From NCBI RefSeq assembly GCF_022201045.2, contig NC_068559.1, positions 3,260,501 to 3,324,500 of the forward strand: a stretch of DNA of 64,000 nucleotides, in the 5' to 3' direction. Shown here piece after piece: positions 1 to 64,000 of this stretch (the stretch's first letter is position 1; each line of letters opens with the position of its first letter). Made by a program: the position numbers and the translations under genes. Origin of the DNA: Citrus sinensis. Its lineage: Eukaryota > Streptophyta > Magnoliopsida > Sapindales > Rutaceae. Under the pieces are notes generated by a model. It did no database searches. It was not told the origin of the DNA and saw only the letters and a program-made list of their open reading frames with translations.

Positions 1-193
1 TTTTTTCCCATCAATCTATTGCCGGTTTTTATTATACTTTTTGCTACATCACAGCCTTACTAAGATTTAAGTCTTGGGTTCAAATTTCTTGTAGTGTGCG
101 TGTGTATATATTTAATAAATATAAAAAAAAATTATAGCATTACATCTACTTAACCATTACATAAGCACTCAGTATTAGTTTAATTAAAATCAT

Positions 194-943
194 GGGAAAT
201 TATCATTGCACCATATTTTTTGTGCCTTATATTCATCCAACCACCACAAAATTCTAACATGTTCTCTACACCATTTTTTTTTAAAAAATTTGCATCAATT
301 AGCCACTTTTGCACTAACACCATTAAATAATTTAAACGAAATGATAATTTTACTCCTAAATAAATTAAACGGCCATTTCATCTTTTAAAAAGCTTTGAAA
401 ATTTTAAAAAATACCCCTAAATTTAAAAAAAATAAATCCAAAATAGAGGTGCTCAGTTGATTTTTATTAAATTTAGATTTTGCAAAATTTTAATAATTAT
501 TTTTATTAAAATTTTATAATTTTGTAAAATTTTAATAAAAATAACTGCATTTATTTATTAAAAATAAATCCCAAAATTTTAATAATTTAGGGGATTTTTA
601 TTAAATTCCAAAATTTTGAAATTATTTTTATAATTATAATTGTTTATTAAAATAATTTTTTAAAAAATAAAAATTCTAATTTTTGGATTTATTTCTTTAT
701 TAAATGTAGGGGTATTTTTATAATTATATATATTTTTATTTTCAAAGCTTTTACAGGATAAAATGATCTTTTAATTTATTTAGAAGTAAAATTGACATTT
801 CATTTAAATTATTTAATGATGTTAGTGCAAAAGTGGTTAATTGATACAAATTTCGAAAGAAATGTTGTGTAGAGAACATGGTAGATTTTTGTGGTGGTTA
901 GATGAATATAAGGCAAAAAAAAGTGGTACCATAATAATTTCCC
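194..943. mobile_element. Mutator-like element with long terminal inverted repeats, non-autonomous
   Basis: The two ends are imperfect inverted repeats of roughly 200 bp. The left end reads GGGAAATTATCATTGCACCA and the right end, reversed, begins GGGAAATTATTATGGTACCA. The 9-bp sequence taaaatcat flanks the element at 185-193 and 944-952 as a perfect target-site duplication, which is typical of Mutator-like elements. The interior is almost pure A/T with no credible reading frame, so it must have moved with enzyme supplied elsewhere. The short open frame near its left end is part of the inverted repeat, not a gene. Confidence 0.85.
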
Positions 944-952
944 TAAAATCAT

Positions 953-3900
953 TCATCCTATATTATCTTGACTAATTCAAATTATTCTACATGGTCCTTT
1001 TTTAAAAAAAAAAGAAAAGAAATTTGTTAAAGAAATGGTTTGCCTATCTATCTTTAATTAATATTGTATTATTTTTCAAATTCTTATACGAATTGGATCT
1101 GTGGTTTCCAAATCCTCTGGACCGAGTCCTAACGACAAAAATGAAAACTTCTTTGAATTTGATTTTATAATTTATTTGAAGCATTTGCCGGACTTTGAGA
1201 TAGCTTGAAGATCAAGCATGGGATCCAAACTAATCTGACTAAATATTAAGATTAATCAACCATTTCTGGATCAATATTATTATTTCTGTCAACCCATTAG
1301 TCGTTAAACCAACTATCAGAGTATCTGTTAAAAGGTAGAACCAATACTTCATAATTATTTATTTTATTTGCTTATCAAGACTGGTTCTCAATATTTTTAC
1401 TATCATAAAAAATTAAGTACTTTCATCTAGTTGTTAAAAGGAAGAATCATCAACTAACATTAATGTTGATGAAAATGAAGCAAGTGAAATGGGAGTAGTT
1501 CGTGAAAATATTGTGAGGGAATTTATGCTTAGATAAATTTAATCTAATTATTTTTGTTCATCTTTTTTTTTTATAAAGAAAAAAGTACTTTAATTTGTAA
1601 AAATCTAACTAGATTGATTAAATAATTATTTTATTTGTCATTGACTTTTAAATTTAATAAGTATTTGTTAGACTCAAATATTTAAAAGTATTAATAACTT
1701 TATAATGATTAAAAAGTCTTTTTTAGATGGGCATCCAAACACTTCAAAAAGAGCTTCTTATTAAAAAAAAAAAAGTTTTTTTTACTATGGTCATCCAAAC
1801 AGCAAAAATAAGTAATAACTTTTACTTATCTTCTACTTTTAAGTAGAAGCAAAAGCAAATGCTAACCCAAACAGGTTCATAATCTTTTGTCTACAATAGG
1901 ATAATTATTGAAATAGACGAAAAAGAATTTTCATGATCCCAGTTGAAATACTTCATAATTATTTATTTTATACCATGGTCTGAAATAGTTGCTTGCAATT
2001 ACTGCAGTGGCTAATTTTGGTCCCAAATTTAGATTTAGACCAAAATGAAGTCGTGATTTGTATCTTCAAAGAATAGAATTTTGATTGTAAATAGCGGCTA
2101 CCCATGATTTTGTGTCCCATTTGAACTACAAGACTTGTGATTTTCTACCAAGTCATATTCAACACCTACCTCCAATATCATTTTATTGCTGACTTTTATA
2201 TATTTACAATAAATAAATAAATAAATAAATAAAACAATGTACAGTTTTTTAGACCGAATTTCTTTGAAGTCTATTTCTATTTTCAGCCACATGATTTTGG
2301 AATGCATGACTAAAGAGCATGTATAATAAAGGCATTTCATTAATAAACTTCCTACTGCAATTAGTTAATGGTTTGACAATTTTGAATAAATTTCTAGATA
2401 TACAAATGGGTCCGAAAACTGTCCAAAAATAAAATTGAAAATTGTGCACTACCCATTTTGAAACCATTAACATCACACATGTGAACTAGCATGATCAAAC
2501 TTATGTGTAATTATAACTTACAAGAGACGTGATTTAATCATCTAGTAAATAAGACACAACTCTTCACAGATATATATATTTTAAAATATTTTTAGTATGT
2601 GATGACTGAGAAGATCATCCCCCCTGGTTCTGATTTCTAAAGCTTCAGCACTTTAAATTTTCAACTCACATTAAACGAGCAAACTAAAGTCAAAGGTGAG
2701 CTTGCGTGGTCTCACAATTGAGCCATTTAGGATGATTCAAGAAACACGGCGGGGCAGTAAATGCAGAGCGAATGATATTAATCTTCTTCATCCGTTGACC
2801 TCTTTTTCTTCCTTTTGTAGAATAATAATCTAGTTCAATTTCATTTCTTTTGTCTTTAAAATCATTATTGTTGCAAATAGGAAAAAAAAAATACATCAAA
2901 ACATTGCAAAATATAGATTAAAAAAAGTAACAATAAATAGCTCAAATCATTTTATCGGTTGTGACTACAATATCCCTACTCTACAACTTAGATACGTTCA
3001 AATGATCGGATTTTATTGATCTTTATCGACTATTTAGCCAAATGACAGTTCCCAGCTGTGGGCTACAATAACCCTAAGACATCGTATTTCCTTTTGGAAA
3101 AATGGAAGAAACACGAGTTTGTTTGTGAAATCTTTTGAGGTTGAAGGTGAAATACTTAAATACTAAAACACGCACTGTACCATTTCATTAATCCAGCACT
3201 AATAGTTTCCGGAAATTATGAATCTCAGGTTTTTTCAATATTTTTTAACTCTCAGATTTTAAATAAATAGCCGTTGTTATTAGTTTGTTGTTGCTCTTGC
3301 TAATCAAGAGTTTTCACCTCATTACTCTTTTTTTTTTTTTTATAAATTAACTTGCTAACTATGAGATGGTGTATTGCTTCATGCCACTATATTTCATTGC
3401 TTCTAATCCAACGATGGGCCAACTGCACAACAAAATCAGGAATAAGTAACCATGATCTTAAAATATGTATATTTTTTCACTCCGGAAAAAAAAAAAGGGA
3501 CATGTTCATGCAAATTTTATGTGAATACTTTTTCTGGATTTGTTTGGTGCTCAAGTTATAAGAAAGTGAAAGGTCGGTTAAACAAGGAAACACGTGAATA
3601 TGTTCGTAGGAGATTTTATGTGAGAATTTTTTTATTTCCGTTTGGAAGGGTATGCATAATAAAATCTGATTTCTTAAGTTTTTTTTCTAGGCCATTATAT
3701 ACAGAGTGAAAGATTGTTCAGAATACATTTCCGGATGCAAAATATTTTTGATATTGTTAAGTAGTTTTGGGTGAGTGATTTTTTTATCGGCCACCTGTTT
3801 CAACCCTGAAATAAGCAAGAATTAAAAGCATCGATTAAAATCTGCAAAAAGTGGTCAATGTACGTGATGAATCTTGATAGTCATTTCATCAATTTTATTT

Positions 3901-4890
3901 GATATTAGAAAATAGTTATCTCTATCCAAAAAAAAAAAAAAGAAAGAAAGAAAATAGTTATGACTAGTTTTTCTGTAGGTCTATGAAACAACGTGATACA
4001 AGTGTTAAGTTAATTTGATTCTTTTAATGGGATTTTTGTTCAGATTACAAAGGTGAAAGCAAGTAAGAAGAAAGGGTAATGAGTTCTTCAAATTCTTGTT
4101 AAGATTTTAACTCGAGCTTAACACAAAAGGCTACCATGTCTTGAGGGTTAACTTGGTGTTAAGGGAACCGAAGTGCTGAACGGTTAACATTATGAGTAAA
4201 CAATTTAAAAAAAAAAAAATAGTTACCTATAAAGACATGTAATATTTTAGGTGATCTTGGGCTTCTTTCAATCCTAAAAATTAGATGGAGTGAGGTTTTC
4301 CATAAACTAATTGATATGGGAAAATTTTAACAATCTCCTTCTCACGTATAACGTCTTGGGTTGGAGAGTTGAGACAATTAGTTTTTTCAATCTTCTATTA
4401 GATTACTGAAAAATTTTGGACCCTCTAATACTGATTTTAAGTAATCTTGAGCCTCTCTTAAATCATAAAAGTTGATCTGTATAGAAAATTCTATTACCCG
4501 TCAATTAGGACATGTCAAATTTGATAGTGGAGGGGTTATCTAAAAGATGTAGCTCGAATTTATAGTGTGTATGCATCAACTTTTAATGAATGTTAGTGGG
4601 ATTGCAGTAGTTTGAAGAAATATTTATGATATTGGCTATGATTTCACTTGGTAAGAACAGTAGAACACGGTCGGTTCCACATCAAAGCAATCACTAACAT
4701 AACATGCAATTTGTGATTAAATTAAAACAAAAGCAATGGATGTATATTTAATCATGCTAAATCGTGCTCGTTTTAGAGTATTATTATCCTAGTTTTTCGG
4801 AAGATTTATGCTAAATTAATACGGTTGAAACTGTAAAAAGCTTCTTAATCTTTTAATTTCAATAATACCGCAACAAACAACTTATAAAAG
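953..4890. other. Intergenic, AT-rich; no gene recognised
   Basis: I see no coding region with convincing composition. Around 1730-1880 phrases such as 'catccaaacag' and 'aacccaaacagg' recur, as in plant MITE ends, but no clean pair of ends was found. A short ATAA tract lies at 2210-2235. A poly(A) run near 3930-3945 is flanked by agaaaatagttat on both sides, which may mark a small retroposed scrap. The strand-minus frame at 2690-2896 is not recognised. Confidence 0.5.
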
Positions 4891-4903
4891 TTCAATATTT
4901 ATT

Positions 4904-5127
4904 AACCAAAATTGGTTGATGTGAGTGGTTCGGCGCTCTCACTCCTTAAGAGAGGTTAGGGGTTCAAGCCCTGCTTTCGTATGGAGTCACCACTTTGGCC
5001 AGCACTTACCCTTTACAGGCCGATCCGGTGCGAGCGGTGATTAGTCTGGGTTGTGGTACGAACTTAAAGATGCCTCCCACAGTTGAGGCCCACTCAAGAT
5101 CACCTCGTGGTTCAAACAAAAAAAAAA
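4904..5127 (+). mobile_element. tRNA-derived SINE with target-site duplication
   Basis: A tRNA-like head carries an A-box-like stretch (gatgtgagtggttcgg, from 4918) and a B box (ggttcaagccc, near 4970). The body continues for about 130 bp and ends in a run of A. The 13-bp direct repeat ttcaatatttatt flanks it at 4891-4903 and 5128-5140. Head, A-tail and direct repeat together identify a SINE moved by a LINE. The perfect repeat suggests a fairly recent insertion. The family name is unknown to me. Confidence 0.8.
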
Positions 5128-5140
5128 TTCAATATTTATT

Positions 5141-6377
5141 CTACAAATTAGGTATTGGTATTTTTTTAAGAAAAAGATTACTTCTTTTTTAATAAAAGAA
5201 TATATATGTGCATATAAGATGTGATTCGCTGTTATACGTATCAAATTCTAAATTTTATATTATTTTCAAGTCATTGTTTCAGTTCCAGTGTTATTTTTTA
5301 TTTCTTTTTTGTAAGAATAAGGTAAGAGTGGAGAAAACTGAAAAGTTATACCAAATAGTTTAATGCTTCGCAATACATCCGCCAAGCCCCTTCGTGGCAA
5401 ATTACAGATTTTATATTGAAGTTTCAGACTTTGTAAACTTCACAGATTTTTCATAACAACAGATTATGGACTCATAATTTTCAAAGAATCTCGAATATAA
5501 TAGACTCGTTCGTATTTGTCTCCATCAAAGTATTGCCAATATTTCTATGAGTTGCATAGTTACATACCCTTATCTAGACCAGATCAACATTCTTATCATC
5601 ACAGATAAACCGTTTCATTATTTTTTAACAGATTATTTAGCTTATTGGTCAAAGTTAGATACTAGAGCATATCAGCCTCTAAATTTTTTAATTGGAAATT
5701 TTTGTAAGCTTGTACAGACTAAACATCAAATTATTGACGCGACAATTGCAACTATGAAATGAGAAAAATGAAACAATGATAACAGAAGAAATAAAAGAAT
5801 ATCGATAATGCAAATTGACAACGTCAAGGAGACAAACCCTAATCCTCCCTATTAGCTCATCATGCATTGATGTTTCAGGCTGACATCAGTTTGAAGTCAT
5901 AGTTGATTTTGTCACTCTCAACCACGGGACAGAATCCCAATTAGTTAGAGAACGAATATGTTTAAAATCATAGTTTTCATTTTGAATTAAATTTGAAGTT
6001 ATTATGGTTGTAATATAAACAACCATAGGATTTGCTTTCTTCTTTGAGCTGAGACTCGATTTGGTATAACTTTTTAAATAAAGTTTATCTAAATAGAGTT
6101 TTTATTAGAAGAGTTTTTAAAAGTGAAGATTTCACCCAAAAAAAATTAATTGTTTAGTTGTCAATGGGAGTTTTTATCAAAAATTTAAAATTATTTTAAT
6201 AGAGAATTTTTTAAAGTTATATTATGAAAGGAATGAAACAAGATTGTCAAATAAGTAAAATATATTTTAACTATTTTAATATTTAAAAAAATTCAAATTG
6301 TACTATCAAAATCCTAAAATTTGAACTTTTTTTCTAATAGAGATAAAATAATTTATTTAATTTTCAAAATGTCCACT
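5141..6377. other. Intergenic; no gene recognised
   Basis: The only longer frame (5547-5762, +, 71 codons) resembles no family I know and has no promoter-like or splice context. The rest is AT-rich spacer. Confidence 0.45.
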
Positions 6378-6386
6378 CAAAAAACA

Positions 6387-6527
6387 GGGCAAAACTATGT
6401 TGCAACAGTGGTATGGTACCACAGTTGCAACCGGCTATTGGATCTATAGTTGTATACTTGTATTAGCAAGATCTAATGGCTGAAAGCAACAGTGGTACAG
6501 TACCACTGTTGCAACATAGTTGGACCC
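6387..6527. mobile_element. 141-bp MITE, palindromic-end family, copy 1
   Basis: The element starts GGGCAAAACTATGTTGCAAC and ends, reversed, GGGTCCAACTATGTTGCAAC. It is flanked by the perfect 9-bp duplication caaaaaaca (6378-6386 and 6528-6536). Each end is a near-perfect palindrome centred on a GGTAC core, so the element is an inverted repeat of palindromes. It has the same length as the copy at 24095-24235. The 9-bp duplication points to a Mutator-type transposase. Confidence 0.85.
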
Positions 6528-7218
6528 CAAAAAACAACGAAACAATAACAAAATATTTAAAAAAAACTTATGATATTAAATAAATATTTATAACCATTAG
6601 ATAAATTATACTAAACAGACATTAACATATAATTTTTTATTTTGATCAATTATCTTATCTCAAAAGGTATCGAAAGAACAAATACAAATGCCACCCCCAG
6701 TCAAATTACTATTTGTTCAAAACCTTGATCATTATAAATTCCACTTTCCGTTACAAGTTCGCACTTTTTCATTACACCTCATTTAATTTTTGTCATAAAC
6801 TTCAAATTTTAGTTTTAAAAATGTCAAGAAACGGAATCGCCCTCCCTCTCTAAACATACGCCTAATCTTGCACAAAAAGACACCAAAATTCAACCGAATT
6901 TGCCAGGAAAGAAATATAACATTTCGATCGTTGACAATGAAGGCAAATAAAAACTAGAAGTTTAATAGTTCTGCGTGATTAATTTTGGCGGGTCAAGTCA
7001 CTGGATTAGTTTAGAAATACCAGAAGGGAAGACTTGCTGAAAGTGACAGGCCGGCTTTTATGTCTAACACATTCTTTCCAGGTCGTTTCCGAAACAGACC
7101 TTGCTTGGGAAATATGAATTAAGAAATTACCATTCTTGAAACAGTTTAGGATTTGATCTGCGAACGAAGTGTTGGGTGACTTTGCTCGCAATGACAACCA
7201 CAGATTCAACACCATTAA

Positions 7219-7488
7219 GGGTGCGTTTGGAATTGAGGTTGGACAATTGTAACTTAAAAATATAACATTAAAGTATTTAGTAAACACTAATTGTTGTAGT
7301 TTAAAAATTATGTTGATATGATTTTTCACTTGTATACTAGAAAATGTATTATATCTTTAATAATTTTATCAAAATTATAATTTATAATTTATATTATTAC
7401 ATATTATTAATTTTTATTTCATAATTATAATTTTTTTTTACAGCAACTGTAACTTAAAAATTACGGCATATCAATTTTAAACAAGACC
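7219..7488. mobile_element. MITE with GGGTGCGTTTGG end, copy 1
   Basis: The left end reads GGGTGCGTTTGGAATTGAGG and the right end, reversed, reads GGTCTTGTTTAAAATTG. The interior is AT-rich and matches, in opposite orientation, the element at 14907-15180. The flanking trinucleotides are taa and tga, so a 3-bp duplication is possible but not proven. The ends resemble a very common plant MITE type. Superfamily not assigned. Confidence 0.6.
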
Positions 7489-7767
7489 TGAGTGGTTGCA
7501 TAGCATAATTCTGTATCCTTATGGAATTTACATGTCTTGTAAACGGGCAGTCACAGATAAAGTTTGGTCAGTCAATGATTCTTCTTGGTTCAGCAACACA
7601 TTTAAACGTAATTTTTTACATTTTTGGTCTGTCAACCCATATAAACCTTTGATTTTTCTTATTCTTTTTTTCTCATACAGGAAAAATGGAAAATAACATT
7701 TATCCAGAAAAGAAGACCAAAAAAAAAAAAGCCCATCTTCTTTAACTGAAAACTCGGTGGCTTTCTC

Positions 7768-7774
7768 TATAAAA
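7768..7774 (+). promoter_or_regulatory. Probable TATA box of the EXO70 gene
   Basis: TATAAAA lies in the context ctctataaaac, 99 bases before the start codon at 7873. This fits a short leader for this single-exon gene. The transcription start was not observed. Confidence 0.5.
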
Positions 7775-7872
7775 CCCCCATCAAAGCACAAGCAAAACAA
7801 AACCATGAAACAACTAACCTGCGTTGCACTCTGCATTTTGCAATTCTCTTTGTCTCATTAATCAAATAAAAC

Positions 7873-9786
7873 ATGCCAGGGAAAGGAATGTCAATTCACT
7901 TCTTCTCATCTCATAAAACGCTCTCTTCTTTGTCTTCATTTTCAAGCCCCCGTACACCATCAACTCCTTCCTCTCCCGCATTCTCACACACATTCTCTGA
8001 AGCAATGGTGGAAGAGAACATAGCAAATGCAGCGACAATGATCAAAAAATGGGATATGAACTCTCCCTCAATCACCAAACTCACCTCTTTGTTTCTCCAC
8101 AACAGAAAAGAGGCCAAAGAGTTCTTGAAATGTGTCAAGGACTTGCGCTGTGCCATGCATTATTCAGTCTCTGAGCATTCAACTTCTGACAAGCTTGTGC
8201 TTGCACAAAACCTCATGCAAACTGCCATGAAAAGGCTTGAGCATGAGTTTTATCAGACATTGTCAAGATATCGAGATGAACTTGACGCTGATTCAATTTC
8301 ATTAGGGCGATCCTCAGACGGGTCATCAAGCTATGTGGGCGATGAGGATGAGAACGGATCAGTAGATGATGATGAGTTGAGAAGAACTGGTGAGACATTG
8401 ACTGAGATGGGGAGAATTTCACAGCTTGCAATGGCGGATTTAAAGGCAATTGCTGACGTTATGATTGGTTGTGGCTATGGCAAGGAGTGTATAAAGATTT
8501 ATAAACTGGCAAGGAAATCAATTGTTGATGAAGGGCTGCATCAGCTGGGAATTGAGCATTTCAAGGCTTCTCATGTTCAGAAAATGAACTGGGAAGCATT
8601 AGAACATATGATCAAAAACTGGCTGACTGCAGTGAAGATTGCAGTCAAAACACTCTTCAGCGGAGAAAAATTTTTCTGTGATCATGTCTTTTCAGCATCT
8701 GACAAAATCAGAGAGGCTTGCTTCTGTGATATAACCCAAGAAGAAGCATTAAATCTATTCAAATTTCCTGAACTAGTTGCAAAGAGCAAGAAATCGGCAG
8801 AAAGAATTTTCCAGCTGATGGAACTTCACAATATGCTTAATGTACTCTTTCCAGAGATAGAATTGATATTCAACTCTGAAGCAACCTCAGCCGTTAAATT
8901 GCAAGCTCTGTCATCAATGCACAAGCTCGGAGACTCTGTTCGAGCTATTATATCTGACTTCGAATCAACACTTCACAAGGATTCTTCAAAAACACAAGCT
9001 GTTGGTGGAGGGATTCACCAGTTAACTCGATCAGTCATGAGTTACATAACTTCACTGGGAGAACATGGTAACATTCTTGCTGACATTGTGGCTGATCATC
9101 CCCCGCCATGCACTTCATCATTTCCAGAATCTTATTTTGAGAGTCCATCCTCCCACAACAGTCGAGGATCAGCAGTCTCACTCCACCTAGCTTGGCTCAT
9201 ACTGGTTCTTTTGTGCAAGCTTGATAGAAAAGCAGCACTATACAAAGATGTAGCTTTGTCATATCTCTTCCTAGCCAACAATCTTCAGTTCATCATCGAG
9301 AAGGTTCGAACATCTGTCCTGAAGCACCTTCTTGGTGATGACTGGCTTTGTACGCATGCCAAGAAGCTCAAACAATATGCTTTGAACTACGAAACCATGG
9401 CTTGGAACAAAGTCTTCTCATCTTTGCCAGAGAGAAGTTCTTCACCTGTACCACCTGAAGTGGCAAAGGACTGTTTCCGGAGGTTCAGTGCAGCTTTTGA
9501 AGAAGCATATGTGAAACAAACATCATGGATTGTACCAAATAGGAAACTAAGAGATGAATTGAAAGCCTCAATAGCAAAGAAACTTGCACCAGCATATAGA
9601 GAATTCTATGATGAATATCGGGTGATACTAAGTGGGGAAAAATTTTTGGAATTGTTGGTGAGATTTGGACCTGATGACTTAGAAAATCAATTGTCAGACC
9701 TGTTTCATAGTTCTTCCATTTTAGGTAGTTTTTCTTCAATATCTTCACCACGCAGCCCAAAAGGATGCATACCCCATCAAAAGTAA
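7873..9786 (+). CDS. EXO70: Exocyst complex component EXO70 (EXO70H-like)
   Basis: A 637-residue EXO70 protein in one exon. EXO70 is a subunit of the octameric exocyst, which tethers secretory vesicles to the plasma membrane; its C-terminal part binds phosphoinositides. The N-terminal 40 residues are rich in Ser, Pro and Thr, followed by the segment with VEENIANAATMIKKWD (about 46-61), typical of plant EXO70. An acidic loop lies near 145-165. The helical EXO70 domain fills about residues 240-615, including LARKSIVDEGLHQLG and HLAWLILVLLCKLDRKA. The lack of introns and the N-terminal style point to the EXO70H clade, but the exact paralogue cannot be told without a tree. The start is the first ATG after a TATA box. 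The gene converges with the pectate-lyase-like gene. Length is normal and no damage is seen. Confidence 0.95.
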   Translation: MPGKGMSIHFFSSHKTLSSLSSFSSPRTPSTPSSPAFSHTFSEAMVEENIANAATMIKKWDMNSPSITKLTSLFLHNRKEAKEFLKCVKDLRCAMHYSVSEHSTSDKLVLAQNLMQTAMKRLEHEFYQTLSRYRDELDADSISLGRSSDGSSSYVGDEDENGSVDDDELRRTGETLTEMGRISQLAMADLKAIADVMIGCGYGKECIKIYKLARKSIVDEGLHQLGIEHFKASHVQKMNWEALEHMIKNWLTAVKIAVKTLFSGEKFFCDHVFSASDKIREACFCDITQEEALNLFKFPELVAKSKKSAERIFQLMELHNMLNVLFPEIELIFNSEATSAVKLQALSSMHKLGDSVRAIISDFESTLHKDSSKTQAVGGGIHQLTRSVMSYITSLGEHGNILADIVADHPPPCTSSFPESYFESPSSHNSRGSAVSLHLAWLILVLLCKLDRKAALYKDVALSYLFLANNLQFIIEKVRTSVLKHLLGDDWLCTHAKKLKQYALNYETMAWNKVFSSLPERSSSPVPPEVAKDCFRRFSAAFEEAYVKQTSWIVPNRKLRDELKASIAKKLAPAYREFYDEYRVILSGEKFLELLVRFGPDDLENQLSDLFHSSSILGSFSSISSPRSPKGCIPHQK

Positions 9787-10235
9787 ACAGTTGGTGCACA
9801 TGATATCAAAAATGTAAGCTCTCGGGCCAATATAAGTGAATGTTATAATTGATACTAGCGTTTTCAGTTCTTTCAAGTTGTTAAAAGTATTTGGCAAAGG
9901 AACCAGTTTCTCAAAACTTTATGTGTGACTTAGGTACTTTAAAGAAAACTATAATAGGACTCATTTAAAATCTCAGAAACAGAGAGAAGAAAGAAAAATT
10001 CTGAACATGACAAAGAATTTAATCTAATTCCCAAAGCAACCCAGTAATTTCATATTTGGAGTTGTGGCCAACGGAAGATATTATTTTAACCAAAAGAGGC
10101 AGCCAATTATAACCCTTGGAAGTTCAATATCTTTTTTTTTTTTCTCCCCTTCTACTGAGAGAAAAATAAAAGCAACAAAGCAGGACATATATATATCATC
10201 ATGCATGCAGTGGGCACAATGAAGATATTGAAAAG
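9787..10235. other. Spacer between two convergent genes
   Basis: It holds the 3' untranslated region of EXO70 and that of the opposite-strand pectate-lyase-like gene. No separate feature is seen apart from a T-rich tract near 10131-10150. Confidence 0.6.
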
Positions 10236-12991
10236 CTAATTAGCTATCATCACATCTGCTGGTCTAGGAATCGATTGCCAGCCTGTACAGATTTGAAGAA
10301 TTTGTTTAAGAGAGTCTGAGGGTGCTTCCATAGTCCACGTTGGATAGTATTCACTCGGATGGAATACACATTCTTCCCCTACCCCTGTCAATAATTGTGC
10401 TTGTGCTCCTTTCAGGAATATGTCTCCTTCTGATCGTATCAAGCCAGACTTTGCCTCAAGCTTGTCCGCTGCCTACAAATACATCCCAAAGGCAGCAGTT
10501 CGAACAAATCAAGTCACTTCCAGTGGGGTAAAACAATTATTTTCAGCAACAACTATAAACAGGAATGTCTTGAGTTTTTTAAGAACATTTAATAAAAGAT
10601 GTAGACAAGAATTACAAAAGACCATAATACAATATGTTCTTAGTCTATTCCGATAGGAGTACTACCCACGTATGAAGTATACATGAAGCACAGGATTCAT
10701 GTTTCATTAAGATAACAATTTTTTTCCCTCTGTTTATTGTAAGCTTTCACAGAAGATGAAAGCAGACAGTAACGGACAAAATTGTTAAATTTCAGGTACC
10801 GCAACAAGAGTAAGATCTCCTGCAAGTGATGGCACCTTCCATGTGATAGTACGCTAACACAACTGGTGCTCTTGATGTGTAAGGACACATTCATCATTGA
10901 TCACTATCCATTGCACTTCTGATTTAAAGGGAATATTACAGGTTCTGCTTCAATTATCTGCATGCTGATACTATAAAGAACTTATGGATTGCATCTACAG
11001 AGATATATTGCAAAATGAGGTAAATGTTCAGTTGAGAAACAAACTCATTAAACCTATCCCTACAGAGACACTACTTAGTGGTACTTCTACAGTCATATGG
11101 TATACTGGACTGCTGGTAATAACACCTCCTCAATTGTACTAAAATTTGCATATTTTTTATCTCATGGATTATGTTTAGTCAGTATCAGAAAAGATAGTAA
11201 AACAGTCGGATAGTTTGGCCAATCAAACCAGTTTAATACAATCAAACAACTTCCTTTCTTGTTGCTTCTAGGAATGCTATTGCATAATACAGCAGCTAGT
11301 AGAAATTTAAGCTTGAACTTGAAACAAAATGCTTAGTTACCATTTGACTCAAATTTGCTACCCAACTCCTTATGCCATTAATAACGAAGAAACATATGCT
11401 AATCCTTCACCATAAAGTCAAAGTGAGATATGAAACTTTAATAAACTGGTTGAGTTCATCAGGTAGAATAATTGAGATGCTAAATCTGCAATTTGTCTGC
11501 ATCACTATCCTCAGTTAGTGCTCAATATGTTCACACACAGAGACCTAAAATGTTTACAAAGAACATAACAAATAAGGTAAAAGAATGTGAATTTAACCTT
11601 CTCTGTATAATATTCAAAAGTCCTTTTCTTTTGTCCTGCTTCATATATATTGCATTGGGAGTATATCTGGTAAACAAAGAAGTGACAAAAAATTTAAGAT
11701 TATAATTTTGATATTAACTAAGAGCAAAATAGCATTCTAGATTAATAACATTGCATATGCTTTCTTAAAAACCCGGGTGGATTATTTACCTGGGATTCCA
11801 CACTTGCACAAACAGCATAAATGCCCCAGTTCCTAGTGTAATTATTGTACAGGTGAACCTTCCCAAATCTAAGGCGTGGATGTCTTTGGCGTGTCCCATC
11901 AAAAAGACAATGGTGAATGGTAACTCGGATGCATCTATCTCCGACATGAGAAGGGTCTGCTCCAATAAGCATTGTCTTGTCATGTTGTGTGAAGTAACAT
12001 CTAGCACGCCAAAGTCAAAATAACTGGTCAGGATTCAGGAACCAGTATTAATCACACTATTAACTCTCATTAGCCAATGAGCGGGGACTAACCTAGAAAC
12101 AGTAATATCTGTGCTTTGCCTGGTAATGTCAATAAGTCCATCATCATAATCACGAAGGCTGCACCGATCTATCCATATGTGCCTAGAATTCGGCTTAATT
12201 TGAATGCCATCAACATCATGTCCTCTACCACCTTCAAACTCAAGATTGCATATAATAACATGTTCACATTCCTTCAATCTTAACCCCTTCCCCGTGAGTT
12301 TAATCCTCTGCCCGCGGCCATCAATCGTCTTATAAGACGACACACTCAAGTAAGATGAAAGATGAATAGTACCCGAAACTTCAAAAACAATCCATAACGG
12401 TTCTTTTCTCCGGCATCCCTCACGAAGCGATCCCGGACCATCATCTATAAACAGGCACATACACAGTCACAGACAATCCAACACGTATATTCTAACACAA
12501 TCACTTGATACAAAACATCAAAAACACTGCTTTTCAAGTATTCACGCAGTAAATGTTTAAATTGGAGTTCCAAATATACTAAAGTCCAAATCAACCCATT
12601 TACAAACTTTGAGCAACAGTATAAAAAAAATTAATTAAAAAAAGGATTTGATTAAAAAAAAAAATTCCAATGCTTCTCTAAATTTCTAAAACGCATAATT
12701 GAAAATCATAATCACTTAATAAAGTAAAATATTAATACATGAACAATCCAAATCCGAACTACAGAAAAATCTAAATTGGAAAAGCGACTGAATAACAGAT
12801 CTGCAAAATGGACACACTGAGATGAGAATGACACGTGTAAGAGTGCGAGAGAGAGAGAGAGAACCGGATAAATTGGTGACGAAGTAGACCAGGCCGTGAA
12901 GCCCACCGATGGCGAACCGACCGAAACCCTCGGCCTGGCCGGCCAATGCTCTCAGGCAAGAATCCACTTGAGCGTACGGAAGCGTCACCAT
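10236..12991 (-). CDS. Pectate-lyase-like / pectin-lyase-fold protein (331 aa, five exons)
   Basis: Exons 12865-12991, 12093-12444, 11790-12000, 11598-11666 and 10236-10472 (minus strand) join in frame with GT-AG borders to 331 residues plus stop. The right-handed beta-helix signature is clear: SLREGCRR (48-55), IDGRGQ (83-88), GHDVDGIQIKP (118-127), IWIDRCSLRDYDDGLID (132-148), and the family's catalytic-arginine motif RHPRLRFGKVHLYNN (199-213). The start MVTLPYAQVD has no signal peptide, unlike secreted pectate lyases, and the usual DHCS is DRCS here. I recall an intracellular-looking Arabidopsis relative of the same length (At3g55140), so the short N terminus is probably genuine. The expected activity is cleavage of de-esterified pectin, but neither activity nor location can be shown from sequence. 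The last intron is 1,125 bp. Confidence 0.92.
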
Positions 12992-14015
12992 TTCTGTTGT
13001 TACTCCGCTTTATCCAGGCTTTACGGGGTAAAAAAGGAGAAATCTCTTGCTTCTTGTTTCGGTTCGCGAGAAAAACGCGGGTCCGGCTGAACACGTCAGC
13101 ATAACTTTTATACGTCATAATTCTTTATCACGGGTAAACAAATATCTTTTATATACAGTTGGGTAATAAAAAAGCGCCTGTCGAGCATATCCCCATTTCC
13201 TAGCCGGGGCCAATCTGGTCGGCTGAATGGTGTGAATAGATTTCTGGTGACGTCTTCTCCATGAAGCACGTAACGACCGATCAAAAACTCGTATCGACCA
13301 GAAACTTGTTATTTAAAAAGAGGGACACGATTCGCCATGTCCCAAATCAATAGGGAGAACACGACGCCCACGTTTGATTGTTGAGACTCGTTAGGGCTCT
13401 TGATCCCCCGAGTATGACAGACGTGAGAAATGTTCTAGGAATACGGAGTGATTGCCTATAAAAGTTGGGAAAATAGATTGAGAAGGGGATACCAAAAAAA
13501 GGAGGGGGGAAAACTCTGACAAATTGTTATGAGAATTCAACCTCATTAAAAGCCTCTAAGGTGTTTTTCTTTGATTCAACGGTTATTAGTTTGCATAAGC
13601 CTAAACTATATATTTTTCCCGAAAACCCTGCATACTGACTTAAGTATCGGATGATTTTCGCCGGAAAAATCACCGGCACCTCTGATTTGTTTCTATGAGC
13701 GTAGGTCACGAAGGAAGAGGGTGGTTGATTTGAGTCTCTGGGGTTCGTGTAATTGAGAAGGCGTTGGGAGTGCACTATTTCAGTCATTGTCAGTATAAAC
13801 GTTGTTGAGATAATTTGGCCGGGCAAAGTAAAGGACGACCAGATTTCAGTATCAACACATATTGATAAGAAATTTTTCTTTTTTTTTCTTTTTCTTTTTC
13901 TTTTTTCTTTTTTCTTTTTAACATATTTATCAGCATGAAATTGCATATTACACACTCAAATCTAACTACACTAACCCAATTCAAACCCCTCTCCAGGAAT
14001 GCCCCAAGTTGCATA
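12992..14015. other. Upstream region of the pectate-lyase-like gene; no other gene
   Basis: The first few hundred bases are less AT-rich and hold the leader and promoter of the minus-strand gene. A pyrimidine tract made of T runs and single C lies at about 13867-13920. Frames that cross it are Lys- or Phe-rich artefacts. Confidence 0.5.
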
Positions 14016-14024
14016 TATCTTATA

Positions 14025-14175
14025 GGGTTCGGCTATGTTAGAATCGTTTTAAGATAGAACACTCCTTCGTAACCATAAGATTAAAATTATAATGAGTTTT
14101 TTTATCACTTATCACTTTGCGTGTGTGGCTGAAATTCGTACTCTACTGTAAATTAGTTCCAACATAACCATAACC
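14025..14175. mobile_element. 151-bp MITE with 9-bp target-site duplication
   Basis: The ends are GGGTTCGGCTATGTTAGAA and, reversed, GGTTATGGTTATGTTGGAA. The perfect 9-bp duplication tatcttata flanks it (14016-14024 and 14176-14184). The TATGTT core of the terminal repeat is shared with the palindromic-end MITEs, so the two groups may use the same transposase. No coding capacity. Confidence 0.8.
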
Positions 14176-14229
14176 TATCTTATAATACATCCAGTCAAAA
14201 ATTTTTGATTTATTCATTTTAGATCATTA

Positions 14230-14383
14230 TAACACAAGACTACTATAAAGAGTATACATATATATTAGTAGAATAGATGAACTCTATAGATTTAGATATA
14301 TCAAGAACCACCTCTTCATTTGGTCTCACCTCCCTTTTCCAAATTTGAGGGAAGGTAACTTTTTTTATAGTAGTCTTGTGTTA
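14230..14383. repeat. Short hairpin element with 20-bp arms
   Basis: taacacaagactactataaa at 14230-14249 is the exact reverse complement of 14364-14383. The loop is about 114 bp. With TA at both outer ends it could be a Stowaway-type MITE, but the arm sequence is not the usual Stowaway one. Confidence 0.55.
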
Positions 14384-14832
14384 CATGTGGGTGGTAACTT
14401 TTTTTCAATTTCGAAGCTAATTTTTAGACTATCAAGCTCCCTCATCGCCATTGTGTTGATCAGAACTAGTTTTGGTAGAACTATTGAGTAGAGAAGGAAA
14501 GCGATAGAAACAAAACTTAATTTTCTTAAAGAGAAAAATTGTATTAATGATAATAAAAATAACTGTCTTTTACACCTAACTTAAATAAATGTGAATTTAT
14601 TAGAACAGGCAAACACAACTTATTTTTATATAATAAAGTTATACTTACTCAAATAAAGTGACAAAAAATTGGAACTTAGACCTGAGTTCCCAAGAAAATA
14701 AGATAAATTTCAATTAACATAAATAAAATATGAACAAGACCTATAGAAACTTCGTTTTCCGTAATAAATATTTGTATTTGTATTCTACTTCCAGCCTTTC
14801 ATTCCCTTAGGTTTTGCTTTAATTTTTTTTTT

Positions 14833-14874
14833 ATAGAAAAAGGGGCTTTATTCATAGAAAAAGGGGCTTTATTC
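14833..14874. repeat. 21-bp perfect tandem duplication
   Basis: A unit beginning atagaaaaaggggc occurs twice head to tail, at 14833-14853 and 14854-14874. Probably replication slippage. Confidence 0.8.
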
Positions 14875-14906
14875 AATATTAGTGGAAAATCAAATAAAAG
14901 AATGAA

Positions 14907-15180
14907 GGTCTCATTTGAGATTAAGGTGCTACAACTTTTAAGTTACAACGACTGTGGAAAAAAAATTTTAACTATCAAACAAAAGTTAATAATATGTAGT
15001 GAATATTAAATTTTAAATAATAATTTTAATAAAATTATTAAAAATATAATAGATTTTTTATTATACGAGTGAAAAATCATATCAACATAACTTATAAGTT
15101 ATAGCAGCTAGTGTTTGCTAAACACTTTAATGCTGCAGCTTTTAATCTACACATGCCCAATCTCAATCCCAAACGTACCC
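14907..15180. mobile_element. MITE with GGGTGCGTTTGG-type end, copy 2 (opposite orientation)
   Basis: The right end, reversed, reads GGGTACGTTTGGGATTGAG and the left end reads GGTCTCATTTGAGATTAAG. The interior matches 7219-7488 reversed, including 'gttgatatgatttttcac'. The trinucleotide gaa stands on both sides. Confidence 0.65.
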
Positions 15181-15920
15181 GAAGTCACTTGAGTTTACTG
15201 TGACAAATGTTGCATGTGTCATATTCTGTCGTGTTCATAAGTATACCGGGCAACTAGGAAAATATATTATCCCTAAAGATTTTATACAATTAGGATTAGT
15301 TTGTATAGAGTAGAAAGTATTTTTTTTCAGAAATAAAACATAAAATTTCAAGAATATTACAATATTTAAATTAGTCATCTAGTACACGATATTTATTAGA
15401 AAAATTTATTTATTTATTTTATAATTTCAAATGGTGTGGGCGTGAATAATGGAGGTTTAATATCTCTTAATTAACGTAAGTAGTATATAAATACAGTAAT
15501 TTTATTCGTTTAACCGCTACATAAAAAATGTCTGAATCTTGAAAAAAGATAAGGTCAAATTTTGGGTGCGCAAGTCTTATTCGCTAACGCTGTGTGAAAA
15601 AGAGTTGAATAATGAATTGCATGCAATTTTTGTTAATATATCGTGTTCATATCATATCATATTTATGTTACCTTGAATTTAGATTAACACGAATTTGCAC
15701 TTGTCTATTATCAGAAGAGGTCGAGTGATGTGATTTATAACACTGACATGCATTTGAAACACTGTCCGGATCCATTTATTGTGGTGGTTGAGTCTCTGCG
15801 GAACGTCTTTTACTAGCTAGAAAGTTTCATATATTGTACAGCCTTAGCGGAACTGCTTGTGATTAATTTTTCAGGAAAAAATAAAAAAGAAAATGAAGAA
15901 GAAACTTAATATCAACTCTC
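15181..15920. other. Intergenic; nothing recognised
   Basis: AT-rich spacer with no frame, repeat or RNA signature that I can support. Confidence 0.4.
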
Positions 15921-15937
15921 AACTTTCCCTATCAATT

Positions 15938-16234
15938 GGCCGAGTGGTAGGGCTGCTGCCCTCCATTAGAGGGCAGCAGTTCGAACCCCCACAATGTATT
16001 GTGGGGTATTTTTTTCTTTAATTAAATTTGAGTGAAGGCAGTCTGTTCTCTTCTCTAATAGTGAGGAGTAGACATTCTTCAAATATTTGAGAGGGTTAAA
16101 ATTTGAGCAGCGCTCTATTAGTATTGATGTAAGTTGGTCCCAGTCATAGTCTGATTTGTAAATATCAGTTATATTATCATGTAATATAAATTGTAATCTG
16201 AGCAATAGTCTCATATAAAATTAAAAAAAAAAAA
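15938..16234 (+). mobile_element. tRNA-derived SINE with 17-bp target-site duplication
   Basis: The head starts with an A box (ggccgagtggtag, as in tRNA-Leu/Ser), has a B box (agttcgaaccccc, near 15978), then a body of about 230 bp and a tail of about 14 A. The 17-bp repeat aactttccctatcaatt flanks it exactly at 15921-15937 and 16235-16251. This is a textbook LINE-mobilised insertion, and the unmutated direct repeat suggests it is young. Its head cannot form a full tRNA cloverleaf because the acceptor stem is missing. Confidence 0.88.
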
Positions 16235-16251
16235 AACTTTCCCTATCAATT

Positions 16252-16992
16252 TATTGCAATTCGCTTTATATTTTTACTTTCACCCTAAAGTATTGCATTT
16301 AATGATTATTTTCAGAGAAAATTTCGGATTATCCAAACGATATAAACAATTTTTTTCATTTTCTTTATAAAAATAGAAGTAAGTTAAGATTTACAATAAT
16401 AATTTGAGAGTATTTTGAATATTATTATTTCAGGAGAGATACACCAAAATTTAAACACAATTTTTCTCCCCAAAGTACATGCATATACTTCACATTGACT
16501 TTATGTGGTCTATTTTCATTATAATTTTAAACAAGGCGTTCAGTAGTTGATAAAGGACTCCATGCATTACTACGTACATAAATGTACACAGAAAATCACT
16601 ACTGAAAGCTACAAAACCAGAGCTTGATACCTTGAGATTGTGTGTGTATGGAAGAAAATTCTTCGCCGGACGACCGACATTTCACGTGAAAAAAATTAAT
16701 TGCACTTTTCATATATGATGGATACTAATCTCCCAACTATATTTTGAGCGACTGGTGTACCACATCAGCATAATGATGTTAAAGATTTCTAATTCAATTA
16801 TTAAGGGGTAAATTGAAGCAGATATGAGTTTATTGATTATAAATAGAAACTATATGTTGCATAAAATTTGTCTCATAAAAAAGTTCAAATTCGACTTCCT
16901 ACGTAAAGAAAGACAGGGAAGTCTAGAGATTTTCTTTTTTTCTTTCCCTCCCTTCTCTCTTTGTCAATTGAGTTATTTTTTTTTCTTTTATC
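16252..16992. other. Upstream region of the KCS gene
   Basis: AT-rich, ending in a pyrimidine-rich leader (about 16930-16990) directly before the KCS start codon. No separate feature is seen. Confidence 0.45.
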
Positions 16993-18375
16993 ATGGCATT
17001 ATTGTACTTGTTACCTCTTTTTTATATCATTTTTCACTTGTATAAGTGGGTTCTTCAGAAAAGAGGCCAATGCTGCTATATGCTTGCTTATGAGTGCTAC
17101 AAGCCATGTGATGAAACCAGGAGGCTTGACACTGAATCCTGTGCAAGAGTTGTTTGGAGAAACAAGAAACTGGGGCTTGAAGAATACAGGTTTCTGTTAA
17201 AGAACATGGTCAGCTCAGGCATCGGAGAGGAAACTTACGGCCCAAGAAACGTCGTTGAAGGCAGAGAAGAGTCACCTTCTTTAGCTGAGGCATTTTCAGA
17301 AATGGATGAAATCATTTTTGACACACTTGACAAGCTCTTTGCAAGAACAGATATTTCTCCATCTGAAATTGACGTTCTTGTCGTGAATGTGTCGCTATTT
17401 TCTCCTGCTCCTTCTCTTACATCTCGAATTATAAATCGCTACAACCTGAGGAACGATATTAAGGCCTTCAATTTATCCGGAATGGGCTGCAGTGCAAGCG
17501 TGGTAGCCGTTGATCTTGTGCAGCAGCTCTTCAGAACCTACAAAAACAAGCTTGCAATTGTTGTGAGCACAGAGTCCATGGGACCTAACTGGTACTGCGG
17601 CAGAGAAAAATCTATGATGCTTTCGAATATTTTGTTCCGCTCAGGTGGGTGCTCAATGCTTTTGACGAACAACATAGCGTTAAAGCACAAAGCAATCTTG
17701 AAGTTGAACTGTTTAGTGAGAACCCATTTTGGCTCAAACGATGAAGCTTATGAATGCTGTATGCAAGTTGAAGATCAACAAGGGCACCCCGGCTTTCGCC
17801 TCACGAAACAGCTAACAAAAGCTGCAGCTCTGGCTTTCACAATGAATCTCCAGGTTCTTGTTCCGAAAATATTGCCTCTCAGAGAGCAATTTCGGTATGT
17901 AATCCAATCCTATTATGAAAACAGAATCAGAAAAAGCACTTCTAGTACTAAACCTGAAGCAGTACTCGGAGCAGGGTTGAACCTGAAAGCTGGAATTGAG
18001 CATTTCTGCTTACATCCTGGAGGAAGAGCTGTGATTGATGGGACTGGAAAGGGCTTGGAATTGGATGAATACGATCTTGAGCCAGCAAGAATGGCGCTTC
18101 ATCGATTCGGAAACACATCAGCCGGTGGCCTGTGGTATGTTTTAGGCTACATGGAAGCTAAAAAGAGACTTAAAAAAGGTGACAGAATCCTGATGATTAG
18201 CCTTGGAGCTGGTTTTAAATGCAACAACTGTGTCTGGGAAGTTATGAAAGACCTGGAGGATCCTAATGTTTGGAAAGATTGCATTGACCGGTACCCTCCG
18301 AAATCGCTTGCAAATCCTTTCCAGGAGAGGTATAGCTGGCTCAATGATGAGTATTTGAGCTTCGTTAGGCTTTAA
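16993..18375 (+). CDS. KCS12: 3-ketoacyl-CoA synthase (KCS12-like)
   Basis: A 460-residue condensing enzyme of the fatty-acid elongase complex. It joins malonyl-CoA to an acyl-CoA in the first step of very-long-chain fatty acid synthesis at the endoplasmic reticulum, feeding wax, suberin or sphingolipids. One exon. The first 20 residues are hydrophobic and suit a membrane anchor. The catalytic triad is present: Cys166 in GMGCSAS, His341 in HPGGRAVID and Asn374 in HRFGNTSAGG. The C-terminal AGFKCNNCVWEV (about 405-416) is typical of the family. The segment FLLKNMVSSGIGEETY and the short N terminus agree with Arabidopsis KCS12 as I recall it (476 residues). The substrate chain length cannot be read from sequence. 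The start is the first in-frame ATG, after a pyrimidine-rich leader. It appears intact. Confidence 0.94.
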   Translation: MALLYLLPLFYIIFHLYKWVLQKRGQCCYMLAYECYKPCDETRRLDTESCARVVWRNKKLGLEEYRFLLKNMVSSGIGEETYGPRNVVEGREESPSLAEAFSEMDEIIFDTLDKLFARTDISPSEIDVLVVNVSLFSPAPSLTSRIINRYNLRNDIKAFNLSGMGCSASVVAVDLVQQLFRTYKNKLAIVVSTESMGPNWYCGREKSMMLSNILFRSGGCSMLLTNNIALKHKAILKLNCLVRTHFGSNDEAYECCMQVEDQQGHPGFRLTKQLTKAAALAFTMNLQVLVPKILPLREQFRYVIQSYYENRIRKSTSSTKPEAVLGAGLNLKAGIEHFCLHPGGRAVIDGTGKGLELDEYDLEPARMALHRFGNTSAGGLWYVLGYMEAKKRLKKGDRILMISLGAGFKCNNCVWEVMKDLEDPNVWKDCIDRYPPKSLANPFQERYSWLNDEYLSFVRL

Positions 18376-19277
18376 TTCAAAAAAAAAAAAAAAAGGTTAA
18401 AAGTTTTTTAAAGAAGCTTCAAGTTCTGTATCTGCTTCTTCTGTTCTGTTTTGATGTTAAGTTTAAGTAAGAGATGCTGCAAATGTATTTTATCGAATCG
18501 TACGTACTCTGATTCCTGCATTTACTGCTACAATAAAGTTGTAGTACCTCAATGTAAAGTTATTAATGCATGGGAGATCTCATGTATTTGTAACTATTAT
18601 TAGATTTATCAATGAATTATATATTGAATTTGAATTATAGTGCCCAGTTCAAATAAACACATCATAGATTTCAAGCAATTCAATAGTAAATATTGAAAGT
18701 CAAGTAACATTTAATAATGATTATCCATCCATCATTGAATTGTTTGAAATTAATGACTTAAAATTTGTGTAAAAAATTTAACACAAATAATTTCAAAATT
18801 ATGTTTATCTATTTTCCAGCTAGTTGCCATTACCTACTTGCCTTATTTGCTTCCGCATTCGTACTAACCATGTTTCTGCTTGTGAGAGCACTGTCTCTGC
18901 TGGTGATCAACCCAAAATTAATTATTTGATCATTTTTTCATGCTTTACAGTTCAAGGTTGCTAAATCTGAAATATTGAAATCATGGAGCAGTACTCTGTT
19001 CAAATTCAAAGTTCCACCAAATATGGACATCTAATCAATTAAAGATTCTGGCGTATTATTTATTTATTCATTGACTCTCCAGGCTGGCTACTTCTGATTA
19101 ATCACCTCGGTCGCCTCATTCAATTTTTTCTTTTTCTTTTTTTTACGGAACAAAAAAAAAATCTTTAACCACACACTATCATCAATGACCAAACTTATAT
19201 GAGAGGAAATTTAGTGTAAACTTCAACAAAAGATATAACACATCTTTAAATTGGTGCAATATATCTGAAATTTCACA
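18376..19277. other. Downstream of KCS; no gene
   Basis: Holds the KCS 3' untranslated region (an aataaa-like motif near 18533) and AT-rich spacer. No other element could be delimited. Confidence 0.45.
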
Positions 19278-19286
19278 TCATAATCA

Positions 19287-19436
19287 AGGTCAGGCTACAG
19301 TGTAATTATGGTACCGTACTACAGTTGGACCATCCGTTGGATCCACTCAAATAAGTGGGATTCACTTGAATAAGTGGAAATTCAACGGTTAGGTGCAACT
19401 GTGGCATGGTACCACAGTTGCACCACAGTTTTATCC
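19287..19436. mobile_element. 150-bp MITE, palindromic-end family, divergent copy
   Basis: A perfect 9-bp duplication tcataatca flanks it (19278-19286 and 19437-19445). One end, reversed, reads GGATAAAACTGTGGTGCAAC; the other begins AGGTCAGGCTACAG. As in the 141-bp copies, each end holds a palindrome around a GGTAC core. It differs from them by many substitutions and 9 extra bases, so it is an older or separate subfamily. It sits 21 bp outside the inverted repeat that starts at 19458. Confidence 0.8.
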
Positions 19437-19457
19437 TCATAATCAATGTGAAATTAC

Positions 19458-20698
19458 TAGCTAATGATAGTTGGACACATGATGATTAACGTTGAAAATT
19501 GCTTAAAATAAAAATTTATGTTTCCCTCTTTTCAATATTCTTCTTATATTTTTGAATTTCAAAAAAAGAGACAAATCATTAATGTTGATATTTCTCTCTC
19601 TCTCTCTCACTTCATATTTATCATGCATATTCTTTTGTTCTCTCTCCAATCTTCATCTCCATTCTAGTGGCTACCATCTTTTAAACCTTGTGGAGAAGAA
19701 AAAGAATTTTTATGATGAAGATGTCACTACCACTGAAGCAGCAGCAGATTTCTTTATGCTCGACGATGAAGAAGTTGATTTTGCAATGTCTGCTACTCCT
19801 TCAATGGACACTGCAGCTCCCTTCTCTTTGCCGGAAAGGTTGTGTTGGATTTATTCTAAATTTATTAAACTTATTATTATTCATATTATTAATGAATTTT
19901 AATGAACAATATTCTATCTTTTTTTACTAGTTCATTTGGATTTTCTTACTATATATTTTTAAAGTTGTTTATCTTACAATGACGTAACATTATCACAGGA
20001 TCAAATAGCAAGCTCTATGGCCTCTCAATTTCCATTAAACCCACTGATAACGTTATTCTTTTATAAAAATGAAAAATCGAAGAGAGTTAGAATTTCTTGC
20101 CCCCAATAAAAAGTGATAAATATTTTCTTGAAAAATAAAATAAAATAAAACCTGTTTGAGGTGTAGTGAACATTTCCATGGAAAAGGCATTCGTCATATG
20201 TTTTAATTAGCAAGAATAGCTAGTTACAGCGTGGCTTTACTGATGTTTTTACAAAATAAAGAGTAAGCAAAAATTATGCCTTAATCTTGCCAAATATATT
20301 GTTAAAACAATCGCAAAGATATGGTGATGAGAGAATCAATAGTTGCAGAATTTTAATTATAGCAGAACAGAACAGCAGCCATTAATAAAATAAAAGTATT
20401 GTCTCAATATTTTAAGAGTAAATCTATATCTAATCCACGTAAAATAATTTCATCACTGAAAATCTTCTTCTCCACAAGTTCTTAAAGATAGCAGCCGCTA
20501 GATGGAGATAAGATTGGAGAGAGAACAAAAGAATATGCATGAGATAATGAAGTGAGAGAGAGAAACAAAAACATTAATGATTTGTCTCTTTCTTTGAAAT
20601 TAAAAAATATTAGAGGGATATTGAAAACAGGGAAACATAAATTTTTATTTTAAATATTTTTCAACATTAATCACCATGAGTCCAACTATCATTAGCTA
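19458..20698. repeat. Large inverted repeat, arms about 250 bp
   Basis: Sequence 19458-19709 recurs as reverse complement at about 20461-20698 with scattered differences. The arms include a CT microsatellite and phrases such as gacaaatcattaatgtt and catgcatattcttttgttct. The 750-bp spacer contains a short coding-like stretch (about 19690-19850, + strand, encoding LDDEEVDFAMSATP), which I do not recognise. No target-site duplication was found. It could be a foldback element or an inverted duplication of a gene fragment. A transcript across it would form long double-stranded RNA. Confidence 0.65.
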
Positions 20699-20724
20699 AT
20701 CTAACGTGGAATCTCATATGTATT

Positions 20725-22175
20725 GATCTTGAAAAGTAACATAAAGTTATTTCAATTTTAGTTCCATTCCAATTTATCGGTAAGAAAACTAACCCTTTGA
20801 CTTCAGTGCATGCATGTGAAGTTGAGTGAGACCTGAGTATAATATAAGGATAAAGATCATCTCATGATCTGAGCACTCTTGATCTTTTATAGATCTCGTG
20901 CTACGTGTATTTTAGTGTTAATGGATTATTAGGATTTTATTATTTTTTTTTAATTTATTAACCACCAATCATATTAATAAAATTTACTCAGATAAAGATC
21001 AGATCATGAGAGGATCATGATCCATAATATAAACACACAAAGAGAACACACAAGTTTCTATGATCCTATATAATGAACAATAACATTATATCTATTTAGT
21101 TAAGATACTTATTTATATTTTAAATGATGTAGTAAATAATGTGTAACTATTTGATTGGTTCAAGTGATAAATAATCATTAAGTTTATCATTTTTAATTTA
21201 AATAATAAATTTATATTAATGATAGATCAGTTGAAATACAAACTAAGTAAATGTAGCATCACTTTATAATGAATATCACTGAATACCTAATTGATTAAAA
21301 GCATATACTGATTTGATCCTCTTCTTTCTTAATTATCATGCTTTAATTACACGAAGAAAATCGCTGAACCGCCTTCCTCAAGACTCAAGAGCTACCAACA
21401 AGTTGTAATAATTATGTCATCAGCCAATCAATACTAGCGGAAATACCAAAACTTTTTATCATTAGTTTCCTAAAATTTAAATGCAATATAATATTTAGCA
21501 TTAAAGATTAGATCGCATTGAATGATATGAAATGTACAGATCGATGTTTCGTAGAAAACTAGATGAGGACAATTAGAAAAGTCTTTGTAACATGTCAATG
21601 TCATGTCGCCGAAAATAATAAATTAATTTGTGTAATATTTGTATAATTTTACTTAACTTTTATGACAATGAATTTATCAACCTAAATTTTATTTTTAATT
21701 CAGATAATTTGATTTCAATATATTTGAAAGAACGGATTTGATAGTTTTATTAATTTTAATTAAATAGTTGTAACAACGATATTAAAACAAAAGGCTTTTA
21801 TGTGGTTTGAACCTTAAATTCCAACACCCACAGGACCACGCCTGTAATTTGAATAATTCATTCGGAGATCTGTGGATACAATCTATTGGATACTTTATGC
21901 CATGTTCGGACTCTTTCTTACTATCTTGCCGCCACCTTTCTGTAACCATCCTAATGAATATTCAGCCAGCAGCATATGTTTTCTTGGTTGCTGTGCTTTT
22001 GTGAAATCTATTCACCACGCCAAACTGCTTGCTGCCTCCATGTACAATCCTCCCACTACCACAAATGAACGCCTCTCACAAAGAGATCAAATATGTTAAG
22101 ATGCTTTTCCTGCAAAATAGACATGGAACAATAAAGACTTGAAAGTCCACTCTGTTAATTATAACAAATATGTGC
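20725..22175. repeat. Diverged tandem duplication, unit A
   Basis: Matches 22288-23540 in the same orientation over about 1.25 kb, for example aaccctttgactt..gtgcatgcatgtgaagttgag and ttatgtggtttga / ttacgtggtttt. Unit A is longer because a MITE (20848-21023) sits in it. No coding frame survives in both copies. The origin of the unit is unknown. Confidence 0.75.
20848..21023. mobile_element. 176-bp MITE with 9-bp duplication, nested in a repeat unit
   Basis: The ends are GGATAAAGATCATCTCATGA and, reversed, GGATCATGATCCTCTCATGA. The perfect 9-bp duplication ataatataa flanks it (20839-20847 and 21024-21032). The equivalent place in the second repeat unit (near 22420) lacks the insertion, giving a natural empty site. 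Confidence 0.85.
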
Positions 22176-22287
22176 CAAGCAGGCTTTTTAGTGTAAAGTT
22201 CAACAACAGAATGTCCCACACCTTTAAACTAGTGGAACAACTGCCTTTTTTTTTAAAAAAAAAAAATAACATTTAGCTCCAAGTGAA

Positions 22288-23540
22288 ATGATCTTGAATT
22301 CATTTGAAAAGTAACATAAAATCATCTTAATTTCAGTCCTGTTCCAACTTAATGGCAAGAATACTAACCCTTTGACTTTAGTGCATGCATGTGAAGTTGA
22401 GCAAGGCCTAAGTGTGCTATAATTATATAAAGAGAACACCCAAGATTCATTATAATAATGTTATATTTACTTAGTTACGATACTTAATTTATATTCTAAC
22501 TAATGTGATAAATGATATGTCATTATCTAATTAATTCAACCGATACATAATTACTAAGTCCTGTCATTTTTAATTCAAATAATAAATTTACATTAGCGAC
22601 ACATTAATTGGGAGATAAACTATGCATTACTTTTTAACTAAGTAAACATAGCATCACTTTATAATGAATGTGATTGAGTCTCTAATGGAATAAAAGCATA
22701 TACTAATTTGATCATCTTCTCTCTCAAATATCATAATAAAGGTTTTAATTACAGGAAAAAGATTGCTGAACCACCTTCCTTAAGATCACATGCTGTAATA
22801 ATTATGTCATCAACCAATCAGTACTAGCCAGATACCAAAAGTTTTTATCATTGGTTTGCCAACGTTTGAATGCGATGTAATATGTAACATTAAAGATTAG
22901 ATTGGCAAATTAGAAAAGTCTCTAAAACATGTCAATATCTTGTGATCACTGAAAATAATAAATTTGTGTAATGTTTGTATAGTTCTACTTAAGTTTTATG
23001 ACTATGAATTTGTCTACCTAAATTTAATTTTTAATCCAAAATAATTTAATTTCAAGATATTTGAAAGATCAGATTTCATAGTTTTATCAACCTTAATTAA
23101 ATATTAATTCAGTAGTTATAACAAGGATATTAAAAGTGCGGAAAATAAAGAAAACAAAAGGATTTTACGTGGTTTTGAGTTCAAAATCCTATTTTCGCAG
23201 GGTCACGCCTATAATTTGAATAATTCATAAAGAGATCTATGAATACTACCTATTGGATACTTATCCAATGTTCAAACTCCCTCTTTACTGTCTTGCTGCC
23301 ATCTTATTGTAACCATCCTAATGAATATTCAGCCAGCACCATTAGTCTTTTTGTTTGCTGTGTTTCTGTGAAATCACTTCACCACACCGAACTGCTTGCT
23401 GCCTCTGTGTAGAATCCCTCCACTACAACAAATGGTCTCCTCTCCCGAAGAGATCAAATATGTGAAGAAACTTTGCTTGTACAATAGAGACAAAGAACGA
23501 TAAAGACTTGAAGTCTACTCTGTTATAACAAGCACAAATA
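22288..23540. repeat. Diverged tandem duplication, unit B
   Basis: Second copy of unit A (20725-22175), starting about 110 bp after it ends. Substitutions and small indels are spread along the whole length, so the duplication is not recent. It ends near ttgaagtctactctgttataac. Confidence 0.75.
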
Positions 23541-24085
23541 ACAAAGAAACATATCACAATATTTGCTCTGTAGTCTTCAAATGTCTGAATGGGTTACAAC
23601 TTCTTCTTTGGTAGATGACCCACACGCTAAGGATCGGAATGAATCTATCCAATAAGCGAGTTCATCTTCGATTTTCAAACATTTAACTTTTAAAAATGAA
23701 AATCATTTAATCTTGCCTTATCAACAAGATGATCATCATCCAATCTTTTGAAAATAACTTCTATGTGTATCCTCTTCATAATAAGCTTCACGTGGTCCCT
23801 ATATCTAATACACGCCGATGTCTTCTTTCTTTGCCCTAGTCGTCATAGCCAGGAAAATAAACTCCTCGTGCGTGTCATGTGATGTTGACTCCACCAATAC
23901 CTTAGTCCTTGAACTGTATCTCTAAATGAACCAAATTATGTTGCCAGCTTCACTTACAACAAAATACAAGAACTAATACACGCAAACTCTAAATATGACC
24001 AAGCAACATAGACAGCTTGCGGTTACAACAAAATACAAAATAACTCACGTGAAAATTAACGATCACATTGAAGACTTAAAATTTT
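23541..24085. other. Intergenic; unrecognised
   Basis: More balanced base composition than the neighbours but no frame longer than about 50 codons. Possibly the remains of a mobile element; no ends could be placed. Confidence 0.35.
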
Positions 24086-24094
24086 GTCAACGTG

Positions 24095-24235
24095 GGGTCT
24101 AGCTATGTTGCAACAGTGGTACGGTACCACTGTTGCTTTTAGTCATTGGATCTAACTAATACAACTGTACAACTATAGATCCAATGGCTGGTTGCAACAG
24201 TGGTACGGTACCACTGTTGCAACATAATTTTGCCC
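24095..24235. mobile_element. 141-bp MITE, palindromic-end family, copy 2
   Basis: Exactly the same length as copy 1 (6387-6527) but in the opposite orientation. The flanks are gtcaacgtg (24086-24094) and gtcaatgtg (24236-24244), a 9-bp duplication with one change. The inner palindromes are perfect: 24110-24136 (13+1+13) and 24191-24223 (16+1+16), both centred on GTAC G GTAC. Confidence 0.88.
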
Positions 24236-24244
24236 GTCAATGTG

Positions 24245-27200
24245 ATACCAACATACAAATGTACTAACAATATTAAAAAATATTAAAATTTAAGAAAAAG
24301 CAAGACTCTCGCGTAATAGCAGCATAACTTGTACTCAAAACTCAAAAGTTGAGAGTACCTCAAGTTATAAAATTATTTTCTTCCAATGTGAGACCATTAA
24401 ATGGGTCTTCTACAAAGTTTTAATATCTTATTTATCCCTGATATTAAAATATAATAGAGAAACACCTAGTTAAAAAGTATAAATGACTTTTTAAGCGGTA
24501 TATGCCAAGTTTTATTGGACTGCAAGAAACTAACAATAGATGGCCGTCACTTTGTGATAGATTATGAAAAAAAACCTTGTGTCATGAACATATGACAGCT
24601 TTGTGATAGATTTTGAGTCTATCAAGATTTCACAATAGATTTATGATAGAAATTTCTTCTATCAAGAATTTATGATATACTTATGACAAATTTTGTGTGT
24701 ATCAAAAATGTATGATAGAGTTTTAATGTTGACTTTATTTTAGTGGGTTCGACCTAATTTTTTTTATTTTAAAAAAACCATTTTTATTAAATGATTGGAG
24801 AAAAGCCACCGTTTCTTTTTATCTTTCGCCTTTTACTAAAGAATAACTCTTGTCCTCAACGATCACCACTTTTAATCGGCGTACGCCAAATTTTAATCTG
24901 CAAATGCTCAGACCAAAGCATAGTTGAAAGTTACTTTTATGGTTGAGAAAAAGAAAAAAAAAATCTGATTTTGAAGATTTTTATAATTTATGTTAAGATA
25001 CGTTCATGTTAAAATTATTTTGTTAGCTCACCTTCCACTTATCATGCCAAATATGTTTGATGCCGTATTGAAATGCATTCTCGATCGTATACATCTTAAT
25101 AATATAAAAGCACCTCACCTTTACAGTTAGCACCAACAATATAAGAGCACCATCAAATCACTCTAATAGATAGCACCAACAAATCACTTTGGACATTAGA
25201 GGAAACTAAAACTCAAGGTATGGTTTCATAGTTCAAGGCACAATAAATTTTGATTTGCTTGAGTTTGATAAACTTGAGCTTTTTGTATTTCGTCAAAAAT
25301 CAACTAAATGTTATCATTGTGTTAAAACATTTATGATATTTTTTAAAATCGTGTTAAATCTTTTTTTGATTTCATAGCTGGATTAAAAATGAACCCAATT
25401 AAGTAATTCATAAGATAAATTTCAGATTTCCCATTCTTAATCTTTGGTAATTCCTCTCTTCTCATCTACTTCCACAACGACGGCACAAATGCACAGCCCC
25501 CAGCCGTAGCTATCCAGCCCCACTCACTCACTTTCACAGTCTCACTCACACACCCCCACACGCCGCCGACAACTGACGTTGTCAGTATTGTTCTGACATC
25601 GTAGCTTTTCGACATTCTTGAGTTGTTAGCTGTCATCTCTTCTGTCTCTGTTGTCGCTTCTGATTTTAATTTTTATTATTATTCATAATTATTATTATAA
25701 AAAGTTGTTTTTAAATTATCTTTGTGATTGACAATGTGTATTGTGTAGATTGTGGCTTTGGCAAATTTGATGCTGGTTGCTGGTTCAGTTGATGAATTGG
25801 ATAGCTAACGTATTAAACTGCAAGTAGTCATAGTTGGCGAGCTTGTTTTCGAGACTTATGAGGGCGTGCTTGTTGACGAGCTTGTTTTCGAGACTTATGA
25901 GGGCGTGCTTGTTGACGCTTGCTCTATTTTGGTTGAGAAAATGATTGGCGAAGGGTTGTACTCCATCATTTCTTATTTTCTTGATCAGCCATTTAATTGT
26001 CACATTGTGTGCCTGCATGTTCCTGAATTTTCATGCTTTCTTCTTCTTTTGTGCTCTCGGTTGGTTTGTTTTCGTTTTGTGTTTTAATTTAAGGCTAATT
26101 TTGGTAGTGAATTCTTGATTTTTTTTTCTTGTAAGGTTATGAAACAATTCTCTCGAGGTGTTAAATTATGATGTTGGTTCAATTTAGGGTATTGTAGTAT
26201 TACGAAATTCTGACTTTTTGTAATGAATGAATTAACATATTTCAATTGTAAATACCTGTACGAAGATCTCATATACTAAATCAGTCGACGGTGTCGTGAA
26301 GTAGCTTGTACCGTTTCTGGCTTGCTTTAACGTTTATGAAATCTAATTCCAAGAAACCAAAATAAAATTGCTAAAGTGGATAAGCACTTTGAAAATGCTA
26401 ATCCATCACACTTTCACATATATAATCATCACTTGGCATAAAAATAAAATACTGCATTGCGTTGAAGAATTCGAGTTGTTGAAGAGTAGTACGAGAGGGA
26501 GATGGGACGAGGCGAGACTCTGAGCTTTATTATGGGTTTAAAACAGCAAGAATCAGCCAAGCCCATCTCCTTATAAAGAACGGCTGTTAGCCTGAGCCGT
26601 GCGCTGAGCGCTGAGCGCAGAGCGAACTATTCTTTCGCCTTTTACTAAAGAATACCGTGTGCTTGTCGCTTAAAGCGGCACTCGCCTATTCTTGGATGGC
26701 TGTTTCCCTGGAACCTTTCGTGGCGATTATGGTCCGTGGTGTATTTTCTTGAGGCTGTGCAGCCATTAAAGTAAAAGGTTGGGTGGGCCTAAAAACTGGG
26801 TCAAGAATTCGTTTCAAATTTGGGTCGAAAAATGTTGGGGGAAATTCCGGGAAGGCCCAAAATTTTTTAGCACATTCCCCGTGCCTCTAGGCCTTGGAAT
26901 GTTATTCTCGAAAAAAAAAAACATATGACTATGATGAAACAAAATCAATACTAAAAGTACACAAAACTAGAGCCCTAGCTTACTAAAATAATTTGCTTGT
27001 TTTATAGTTATACACGAAATAATCAATTCGATGCTATAAAATGCCGAACCTTTTATGTTCCTTGCTAAATCTTGTAGGTCCTTAAAATATTAATCTTTAC
27101 CCTAACCACTTACAATTTTACGTGAATAAATCATTTTTATTTCTGAGGGTACTAATTAATTTTACTACTAAACATCTTAAACAGAACATAAAGTCTCGAA

Positions 27201-28159
27201 TTTGAAACTTGCTCCCATGTATAAAGAGAAAATTTAATACTTATTAAACAATAAAAATTAAAGACCAAAACACTCAGTTGTTAACTTTTGTTGTTATTAT
27301 TTGTTAATAAAAACAAATTCTAGCAATTCTAAATTTATAAATACTAGCATGTCGAAGAGTAATTACTAATAATTATATAATTGTTAAATTATTTATCAAT
27401 TAGGAAGTACATTACTATAAGAGAGAGAGAGAGAGAGAGTCAACAATGGACACAATAATTATCTACATATCGCTTTTATTCATTTTCAAGTATACACAAA
27501 TAAGAAGTAAATGCCTCTTATTATAATGATACAATACATTATAAATATAATAGATAAAAATTCTTAAATTATGAAGATAATGAGAGTTATAAAAAAGTTG
27601 AATAATATTTATGGAGAAATGAAAAGGTTGCATTCATAAATATTCACATAAATTATAATTATTTCATAATAATAACTTTTTTTTAATTTATTACAATTCT
27701 ACATATATATTAGAATTTAAACGCTGCTGAAATTTCATATACATTCAATTTAAAATCCAACAAATATTAATTTAAAAATCAACTCTCACAAATAATCGGA
27801 GGAGAAATATGCTCCTAGTTCTTCATTTTTTTTAAGAGCCGTGGGTCAACTGGGCCAAATGTTGTGGACTAAACTGGTTGTCTAAATGACACGGAAAGTA
27901 AGCCACTGGCTCTTTGCACATTGCACTCGCAGGAAAAATACAAAACAAAAAGCCATTTCTCATACTGAGGACAAGCCAAGCCAACCACTTCATCCTCCAT
28001 TTCCACCACCCTTCCTCCCACTTTCCTCTGTTTCTTTTTTCTATTTTTCATGTCCTTTTGCCTTCATCTTATCTCCCTCTCACTCTTACACTTCTCTTGA
28101 ACCTTCTCATTTCTCTTCTATCTTGAATGATATCTAAATTTTTCTCTTTCTAATCAACC
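24245..28159. other. Intergenic block with minor repeats; no intact gene
   Basis: Around 24540-24730 short motifs such as tatgatagaa and tctatcaag recur in both orientations, like subterminal repeats of a CACTA element, but no ends were found. A 39-bp tandem duplication lies at 25838-25915. A less AT-rich patch lies at about 26480-26900, with gcgctgag repeats near 26610. An AG microsatellite is at about 27421-27440. The last 300 bases are a CT-rich leader before the ITN1-like gene. Confidence 0.5.
25838..25915 (+). repeat. 39-bp in-frame tandem duplication in a possible gene relic
   Basis: Two identical 39-bp units (25838-25876, 25877-25915) encode GELVFETYEGVLVD then ELVFETYEGVLVDAC in one frame. 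The frame runs on through SILVEKMIGEGLYS to about 26010. The composition looks protein-like, but I do not recognise the family and see no complete gene around it. Confidence 0.5.
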
Positions 28160-31100
28160 ATGGCCTCATCTATTGTAGAAGGTACTTTGTTTACATGCTT
28201 TTTTTTTCTTTTTATAATAGATTTAAGGGTCTTTTAGTTCTAGTCTTTGGTAGCATGAATCTAGCTAATGAATCTATATAGTATCTCGTCCCTCTGTTTC
28301 AGTCTAAATAAAAGGGAAGACTTTAGTTTAATGAAGTTTTGACCTAAAAAATTTCTTTTTTCTCATAAAACTTAAACTTGTTCTTGTGGGATCTGCGTTT
28401 ATGATTCTGTAATTAATTGATCAGAAGCTTCTTGGAGCTCAACAATTTCTGGGTATTTGTTATCTTTTGTGATTGATCAGTTTGAGCTGAAGAAATTTCT
28501 GGGTACTTGTTAGATTTTTATGGCTGATTAGCTTGAGCTAAAGAATATTTTTCGTACTTGTGATTGATTTAAGATTAAGAGGTTCTTGAGTATTTTGCTT
28601 GAATGAGTTCTGATTAATTTATATGATTATTGTTTTTAGGAGCTGAGAGAGACCTTGAAAAGGGAATAATATCTCCACAATTAAGCCAAAAATCAATTGG
28701 TGAGTCATCACTAACACCGTCACCTTCCCCTTCACCGTCTTCAGCAACAGCACCGGCTTTGGTGTTGTCCAACTCAGGCAAACGCATAGACCAAGCTGGG
28801 AAAAAGAAGTATGTTAAACAAGTGACGGGTCGTCATAATGATACGGAGCTGCATTTGGCAGCTCAGCGAGGAGATTTGGGGGCAGTGAAACAGATTCTTT
28901 ATGGCATAGATTCACAAATGGTGGGGAACTTAAGTGGGGCTGAATTTGATACTGAAGTTGCAGAGATAAGGTCATCGGTTGTGAATGAGGTGAATGAGTT
29001 GGGAGAGACTGCCTTATTTACAGCTGCAGATAAAGGGCATATTGAGGTTCTTAATGAGCTGTTGAAGTATTCGACCAAAGAAGGTCTTACAAGGAAGAAT
29101 CGGTCCGGGTTTGATCCATTGCATATTGCTGCAGTCAAAGGGCATCATGGTACTGATTTTAAATTTATGTTTCATCTGATTTTGTTAAGTTTTCAGTGTT
29201 GGAAAATGGAAGATATGGCATGTGAACTGTGAAGCTACTTCCTTTGTTTACTTTAAAGATTGTTGTTGCCATGAACTAGAACATTTTCTTAGATATGTGT
29301 TAATGCAATTATTAAGGTGGATACTGCAAGGCTATTTCATGATAATTTCAAGATGAATTTAAATTGAGAATCTTTGATCATGGTTTCAAGGGCCTCTAAA
29401 AAGAAGGCTTCCTTTTTTTTTTCTTTCTTTTTGATGTACTTAATTAGTATGATTAGCTGCTATTTAGCATTTAACCCACCAAGTACCTTCTTAGCAATGA
29501 CATAGAGTCAAAGTTCTGTGTGAAATATCATTTAAGAATGTGATGGCATGAGATGTCTTACATTTCATAGTAAAATGGTGATATTTCTAGTTTTGGTTTC
29601 GTAAACTTCGAAGAGTCTCACACTAATAATTACTCATTTGTTGCAGCCATTGTCCAAGTGTTACTTGATCATGATCCCAGCTTAAGCCAAACAACCGGCC
29701 CTTCAAATGCAACTCCTCTTGTATCTGCTGCTACTAGGGGGCATACGGCTGTTGTCAATGAACTATTATCAAAGGATGGTGGCTTGTTAGAAATTTCTAG
29801 ATCCAATGGGAAAAATGCATTGCATTTTGCTGCCCGACAAGGCCATGTAGATGTTGTTAAAGCATTACTCAGCAAAGATCCGCAACTGGCTCGAAGGACT
29901 GACAAGAAAGGGCAGACTGCACTGCACATGGCTGTAAAAGGGCAGAGCTGTGAGGTGGTGAAATTGCTTCTCGAGGCAGATGCTGCTATTGTAATGCTTC
30001 CTGATAAGTTTGGTAACACAGCATTACATGTAGCCACCAGGAAAAAACGAACAGAGGTATAAATTTTCTCATTTTTTTCCTTTCCTTTAAAACTAGAAAT
30101 GGTGTCATTGATTCTCAGCCTCTTTTTTTCTTTTTTGGTGCAATTATTCTGGAAGAGGTCCATCATCTGCATATCAAATTGGACTGCTGTACCTTCCAAT
30201 TTGATAGTCTACAGTGTGCTATCTTCTGAATGGTTAACGATTATCATTTCTCTTTAATAGTCTACAATGTATGCTGAAGTTGCAGTTGTGTTGTTAAATA
30301 AAGTTGAATCAGTCCACCAGGCCAAAGGAGTAAAGTTTGTCTTCAGTTACCTTGATACATCTAATTGGACTAGGTGCCTTCCAATTTAATCATTTGCATC
30401 TTCTATTTTTCTCTTAAGCTTGAATTTTATCAAATTTTAACAAATCCTATATTTCCCTTAATATTATCATGATTTGATCTCTACTGTTAGATGGTTTTAG
30501 GTTTCAGTTTGTTAATACACCTAAGATGAACTATCCAATCTTATATGCCGGTACTTTGTGTCAAAGTACAATTTACTTATCAACATTGGTATGGAATACT
30601 ATTTGGTTTCAGGAAGTTTTGCATGATTTTTCCCCTTTTCCTTGCAGATAGTGACTGAGTTGTTATCCCTCCCTGACACCAATGTTAATGCACTAACCAG
30701 AGACCACAAAACAGCTCTCGACATAGCTGAAGGGCTTCCCTCCTCAGAAGAAGCTTCAGAAATAAAGGACTGCCTTGCTCGCTGTGGTGCTGTCAGAGCT
30801 AATGAATTGAACCAGCCAAGGGATGAGTTGAGAAAAACCGTGACTCAAATCAAGAAAGATGTTCATACACAGCTTGAACAAACCAGAAGAACGAACAAAA
30901 ATGTTCATAACATTTCTAAAGAGCTCAGGAAACTCCATCGCGAAGGCATCAACAATGCCACCAATTCAGTGACTGTGGTGGCTGTACTATTTGCCACGGT
31001 TGCTTTTGCAGCTATATTTACTGTGCCTGGCGGGGATGATGATCACGGGGTGGCTGTAGTCGTCCGTCGTGCCTCTTTCAAAATCTTCTTCATTTTTAAT

Positions 31101-31481
31101 GCAATAGCACTCTTTACATCTTTAGCTGTTGTTGTTGTCCAAATCACTCTGGTCAGAGGTGAGACAAAAGCAGAGAAACGGGTGGTGGAGGTTATTAACA
31201 AGTTGATGTGGTTAGCTTCGGTGTGCACCTCCGTGGCATTTATTGCCTCCTCTTACATAGTGGTTGGCCGCAGACACGAGTGGGCTGCAATTTTGGTTAC
31301 AGTTGTTGGGGGACTGATAATGGCTGGAGTCCTCGGCACCATGACTTATTATGTGGTGAAGTCTAAGAGGGTTCGATCAATTAGGAAGAGGGAGAAGAAT
31401 GCAAGGATGAGGAGTGGATCCAACTCATGGTATCCCTCTGACTACTCCAATTCAGAAATTGATCGAATTTATGCCCTTTGA
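28160..31481 (+). CDS. ITN1: Ankyrin-repeat membrane protein with PGG domain (ITN1-like)
   Basis: Exons 28160-28181, 28640-29149, 29647-30056 and 30648-31481 join in frame to 591 residues. Arabidopsis ITN1, which promotes salt-stress ABA and reactive-oxygen signalling at the plasma membrane, has 590 as I recall. The first exon is only 22 bp (MASSIVE). A Ser/Pro-rich stretch (about 25-50) is followed by ankyrin repeats from about 72 to 345, with motifs such as TELHLAAQRGDLGAVK, FDPLHIAAVKGHH and TALHMAVKGQSCEVVKLLL. The C-terminal PGG domain has four membrane helices, beginning NSVTVVAVLFATVAFAAIF and ending near LGTMTYYVV, then a basic Ser-rich tail. Intron sizes are 458, 497 and 591 bp. Nothing is broken. 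Orthology to ITN1 rests on length, exon layout and recalled sequence. Confidence 0.93.
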
Positions 31482-32362
31482 TGTGAGTGTGTCTGCAACA
31501 TTATTCCGATTGTAGAGACTTAGAAAATTGTATCCTGAACAAGTATGTAAAGAAGTATTCAGGCATCCCTGCCTAATACAGCTGGATACTTTTGATGCGA
31601 TCACTTTCGCGGCGTGCTTTTTGTCTAATCTCTAAGCACATTATGTTAGCCGGAAAAAGGAGAATGAAGGAAATATTCGTACTTTTTTTAAGTTTGTTTC
31701 TCTTAATATATCTAACTAAGCACCAGAGAGGTATCAGTTCTGAGAATGCCATTGTGGCCCAGGCTGGTGGTCATAAAAATGGCGGTGGTCTTGCCTGAAT
31801 CTCTGGTGCATTGTTGGTATCATTTTGAGCCGCATGCTAGAATCGGGCTACGAGAGATGAAGCTGCAGCTTGCTTGCAAAGAGGTGCTATTTCTCTAAGG
31901 TTCTGTAGCTAACCTTAAAATGACACCTAGCGTGTTACATTGTAATTTATCTGCTGGACTTTTCTGAGTGTAAAACAAAGAACATTGCTTGGTTGACTCA
32001 AAGACTAATTTTCTGTCCAATACATTTAACTTGGACGAGAGAAATTGAACATGCAAAAATGTTGCAATCACGTGGCAAAAGGGCTCCACCAAGGCGGCTG
32101 TTCATTAAGAATTGAAGAACAATTATTGGAGTACAGAATGTGTTTCTTTTTGTTAGAAAATTATTAATGTATAATAAATATTATCAACCCAATTGCTCTT
32201 CATCAATAACAACAGTCACCTAGTAATCCACGGCAGGCAGACCAAAAAATCATTGGGTTAGTAGTAAAGCATGATTCTGGCCAATGGTTTCGAGAATCTG
32301 GTTTGATTTTTTTTAAATAATTAATTGAGAGATTGAAAGAAGCATTCTTGGCTGTGATAATA
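31482..32362. other. Downstream of the ITN1-like gene; one small open frame
   Basis: Contains the 3' untranslated region. A frame of 67 codons at 31595-31798 (+) has a basic N terminus, a hydrophobic helix (IFVLFLSLFLLIYL) and a Gly-rich end. I cannot say whether it is translated. Confidence 0.4.
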
Positions 32363-32371
32363 GAACTAATA

Positions 32372-33151
32372 GGGCCCGCCTAACTTACGTCGAATGTAAG
32401 TTACGGTCAGCCTGTGAAATTTCATCTAGCTCCTTATGTTCTATATTATTTATATTTTATTCATGAATATTATAAACTTCTTGAAATGTAAAATTTCGTT
32501 TAACCCCTTATACTCAATTTAATTTTATTGAAACCATAGAGTATGAATTCACCCCCATAATTTTAAATTCTCAAAATAACCTCCATTTAATTAAAAAATA
32601 TAATTATTGTTAAATGAATTATAATTATAATTTTATTATAATCATAAATACTTTTTTAATAGATTATTGTTATTATTAATAACGATAATAAAAAATATTA
32701 TAATTAATTAATCTATTAACAATAATTAATAATATTTTTTATTATATTGTTAGTAATAATAATAATAATTAATGATAATTAACATATTTATGATTATAAT
32801 GAAATGGAATAAACATTGAGTCTATATTTATGTAGGAGACTCTTTTATATTTCCATACTTTTTAATTTCAAGTACTTTTAGGATTTTTTGTTACTTTGAT
32901 AAATAATGGTTTCGTAGGCATCCCATTATTAAACGGTCATTTTTAAGTGCTTTTTGCTAAGTTGTTACACCTTCGAGGATGTAAACACATTTTTCTTGCT
33001 TCTATTTTTTAAATGCAAAATTATTTTTATTGGGTCAAGCTTAAAATTTTGACAGAAATTGTCATTCATTGGTCTCTTGAAATCCGATAATGAGTATTTA
33101 AAGTCGAAGATAGCATTAGCAATACATTTACTACTAGTTAGATAATCATTA

Positions 33152-33208
<57 letters not shown>

Positions 33209-33544
33209 AATTTATAATGCTTTTTATTCTTGTTATTAATAATAACAATAATCTATTTAAAAAAATATTTATGATTATAATAAAATTATAATTATAATTA
33301 TAATTTATTTAAAAATAATTATATTTTTTAATTAAATGAAAGTTATTTTGAGAATTTAAAATTATGGGGGCGAATTCATACTCTATAGTTTCAATAAAAT
33401 AAAATTGAGTATAAGGGGTTAAACGAAATTTTACATTTCAAGAAGTTTATAATATTCATGAATAAAATATAAATAATATAGAGCGTAGGGGGCTAGATAA
33501 AATTTCACACCGTAACTTACATTCAACGTAAGTTAGGGGAACCC
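32372..33544. mobile_element. Mutator-like element with about 300-bp terminal inverted repeats
   Basis: Left end GGGCCCGCCTAACTTACGTC; right end reversed GGGTTCCCCTAACTTACGTT. The arms match over roughly 300 bp, including aaatttcgtttaacccctta. Flanks gaactaata (32363-32371) and aaactaata (33545-33553) differ at one of nine bases. The interior has a second inverted repeat made of AT-rich sequence (about 32640-32760), a unique stretch and an ATT microsatellite (about 33148-33205). No transposase remains. Confidence 0.82.
33148..33205. repeat. ATT trinucleotide microsatellite
   Basis: About 19 uninterrupted ATT units, inside the element 32372-33544. Likely variable in length between individuals. 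Confidence 0.9.
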
Positions 33545-33854
33545 AAACTAATAATATAAAATTAAAAGATACCATATCACATCACATGTAGCAGATAATA
33601 TTAATTTAGTAACATGGACAGGGATGGCAATTTCTAGGTCCGGGTTTAGGTTTGACTGTTCCGGATCCAGACCCGCATTAAACTAGGTTTTTTTAATCTG
33701 GATCCGGTCCGGGTTTCCGAATTCCGGGTTTTGAACCCGGATTGCTTTATTTTTATTTTTTTTTAGACCCGATTGCTTAATTTAACAGGAGAAGTTTTAA
33801 TGTTTTAATGTATTACATGAAAAAACACATTACAGTAAAATACATTACAATATT

Positions 33855-34015
33855 CTTCCTAGAATTGGTTCAACAAAATTTGCTGGATAAAGAGAAAAAA
33901 AATAGAACATATAACACATCCAGAACCATACTACCAGAACCAAGTTACTTCACTTTGGTTCAACAAAACTTGCTGGACAAAGGGCAAAAAAACAGAACAA
34001 ATAACACATCCAAGT
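33855..34015. repeat. Diverged direct repeat inside the hAT element
   Basis: ttggttcaacaaaatttgct at 33865 and ttggttcaacaaaacttgct at 33956 begin two copies of a roughly 60-bp unit spaced 91 bp apart. Confidence 0.7.
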
Positions 34016-34131
34016 TCTAAAACAAATACAACACAATATAAAATCTAAAATTCAAAGTTTTAAAGTAATAAATATCCACAAATACAAATACATAACACAA
34101 TTCTACAATTTAAAACTCAAATTTCCAGCCA

Positions 34132-34244
34132 CTAGTAATAAAGACTAAACTCTGAATCATCCACTTCATTTGACTGTTGCTCAATCATCCAACTTTCATC
34201 AATCAAATGCTCTGCAGAAACTATTGCTTCCTCTGGAATTCCAT
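34132..34244 (-). pseudogene. Terminal exon left over in the hAT element
   Basis: After the acceptor tttttgtag at 34245 an open exon encodes GIPEEAIVSAEHLIDESWM and an acidic end ..DDSEFSLYY, then a stop at 34132-34134. It may be the C-terminal tail of the element's own transposase; I do not recognise it with certainty. It has no intact upstream coding exon. Confidence 0.5.
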
Positions 34245-34427
34245 CTACAAAAAATGTGTAAATTATAAACATAATGAACAACACAACCAATTAGTGATAA
34301 ATTGATAATACAGGACATTATTAATCAAGAATTCATAAGATTAAGATTTTGAAGAGACATTATTAATCAAGAAAATTACAGAACATTAACTTTGAATTCT
34401 TATCAAGAACATTATTAATCATGAATT

Positions 34428-34685
34428 GGAGGGTACTGGATTTTATCTGGCCCTCCGATTAATTGGAAGAAGCATGCGAGAGGCTGGCAAAGAACAAAAG
34501 AGGATTTGAATAAGGAACAAACTGTTATTGAAAATGTAGCTAAAAGCCTTTGCTGGGAAAAAATAAAAGAGAAAGGCGATATTGCTATCTGGCAAAAGCC
34601 TATTAATCATTTGAACTGTAAAACAAATCAAAAACTCTCTCAGAGTCTACCTTTCTGCCCAGTTCAAGATCCAGATAAAGATTGG
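34428..34685 (+). pseudogene. Captured fragment of a PMT-type S-adenosylmethionine-dependent methyltransferase
   Basis: An 86-codon stretch open throughout encodes GGYWILSGPPINWKKHARGW, TKEDLNKEQTVIENVAKSLC, WEKIKEKGDIAIWQKPINHL and FCPVQDPDKDW. These are hallmark motifs of the plant-specific Golgi 'probable methyltransferase PMT' family, which acts on wall polysaccharides. Whole PMT proteins have about 600-700 residues, so this is an internal fragment of roughly an eighth. It lies in the hAT element on the strand opposite to the element's own leader and tail exon. The conserved frame suggests recent capture. It continues for six more codons of unrelated sequence to a stop. Confidence 0.85.
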
Positions 34686-34889
34686 TTCGTGTTACTTTTA
34701 GTTTAAACCAAATTTAACATTATGTATTTTCATTTTGTCCATGCTCTGTCAGAAAATAACCCAGCCGAAGCTCAACTCGGCAAAACAAAACAAAATATCC
34801 TCAGCCCTCGAATGTCCAAAAGATAAGATGAATAATGAATCAAAAGGGATGAGGCCAAAGCAAAAAAAGATGCAGTTTTTTTTCCTCCA

Positions 34890-35034
34890 GTACCAACTTT
34901 TTGTTAACACAACCCCACAATCACGAACTAAAACATAATTAATTAATCCAAATCAAGTCCAATACCACTTTTTTATTAACACAACCCCACAACCACAAAC
35001 TAAAACATAATTAATTAATACAAATCAAGTAAAA
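34890..35034. repeat. 72-bp tandem repeat, two copies
   Basis: aacacaaccccacaatcacg (34906) and aacacaaccccacaaccaca (34978) start two similar units with a 72-bp period, each running into aaaacataattaattaat. Confidence 0.8.
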
Positions 35035-35729
35035 GAAGTACCTAAATGCATCAGTAACAAAAAAAGTTGCAAACTTTTGATGAACTAAATAAATAACAAA
35101 GAACTAACTTTTTGCTTACCAAAAGAAATGGATCCAAGAAACCACAAACGAACCCAGCCGCGACTGAGGTGGATTTCAACCCTTTTGCTGGCCGCAACAG
35201 AGTGAGAGATGAGACGTGTGATGCTGCTGATGAGTGATGAAACGAACAAAGCCTCACCGTGAAGGAGAGTTGAAGAGAGAGTGAGAGAGATTAAGTGAGG
35301 ACTGAGGACTGAGGAACGAGTCACGGCTCACGGGTGAGAGAGATTGAGAGAGGAACGGATTACGGATGAGACTTGAGAGATTGAGAGGAGAAATTACAGA
35401 TTTACAGTAGAGTTCAGTACTTCAATTGAAGGAGAAATTTCGAGAGAGGAACAAGAGAGATTGAGAGATCTAGGGTTCACTTTTGCTATTTTTTTTTCTA
35501 TTTATATTTACGAATTTGTGGATAAAAATTAATATTAAAATAAATAATATCCGGGTCTGAATTCCGGATTTGCGGGTTCACCTGAAATTGGATCCGGACC
35601 CGAAAATATGCGGGTTGTTAAAAACTGATCCGAATTTCGGATAAAAATTACTCCGGTACAGGTTGAACCCAGACCAAATTTTTCGGGTTCAGTCCGGGTC
35701 CGGGTTTGGTTGCCATCCCTAAACATGGT

Positions 35730-35906
35730 GCTTCTTTTTTTTTTTTTTCATTTTTCTTTCATTTTCGTGATTGCCTCTCAAACAATGGCAAGAAAAATAG
35801 TGCTATAATGCCGAGACATAAATTCGTTTTTTTTTTATCAACTAAATATTTGTTAGACGATACAACCACAAATAATTTTGCTTATAACTAATATTTTACA
35901 ATAATG

Positions 35907-35945
<39 letters not shown>

Positions 35946-38900
35946 TGCATAAAACATTAAAATTTGTATTTTAATTGATTTGTCATATGACGTGATATTA
36001 TCACAAACTAACATATGGTTAGTGATTACAAATGAGATCATCTCACTGCCACATGATGAATTATATGTCCGGCATGTGTACACTCTGTTAACTGAATTAC
36101 AAAGTTAATAAATTTGTATTACTTCTACCTAGTAGGAAAATACGTCCAAGCCATTTATTTTATTTTTGATATAACATTTTTATTATAATATTCATTTTTT
36201 GACTGATATTAATGCACCCCACTAATCTGTAACCATGAGGGGTGGGGGCGCCGCCCCCGGTGGGTATGAACACAGAAACAGATGAGATGGTTAAAATAGC
36301 GTTCTTGACTGAGATGTTCCATTGGGCTTATGGGGAACTGAAATGCCTTATCCAAAAAGAAGTCCTAAAATGGAGTGGGCTTTTCGTATGCTGGCTCATG
36401 AAGAAAGAAACCAAAACAGTTTCTTTTCTGTTTGATTTGACACGCAGTTCCCAGTTGAACATTTTTCCAGTTGCTCTACGATAGAATTCTTGTTGCAGTC
36501 ATTTTGCTGTCTGCACCTCATTTGACATTTCATTTTTGCTTAATAAACGTCACAGTACCGTTGCATCTTGAAGCCCATTAGCTTGTCAAATCACTTTCGC
36601 ATGCTTCTAAGCAAGGCAAAGGCTCTTGCTAATGATTTTTCCCTTTCTTCTTAGGCATGTCAATGTTTAGCTGCACAATGCTTGTTTCTTTTTTATTCGC
36701 TTAAAAAAAGAAAAAAAATTGGGATATTTTTGCATAGAGTACAAGTCACTGGCAAAGCACATTATACTAAAATCAGGTACAACAATCATGGAAGTGAGAT
36801 ATTCAATTATAAGAGATAGAATAATTCTCAAACGCATACATCAACAACAGAATATCTAAAGCAAATTGTCGATGTCAATCAAATTTACATAAATACAGAA
36901 AATGACCGGTTAGAAACTTCGCCCACCATATAATGAGCAATTGAATACGTATTACATTTTAAAGTCCCTTGTAAATAATGTTAAAGTTCTGAAGTGAATT
37001 AACCAAGCAGCACTACGTGACAATGTTGGATATCATAATACGAGCAACATTGCTCACTAAATCATTACTACACACGCATCTCTTGAGTATCTCCTTCCCC
37101 CATCCGGAATTCTAAATCCGGGGCCATTTGAAAAAGCTTTTATTAACAAACTACAAAAGCTTTTAGAATTCCCCAATCTGGAATTCTAAATCCGGGGCCA
37201 TTTGAAAAAACTTTTATTAACAAACTGATGTAATTGAGTATCCCAGCTGAGCTGGTACGTGAGCCTCTTTTTTTTCCCCCCCTCTTTTTCTTGGAAATCC
37301 ATGAAAGTTGGGTGGGGAAAAAGGCATTCTGGTTATAAGGCTATCAGTTTCCTCTTAGTGCCGAACAACATCAATGTAGCCTTTTTAGTTTCTTTCACTG
37401 CTTTCTTTGAGTCTAATCCTGTCAAATTTCTAACAGACAGGTTTACTTAGTTTAAGGTTGATGACATCCCACTATAAAAATCTACCCACCAAGAAAAAAA
37501 AAAGGGGGGGGGGGGGGGCGCAAAAAAGCAGCCACTTTAAAGACTGTTTGTCTGCATTTACAAGATTTCATTTCCTTAATATTTAATCCTTGATTCAACC
37601 GTCAGAGCATGTACAAGTGCCTGGTTGATTCGTTTTTTTATTGCTTAGCTAAAATTAACACTTTCTTTGGTGATCAGGTTAATTATTATTCTGAACTTAA
37701 GCAGCCGTCCTTTAGTGGCTCTAAGAGGCAGACATGTGGGTTTTTGTTATCATATTTCATGATTAATTCTGTTATCCGATGATTGGTTGCAACATAATGA
37801 TGATTGTCTTTGCCTAATTCAAGTTACTTTTGTAATTATATATTTAATTCAGGGGAGCCACGTTTGCTCTTTCAATTGATAACAAGTAAAGATTCATCAT
37901 AACTTCACAGGTAAGCAATGTTACAACATCGTTTATATTATGTGCTAGTAAGTACTTTTTAAAAAAATTTCGTATGTATATATTTTTCACTCTTTAACTG
38001 AAGTTCTGCTATGAGTAGTTTTAAAATCAAGAATTTCTGATTTTAATAAAGTCAGGGATTAACTAAAAGATAAAATAAATACAGACTCTAATGCAATGTA
38101 TTTTGTCATGTAATGTATTAAAATCTAATTTTTTGTGTCTTTTAGTTAATACATGAGTTTATTAAAGTCAGGGATCCCTGATTAAAAAACTAATTGTTCT
38201 GCTATTATCAAAATATTATTATAAATTTTCAAGATACCATTTTTTTTTTATAGTTTCATCCATTTTGTTTCCTTGTCATTGAAGTTTTTTGTTAATTTGT
38301 GGCCTAAGATTGCATGTTTATACAATCTTTAATTTTATTGTTATCGTTTGGAAACAAGCTTGTGGGTTTACGTGAACAATGCCGTGACTTGTTCCGAATA
38401 ACTATGTGAAATCATGGATACTTGGCTTGGAAATTCTTTTTATACAATTCATAATCATTCATTTCATTATTGTTATGGAATCTGCCAATAGCCTCTCTAC
38501 TGAGTAGTCTGCAAAACATCATGTACCCTTTTGTTTGACAAATCAAAATCTGGCCCACAGCCAAGAGTCATCAGTAGTTTTCAGGGGAAACTTGTCAAAA
38601 TGTTTCTATTATTGTACCATATCTTGTACTGTAAAGCTGAAAATTACAATGAAGGCAATATATTACTGAAACAGTTTCCTTTATTTGCAGTGAAAGATAG
38701 GAATATAAAGTAAATCACACCTTGATTAATTAGTTTCAGGATTTTCTGCTTGTCAAAGTTTAGCGTCCTTGAAAGGTTGAAGTTAAAAACCTATGGAGTG
38801 ATGAGACATGTATTATAGCTGAATGGATGAGTAGGAAGAGAATTCCAATTGACTTGAGGAACAATGCGTCACAATCTCCTTTCTTAGAAAATGACTACCA

Positions 38901-39215
38901 ATTATTATTATTATGTGGTTTGTGTAAGATAAAAAGACTTGTCAACTTAGATTGTTGATTGTTAGATTTCTGATTTGAAGGTTGCAAGTGACTTTTGAGA
39001 AGTACTTAATCCATAAGCACTTACTGTGTTAAAGAGAAAGAACTTTATTGGGTATTTTCAGCAGAAACATTTACAGAATATGATCATGTCTAAACAATTC
39101 AGGACAATCATGGATTAATTCATGCTATGGATCTGAACACTGAAAAAGGAACACATGAGAAACCAATCAAAATTTATGAACCGTGTACTTGTTTTCACTC
39201 TTTGTTAATTTCTCT
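35730..39215. other. Intergenic; microsatellites and small repeats, no recognised gene
   Basis: Holds a TA microsatellite (about 35909-35942), a duplicated 56-bp segment (37097-37152 and 37171-37226, both with aattctaaatccggggccat), and a run of about 15 G near 37504-37518. Near 38045-38165 short inverted motifs (attaactaaaag / cttttagttaat) form a small hairpin-prone stretch. The frame at 36242-36484 is unlike any family I know. The last part is the 3' untranslated region of the minus-strand gene that follows. Confidence 0.45.
37097..37226. repeat. 56-bp direct repeat, 74-bp spacing
   Basis: Segments 37097-37152 and 37171-37226 are nearly identical and contain gaattctaaatccggggcca and ttttattaacaaact. 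Probably a local duplication. Confidence 0.75.
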
Positions 39216-40313
39216 TTATCCCCAGTAAAGGTCTGCTCTTTCTTGATCTTCAAAAGCTGACAGTGAGTGAAAACCAACATCACCAAGAGTCTTTCTTGAA
39301 TGGACCAGCTGCTGAGCCTGAGACTGCTTGCAATGAGCAATTGCTCCCTGAATAGAACTCTCAGTCTCTGAATAAACACTGCTACTGCATCTCTTGAGAA
39401 GTTGCAGCTCATTAAAAGCATTGGAGTCATTTGAGCTTGAAGAAGAGGACGAGCCAGAAGATGATGAAGATGATGAAGACTTGTTTGTCGAATGCCGTTT
39501 GATGACCATTGAGAATGATCTCCTATGGCAGCTGCTACTACTCTCAGTGATCCTTTCTTTGTCAAAGCTCCTCGTTAGAGAAGCTGAACTTTGGCTGTTG
39601 CCCTTATGAATTTGTCCAAACGGATTCTTCTTTGCCATATTTGCGTAGTTATTAACATTAAGAGTCTCCTTAACTTTTGAAGCTGTACCCTCGTCAGCAA
39701 CTTTTGTGGCAGCTGTGCAGGACTCATCAGAGCAACCGGATTTACCAAACAAAGACTTGAGGTAAGCCCTGGAAGCCTTCAGCTTTGAACCAAGTGAGGA
39801 CTGCTTGATCAGCTTCAGCTTTTTGGTCCAGGACTTCTTCGGATTGTCACCAATGAATCCACTCACTTCAGATGAATACTCAAACAAGTACTCATTCGGA
39901 TTCAGCTCTTGACTAACCTGACAGGATTCGGCAGGTGAGATATTGCAGGATTCAAATGGAGTACTAGTTGTAGTTGGTGTTGTGGCCGCATTTGTCATCA
40001 AAGGAGTGCTATAGAAATCTTCGAACATATCTTTACTATTATCATAAGCACAAGTTGAGTTCTCCAGGAGCTTTTCGACCATTTGCAGACGCGGAGGGAG
40101 GTGAAGAGGAAGGAGCTTTCCTTTGTAGAAGAGCTCATCAGCCGGAGAAGTTGTCGGTTCTTTCTCTAGGCAACTTGAATTCATTTGGAACTCAAACTCT
40201 CCAGAATGAGGAGGAGAGCTTTTGGAATGGCTAAAGAAGTTAGAATATGAGCTAACTTCTATGTCGATATAGTCATCATCAGCAGGATCACATGATAGCA
40301 AATTCACAGCCAT
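39216..40313 (-). CDS. Membrane-associated kinase regulator (MAKR3/MAKR4 group)
   Basis: One exon, 365 residues. MAKR proteins and the related BKI1 bind the plasma membrane through a basic patch and regulate receptor kinases such as BRI1. I take the ATG at 40313, giving MAVNLLSCDPADDDYIDIEV, a start typical of the family; the frame is open a little further upstream but without another ATG. The N-terminal half has the family motif EFEFQM (40-45) and FYKGKLLPLHLPPRLQMVEK (62-81). A Lys/Arg-rich membrane hook lies at 158-188 (PKKSWTKKLKLIKQ..SKLKASRAYLKSLF). A poly-Ser tract occupies 279-295. The C-terminal motif ESSIQGAIAHCKQSQ (318-332) is the conserved kinase-interacting end. The placement in the MAKR3/4 group is from recall. 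Intact. Confidence 0.9.
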   Translation of the reverse strand: MAVNLLSCDPADDDYIDIEVSSYSNFFSHSKSSPPHSGEFEFQMNSSCLEKEPTTSPADELFYKGKLLPLHLPPRLQMVEKLLENSTCAYDNSKDMFEDFYSTPLMTNAATTPTTTSTPFESCNISPAESCQVSQELNPNEYLFEYSSEVSGFIGDNPKKSWTKKLKLIKQSSLGSKLKASRAYLKSLFGKSGCSDESCTAATKVADEGTASKVKETLNVNNYANMAKKNPFGQIHKGNSQSSASLTRSFDKERITESSSSCHRRSFSMVIKRHSTNKSSSSSSSSGSSSSSSSNDSNAFNELQLLKRCSSSVYSETESSIQGAIAHCKQSQAQQLVHSRKTLGDVGFHSLSAFEDQERADLYWG

Positions 40314-43254
40314 TGCTGGTAGCTTGAAACTCACTATATTGTTATGATAAGATCTCTCTTTTCTCTTATGGTAGAGCTTGAGCTTTCAGCTTTGTGATAA
40401 AGGAATCAAGGGAATTGCACTCTTTTAAAAGAAAGAGTGGATGTTGGTTAATAGACAGAATGTTGAATGCTTCCAAATATAAAATACAGATCATTATGGG
40501 AATTTTTCTAATGGCCCAGCACTGACCCATTTCTGCAGTATTTTTCTTTTTCTTTTTTCTTGGAACTTAAATTAATTTTTGTGGTTCATTTCTCTTTGCT
40601 TTTCACATTTACAAATACTGAAACAGGCCCCATAGAATGATAAAAGTATTTTGAAAGTGAAATTATGCACTTAAAACATGTTGATCTTTCTCTAATGGGG
40701 ACTCAGGTTTCTTCTAAAGCAATGTGGCTGACATCATTAAGACTTGATTAATTGTTTAGACCAGTACTACTACTAATCCATTGATTCTAATCAAAAGTAC
40801 CGAATTTAATTTTTTGGGGGTAAAACTTTAATCAAAATGAATTCATATGGTATGACTATCATCTCGTAAATGATTAAAGGGTTTATGATCTACGTATTCA
40901 CCTATGCAGCTACGAAGGATGAGTGAGGCCTTGTTCAGCTGAGCTGTGTAAATACTGTTACCAGAAACTCGTGCACATTTTAATGTTTAAGGTAGCACCA
41001 TAATGTTGCAAGAGATTACTTTAAACCCTAGCAAATGCTATGAACTGTGTTAGAAAGAAGTGCCTATTATATTTGAAATAGGTCATAGGAGCCTATCTCA
41101 CCAAGAGTCTAGAGGGATACAAGCCCCCACATTCTGATAACATTTTCTATTTCAATAGTTCAATTGCTTGAAAACAAGAGCGTGCACATGAAAACTAATA
41201 GATAATTCTCGTATCGTCTGCGGAATAAACCAAAAAAGACATAAAATTGAATGCAACCCAGATCTCAAAACCCGGTTTTCTGCATTCTCAATGCATTAAT
41301 AATACTCACTATGTTCCATTTCTGTGCGCCATGACTAACCAAAACAAAAAAAAATCCAAAAAGGGTGCCTTTCTGCTAAGTAAAATAATAATAGCCAAGG
41401 AATCACTTTAGACTTCACTTAGGTGAAACTGCTTTTTACTGGATTCCTGGGTCTGTTTTTCTTAGTTTCTCTTCCAGATATTTTATAGAAAGTTTCCAAA
41501 TGACTGTCTCATATAAGCCGATATATACCGATCATTCGTGTGCATGCATCTTTTTTTGGTCAATTGCTGTCATAGTTTTCACCTTACATGTCTTGTGCAC
41601 TAAAGTGACATAATTGGAAAGATAAGAGAGGTGAAATGAACTGTTGACTGCATAACTTACAAGAAAACAACACATGAACCGACAAATCTTGGTGGGATAA
41701 GGGAATTGGGGATGGAATGTCTGCATTCTGCAAAGCTCAAGACTTATTTTTTTGTCTTCTCTTTTAACACACTCTCCATCTTTTAGTTTCTTTCCTCTTA
41801 TCTCATTTTTTACCACTAATTGTAAAGCCAAAAAGTGGTTCCCTCCTTTTTCAAAATCCAAACCGGTCCTTGTATCAGTTTTCATAAGAAAACATGCATA
41901 AGAAAACACAAATGGAACTGATAATTTCAAGTCTTTTTAGCCATATTCAAGGTACCCTTGTTCGATGAGACGTTACATAGTTGTTTAATCATCTATAACA
42001 TGTTAGATTTTCAACTTTGGTTTCTTTGTGCACTTTGCATACATGTGTACTGTTGGAAATGTAGTTTTATGGATGCCACATGCCATTGATGTTTAGCTTT
42101 GAATTTTTCTGAAGAAATGAATTCCATGAATCCTTGGACTGTGTTACGGACGGCCAAAAAATCAAAAGCTGAAAGTATAAACACCCATTCTACTTTTTAT
42201 GTTCTTCTTAAGAAAAGTGTGTTAATGTGTGGTACAATAACAATATGCACAAGAATTTTCTCATTCTCCACATCTAAACCATTTCAATAATACAAAACAA
42301 AAATTCATTAGCCACCTTCTATTTTAAAAGTTCTACTTGTAACTATCACATTACAATATCCGGTTTCTGCACTGAGATATTGGATGAAGATCTTGCTGGG
42401 GCATAAATTTCTTTCAGGAAACAGAAAAAAGTACGGGCAAAAGATAGCCATAAATGTATCAATCAAAATGACCCACTACCCCAGAAAATCAGGGTGCAAG
42501 AATTCTTTGCTTGGTTGAAGGATCAACAAGTAGAACCTCTGTGGGCGAAATTTTTTGCTGGGTAACCCACCAGCATTAACAAAAGCAGAAAAAGCAACAG
42601 CTCATAAACAATTCCAAGCAAAATATTTTGTTGAGTCATCTTAGAAACTTGACTTTTGAAGAAATTTTGGATGAAGGGGTTCCCAGCCCACTAGCTTCTG
42701 TACCCTTGAGTTGAAGGCATAGAAGGTAGTGAATAATCATTGTGTTTCTCTAAAGATGAAAATTTTCAACTTCCATATCAGGAAAACACTTCAATAAGTC
42801 CCAAAATGTTTTCTTTTGGGTTCACAATCACCAAGCATTTCAATTGAAAGATATAAAATTCTGAACCACACAATTTCTTCTTGGTTCCATCATTCCTCGA
42901 CAAGAAAGCATGAGGGGTCATCTTCATCTTCAAAGCAAAGAATAGTTATCATATTCACACCGAATCTTTTAACCGTTAAAAGTTCAGAGAAGATCCAACT
43001 TGAACATCCAAACAAAGCCTTTGATTCATTTGTTTAATTAACTTCATAATACAACAAAGCAAGATTTGAGAATTTACAGAAGAATCAATAAATAAGACAC
43101 ACCATCCAGTTTTACAACGAAGTTACAAAAAACCCCTGATCTACTAAAAAGGAGCTTTTCAAGAGGTCAGATACCGATTTATATATAACACATTTTTGTT
43201 GCTTGTTAACAGGTTTTAATATCAAGAATTATTAATTTGGCAGTGTGAATTGAG
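40314..43254. other. Intergenic; promoter of the kinase regulator and spacer
   Basis: No large gene. A minus-strand frame of 38 codons at 42523-42639 encodes a Leu-rich hydrophobic helix (LLLFLLLLMLVG) and ends GSTC; it could be chance. Other frames lack coding character. The last 50-60 bases are the 3' end of the coiled-coil gene. Confidence 0.4.
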
Positions 43255-46200
43255 CTATTTGCTTGGTGCAGAATCACCGGTTTTGAATTCTCGTTCGAGC
43301 TCATCAAACTCCCAGTCGCCAATTTCCTCAGCTGAGTAGTCTTGGCCAACTTTTCCAAACTCAGACTCCAACTTTGCCAACTCTGCTTCAGGGTCGAGTG
43401 CCTGCTCTCCTTTGTGAACAGGTTTCCCACGACGCTCACTTATATCAGGTTTTTGAGTCGTAGTTCTCTGTGTAGGAGGAGGACTGGAAGGACTTTTGGG
43501 TGACATCTCACTGGATGAAGTGCCAGTCTTTGGGCTAGGATTCTCCAATTCTAAATTTGGCCTCTCAATAGATTCAAATTCCAGTCTTAACTTTTCAATA
43601 TCACCAAATAGCTCTTTAACCCTTGGATCATCTTTCCTGGATCAGAAAGGGACGACAGCTAATTGAGTACTTAAATTGAAAGGGAATATAAGCACCGCAA
43701 ACAACGATGTATAAGGAAAAAGCACTAGCACACAGCCAGAATATCAAACCTGGAATTTGCTCCACGTTGAGCATAAAATTGCTCTTTCATGTTATCCACC
43801 ACACTGAAGGTGGTTATGATCTGAATAAAGGCAATAAAATCAACACACACAAATAAACATGTCAGCCGAACCAGGTGACTGCACCAATTATTTAAGGCCA
43901 GCAATTGAGCATATTCTTAGCAATTATAAATTAAATTCTTTTTTCTCACTAAAGTAGATCAGGAACTTGATAGCTTAAAATAAGAACAATTGAAATCAAG
44001 GCTGAATTTAAACATTATCTGTACCTTGGCTTCATAGTCTAGATATTCCTCCTCAAGATTTTTCCTAGGGTTTAATTCTTTTGAATGCTCATCATCCCCA
44101 CTGGATGCATTCTCTGACCTGTCTCATGGGGTAACAAAGTTAATAAACTGCATCAAAATAGGTGAGGATAATCTCAATGAAAAAAATTACCCTTCACTCA
44201 AATTCTTCAGGTTCTCTACAAATTTCCCAATTCGAGATATGGAAGGCCCCAACTCTTTCTGCAAAAAAAGATACATAATTGCATCCAAAGGGAAACAGGT
44301 GAGAGAGATGAAGAGAAAATTGTTCAGAAAAATAGGTGCATTCTTAGATAAACCTAAGAAGTATATCAATACCTTGTAAGCGGAGAGAAGAGATATGGCT
44401 AAGTTCACAAAATAGTCCTCATGTTTCTCCAACTCCTCACTTGAAATTGCAAAGAAGCAACAAGTAATAACCAAACAGTTCATGTACTACAATGAACTCA
44501 TTACGAGAAAGCATTACAAGCACAACTCATAACTTCCATCCTTGAAACTCAAAGGGTGCTAACTAAAAATTAGAGGGCACTATTGGAAACACAAAATTGA
44601 AGCACGTACCTGACCTGCTTTTCTTTCAGCTCCATCTGCGAGCACTGGAGGACCCATGAATCTTCCAAAAAATTAATCCATGTACTAAGAACATCTGATT
44701 CTACCCTACAGGCAGCAATGGATTTCAAGAGCTCATCTTCCTACAAAGTACAGGAAAAATGAAAAATGATACTTCAGATAATGAAAAATGAAGAATATAC
44801 TATAGAGCAATTTTTAAACACTTTAATCAGAATTCAGAAAGAATCACATCAGTAGATCGAAACCTTTGTTTTCAAGTGCTCAACAATCTGATCATTAGCT
44901 TCATCAAATTGTTCCCTCTCTTCCTGGGCATTGCGAAGCCTCGCTTGAGCAGCTGCCAGGGAAAGATTAACCTACACCGCATTGGCCAGTTTAAAATGTT
45001 TACAACAACTGAACTAACTGAACTAAGTGAAGAGACACAAGGCCAATGAAGCCTCATAAACTTGCTACAGTGATTTTAACATCTGCTTGGAAAGGAAATG
45101 GTGTAAAGGCCACAAATGCCATAGATTTTATACATAAATAAAGTAAATGCAGACTGAAGTTGTTAAATCCAAGAAAGTTTAAAAGTGGTATAAATGATTT
45201 TTCCACCCATATCAATCAGACTGTTTCATATGAGATCATACTACAATTAGAAAAAACAATATTTATAGAGCACCTGCTTACCACAATGCATTTCAAGCAG
45301 CAGCAGATGAAAAACAAAAACATTTTCTTGTATAATGAGGTGGAACTGCTTATTCTCATACCCAAAACTTTTAACGGGGTGCTTTAGTAAACATTTGTCA
45401 TATGGCAAAACATTTGGTTACATTAGTAAACGCAGAATGCAGACAAGTAGGAAAAGATGTCATGAAATTGTATTATTATTGGAATAAAAATGATGAGAGC
45501 GTCTCCCAAGAAGGATAGATATATCATACTCAAGACAACCACATATAATAATTTGAAAAATGTAAAAACAGCGCAAAGGGACCTTTTTCAATTCAGCTTC
45601 AAGATGATCTCTTTGTTTTACAAGTTCTGAGATCTCAGCTCCTATTTCCTGGAACCAAACGCCAAAACAAAAGCTCAACATTCCCCAACAACAGTCAAAT
45701 GATCATCAAATTCTCATTAGAGTATCACTGTATCAGTAAATTATAAATGGTAATCCCTATATATAATATGCACCAAATATATGACTGTGCAGTACCATTA
45801 AGCAAGAAACAAATGGAAGTAAGAAAAATTTTAATAGACTAAATGGATTAAGTAGTCAGGAATTTTTCCCGATCTCCTATGTAAACGCCTGCAGAATGTT
45901 TTTCCGGACACAAAAGATTTCAGTGATAATAACCACATTACCTAAACAGCAAAAGGCCATGCTAAAACTAACCATTAAAATAAAAGGCAAAGCAGCATCA
46001 ATTTAAGAGATGGAAGAAATCAGAAGACAAGTCCCCAAAAAAAAATGTACCTTATTATTTTCTTGGAACATAAAATAAATTCCCTCTCAAATTAAAATAT
46101 CCAACCAATTATTAAGCTAGCTTCCTACAAACACTTAATTCACACTACATGGCGGCAGCATCTTCCAAAGACAACTCATTGTACCCAAAATTTGTGTCAC

Positions 46201-49200
46201 TATAAACTAAAGTTGAAAAAGAGTAAAACTTATCCTATCATCTTAATTCTGTAGTTGCTGAGAGGAAAGACCAAGAAAGCATCAATGCCGTAGCAGATTA
46301 CCTTCTCTTTTTCGCTAGATTCATTTGCCTTGACGACACGAACTTTTAATGCTTCCTCCTTTTGTGATCTGCCAATCATAATGTGAAATATTAAGTTTCA
46401 CAAGATTAACCATCATAGAATGCTTATGTGATTATTTGGACGCCAACCCAGACATCTTCCTTGATAATGACAGAACCATTTTAGTACAATATCTTGTTAT
46501 CCAATGCTAACCTTGCTATCATAGAAGATAAATAACCTGAAAATACGAGTCCGAACATAATCAAAAGGTCACTATGGACATGCAAGTTAAAACGCATTGA
46601 AAAGTGCCAAAGATAGGTCCACTCTTAGAACAAGTAGGTACCCAATATCCAATAGAAAGACAAATTAAAAGCTAAATATCACAATAATAGCCACCTTTTC
46701 TTTGAGCCAAACAACTTCCATTTAGAAGAACACATTACTCAGTACAACCCCATAACTTAACAACTAAACTTAACAAAGATCAATCAAACATTTCTATAGT
46801 AATTTTAACACATCACACAACTCAAAGGGGAAAGCTAAGGTAATCTTTTTTATAACTTAAAGTTGGACATAGATTATGAAAAGTACAAGCACACCAAGTG
46901 GGTTGCAAAGGTTATGCATTTGTTAACCACCTCCCTTGCACTGTCCCATTTCTTTCAATTGTACATGAAACCTAGCAAAAATGCTTCACTCCACAAAATT
47001 TGGCAATAACTGGGAGTTGTTATTTCTTATGACAAATTAAGTACAAAATGATACCTGTGATCTGAAATGCGCTTCTCAGCTTTAACAGAGGAATTAGAAA
47101 GAGACTCTGATAGAACCTTCAACTTATCAACCTGCTTCATAAAAAGATAAAATAGGTAACAGTGATTTTATCCCATCAAGTGAAATTCAGCATTTGCCAA
47201 GATAGGCATTCGTGTCCTTCTCCACAAACATAGGTTTCAATGGGCAAGATAACATGGCATATTAATAACAATCGACAAACATGTGAATTATATTGAAAAC
47301 AGAAAACAAGGAACCAAGAATAAACATAGTTGTTAAAAAAATTAGCAAGGAACAATACAATAGTAACAAAGAAACACACCTTTTGAGCATGTACCTCAGG
47401 AGAGTCTCCATAGCTTAACAATTTCTTTTTCAGCAAAAGCCTTTCCAATCTGGTACAAACTCTAATTTGTGCAAGTGCCTCTTTTAGAGCCTATTACAAA
47501 GAACATATGGTCAGATTCATGGTTTATTAACTTTCCAGTCAATTAAAGGGTTGAGAAATGCTCCACCAAACATATACATATGTAAACAACAAGAACCTCA
47601 AACTAGATTCCATTAATTTGGACCTCAACAAAACATTTGAAAATTACAGGTGATTTTCAATACATGCATGGATACTTTCTATTGCTTAAAAGCATTAAAT
47701 GTACTTTGCAAGATTGGTCTAAAATATGAGGAGGTTCCATGGAATTTGAGCATTCTGTTATTCATCAATCTAACAGCATAAACTGGATGAGCTCCAGTCA
47801 CAAGCAGGATATAGAAGACTGGCAAATGCTTATGCACCATGAAAGCTTCAAAATGTATGCTAGCATAGAAATATCATTACATACAGTGAAACCAAAATTT
47901 TCTCTTCAATATTATCTTATCTCAACTAACTTCAGATTGCAGGTAGAAATTTAAAATGACTATGAATCCCATCAACAGGAGAATCTGTTTACTTTCTCAT
48001 GTCTACGACATTGCAAACACACTTCACTGGTTTTTCTTTAAAGATTTACCCATAATTTCTCAAAAAGCTTGACATAAAAATTAAATAAGTTTAAAGGAAG
48101 GTCAGTTTCCTAATAAAAGATTGCCTTGGGGCTTCATAGAGGAAAATCCACATGAAGAAAGACAGTCATTATTCTGAACAAAACAACATAATATAACTGA
48201 ACAGTCAAAAGCCAAATAATCAACGAAAGTACAAAATATCCTATAATGCTCTACTAGATAACTCAGTACAATTATGGACTGAATTTTGCTATTCAAAAGT
48301 ATTTTGGCCTCACCTAGCATCCCAAGAATGTTTTTGTATAGGATATTATTTGTTTGGCGAAGGATGGTTTCTTTGGGGCTAGGGCCTAGGATGCACTTCG
48401 TGCTGATTTTTTACCTTCCCTTTTCTCTCATTATGATTATACTTGAGGACACATGGTCCACTTTGTAATCTTTAATTTCCATCTTGAATATACTAAATCT
48501 CTTAAAATTAAAAATAAATAGTAATAAATTAAGAAATACCATACAAATTAACAAGGATGTAACATCATCATTTAGCAAAATAATATTCAGACCAGAAAAA
48601 GGAGACAAAAACAGGCTACCACAATAACCAAACTCACCTCTATTGTTGCCTTAGTTGTCTTTTCGGATGCTTGCTCAAGATCTTCATTTGAAGAGTTCTG
48701 CAAAGCCTTCATTCCTTCAAGTCTTTTCTTTAGATCGGAGGCTTCAGCATCTATCCTGTAACCAAAAAATAACATAAAAAGAGGTAAGGAAAAACCAATC
48801 AAAGCTCAGACTGATACCTGAAACCACAATGTAATGCACAAGAGCTGAAAAGACACATAGGAAATGAATGATTCGCAAGAAATGAAATTCCTTTTTTCAT
48901 AAATACCTTTCAATATCAGAATTCATTTTCAACCCCGTAATGGCGGTTTGCGCAAATTGAAGCAATTCCTCCCGTTTCACCTATATATTTAACACCATGA
49001 GAAGGGAGAAGCACAAAAGGAGGTCAAATAAGAAATCTTCACTGTTAAGCCAAAGATAGAAAAAAAAAAATTCCCATGTATAGATTATGTAAGGGAGCCA
49101 TGATGTGATTAAATTGAGTGGTAGATCTTCCCAAGGCCCAAAAGATGCCCACAAAGTATCTGAGCAACAGTATTAATTTAGTTTCAACCCAAGTACAGAA

Positions 49201-51335
49201 ATGAGAGAAATTTTTCAGAGATCTTGTTGAACTTAGGGATGCTAAATTCATTTATATTGGATGTTCATCATGCAATAATCACACGTTCATTAACTAAGCA
49301 CCCACCTAATTCCTAATTAAATAATTTCTGGATATGATATTTAAGGGCTTTACCAATACTTCATCTTGGTATTTTGAGATGGCTGTAGCTAGATCCTGTA
49401 TACTGCTGGTGATAGCATGATGAACCTCTTTTCCTCCAGTAAGGCAAAGCCTACAAGCACAGTGTAAAGAAAAATAAACCACATCCAATTCAGGCTGGCT
49501 GACTCCAATAACTGGCTACTCACAACTTATTTCATACATACATCAAGAGGCATAATAAAATATCCAACTAGATGTGAACAAACTCAGAAATGAAAGAAAG
49601 TATAGCATCATCATGCCGAAACTAACCGATAGCAAATTCTCCAAAAGTATTGAAATTTTTACCATCATCTATTAACAACGAAAATGTTAACTTTTATTCC
49701 AGAGCCACCTTAAATACACACTATGACTTCCAAATCAAAATCAGGGAATAATAATTCTTGTGACAGCAAACAACTCACCCAAACATCTCCAAGAGTAAAG
49801 AAATTTCCTCTTCATTTGGTGCTTCGAGAATCTGAATCATTAGAAAGAGTTAAACTGTGGTCAACCACCAGTAAAAAATCCAGAAAATGAAGAAACTGAA
49901 TTAAAATCACAATGATATTATGGTTGCATGATTGCATTGAAAGGATGATGTGACATCAAGGTAAATATATTTCAAGTTGCTAATTCCTGAAAATTCACCC
50001 TAAGAATACTCAACAAATACAACACTTGCAAAAAATTGTGCATCAATGCTTCATAGCATATCATATCCACAATTAAATCAAAGGATTTGATTAAGCTATT
50101 ACTTTTTCACCTAATTTCAAGTAGAAAGGACATGTCAAGGCAAGTGTGCACAAGCCATTCAGCTTATTTTAGCTTACCATAGATACTGTTATGGCCTCCA
50201 GAGCCTGACTCTGAAGAAAAACATCACGGAAATTTAATGGTTCACCCCCAAAATCAGCATCATAATATAGGACCTATCCGTAATAACAAAATGTGAGAGG
50301 GGTGAAAAAAGACATCATTTACTGAAGCAAAATGGGAAATGTAAGAACAGGCTATCAAAAACAGGATAACTCACCAGAGACGGCTTTCTCGGGCCATCCT
50401 TTGCTTCATCAAATGCATCAAGTTGCTCCTGCAACTTCTCTTTATCCTCTGAAAGAAGTCCATATAATTTCTCAACTTCTTTCAGCACAGTCAACCATCT
50501 TCTCAGCAACATTACCCTTTCTGGTCCCCTACAGGAAAGCGCGGCTTCCTCCAATCGTCTTATTGTTTGGTTCACACTTTTGAAACTCCGTACCCCCTGA
50601 ATTTGCAAACAACTAACACAAGTTTCATACACTAGATTGTAAACTTCAATTCAATGCAAACGAACTTCAAAAATTACCATAAACTGAGTGCTATTTGAAA
50701 CCATCATGCTTCAGCTTCATTATGAATGCAAAGCAAGCAATATATTCATAAACAACTTTCAGCTTTGATGCTATAACACTAAGCAATTCTTATCAGCTAG
50801 TGATTCCATTTCATAATGCAACCCCCTAGACTGGCGGATTCCTCCTTTACTCAAAAGCTATATCAACTCAATCCCAAACAGACCCTAAAACGGTTGGTAA
50901 TAAGCTTCAAATATACAAAATATTTACCATATGTGACCCATTTTATGCAAAACTCAAAACAAATACAAATGTTTTTTGGTATTGTCTAAGAAGATGAAGC
51001 TTATCAAGCGTAGAACCAGACACATAGCTCCAAATAAAAGCATATCAAAATTTAATCAACAGAAACCTAAAGCGGTGCGTTTAAGCAATTCGAGCCAGCT
51101 ATTTCTCCTGAAAAGCCATGATCAAAGCTAAAATCGAGCTCGAATTGAGAGCGAAACAAAGAAATAATGAAAACGTAATTACAATGCGATCTTGCAAGAT
51201 TTTAGCTCCTTCAGCGACGGCCTGGCCGGCCTGATGAACGACGTTGTCGGCGTAGTTCTTGACGGTGCGCGTCAGATTGTTCTTGTTACCGACCTCCACG
51301 GCTTTGTTCACCGCATTCCTCCACCACGACGACAT
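43255..51335 (-). CDS. Large plant coiled-coil protein, function unknown (684 aa, 18 exons)
   Basis: Eighteen exons join in frame with GT-AG borders: 51183-51335, 50375-50596, 50178-50273, 49779-49831, 49354-49450, 48907-48980, 48638-48755, 47380-47490, 47055-47131, 46302-46368, 45583-45648, 44864-44971, 44610-44740, 44373-44439, 44191-44258, 44025-44118, 43750-43820, 43255-43636. The product starts [20 protein letters not shown], followed by an amphipathic stretch. A globular-looking part (about 52-170, with [19 protein letters not shown]) precedes long coiled coils (about 170-560, e.g. [20 protein letters not shown]). The C-terminal tail is Ser/Pro-rich, then acidic ([17 protein letters not shown]). 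I recall similar unnamed proteins across flowering plants, sometimes labelled SMC-like, but there is no ATPase head here. No signal peptide or membrane segment. Role and location unknown. Confidence 0.9.
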
Positions 51336-51860
51336 CGTTTTCGCTCTTCCCTAATTTTTTTAAATTTTATTATTATTTTGATGGATTGAAATTACAATTT
51401 TCAAATTAAAATGAAAAATAAAATAAAAAAGGTGAGGTTTTGGTTTATGTTGTAGCGGATAAATTACAAGGAGAAGGGATGAACGGATAATTGATGGATT
51501 CTCTGTTTGTTAGTTTGTTTGGAGAGTTGGGGGTTTAGGGGTTGAAGAAGAGAAGCGCGGCAGAGTCAGCGTAGATCGGGTGAGATTGGCCACGTCGTTT
51601 TTCCTTCAGTGAGGTGTCGTTTTGCTTCGGTTTTAATTTTTAAACCGGACCACCTACTTGTCTATTTTTCAGGTTTTAAAATGTGAAAATGATTTCAAGA
51701 TAATTTCGGGGTCCACGCCATTGGTTCATTTTTAAACCATTAAGTCTGAATTTTCAACTAAGCACGACTTTATTTCAATCGAGAAAGAACCTATTTTTAT
51801 CCTAATGAAATTCTCGTTCCAAACAATGTTCAATGAGTAAGATTTTTTTATCCTTGTGTA
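51336..51860. other. Promoter region of the coiled-coil gene
   Basis: Leader and upstream region of the minus-strand gene, moderately less AT-rich than the flanks. No other feature. Confidence 0.5.
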
Positions 51861-51869
51861 GATTAAAAT

Positions 51870-52397
51870 GGGTAAAAACTCATTTAGTCCCTATATTTTA
51901 ATATTAGTGTTCATTTAGTCTTTATATTTTTAAAAATACCTTAAAACATCATTGTCGTTAAAGTATTGATAACCATACCGTTATTTTTTTATTTTTTTAC
52001 TTACTTTTACAATATTACCATTTTATAATAATTTTTTGTTTGGACATTAATAAAAATAAAATAATTAAATTATCAATTTAACCCTAGAAAAAAATTATAT
52101 TATTTTTTTTGCAAGCATCATTTGCACACTTGGTATTTTGCATACAATTTTTGACAGTTAAAAATTAATATAATTTTTTAGGGTTAAATTGGTAATTTAA
52201 TTATTTTCTTTTTATTCATATCCAAACAAAAAAATTATTATAAAAGGATAATATTGTAAAAGTAAGCCAAAAGAAATAAAAAGTAACGGTAGATGTATCA
52301 ATATTTTAACGGCACAGATGTTTCGATGTATTTTAAAAAATATAGGGATTAAATATATACTAATATTAAAATACAGAGACTAAATAAATTTTTACTC
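51870..52397. mobile_element. Mutator-like element with about 230-bp terminal inverted repeats
   Basis: Left end GGGTAAAAACTCATTTAGTC; right end reversed GAGTAAAAATTTATTTAGTC. The arms cover almost all of the 528 bp, meeting at a loop near 52115-52155. Flanks gattaaaat (51861-51869) and tattaaaat (52398-52406) agree at eight of nine bases. It lies about 530 bp upstream of the coiled-coil gene's start codon. Confidence 0.8.
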
Positions 52398-53365
52398 TAT
52401 TAAAATAAAAAAATAAAACAAATAAAAATAAAGTCTGTTGAGGAGCATGTAAATCAAATTCAAAAATACTCCAAAGAACAAGGAATATATTACTTTTCAC
52501 AATGTACATAGAGATGCTTGAAAACCTCAATCTCAATATAGTTACATAACACATTGTTAAAATAATAATAATAATAATAATATAGACACCAAAAGCTTTT
52601 TAATATTTAGAAAATACTTTTATTGAATTCGGATTACTTATATTCCGCGCTAATATGGAGCAACTCATCGAAAAATTGCTAAAATGTCAAACAAGAAAAG
52701 TTTCTTTCTCGATTACGAGTGTTTACCAACTTAATTACCTAACGAGATAATTATATTTTATATAAACCACTTGTCTCAGAGATTCTTTTTTTCACCCCGC
52801 CGGGGGGAGGGGGGGTCAATATCAATTTTTTAGGGAAGAAATTGAACTTATACAATGGTATTTGTAATTTATGTTACCATTTGTTTAGTTATGTTCAAGA
52901 AAGGCAACATGTTATAAAAAGAAATTGCTATTTTGTGAGTACATTTGGTGCTTCAGACTGAACTAAATTAGATTGAATTGAAAAAATAGGATTGAACTTA
53001 ATTATATTTGATATTGTCGCAAGTTTTGTCATATATTTATTTTAGTTTTGGTGAGCCAAAATTTTAATTTTGTCACCGCTCTACTAAAAAATTATTTCGA
53101 GACTCTAAAATTAGTCTTAATAAAGTGTTCAATGGTCGAAAAATTCATACAGTGAATGAGATTACAAAAGTTTAATCAAATATTAATTATTGGTTGGCAA
53201 ATTGTTTTGCTAGTCTTTCAAAAAACCGGGAATCTAGTTTCTTGTGGCTTCACACAATGCTTTCCAAATAAGTGATAAAACAAAGATGTATTGCCAATGA
53301 CCATGATTTACATGAATGATGAAATATCGAAAACTGCAAAACTATTACTATGAAAATATAGTACA

Positions 53366-53497
53366 AAATGATAAGGTAAAAAATATTTCAAAGGGAACTT
53401 GCAACCTTGCATGTTAAATAAAACAGGCTCTAAATGATAAGGTAAAAAATATTTCAAAGGGAACTTGCAACCTTGCATGTTAAATAAAACAGGCTCT
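53366..53497. repeat. 66-bp perfect tandem duplication
   Basis: Units 53366-53431 and 53432-53497 are identical; each starts aaatgataaggtaaaaaata and ends aaacaggctct. Identity over the full unit means a very recent event or an assembly duplication. Confidence 0.92.
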
Positions 53498-53932
53498 ACT
53501 CAAAATGAAGTTTTTAATACTTTATCTGAGAAAGAAGTGTTTTATTTAATAAATAAACTCATCACCCGAAAAGGAATCCAACGTAATTAGGGGGGAAGAG
53601 GGGGTCAAAATTCTCTCTTAATCTGATAATGTCACGAGTAAATAACTCAATTATTGATTGATTGTTAATAAATAAAAAAATAAAAAAGTTAAATCTTATT
53701 CATCTACTACCACTAAAAAAAAAATGGTAAAAAATCATTAAAAGTTCAGTAGTGCTCAGATAAGGAGAGGATCATGTTCCTGTTCCAAGGGGAAAACTAA
53801 AATTTTAATTCTATACGTGATTCTAAAAAGATATTAGCTGACAAATAAGTGTTTTGTTTAAAAAATAATTAAACATTAACATGACCTTTATATTTAATAA
53901 CGTAACTCATCAGCTTAAAAGTGAATCCCACA

Positions 53933-53934
<2 letters not shown>

Positions 53935-54006
<72 letters not shown>
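53935..54006. repeat. AAT trinucleotide microsatellite
   Basis: About 24 consecutive aat units, likely polymorphic. Confidence 0.92.
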
Positions 54007-54008
<2 letters not shown>

Positions 54009-54019
54009 CACTCAGATTT

Positions 54020-55275
54020 CATTGATTCCAATTGATAAAATATAAAGATTTTAATAGTGCTTTTAAAAAAACTCAATTGATTTGAATTCAAATGTCTGAA
54101 TAACATGTTTGTTTTTATTTTTTAATATCTAAATATGAACGCCATTTTATTTATTTTATAAATAAAAAATATATAAATGTGGTTATTTGACATTTATGTC
54201 ACTATAAATAAAAAAGAGATTAGGTTTTATATTTTATAAAATAAGTATATTTAATAGAGATATTTTTATATTGTAATATTTATTACGTTTCATTCATATC
54301 TTTTTTAAAATAAATAAATGAATTTAAAAATATAAAAATAATAAAATTTTAGACTTTAAACGTTTAATAAATAAATCGTTCCTCAATTCTTTTACTTAAA
54401 GATAAAACCTAAAAGATCCTTGAAAGTCATTTGGTTTTTCGACCCTCTCAAATCATCTTTGAATAGACAAATTCTAAACATAATTCTAAAAAAAATAAGG
54501 ACTCAAATTTCATTCTAAACATACTTCTAATTAATAAAATAAAAAGACTTCGATAGGGCTTTTTTTTTTTAATCTCAATGGATTTGAATTCAAATGCCTA
54601 AATGACATATTTGATTTTGTTTTTTAAATATCTTAATATAAATGACATCTTTGAGTTTCAGAAAATAAAGACTCAAATTTCATTCTAAATATAATTCTAA
54701 TTGTTACAATAAAGTGGCTTTTTTTTTTTAAAATCTCAATGGATTTAAATTCAAATGTCTGAATGACATGTTTATTATTGTTTCTTCAATATCTAAATAT
54801 GAATGACATCTTTGAATTTAAAATTTTCATTATAAACATAATTCTAATGGATAAAATAAAAAGATTTTGATAACATAAAAAGACTTCGATAGCTTTTTTT
54901 TTTATAAAAAAAAAACTAAATGGATTTGAATTTAAATGTTTGAAAAACATGTTTGTTTTTATTTTTTTGAATATCTTAATATGAATAATATTTTATTCAT
55001 TTTTATAAATAAAAAATATATAGAATATAGTTATTTGACATTTATGTCATTACAAATAAAAAAAAAAGAGACTAAATTTTATAGTTTATGAATTACGTAT
55101 ATTTAATAGGTATATTTTAAAAATATAGTATTTATTTTAATTCATATTTTTTCTTAAATTTTTTTTTAAAATTAATAAAATTTCAAACTTTAAACTATTA
55201 AAAAATAAATTATCCCTTAATTCTTAAAAGTCATTCAGATTTTCGACCCTCTCAGTTCATCTTTGAGGGAAAAAC
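54020..55275. repeat. Array of diverged repeats upstream of chalcone isomerase
   Basis: A motif like atggatttgaattcaaatg followed by tctgaatgacatgtttg occurs near 54075, 54579, 54740 and 54920. The longer segment ttatttgacatttatgtca plus cattcagattttcgaccctc recurs at about 54183-54450 and 55025-55250, so an outer duplication of roughly 850 bp seems to contain shorter units. All copies are diverged. No coding frame. Confidence 0.65.
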
Positions 55276-55767
55276 AATCTTTGAATGGACAAAACCAGGA
55301 GGGGCCATAAACAGTTAAAAAAACACTTAAAAAAGGCACAAATTTTCCAAGCCACATGTTTCACCAAACTCAGCACGTCCCCTCGAAATTTTGTCGTTGC
55401 ATCAATTAAAAAAATAATCATAAATATTCTTTGTTCTCCAAAATATAAAATTTGGGAATTTGGCAAAATCCTCGGTAAAATCTTTTAAAATTAATTATAA
55501 AATTATAATATTTTTTTCCCCCAAATTCAAACATATTTAACATACAAGTGAACCTCAGTTATACATCGACGGAAAATCATGAGATTGAGAGGCAATGCAA
55601 GTGCCACATGACCTCCGTCATCAGCGCACGTGCTCCCACCCACATCCTTTAAGTTACCCGCCATACCAACCCGTTTTTCCTCATTATAAATGCTGCCACT
55701 ACGCGCTCTGCTTTCGACACCAATAAAAAAAAACACACACTGAAATTAATCAAAAAGGCTGTCACCG
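55276..55767 (+). promoter_or_regulatory. Chalcone isomerase promoter region with G-box, AC element and TATA box
   Basis: CACGTG (G-box, 55627-55632), ACCAACC (AC element for R2R3-MYB factors, 55665-55671) and TATAAAT (55685-55691) stand in that order upstream of the start codon at 55768. G-box plus MYB element close together is the usual arrangement for light- and MYB/bHLH-controlled flavonoid genes. Binding is inferred, not shown. Confidence 0.6.
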
Positions 55768-57889
55768 ATGAATCCCTCACCGTCCGTCACCGAACTGCAG
55801 GTCGAGAACGTCACTTTCACGCCGTCCGTGCAACCTCCAGGATCAACAAAGTCGCATTTCCTCGGCGGCGCAGGTTAGTAGTATGCTAGTATCCTGCGCA
55901 CCACCGGCGGATTGTATGATTTGACTTTTGTTTCATCATTGTATTTCACTTGTTTTTAACGTCTCGGTGCTCTTGACGCTGACGTGGCAGGGGAGAGAGG
56001 ATTGGAGATTGAAGGGAAGTTCGTGAAGTTCACGGCGATAGGAGTGTACTTGGAGGATGACGCCGTGCCGTTACTCGCCGGCAAATGGAAGGGGAAGACT
56101 GCAGAGGAGTTGACGGAATCCGTTGAGTTCTTCAGAGACGTCGTCACAGGTAACGGATTTTCGCCGTTGGTGTCTTCTGTTGGATTCTGTTTTAGATTTT
56201 GAGTGTAGTACTGACGTTGACTACTCTTTAAGCAGCGTTTATGACGGGAAAGGATTCCCATACGGATAGTGTGAATTTAAATATTTAATGCACCTGTATT
56301 GTTAATTTATTATTATTACACGTAACGCAAGAGGAAAAAAGAAATGTATAAACTCTTTAGTATTCTTCAAAATAATTATTAGTTAATTAATGTGGAAAAT
56401 AATTGATTATAATAAACTTGAATTCACTTCGCTGCATAGAATTAGAAAGTAAAACCAGCAGGCCATCAGAACAATTCCTTAATGATGAACTGAATTATTT
56501 TTAATGATATTGTGTGATTAGAATTTTTTAAATATGAATTAAATTTTTTTCTTCGGAAAAATTGGTTTTTATTTGAGTAATGATAAAAGTAATGTTTAGT
56601 TTATTAAGTCCGGATTCAAAATCTATATCTTAACTGATGTGTTAGATACTGACCTCTCTCTATGTATATATATAATCATTTTCAGGGCATCCCATCTTTT
56701 TTTATGTAGACACGCAGTTAAACTGTGTGGTTTAATGAAGTAATTTTTAAATATATTATAAAGCTGTGCGGTTAATAGCATTAAAATCTATTAAACTAAC
56801 TGGCTTAAAAGCTTATCTACATGAAAAAAATAAAATAAGGGGCGCATGTACTAGAGAAGGAGTGTAAAATATATATAACGTCCGGAAGTGCGATGATAAA
56901 TACTAATTTGGTATAATTATAACAGGTCATATGCCATATTAGGTAAATTTTGAATCTCTATAATTTAGTTTATAATATATCAGAAAGAAACACCACTGTT
57001 TGATAAACTGAGGTTTTTTAAAATTAAATTATTTTAAAAAAACCTCAAAATTAGTATTTAAAATGTCTATTTTCCATAATTTTTCTCCTGTAGGAAGTAT
57101 TTGTGCTACCTTAAACGCAGCTCTAACCAGTAGTGCCTGGCTTCATAAGTTCATAAGACCATTTGTATATTTATATTTCTACTGTATTCAAGCCTGCTCT
57201 TACTGAATGTGAAATCTCTAATTCGCATTTGAAGTGAATTAGACATAAGTGTGCTGGGAGCTATCTGATCATATATTTTTACATGTGGATGATTGGCGAG
57301 AAACCAAAAAAAGAAAAAATCTACAACATTGCAAATATATATATATAACGCATTTATCTAATCCATAGTTCTGAATTGTGTTTTGCTATCTCTTTGTAGG
57401 TCCCTTTGAGAAATTCATGAAGGTGACAATGATCTTGCCATTAACTGGCGCACAATACTCAGAGAAGGTTGCCGAAAATTGCATTGCCATATGGAAATTT
57501 TTTGGAATTTACACTGATGCTGAAGCCAAAGCTATTGAAAAATTCACTGAGGTCTTCAAGGATGAAATTTTCCCACCAGGATCCTCAATTCTCTTTACTC
57601 AATCACCAGGATCATTGACTGTAAGTAATAATTAACTTCGACATGCCTTGCATAATTAATCTTATGTGTTTCCTTTATTTAGTAATTCCTTTGTAATATA
57701 TAACAGATCAGCTTCTCCAAAGACGGTTCAATACCGAAAGATGGTGTTGCGGTAATAGAGAGTAATCTGCTTTCTGAGGCAGTACTGGAGTCGATGATCG
57801 GCAAGAATGGTGTTTCTCCTGCAGCAAAGAAGAGTTTGGCTGAAAGACTATCAGCACTGTTGAATGTAACTAGTGATAAGATGAAATGA
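55768..57889 (+). CDS. CHI: Chalcone--flavanone isomerase
   Basis: Exons 55768-55873, 55991-56149, 57400-57620 and 57707-57889 give 222 residues, the length I recall for Citrus CHI. The enzyme closes the ring of naringenin chalcone stereospecifically to (2S)-naringenin, the second committed step of flavonoid synthesis, in the cytosol. The family signatures are [20 protein letters not shown] (31-50), AGKWKGKT (65-72), [10 protein letters not shown] (107-116) and [11 protein letters not shown] (190-200). Residues matching the alfalfa active site are Arg38, Thr50, Tyr108, Asn115 and Ser191; Ser followed by Met at 191-192 lies between the type I (Ser-Ile) and type II (Thr-Met) patterns. In Citrus this step feeds naringin and hesperidin. 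Intron 2 is 1,250 bp and holds an imperfect inverted repeat (about 56686-56845). Intact. Confidence 0.97.
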
Positions 57890-58380
57890 AGAAGTTGAAA
57901 AGTTTGCCAAATAATAAGCGAAGGCAGAGTTGTTAAATTGGCAAACTTTTTTTTCTTTAATGTTAAATTAGTGTCCTTTCCTATGGACTCTCAGTTGTGT
58001 TGCCTTTGTGAGAGCTAGAGCTCCCAAATTCTGAGTTAATTTTCGAATGCTGATGTCCCTGACCAACTTTTTCCTGTTCTTTGTACTGGTTTGAATATAC
58101 AGACTCTTTACCAATAAAAAAAAAAAATTAATAATTCAATGTTTACAAAAATGGGAAGCCACTTAGCCACTACTGTAAATGACAAAATATATATTTTAAA
58201 GTGAAAAAATTGTTGAAGGAGGATGCTTACAATGATTTGTTGTCGATGATTCTTATCAAAACCAAGGGGTAAGGATATAAAGGCGAGTTTCCTTCTCCTT
58301 GTGTTAAGATGATTATAAAGAATTGAAAATTTGGCTCTGACAGTTGGCCAATCCTGTGAACATCGTCGCCTTAGCTCTGC
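57890..58380. other. Spacer between CHI and the malectin-like gene
   Basis: CHI 3' untranslated region and the short promoter of the next gene. No clear TATA box; nothing else is seen. Confidence 0.5.
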
Positions 58381-59842
58381 ATGATGACCGTATTATGGAT
58401 ACTTCTCCTGGCCTTTCAATTCCGTACAACTTCTTGTCAAAGTAAGTTCTCGATGTTCATTTCGCTTTTAACACTCTGTTTCCTCCTGTTTTGCTTCCTA
58501 TCTTTTAAGTGTTCGATTTAAGTACACGCACATAAATAGAAAAAGGGTTGAATTTGACACCTTAATTTCAGGTACATAATGATTTACTTGTTCCAAAATT
58601 TTAAATCAATTTAATTTCTGATATTCTTCAGCTACAATCGGATGGTTGAATGTGGACTGTGGCAGTGATGTCCCTCGTATAGGGCCCAATCTTCTCCTAT
58701 GGGGCACAGACGAAGACCTCACCAAATTTGGGATCAACAAGCGGGTCCCAGAACGACAAACTCTGGAAGAAATGTCCACCGTCAGATTCTTTCCCAATCA
58801 AGCAGACCAAAATTGTTACACATTACCCCTATTTGCACAAACCTTACGATATCTGATCCGTGCAGGGTTCTACTACGGCAATTATGATGGTCTCTCTAAT
58901 TTTCCAACATTCGATCTTTACATATATAACAAGAAATGGTCAACAGTCAACACTTCGTCGATCGGACGGCCAATATATTTTGAGGCCCTACATGCGACCC
59001 ATGGCTCAGGATCTATTAACGTTTGTATGAGACAGATAAGAAAAAACGAAATTCCTTTTATTTCTTCGTTAGAGATTGTACCATTATGGGTTAATTTATA
59101 TCCACAAATGGAGTCCAATTTCACATTTTCATTAATCAATAGGATCAATTACGGTGGCAACGAAGTAAGGTGAGGTTTACATAAAAATGAAATTTCATTT
59201 TTGAGAAATTTAAAATATTTTATTTTTATATTTTTTTGTAGTTTTTAAATTATAATTGGCAGGTACTCGGGGATTCTTTCGGAGGAAAAATATAACAGGA
59301 TATGGACACAAGGTGCTGTTCCACCCAACTGCATTGTAGTCCCTACCTTACCAGATTCCACCGCCTTTCCAATACCGGAAAATGAACCTCCTAATTCGGT
59401 GATGAGCGAGTCCATCGCATCATCCAACACCTCCACTCCGATAATCTTGTCCGTTGATCTCCCGACTAATCAAGTGACCCCACAAACGGCTTATTTCGTA
59501 TTCTACTTCACAGAACAGGCGAAAAGACCTTCATCAAACGATACGAGGATCATTGATATATACATCGACGGTAGGAAGAGGTACACGGTGGCAGCTGAAG
59601 TCAACAAATGCAAGGTGGTAACATTGTATCCCGTCAGCGTCGTGGGCCCCAAAGTCAATATCACGCTCGTCCCCGCAAATTCGTCCACGCTGGCAGCTAT
59701 GATCAGCGCAATGGAAGTGTTTTCAAGGATTGATCTTGATCCGGCTCATGGAAACAACACGACCGGCGGCACACAGAATCGTCTCATTTCTTCGTATTTC
59801 ATTTTGATTCTAGCGGTCATTGCACTAATAAATACACAGTGA
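58381..59842 (+). CDS. Secreted malectin-like domain protein, possibly GPI-anchored
   Basis: Exons 58381-58441, 58632-59169 and 59263-59842 join in frame to 392 residues. Exon 1 encodes a signal peptide (MMTVLWILLLAFQFRTTSCQ). The malectin-like domain follows: WLNVDCGSD (25-33), YLIRAGFYYGNYDGL, FDLYIYNKKWSTVN, INVCMRQ, FSLINRINYGGNEVRYSG in the first half, then YNRIWTQG, ILSVDLPTN, FVFYFTEQAKRPS and MISAMEVFSRIDLDP. This domain is the extracellular part of LRR-malectin and CrRLK1L receptor kinases and may bind wall sugars or peptides. No leucine-rich repeats and no kinase follow. Instead the protein ends with small residues (GNNTTGGTQ) and a hydrophobic tail (SYFILILAVIALI), which resembles a GPI-anchor signal. 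It may be a receptor that lost its kinase or a stand-alone co-receptor. Confidence 0.85.
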
Positions 59843-62245
59843 CAATAATATTTTTGTGTAAGTATCATATATTCCATTGCACTTTTGATAAGAGTAAAGA
59901 AATATATATAAAGATGGTTGTAACATTGTAGAATGTGAAAGATATTATATATGACCAATAATTTGTGTTATTCTATCCCATTTAGCAGTGTAAAAGTATG
60001 GAATAATATAAATACTTTGTCCATAAAAATACAACACATGAACATATTTATTAATTATGCCAAAACACGAATATGATAATTGAAAACACGACACATCTTT
60101 ATCTTTGAATAGATTTGATCGTGAATAAAAATATGATCACAAATATGACACGATTGTTAAATGTGTAACACAAATTTGACAAGATTTCTAATCTTGTCAT
60201 TTTATCTCAATTAAAATTTACTAATTTTGTGTCGTGACTCAAATTATCACCTCAGAAAATATGGGACCCAAGGTTAACATAACCCTTGCCAGCCACAATT
60301 GAAAACTCTTTTATCTTTCAAGTTCACCTAAATCTGACTTTTATTATGCTTTTATTTGTTTGCAGGGGCTAGTAGTTTCATTCACTACTAAATTAAACAC
60401 GTTTGATCTTTTCTAATTAGACCATAATAATGTCAAATACCTAGAAAGTTTGACAAAATCGATCAAGTCAAATTATGGTTTAGGTGAGTTTTAGACAAAT
60501 AATTAACTACTCACAGAGTATTTTAACATGTCAACTTGAGCGATTGAGTGTCTAAAAGGTTTTGTTACAAGAAATGAAAAAATTCATAGTAGAAAATAAC
60601 ACATTTTAGACTCTGATGAAACCTCAAAGTTGTTTATTAGTGCTCGTGTTTAATTGATAAAAAAAACCTCTTGATATAGTCAAGATACATGACGACATTG
60701 CTCATATTCTAGTGAGAAATACTATATAACGTAGAGCTGTTTGACTAAACTATAATATCAAAACCATTTATATAATCATAGATAAAATTATATAATGTAT
60801 CATATGATAGACGATGTTCGACAACCACTTGTATGAATATAAAAAGAGAGGAGAGATAATTTTCTGTGACGTGTCATATGCTCGAAACAAAAGAGATTTA
60901 AAAATTTGCGTTCAAAGTTCAAATTGTACGGCATTCTAGGCTTTTAGCCTTACGATATAGGATGGATCTACGGGTCTGGGTCGGGAGAAACAAACACCAA
61001 GATCACGAACCCATTTTAATTTTTGCAAAGCCCAAACAAGCACTCAATCTTAGAAACGTGTCACAATCCCATTGGCTGCAAGTTTGAAAAAGTGAAGGGT
61101 CTATCGGCCGCACGGGATACCTGCCGGCCCGGTCAATTGCGAACAGAGATGAGTTGTTGGAGAAAACGCGTAAGGTGACAGGGACAAGATATCATCAATC
61201 AATTAGTGTCGTCTGCTCATTCAATTTGTCTGCTCACCGATTATTCCCTACGAAGCGGAGGCATGCAACGAACCTTCTCACAATAAAATTGAAGACAGAA
61301 TAAGGCCGTGTTTGCTTTCCCATTATCACTAAAAAACAAATTAATAATTAATTACTTTATTTATATCCCCAAAATCTTTCTTTAAAGATTGGTTTGGGGG
61401 TGATCGTGAAAGGGTTATTTATATCCCCAAACAAGGCATAACCAAATCCACGCAAGCTATTTATCAATGAACCAAACGTGCGTCAATAACGCACAGTTTC
61501 ACATGAAGAAGCTTCTAGCCACCCACACCCCACTTCACATAGCAAGCTGTCTCCAATTATGCTTTTGTCGTTCGAACCACTTTGACTCGCTTATCAACAT
61601 TTTCGTACACTGTAATAATCTTTCTCACTTCTTTTTTGTTTTCTTGCTTTTGTGTTTTGTGTGTTTTTTTTTTTTTATTTGTCAAAGCAAAATGTTGGCA
61701 CACAGGGACGGAACAGAAAGTCACAAGGACAATTTCTCAAGTCGTTTTCAGCTTATTTAAAGTTACTCTCGCAACGTGTTGCTGCATGAGTTGCTTTATC
61801 ATAGTGTTTTTCATTTACTTATGGAAACAACAAGAAGAAGAAAAACAAGTTAATGGCCTTGCTGGCTGGTTGGCTGGCTTCTTTTTATCATCATCATCCA
61901 TTCGTCAGTCTTTGGGCTTGTAAGTGTTGCTGGCTTTTGCCATTTGGGTTCTTCTTAATTTCTTCATTCATTTTAATATTTCAGGTGATTGTCCAGCTGA
62001 CCCTTTTGTTTACTTTTATTCTTTTCCTGTTATTATCAATCGGATTGCTCTTGTCTTGACCTTTTTCTCTTATCTTCTTCCTCAAATCTGTTTAGTTCTA
62101 TCTCTGTTTAGTTTGCATAATCCCAGCTTAGTCAATTGTTTAGCTGTTTCAGGTTAAATTTCTGACCTTTGGCTCATTTGTTTCCATTTTTCTTTTTGCA
62201 GTTTTAATCACAGTTTTGCCTCAAATCCTTTCTTTCTGAGTCTTG
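59843..62245. other. Intergenic: a gene-fragment relic, spacer and the leader of the receptor kinase
   Basis: A small relic of a malectin-like coding region lies at 60261-60302. From about 61040 the sequence becomes less AT-rich. The stretch 61600-62245 is T/C-rich with several good acceptor-like sites (tttcag at 61980-61985, tttttgcag at 62193-62201), suggesting a 5' untranslated leader with an intron. Hydrophobic frames here are due to the T-rich composition. Confidence 0.5.
60261..60302 (+). pseudogene. Relic of a malectin-like gene exon
   Basis: The stretch encodes MGPKVNITLASHN and a stop. The neighbouring gene has VGPKVNITLVPAN at about 59640-59685, and most nucleotide differences fall at third positions. 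It is probably the remnant of a tandem copy of that gene. Confidence 0.45.
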
Positions 62246-64000
62246 ATGATGGTGAATGTTAGGAGTTTTGAGTTGCTCCTATGGCTTTCATCAGTTCTTT
62301 GTCTAGTTTCTGTTTCGACGGCGTTTGATCCTGTAGATAATTATCTTATAGACTGTGGATCGTTCACAAATACATCGGCTGGTAATCGAGTGTTTGCAGC
62401 TGATCATACTTCTACTTTCACTAATCTGTCATCCCCACAAAACATTTCGATCAATGCTAGCTTGAATTCTATTTCATCTGGCAACTATTCGCGTTTGTAT
62501 CACACTGCTAGAATATTCACTGGACCGTCCAATTACTCGTTTTCGATCAAAAAACAAGCGAGGCACTTTATTCGCCTTCATTTCTTCCCATTTGTTCATG
62601 AAACCTACAACATGAGTACTGCAAAGTTCTCTGTTTCTTCTCAAAGCTTTACCCTTATCAAAGATTACCAATCACAAGAGGGTTCTTCAGTCAAGGAGTA
62701 CTCGTTGAACATAGCTTCTGATAGGCTTGTTCTCAGTTTTACACCCTTTGCTAATTCATTCGCCTTCATAAATGCTTTGGAAGTAATTTCGCTTCCTGAT
62801 GAGCTCATTCCACAAAGTGCTAAAACCATTGACCCTCAAGGTAGTAGTACTGGTAACCAAAGTCTACAGAGGCAGGCCTTAGAGACTGTTGCAAGGGTTA
62901 ATATGGGTGGTAAGGATGTGCCTCCACAAAATGATGTTTTGTGGCGGCGTTGGGTTTCTGATGATGCATATTTGAAACACAGTAATCTAGTAATGTTTGT
63001 GTCGAATACCTCAATTGTCAATTTCACTGACTCCGTAACTGAGAATATTGCCCCCCGTGATGTCTACGGCACTGCCACCATAGTGAACTCTGGTTCTGAT
63101 CCTAATTCTAATGTAAATGTCACATGGAACTTCGATGTGGATCCTGGTTTTGAATTTCTAGTCCGGTTTCACTTTTGTGATATATATTTTAACAATATTT
63201 CGTCGCTTGCGTTCAATGTTTATATCAATTCAAGGTCTGCACAACTGGATTTTGATCTTCATAAGCTACCTTCATATGCTGCTGGCAACCCTTATTACAT
63301 GGATTTCATCACGAGAGAAAGTGATAACCCCAAACTCCATGTAAGTATTGGTCGCTCTACTTTGGTTGACGCTTTCCCAAATGCCATTCTTAATGGGTTG
63401 GAGATCATGAAGATAAACAATTCTAGGGGAGACTTTGATGTCGCCGAATCCACTTCACCTAAAAGTTCCAAGACAAGAGTCGGTCTTATAGTGGGCGTTG
63501 CTTCTGGGTCTTGTATCTCTGTTGGTTTGGCTTTGGTTCTCGTACTGTTGTGCAGAAGAAGAAATAGGCTAGCACGCGGTCATTTGAAAGCAGACGAGCA
63601 ATTTGCCGTGAAAGAAGGTCATATTTCTGCCATCTTTTCCAGCTCAAAAATTGGGTATCGCTTCCCTTTTGTGGCAATCCAAGAGGCTACTGATAATTTT
63701 AGTGAAAGTTTGGTGATTGGGATTGGCGGTTTTGGGAAGGTCTACAGGGGAGTTTTGAGAGATGAGACGAAGGTGGCAGTGAAGAGGGGAGGTACTCAAT
63801 CACATCAGGGTCTTGCAGAATTCAGGACTGAAATTGAAATGCTGTCTCAGTTTCGTCACCGTCATTTGGTATCTTTGATTGGGTACTGTGATGAACGGAA
63901 CGAGATGATTATAATCTATGAGTACATGGAAAACGGTACTCTCAAGGACCATCTGTATGCCTCAAATTTTCCCAGCTTAAGCTGGAGAAAAAGGCTGGAG
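62246..64000 (+). CDS. CrRLK1L receptor-like kinase (partial, runs off the window)
   Basis: 585 codons are open from the ATG at 62246 to the window end, with no intron so far. A signal peptide (about 1-26) precedes a tandem malectin-like ectodomain (about 30-395) with many N-glycosylation sites; motifs include YLIDCGS (33-39), FIRLHFFPF (108-116), VNMGGKDVPP (218-227) and FLVRFHFCDIYFN (304-316). One membrane helix lies at about 412-435, followed by RRRNRLARG. The kinase domain begins near residue 470 (YRFPFVAIQEATDNF). The ATP loop is GIGGFGKVYRG (492-502) and the ATP-binding lysine is Lys513 in VAVKRG. The catalytic loop lies outside the window. The family (FERONIA, THESEUS1, HERKULES) senses wall integrity and RALF peptides. 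It may be nearest to At2g23200, but that is a guess. A second ATG at 62249 is an equally possible start. Confidence 0.93.
   Translation, partial: MMVNVRSFELLLWLSSVLCLVSVSTAFDPVDNYLIDCGSFTNTSAGNRVFAADHTSTFTNLSSPQNISINASLNSISSGNYSRLYHTARIFTGPSNYSFSIKKQARHFIRLHFFPFVHETYNMSTAKFSVSSQSFTLIKDYQSQEGSSVKEYSLNIASDRLVLSFTPFANSFAFINALEVISLPDELIPQSAKTIDPQGSSTGNQSLQRQALETVARVNMGGKDVPPQNDVLWRRWVSDDAYLKHSNLVMFVSNTSIVNFTDSVTENIAPRDVYGTATIVNSGSDPNSNVNVTWNFDVDPGFEFLVRFHFCDIYFNNISSLAFNVYINSRSAQLDFDLHKLPSYAAGNPYYMDFITRESDNPKLHVSIGRSTLVDAFPNAILNGLEIMKINNSRGDFDVAESTSPKSSKTRVGLIVGVASGSCISVGLALVLVLLCRRRNRLARGHLKADEQFAVKEGHISAIFSSSKIGYRFPFVAIQEATDNFSESLVIGIGGFGKVYRGVLRDETKVAVKRGGTQSHQGLAEFRTEIEMLSQFRHRHLVSLIGYCDERNEMIIIYEYMENGTLKDHLYASNFPSLSWRKRLE

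Follow-up and report, generated by a model that had tools for sequence, protein, structure and literature searches.

The window, a 64,000-nucleotide stretch of the Citrus sinensis genome (contig NC_068559.1), carries three copies of a miniature inverted-repeat transposable element (MITE), which are split over two subfamilies. Subfamily A is represented by two copies of 141 bp, one on the minus strand at 6387..6527, with its GGGTCC end at 6527, and one on the plus strand at 24095..24235. The third copy, of 150 bp, lies on the plus strand at 19287..19436 and belongs to subfamily B. Coordinates and lengths agree for all three with those proposed in the initial annotation, as do the 9-bp target duplications that mark the borders. 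The duplication is CAAAAAACA on both sides of the 6387 copy (6378..6386 and 6528..6536; 9/9) and TCATAATCA on both sides of the 19287 copy (19278..19286 and 19437..19445; 9/9). At the 24095 copy it reads GTCAACGTG on the left (24086..24094) and GTCAATGTG on the right (24236..24244), a match of 8/9.

Beside each end of these elements lies a 31-bp palindrome. Both are well preserved in the 24095 copy: the left one (24108..24138) has a perfect core at 24110-24136 with 13-bp arms around one central base, and the right one (24192..24222) is perfect over 24191-24223, with 16-bp arms around one central base, just as had been described. The 6387 copy has one palindrome at 6484..6514, with a perfect core at 6486-6512 (13-bp arms, one central base), and an imperfect one at 6400..6430, read from the sequence with the geometry of the consensuses. 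In the 19287 copy the right palindrome (19393..19423) keeps 13-bp perfect arms with seven bases between them (19392-19424), and the left one (19300..19330, read from the sequence) has decayed. Because the left palindrome of the 6387 copy is imperfect and that of the 19287 copy badly decayed, the claim that each copy has a long palindrome at both ends suits the subfamily consensuses more closely than each individual end in the window. Across the window we counted 31 perfect palindromes with arms of at least 10 and at most nine bases between the arms, 21 of them AT-only; when the window was shuffled ten times with dinucleotides preserved, 0-5 such palindromes appeared per shuffle, one of them with arms of 12. 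Only three palindromes in the window have arms of at least 13 around a single base, and all three lie in these MITE copies.

Searches of the genome returned many related elements. Four queries gave 166, 423, 160, and 257 candidate places, 40 of which were scored for each, and every window copy used as a query found 39 further matches among the 40 scored. Sixty genome copies, found by similarity and including the three in the window, were examined at borders projected from the window copies. A target duplication of at least 8/9 is present in 52 of the 60 and a perfect one in 40; without the window copies the counts are 49/57 and 38/57, respectively. Mismatched flank pairs reached 8/9 in 11 of 11,803 cases, and duplications of 7, 8, 10, and 11 bp were perfect in 0, 1, 1, and 0 of the 60 copies. 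Three of the eight copies that fail at the projected borders reach 8/9 or 9/9 after a one-base shift. The elements elsewhere in the genome could have ended at other borders or lacked 9-bp duplications, and these counts show that most do neither. In a second set of loci (L061-L120) duplications of at least 8/9 were found at 45 of 60, some of them probably spurious; borders in this set and at the subfamily F loci described below were chosen partly by the duplications, and only the 52/60 count refers to projected borders.

The elements are short, lack coding capacity, have terminal inverted repeats and target duplications, and are present in many copies, as expected of MITEs. Members of the Mutator superfamily (MULEs) make target duplications of 9 to 11 bp, and the 40/60 perfect duplications at 9 bp support the Mutator-like affiliation suggested earlier. 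Membership of the piggyBac superfamily was ruled out by 9-bp AT-rich duplications without a fixed TTAA target. We conclude that these elements form a large, gene-less MITE family, most likely of Mutator type, that comprises at least eight subfamilies.

Consensus sequences of the subfamilies are 140-151 bp long. All seven consensuses share one layout: a 13-bp end, a 31-bp palindrome with 15-bp arms and a one-base centre, a variable middle, and then the same parts inverted, which bears out the description of the element as an inverted repeat of two palindromes. The seven subfamilies use two differing 13-bp ends, GGGTCHRGCTAYR and GGRNAAAACTRTG. The share of subfamilies with the commonest base is 0.89-0.90 in the palindromes and 0.90-0.91 in the ends, compared to 0.46 in the middle. 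Each element therefore holds four copies of a half-site of about 15 bp, GTGCAAC[T/A/G]GTGGYAY, in alternating orientation. For counts by subfamily, 24 of the 60 loci L061-L120 were dropped, either because they were truncated or nested or because their ends or duplications fell below threshold; two of 96 elements that lacked four arms were then removed from the arm counts, leaving 94. The counts for subfamily F leave out three of its 33 loci (L127, L129, L142). Arm position 8 varies from subfamily to subfamily and is identical in all four arms in 70 of the 94 elements (58 TTTT, 12 AAAA). Outer and inner arms differ in some subfamilies at positions 6, 13, and 15, and in 18 of 24 copies of subfamily F position 8 is A in the outer arms and T in the inner ones; thus, the four half-sites of one element need not be identical.

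New in this analysis are a young subfamily of 151 bp (F), in which identical copies are present, and five elements of 57 bp that have a single palindrome and are flanked by target duplications. The F loci were selected for matching the young right end exactly, which means that their youth is partly a product of selection, and relatives at 80-90% are also among the matches listed. Members of this subfamily are candidates for insertion differences between Citrus cultivars. The 57-bp elements, three from subfamily F and two from subfamily C, consist of a 13-bp end, a single 31-bp palindrome, and a second 13-bp end; their flanks are unrelated, and the target duplication is 9/9 in four and 8/9 in one.

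We found no autonomous Mutator-like element sharing these ends, a check suggested by the initial annotation, among the F right ends and the part of the MULE candidates that was scored. All 35 places matching the F right end with at most three mismatches lie in elements of at most 151 bp. Places encoding the MULE domain (PF10551) are not enriched near the elements, with three pairs within 10 kb versus 2.2 expected, a count that covers part of both sets (150 scored of 899 PF10551 candidates, against 221 element loci). Since no autonomous element was found, the assignment to the Mutator superfamily, the most likely one, rests on the target duplication and the ends. L085, L087, L093, and L101, four loci in which a single end borders foreign sequence, were rejected as longer relatives: two of them, viewed over 9 kb, belong to a single repeat (98% identical, at least 7.8 kb long), and because this repeat continues past the element border, it contains half an element. 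An F right end standing alone at C7:5041339 was likewise rejected as a long element, being 41 bp long with a 9/9 duplication.

These features are probably best explained if the elements are non-autonomous MULE-type MITEs in which each palindrome is a putative paired transposase-binding site used in trans. Each palindrome would bind a dimer of the transposase of a trans-acting MULE, the two ends would be brought together via the four half-sites, and cleavage would occur in the outer 13 bp. In piggyBac and piggyBat, too, the transposon ends contain palindromes to which dimers bind (PMC11707139).

Palindromes could instead be kept for their folding, with cruciforms or hairpins at the ends recognised as structures in transposition or replication; similar structure recognition has been proposed for REP/REPIN hairpins in bacteria. 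Single strands of the elements indeed form much more stable folds than shuffled sequences do (z -7 to -15), palindrome geometry is constant over the seven subfamilies, and position 8 mostly stays paired as it varies among them. The three-armed cruciform envisaged in the initial annotation, however, is not preferred on energy. Calculated with DNA parameters, a single strand of the 24095 copy reaches -47.7 kcal/mol as one long hairpin versus -39.6 when the palindromes are barred from mutual pairing, the 6387 copy reaches -42.6 versus -33.7 kcal/mol, and the A and B consensuses lose 9.7 to 14.6 kcal/mol under the same restriction; only in the decayed 19287 copy do the long hairpin and the separate-palindrome fold tie. 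Nor do the arms of one palindrome resemble each other more than arms across the element. Mean identity over 14 positions in the 94 elements is 11.54 and 11.91 within palindromes and 11.89 and 11.49 for crossed pairs, with 12.76 between outer arms and 12.05 between inner arms, so that the conserved unit looks to be the half-site rather than the hairpin. Arm-to-arm correction inside copies was rejected, since paired changes within palindromes are as many as independence predicts (5 versus 4.79 and 2 versus 2.55 expected); those in the other arm pairings are slightly in excess (for example, outer-outer 5 versus 2.22 and inner-inner 8 versus 5.43). Subfamily-wide changes at positions 6, 13, and 15, moreover, break the palindrome and keep the two ends alike. 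We consider maintenance for folding unlikely.

About equally improbable is that the palindromes are mere history, an early element with a doubled, inverted end segment having passed a functionless second arm to all its descendants. MULEs with duplicated (tandem) terminal inverted repeats (TIRs) in tomato, rice, maize, and Arabidopsis (PMC3310237) offer a precedent, and at several positions the inner arms do depart from the outer ones in a manner peculiar to the subfamily, yet between subfamilies the inner arms are conserved to about the same degree as the ends, whereas the middle has almost wholly changed. We consider it very improbable that the half-site is a host transcription-factor site, spread by the elements and kept by that function. 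The arm contains CAAC[A/T/G]G, which fits the MYB core, its free letter falling on the variable position 8, and open frames of an FAE1-type synthase and an Exo70 gene are found 0.9-1.3 kb away from two of the window's three copies; the inner arms of one subfamily, however, read CAGCTG. An SPL (GTAC) site was rejected as the explanation because variation at positions 13 and 15 leaves the GTAC at the centre unconserved.

If the palindromes are paired transposase-binding sites, single-strand folds would be a by-product of the four half-site copies. A transcript through an element would form a near-perfect hairpin, from which 24-nt small RNAs would therefore be likely to arise; for the MITEs of sweet orange in general, the small RNAs are reported to be mainly of 24 nt and to peak at the two ends (PMC6466647). 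The two palindromes also repeat each other directly, so that the middle may easily be lost, and the joints suggest that the 57-bp elements arose in this way. It is conceivable, if rather doubtful, that these are themselves mobile, a single palindrome that is nearly the same from either side serving both ends at once. They would then be among the smallest eukaryotic DNA transposons, without any claim to a record, and would define a minimal transposase substrate. The 57-bp forms pose directly the question of how little DNA a transposon requires. To our knowledge, little has been learned in plants about the way in which MULE transposases locate their ends and bring them together, and a fixed half-site pair at each end would provide a very short, defined substrate for both steps. 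If the paired-site reading is wrong, an ordinary, neatly built MITE family remains.

None of the named families that we found matches these elements in sequence or geometry, partly in line with the initial annotation, but palindromic or modular ends as such are known from FARE1, MuTAnT, Muta1, and piggyBac. Within Citrus, 82 families of Mutator-type MITEs have been described as the DTM series (PMC6466647); their description makes no mention of palindromic ends. One of them, DTM63, is about 150 bp long, has 302 copies in C. sinensis, and was recently active, with no autonomous element found (PMC6466647). Host genus, Mutator type, size, and recent activity all fit the elements reported here, a comparison by description only. 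CitMule from clementine, also compared by description, is a Citrus MULE with 9-bp duplications, but is 6.9 kb long and has short degenerate TIRs (PMC4334395). The MITE in the CitRKD1 promoter belongs to another family, the accounts of it giving a duplication of 3 bp (PMC6090715) or 5 bp (PMC9671666).

Outside MULEs, the likeness to piggyBac and piggyBat is one of layout only: the cysteine-rich domain of the transposase binds as a dimer to the palindromes inside their ends, and in piggyBac one 19-bp palindrome recurs at either end (PMC11707139), but these transposons form another superfamily with a TTAA target and asymmetric spacing. Muta1, a MULE of Aedes aegypti, shares 8-9 bp duplications, an end palindromic motif with repeated sites, and short non-autonomous derivatives; it differs in its 10-bp imperfect terminal palindrome, its tandem 12-bp repeats, and its known autonomous element (PMC5225508). 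Tandem-TIR MULEs of tomato and other plants also carry extra copies of the terminal sequence, but these stand in tandem, measure at least 100 bp each, and belong to elements some 1.3 kb long (PMC3310237), whereas here a 15-bp site is inverted beside itself. Fold-back MULEs have ends built from self-folding modules, a trait that the Citrus elements share, palindromes being present at both ends in 7/7 consensuses. MuTAnT of Medicago is MULE-type with 9-bp duplications and fold-back modular ends, but measures 200-300 bp, has TA repeats as its target, and is related to an autonomous element (PMC4486113); the Arabidopsis fold-back MULE FARE1 is said there, by citation, to carry a long palindromic repeat at each end (PMC4486113). 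Palindromic or modular ends have precedents among MULEs, and the Citrus elements are an unusual variant of this well-known class and not a new kind.

The elements are a real and large MITE family, of Mutator type by their target duplications and with a distinctive end architecture. In the window, the borders and lengths of the initial annotation hold for all three elements: 141 bp at 6387-6527 and at 24095-24235 (both subfamily A) and 150 bp at 19287-19436 (subfamily B). The 9-bp duplications ascribed to them are perfect at 6387 and 19287 and match at 8/9 bases at 24095. The long palindrome proposed for both ends is there in the 24095 copy, which has perfect palindromes around one base at 24110-24136 and 24191-24223; in the 19287 copy the right palindrome has 13-bp arms separated by seven bases and the left one has decayed. 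The 6387 copy has a perfect palindrome around one base at 6486-6512. Ten dinucleotide shuffles of the window contained 0-5 perfect palindromes with arms of at least 10, and one of these palindromes had arms of 12. An AT-rich palindrome at 497-544 (perfect 20-bp arms around eight bases) is unrelated to the MITE elements. Pfam assigns the open frame at 7870-9786 to an Exo70 exocyst gene and the one at 16972-18375 to a FAE1-type 3-ketoacyl synthase; the first lies 1.3 kb from the 6387 element and the second 0.9 kb from the 19287 element.

The genome (299.7 Mb, 11 contigs) was searched with the three elements. Copy counts are lower bounds because the best 40 places were scored per query, out of 166 candidates for the 24095 copy, 423 for the 19287 copy and 160 for the 6387 copy. 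Borders were projected from the window copies onto 60 loci (30 of subfamily A and 30 of subfamily B, window copies included). The copies do share the borders and 9-bp duplications, with a match of at least 8/9 in 52/60 and a perfect one in 40/60; mismatched flanks reached at least 8/9 in 11/11,803. Perfect duplications of other lengths were found in 0/60 (7 bp), 1/60 (8 bp), 1/60 (10 bp) and 0/60 (11 bp), and the duplicated targets are AT-rich. Among 60 further stretches, 51 of them around 28-base end matches and nine around lower-scoring matches of the element searches, 45 had a duplication of at least 8/9, with borders partly selected by the duplication. We regard assignment to the Mutator superfamily as likely. 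On contig C7, three identical palindrome matches on the same strand (10111153, 10113303 and 10115441) are spaced by ~2.1 kb, suggesting that a ~2.1-kb unit with one element is repeated in tandem.

Of the 120 loci, 96 were retained as full length. Average-linkage clustering at 18% difference grouped them into seven subfamilies of four or more copies. Their consensuses share 9/13 and 10/13 bases in the two ends, 21/31 and 20/31 in the two palindromes, and 2/33 in the middle. All seven have a palindrome at both ends, with 15-bp arms and a one-base centre, so the proposed construction as an inverted repeat of two palindromes extends to the family. The arm reads GTGCAAC[T/A/G]GTGGYAY (subfamily A differs in the first bases) and occurs in both palindromes; each element therefore contains four half-site copies of alternating orientation. 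Position 8 across the four arms of 94 elements is TTTT in 58, AATA in 13, AAAA in 12 and otherwise mixed in 11, and GGGA, GAGG and GGTG were seen in the subfamily with G there. In some subfamilies the outer arms, nearer the border, differ from the inner arms at positions 6, 13 and 15, which breaks the palindrome and leaves the two ends mostly alike.

A three-armed cruciform had been envisaged for the folded element. By DNA energies, one strand prefers a single long hairpin: barring palindrome-palindrome pairing on the plus strands costs 8.1 kcal/mol in the 24095 copy, 8.9 in the 6387 copy, 9.7 in consensus A and 14.6 in consensus B, and nothing in the decayed 19287 copy. Single-strand folding is much stronger than in shuffles (z -7 to -15). 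Over 14 positions in the 94 elements, mean arm identity is 12.76 for outer-outer and 12.05 for inner-inner comparisons, 11.54 and 11.91 within the two palindromes, and 11.89 and 11.49 for crossed pairs; palindrome partners are thus matched no better than arms of opposite halves. Paired changes within copies are also close to independence (5 observed vs 4.79 expected; 2 vs 2.55). Together these results speak for a repeated half-site as the conserved unit, and against a maintained local hairpin. The whole explanation, including a mechanism in which paired sites at the palindromes would be used, seems to us somewhat more probable than otherwise. One 141-bp element (L159, C8:1043600-1043900) contains 64 bp duplicated in tandem, and the two units meet within the left palindrome, one or two bases before the palindrome's centre; it is a single case of the trace that a replication obstacle would leave.

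A palindrome pattern search returned 655 places in the genome and none in the control, and the young subfamily F came to light among the 100 listed. It is 151 bp long, and its two ends read GGATCAGGCTACGG and GGATTCCCCTTAGG. We fetched 33 loci and could parse 30: 26 measure 151 bp, one 150 bp and three 57 bp, with duplications of 9/9 in 29 and 8/9 in one. Twenty-four copies differ from the consensus by 0-7 changes, and three of these are identical although each sits at a different target and their flanks are unrelated; this youth is partly selected, since loci were chosen by exact match to the right end. In three F copies (L125, L137 and L141) the 17-bp centre is inverted between flanking inverted repeats.

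Five elements of 57 bp, three of subfamily F (L135, L139, L143) and two of subfamily C (L095, L158), consist of a 13-bp end, a single 31-bp palindrome and a 13-bp end. Their duplications are 9/9 in four and 8/9 in L095, and their flanks are mutually unmatched (L158 compared over 30 flank bases). We consider it unlikely that they moved as 57-bp elements. Because the palindromes are also direct repeats, a simple explanation is that each lost its middle in place. L139 and L135 have different letters at the centre and at position 8, consistent with independent deletions from different parents. Another F right-end locus, of 41 bp with a 9/9 duplication, retains half a palindrome; in our reading, the stretch between two CGGTGC repeats was deleted, and the same 16-bp loss occurs in a long copy (L129).

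For an autonomous partner, the best 150 of 899 candidate places for the MULE transposase domain PF10551 were scored; two of them have one or more of the 221 element loci considered within 10 kb, and the three pairs at that distance, vs 2.2 expected, give no enrichment. All 35 genome places with the F right end (up to three mismatches) lie within short elements, namely 31 long-form copies (two known from alignments alone, and one, L142, lacking a proper left end), three 57-bp forms and the 41-bp form. Thus F, though young, has no longer element carrying that end in the assembly, and its transposase either comes from an element whose ends differ or is absent from the assembly. F-like left ends occur at 176 places, of which 100 were listed. 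Half an element is embedded in a repeat that extends over at least 7.8 kb and is 98% identical between L121 (C4:14774250-14783500) and L122 (C3:28217000-28226250); the longest open frames of this repeat, of 222-227 aa, look like a plant mobile-domain protein.

Mean distance from the consensus is 4.8% in subfamily B and 9.5% in subfamily A. C-to-T and G-to-A account for 178/215 changes in B and 231/400 in A, at similar rates across CG, CHG and CHH within the elements. The figure for A is blurred, since A holds several sub-lineages. Such an excess would be expected if the cytosines were methylated in all contexts and then deaminated. Sweet-orange MITEs as a class are reported to give mainly 24-nt small RNAs that peak at both ends (PMC6466647).

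In the MULE and MITE literature on palindromic ends, searched largely outside subscription journals, we recognised no family with the present layout. In Citrus, 82 Mutator-type MITE families are described (PMC6466647). One of them, DTM63, is ~150 bp long, has 302 copies in C. sinensis, was active recently and has no partner found; by its published description it may be part of the present family. In piggyBac and piggyBat, transposase-domain dimers bind palindromes inside the ends (PMC11707139). Among MULEs, palindromic or modular ends are described for FARE1 and MuTAnT (PMC4486113) and Muta1 (PMC5225508), and elements with tandem TIRs are another case of modular ends (PMC3310237).
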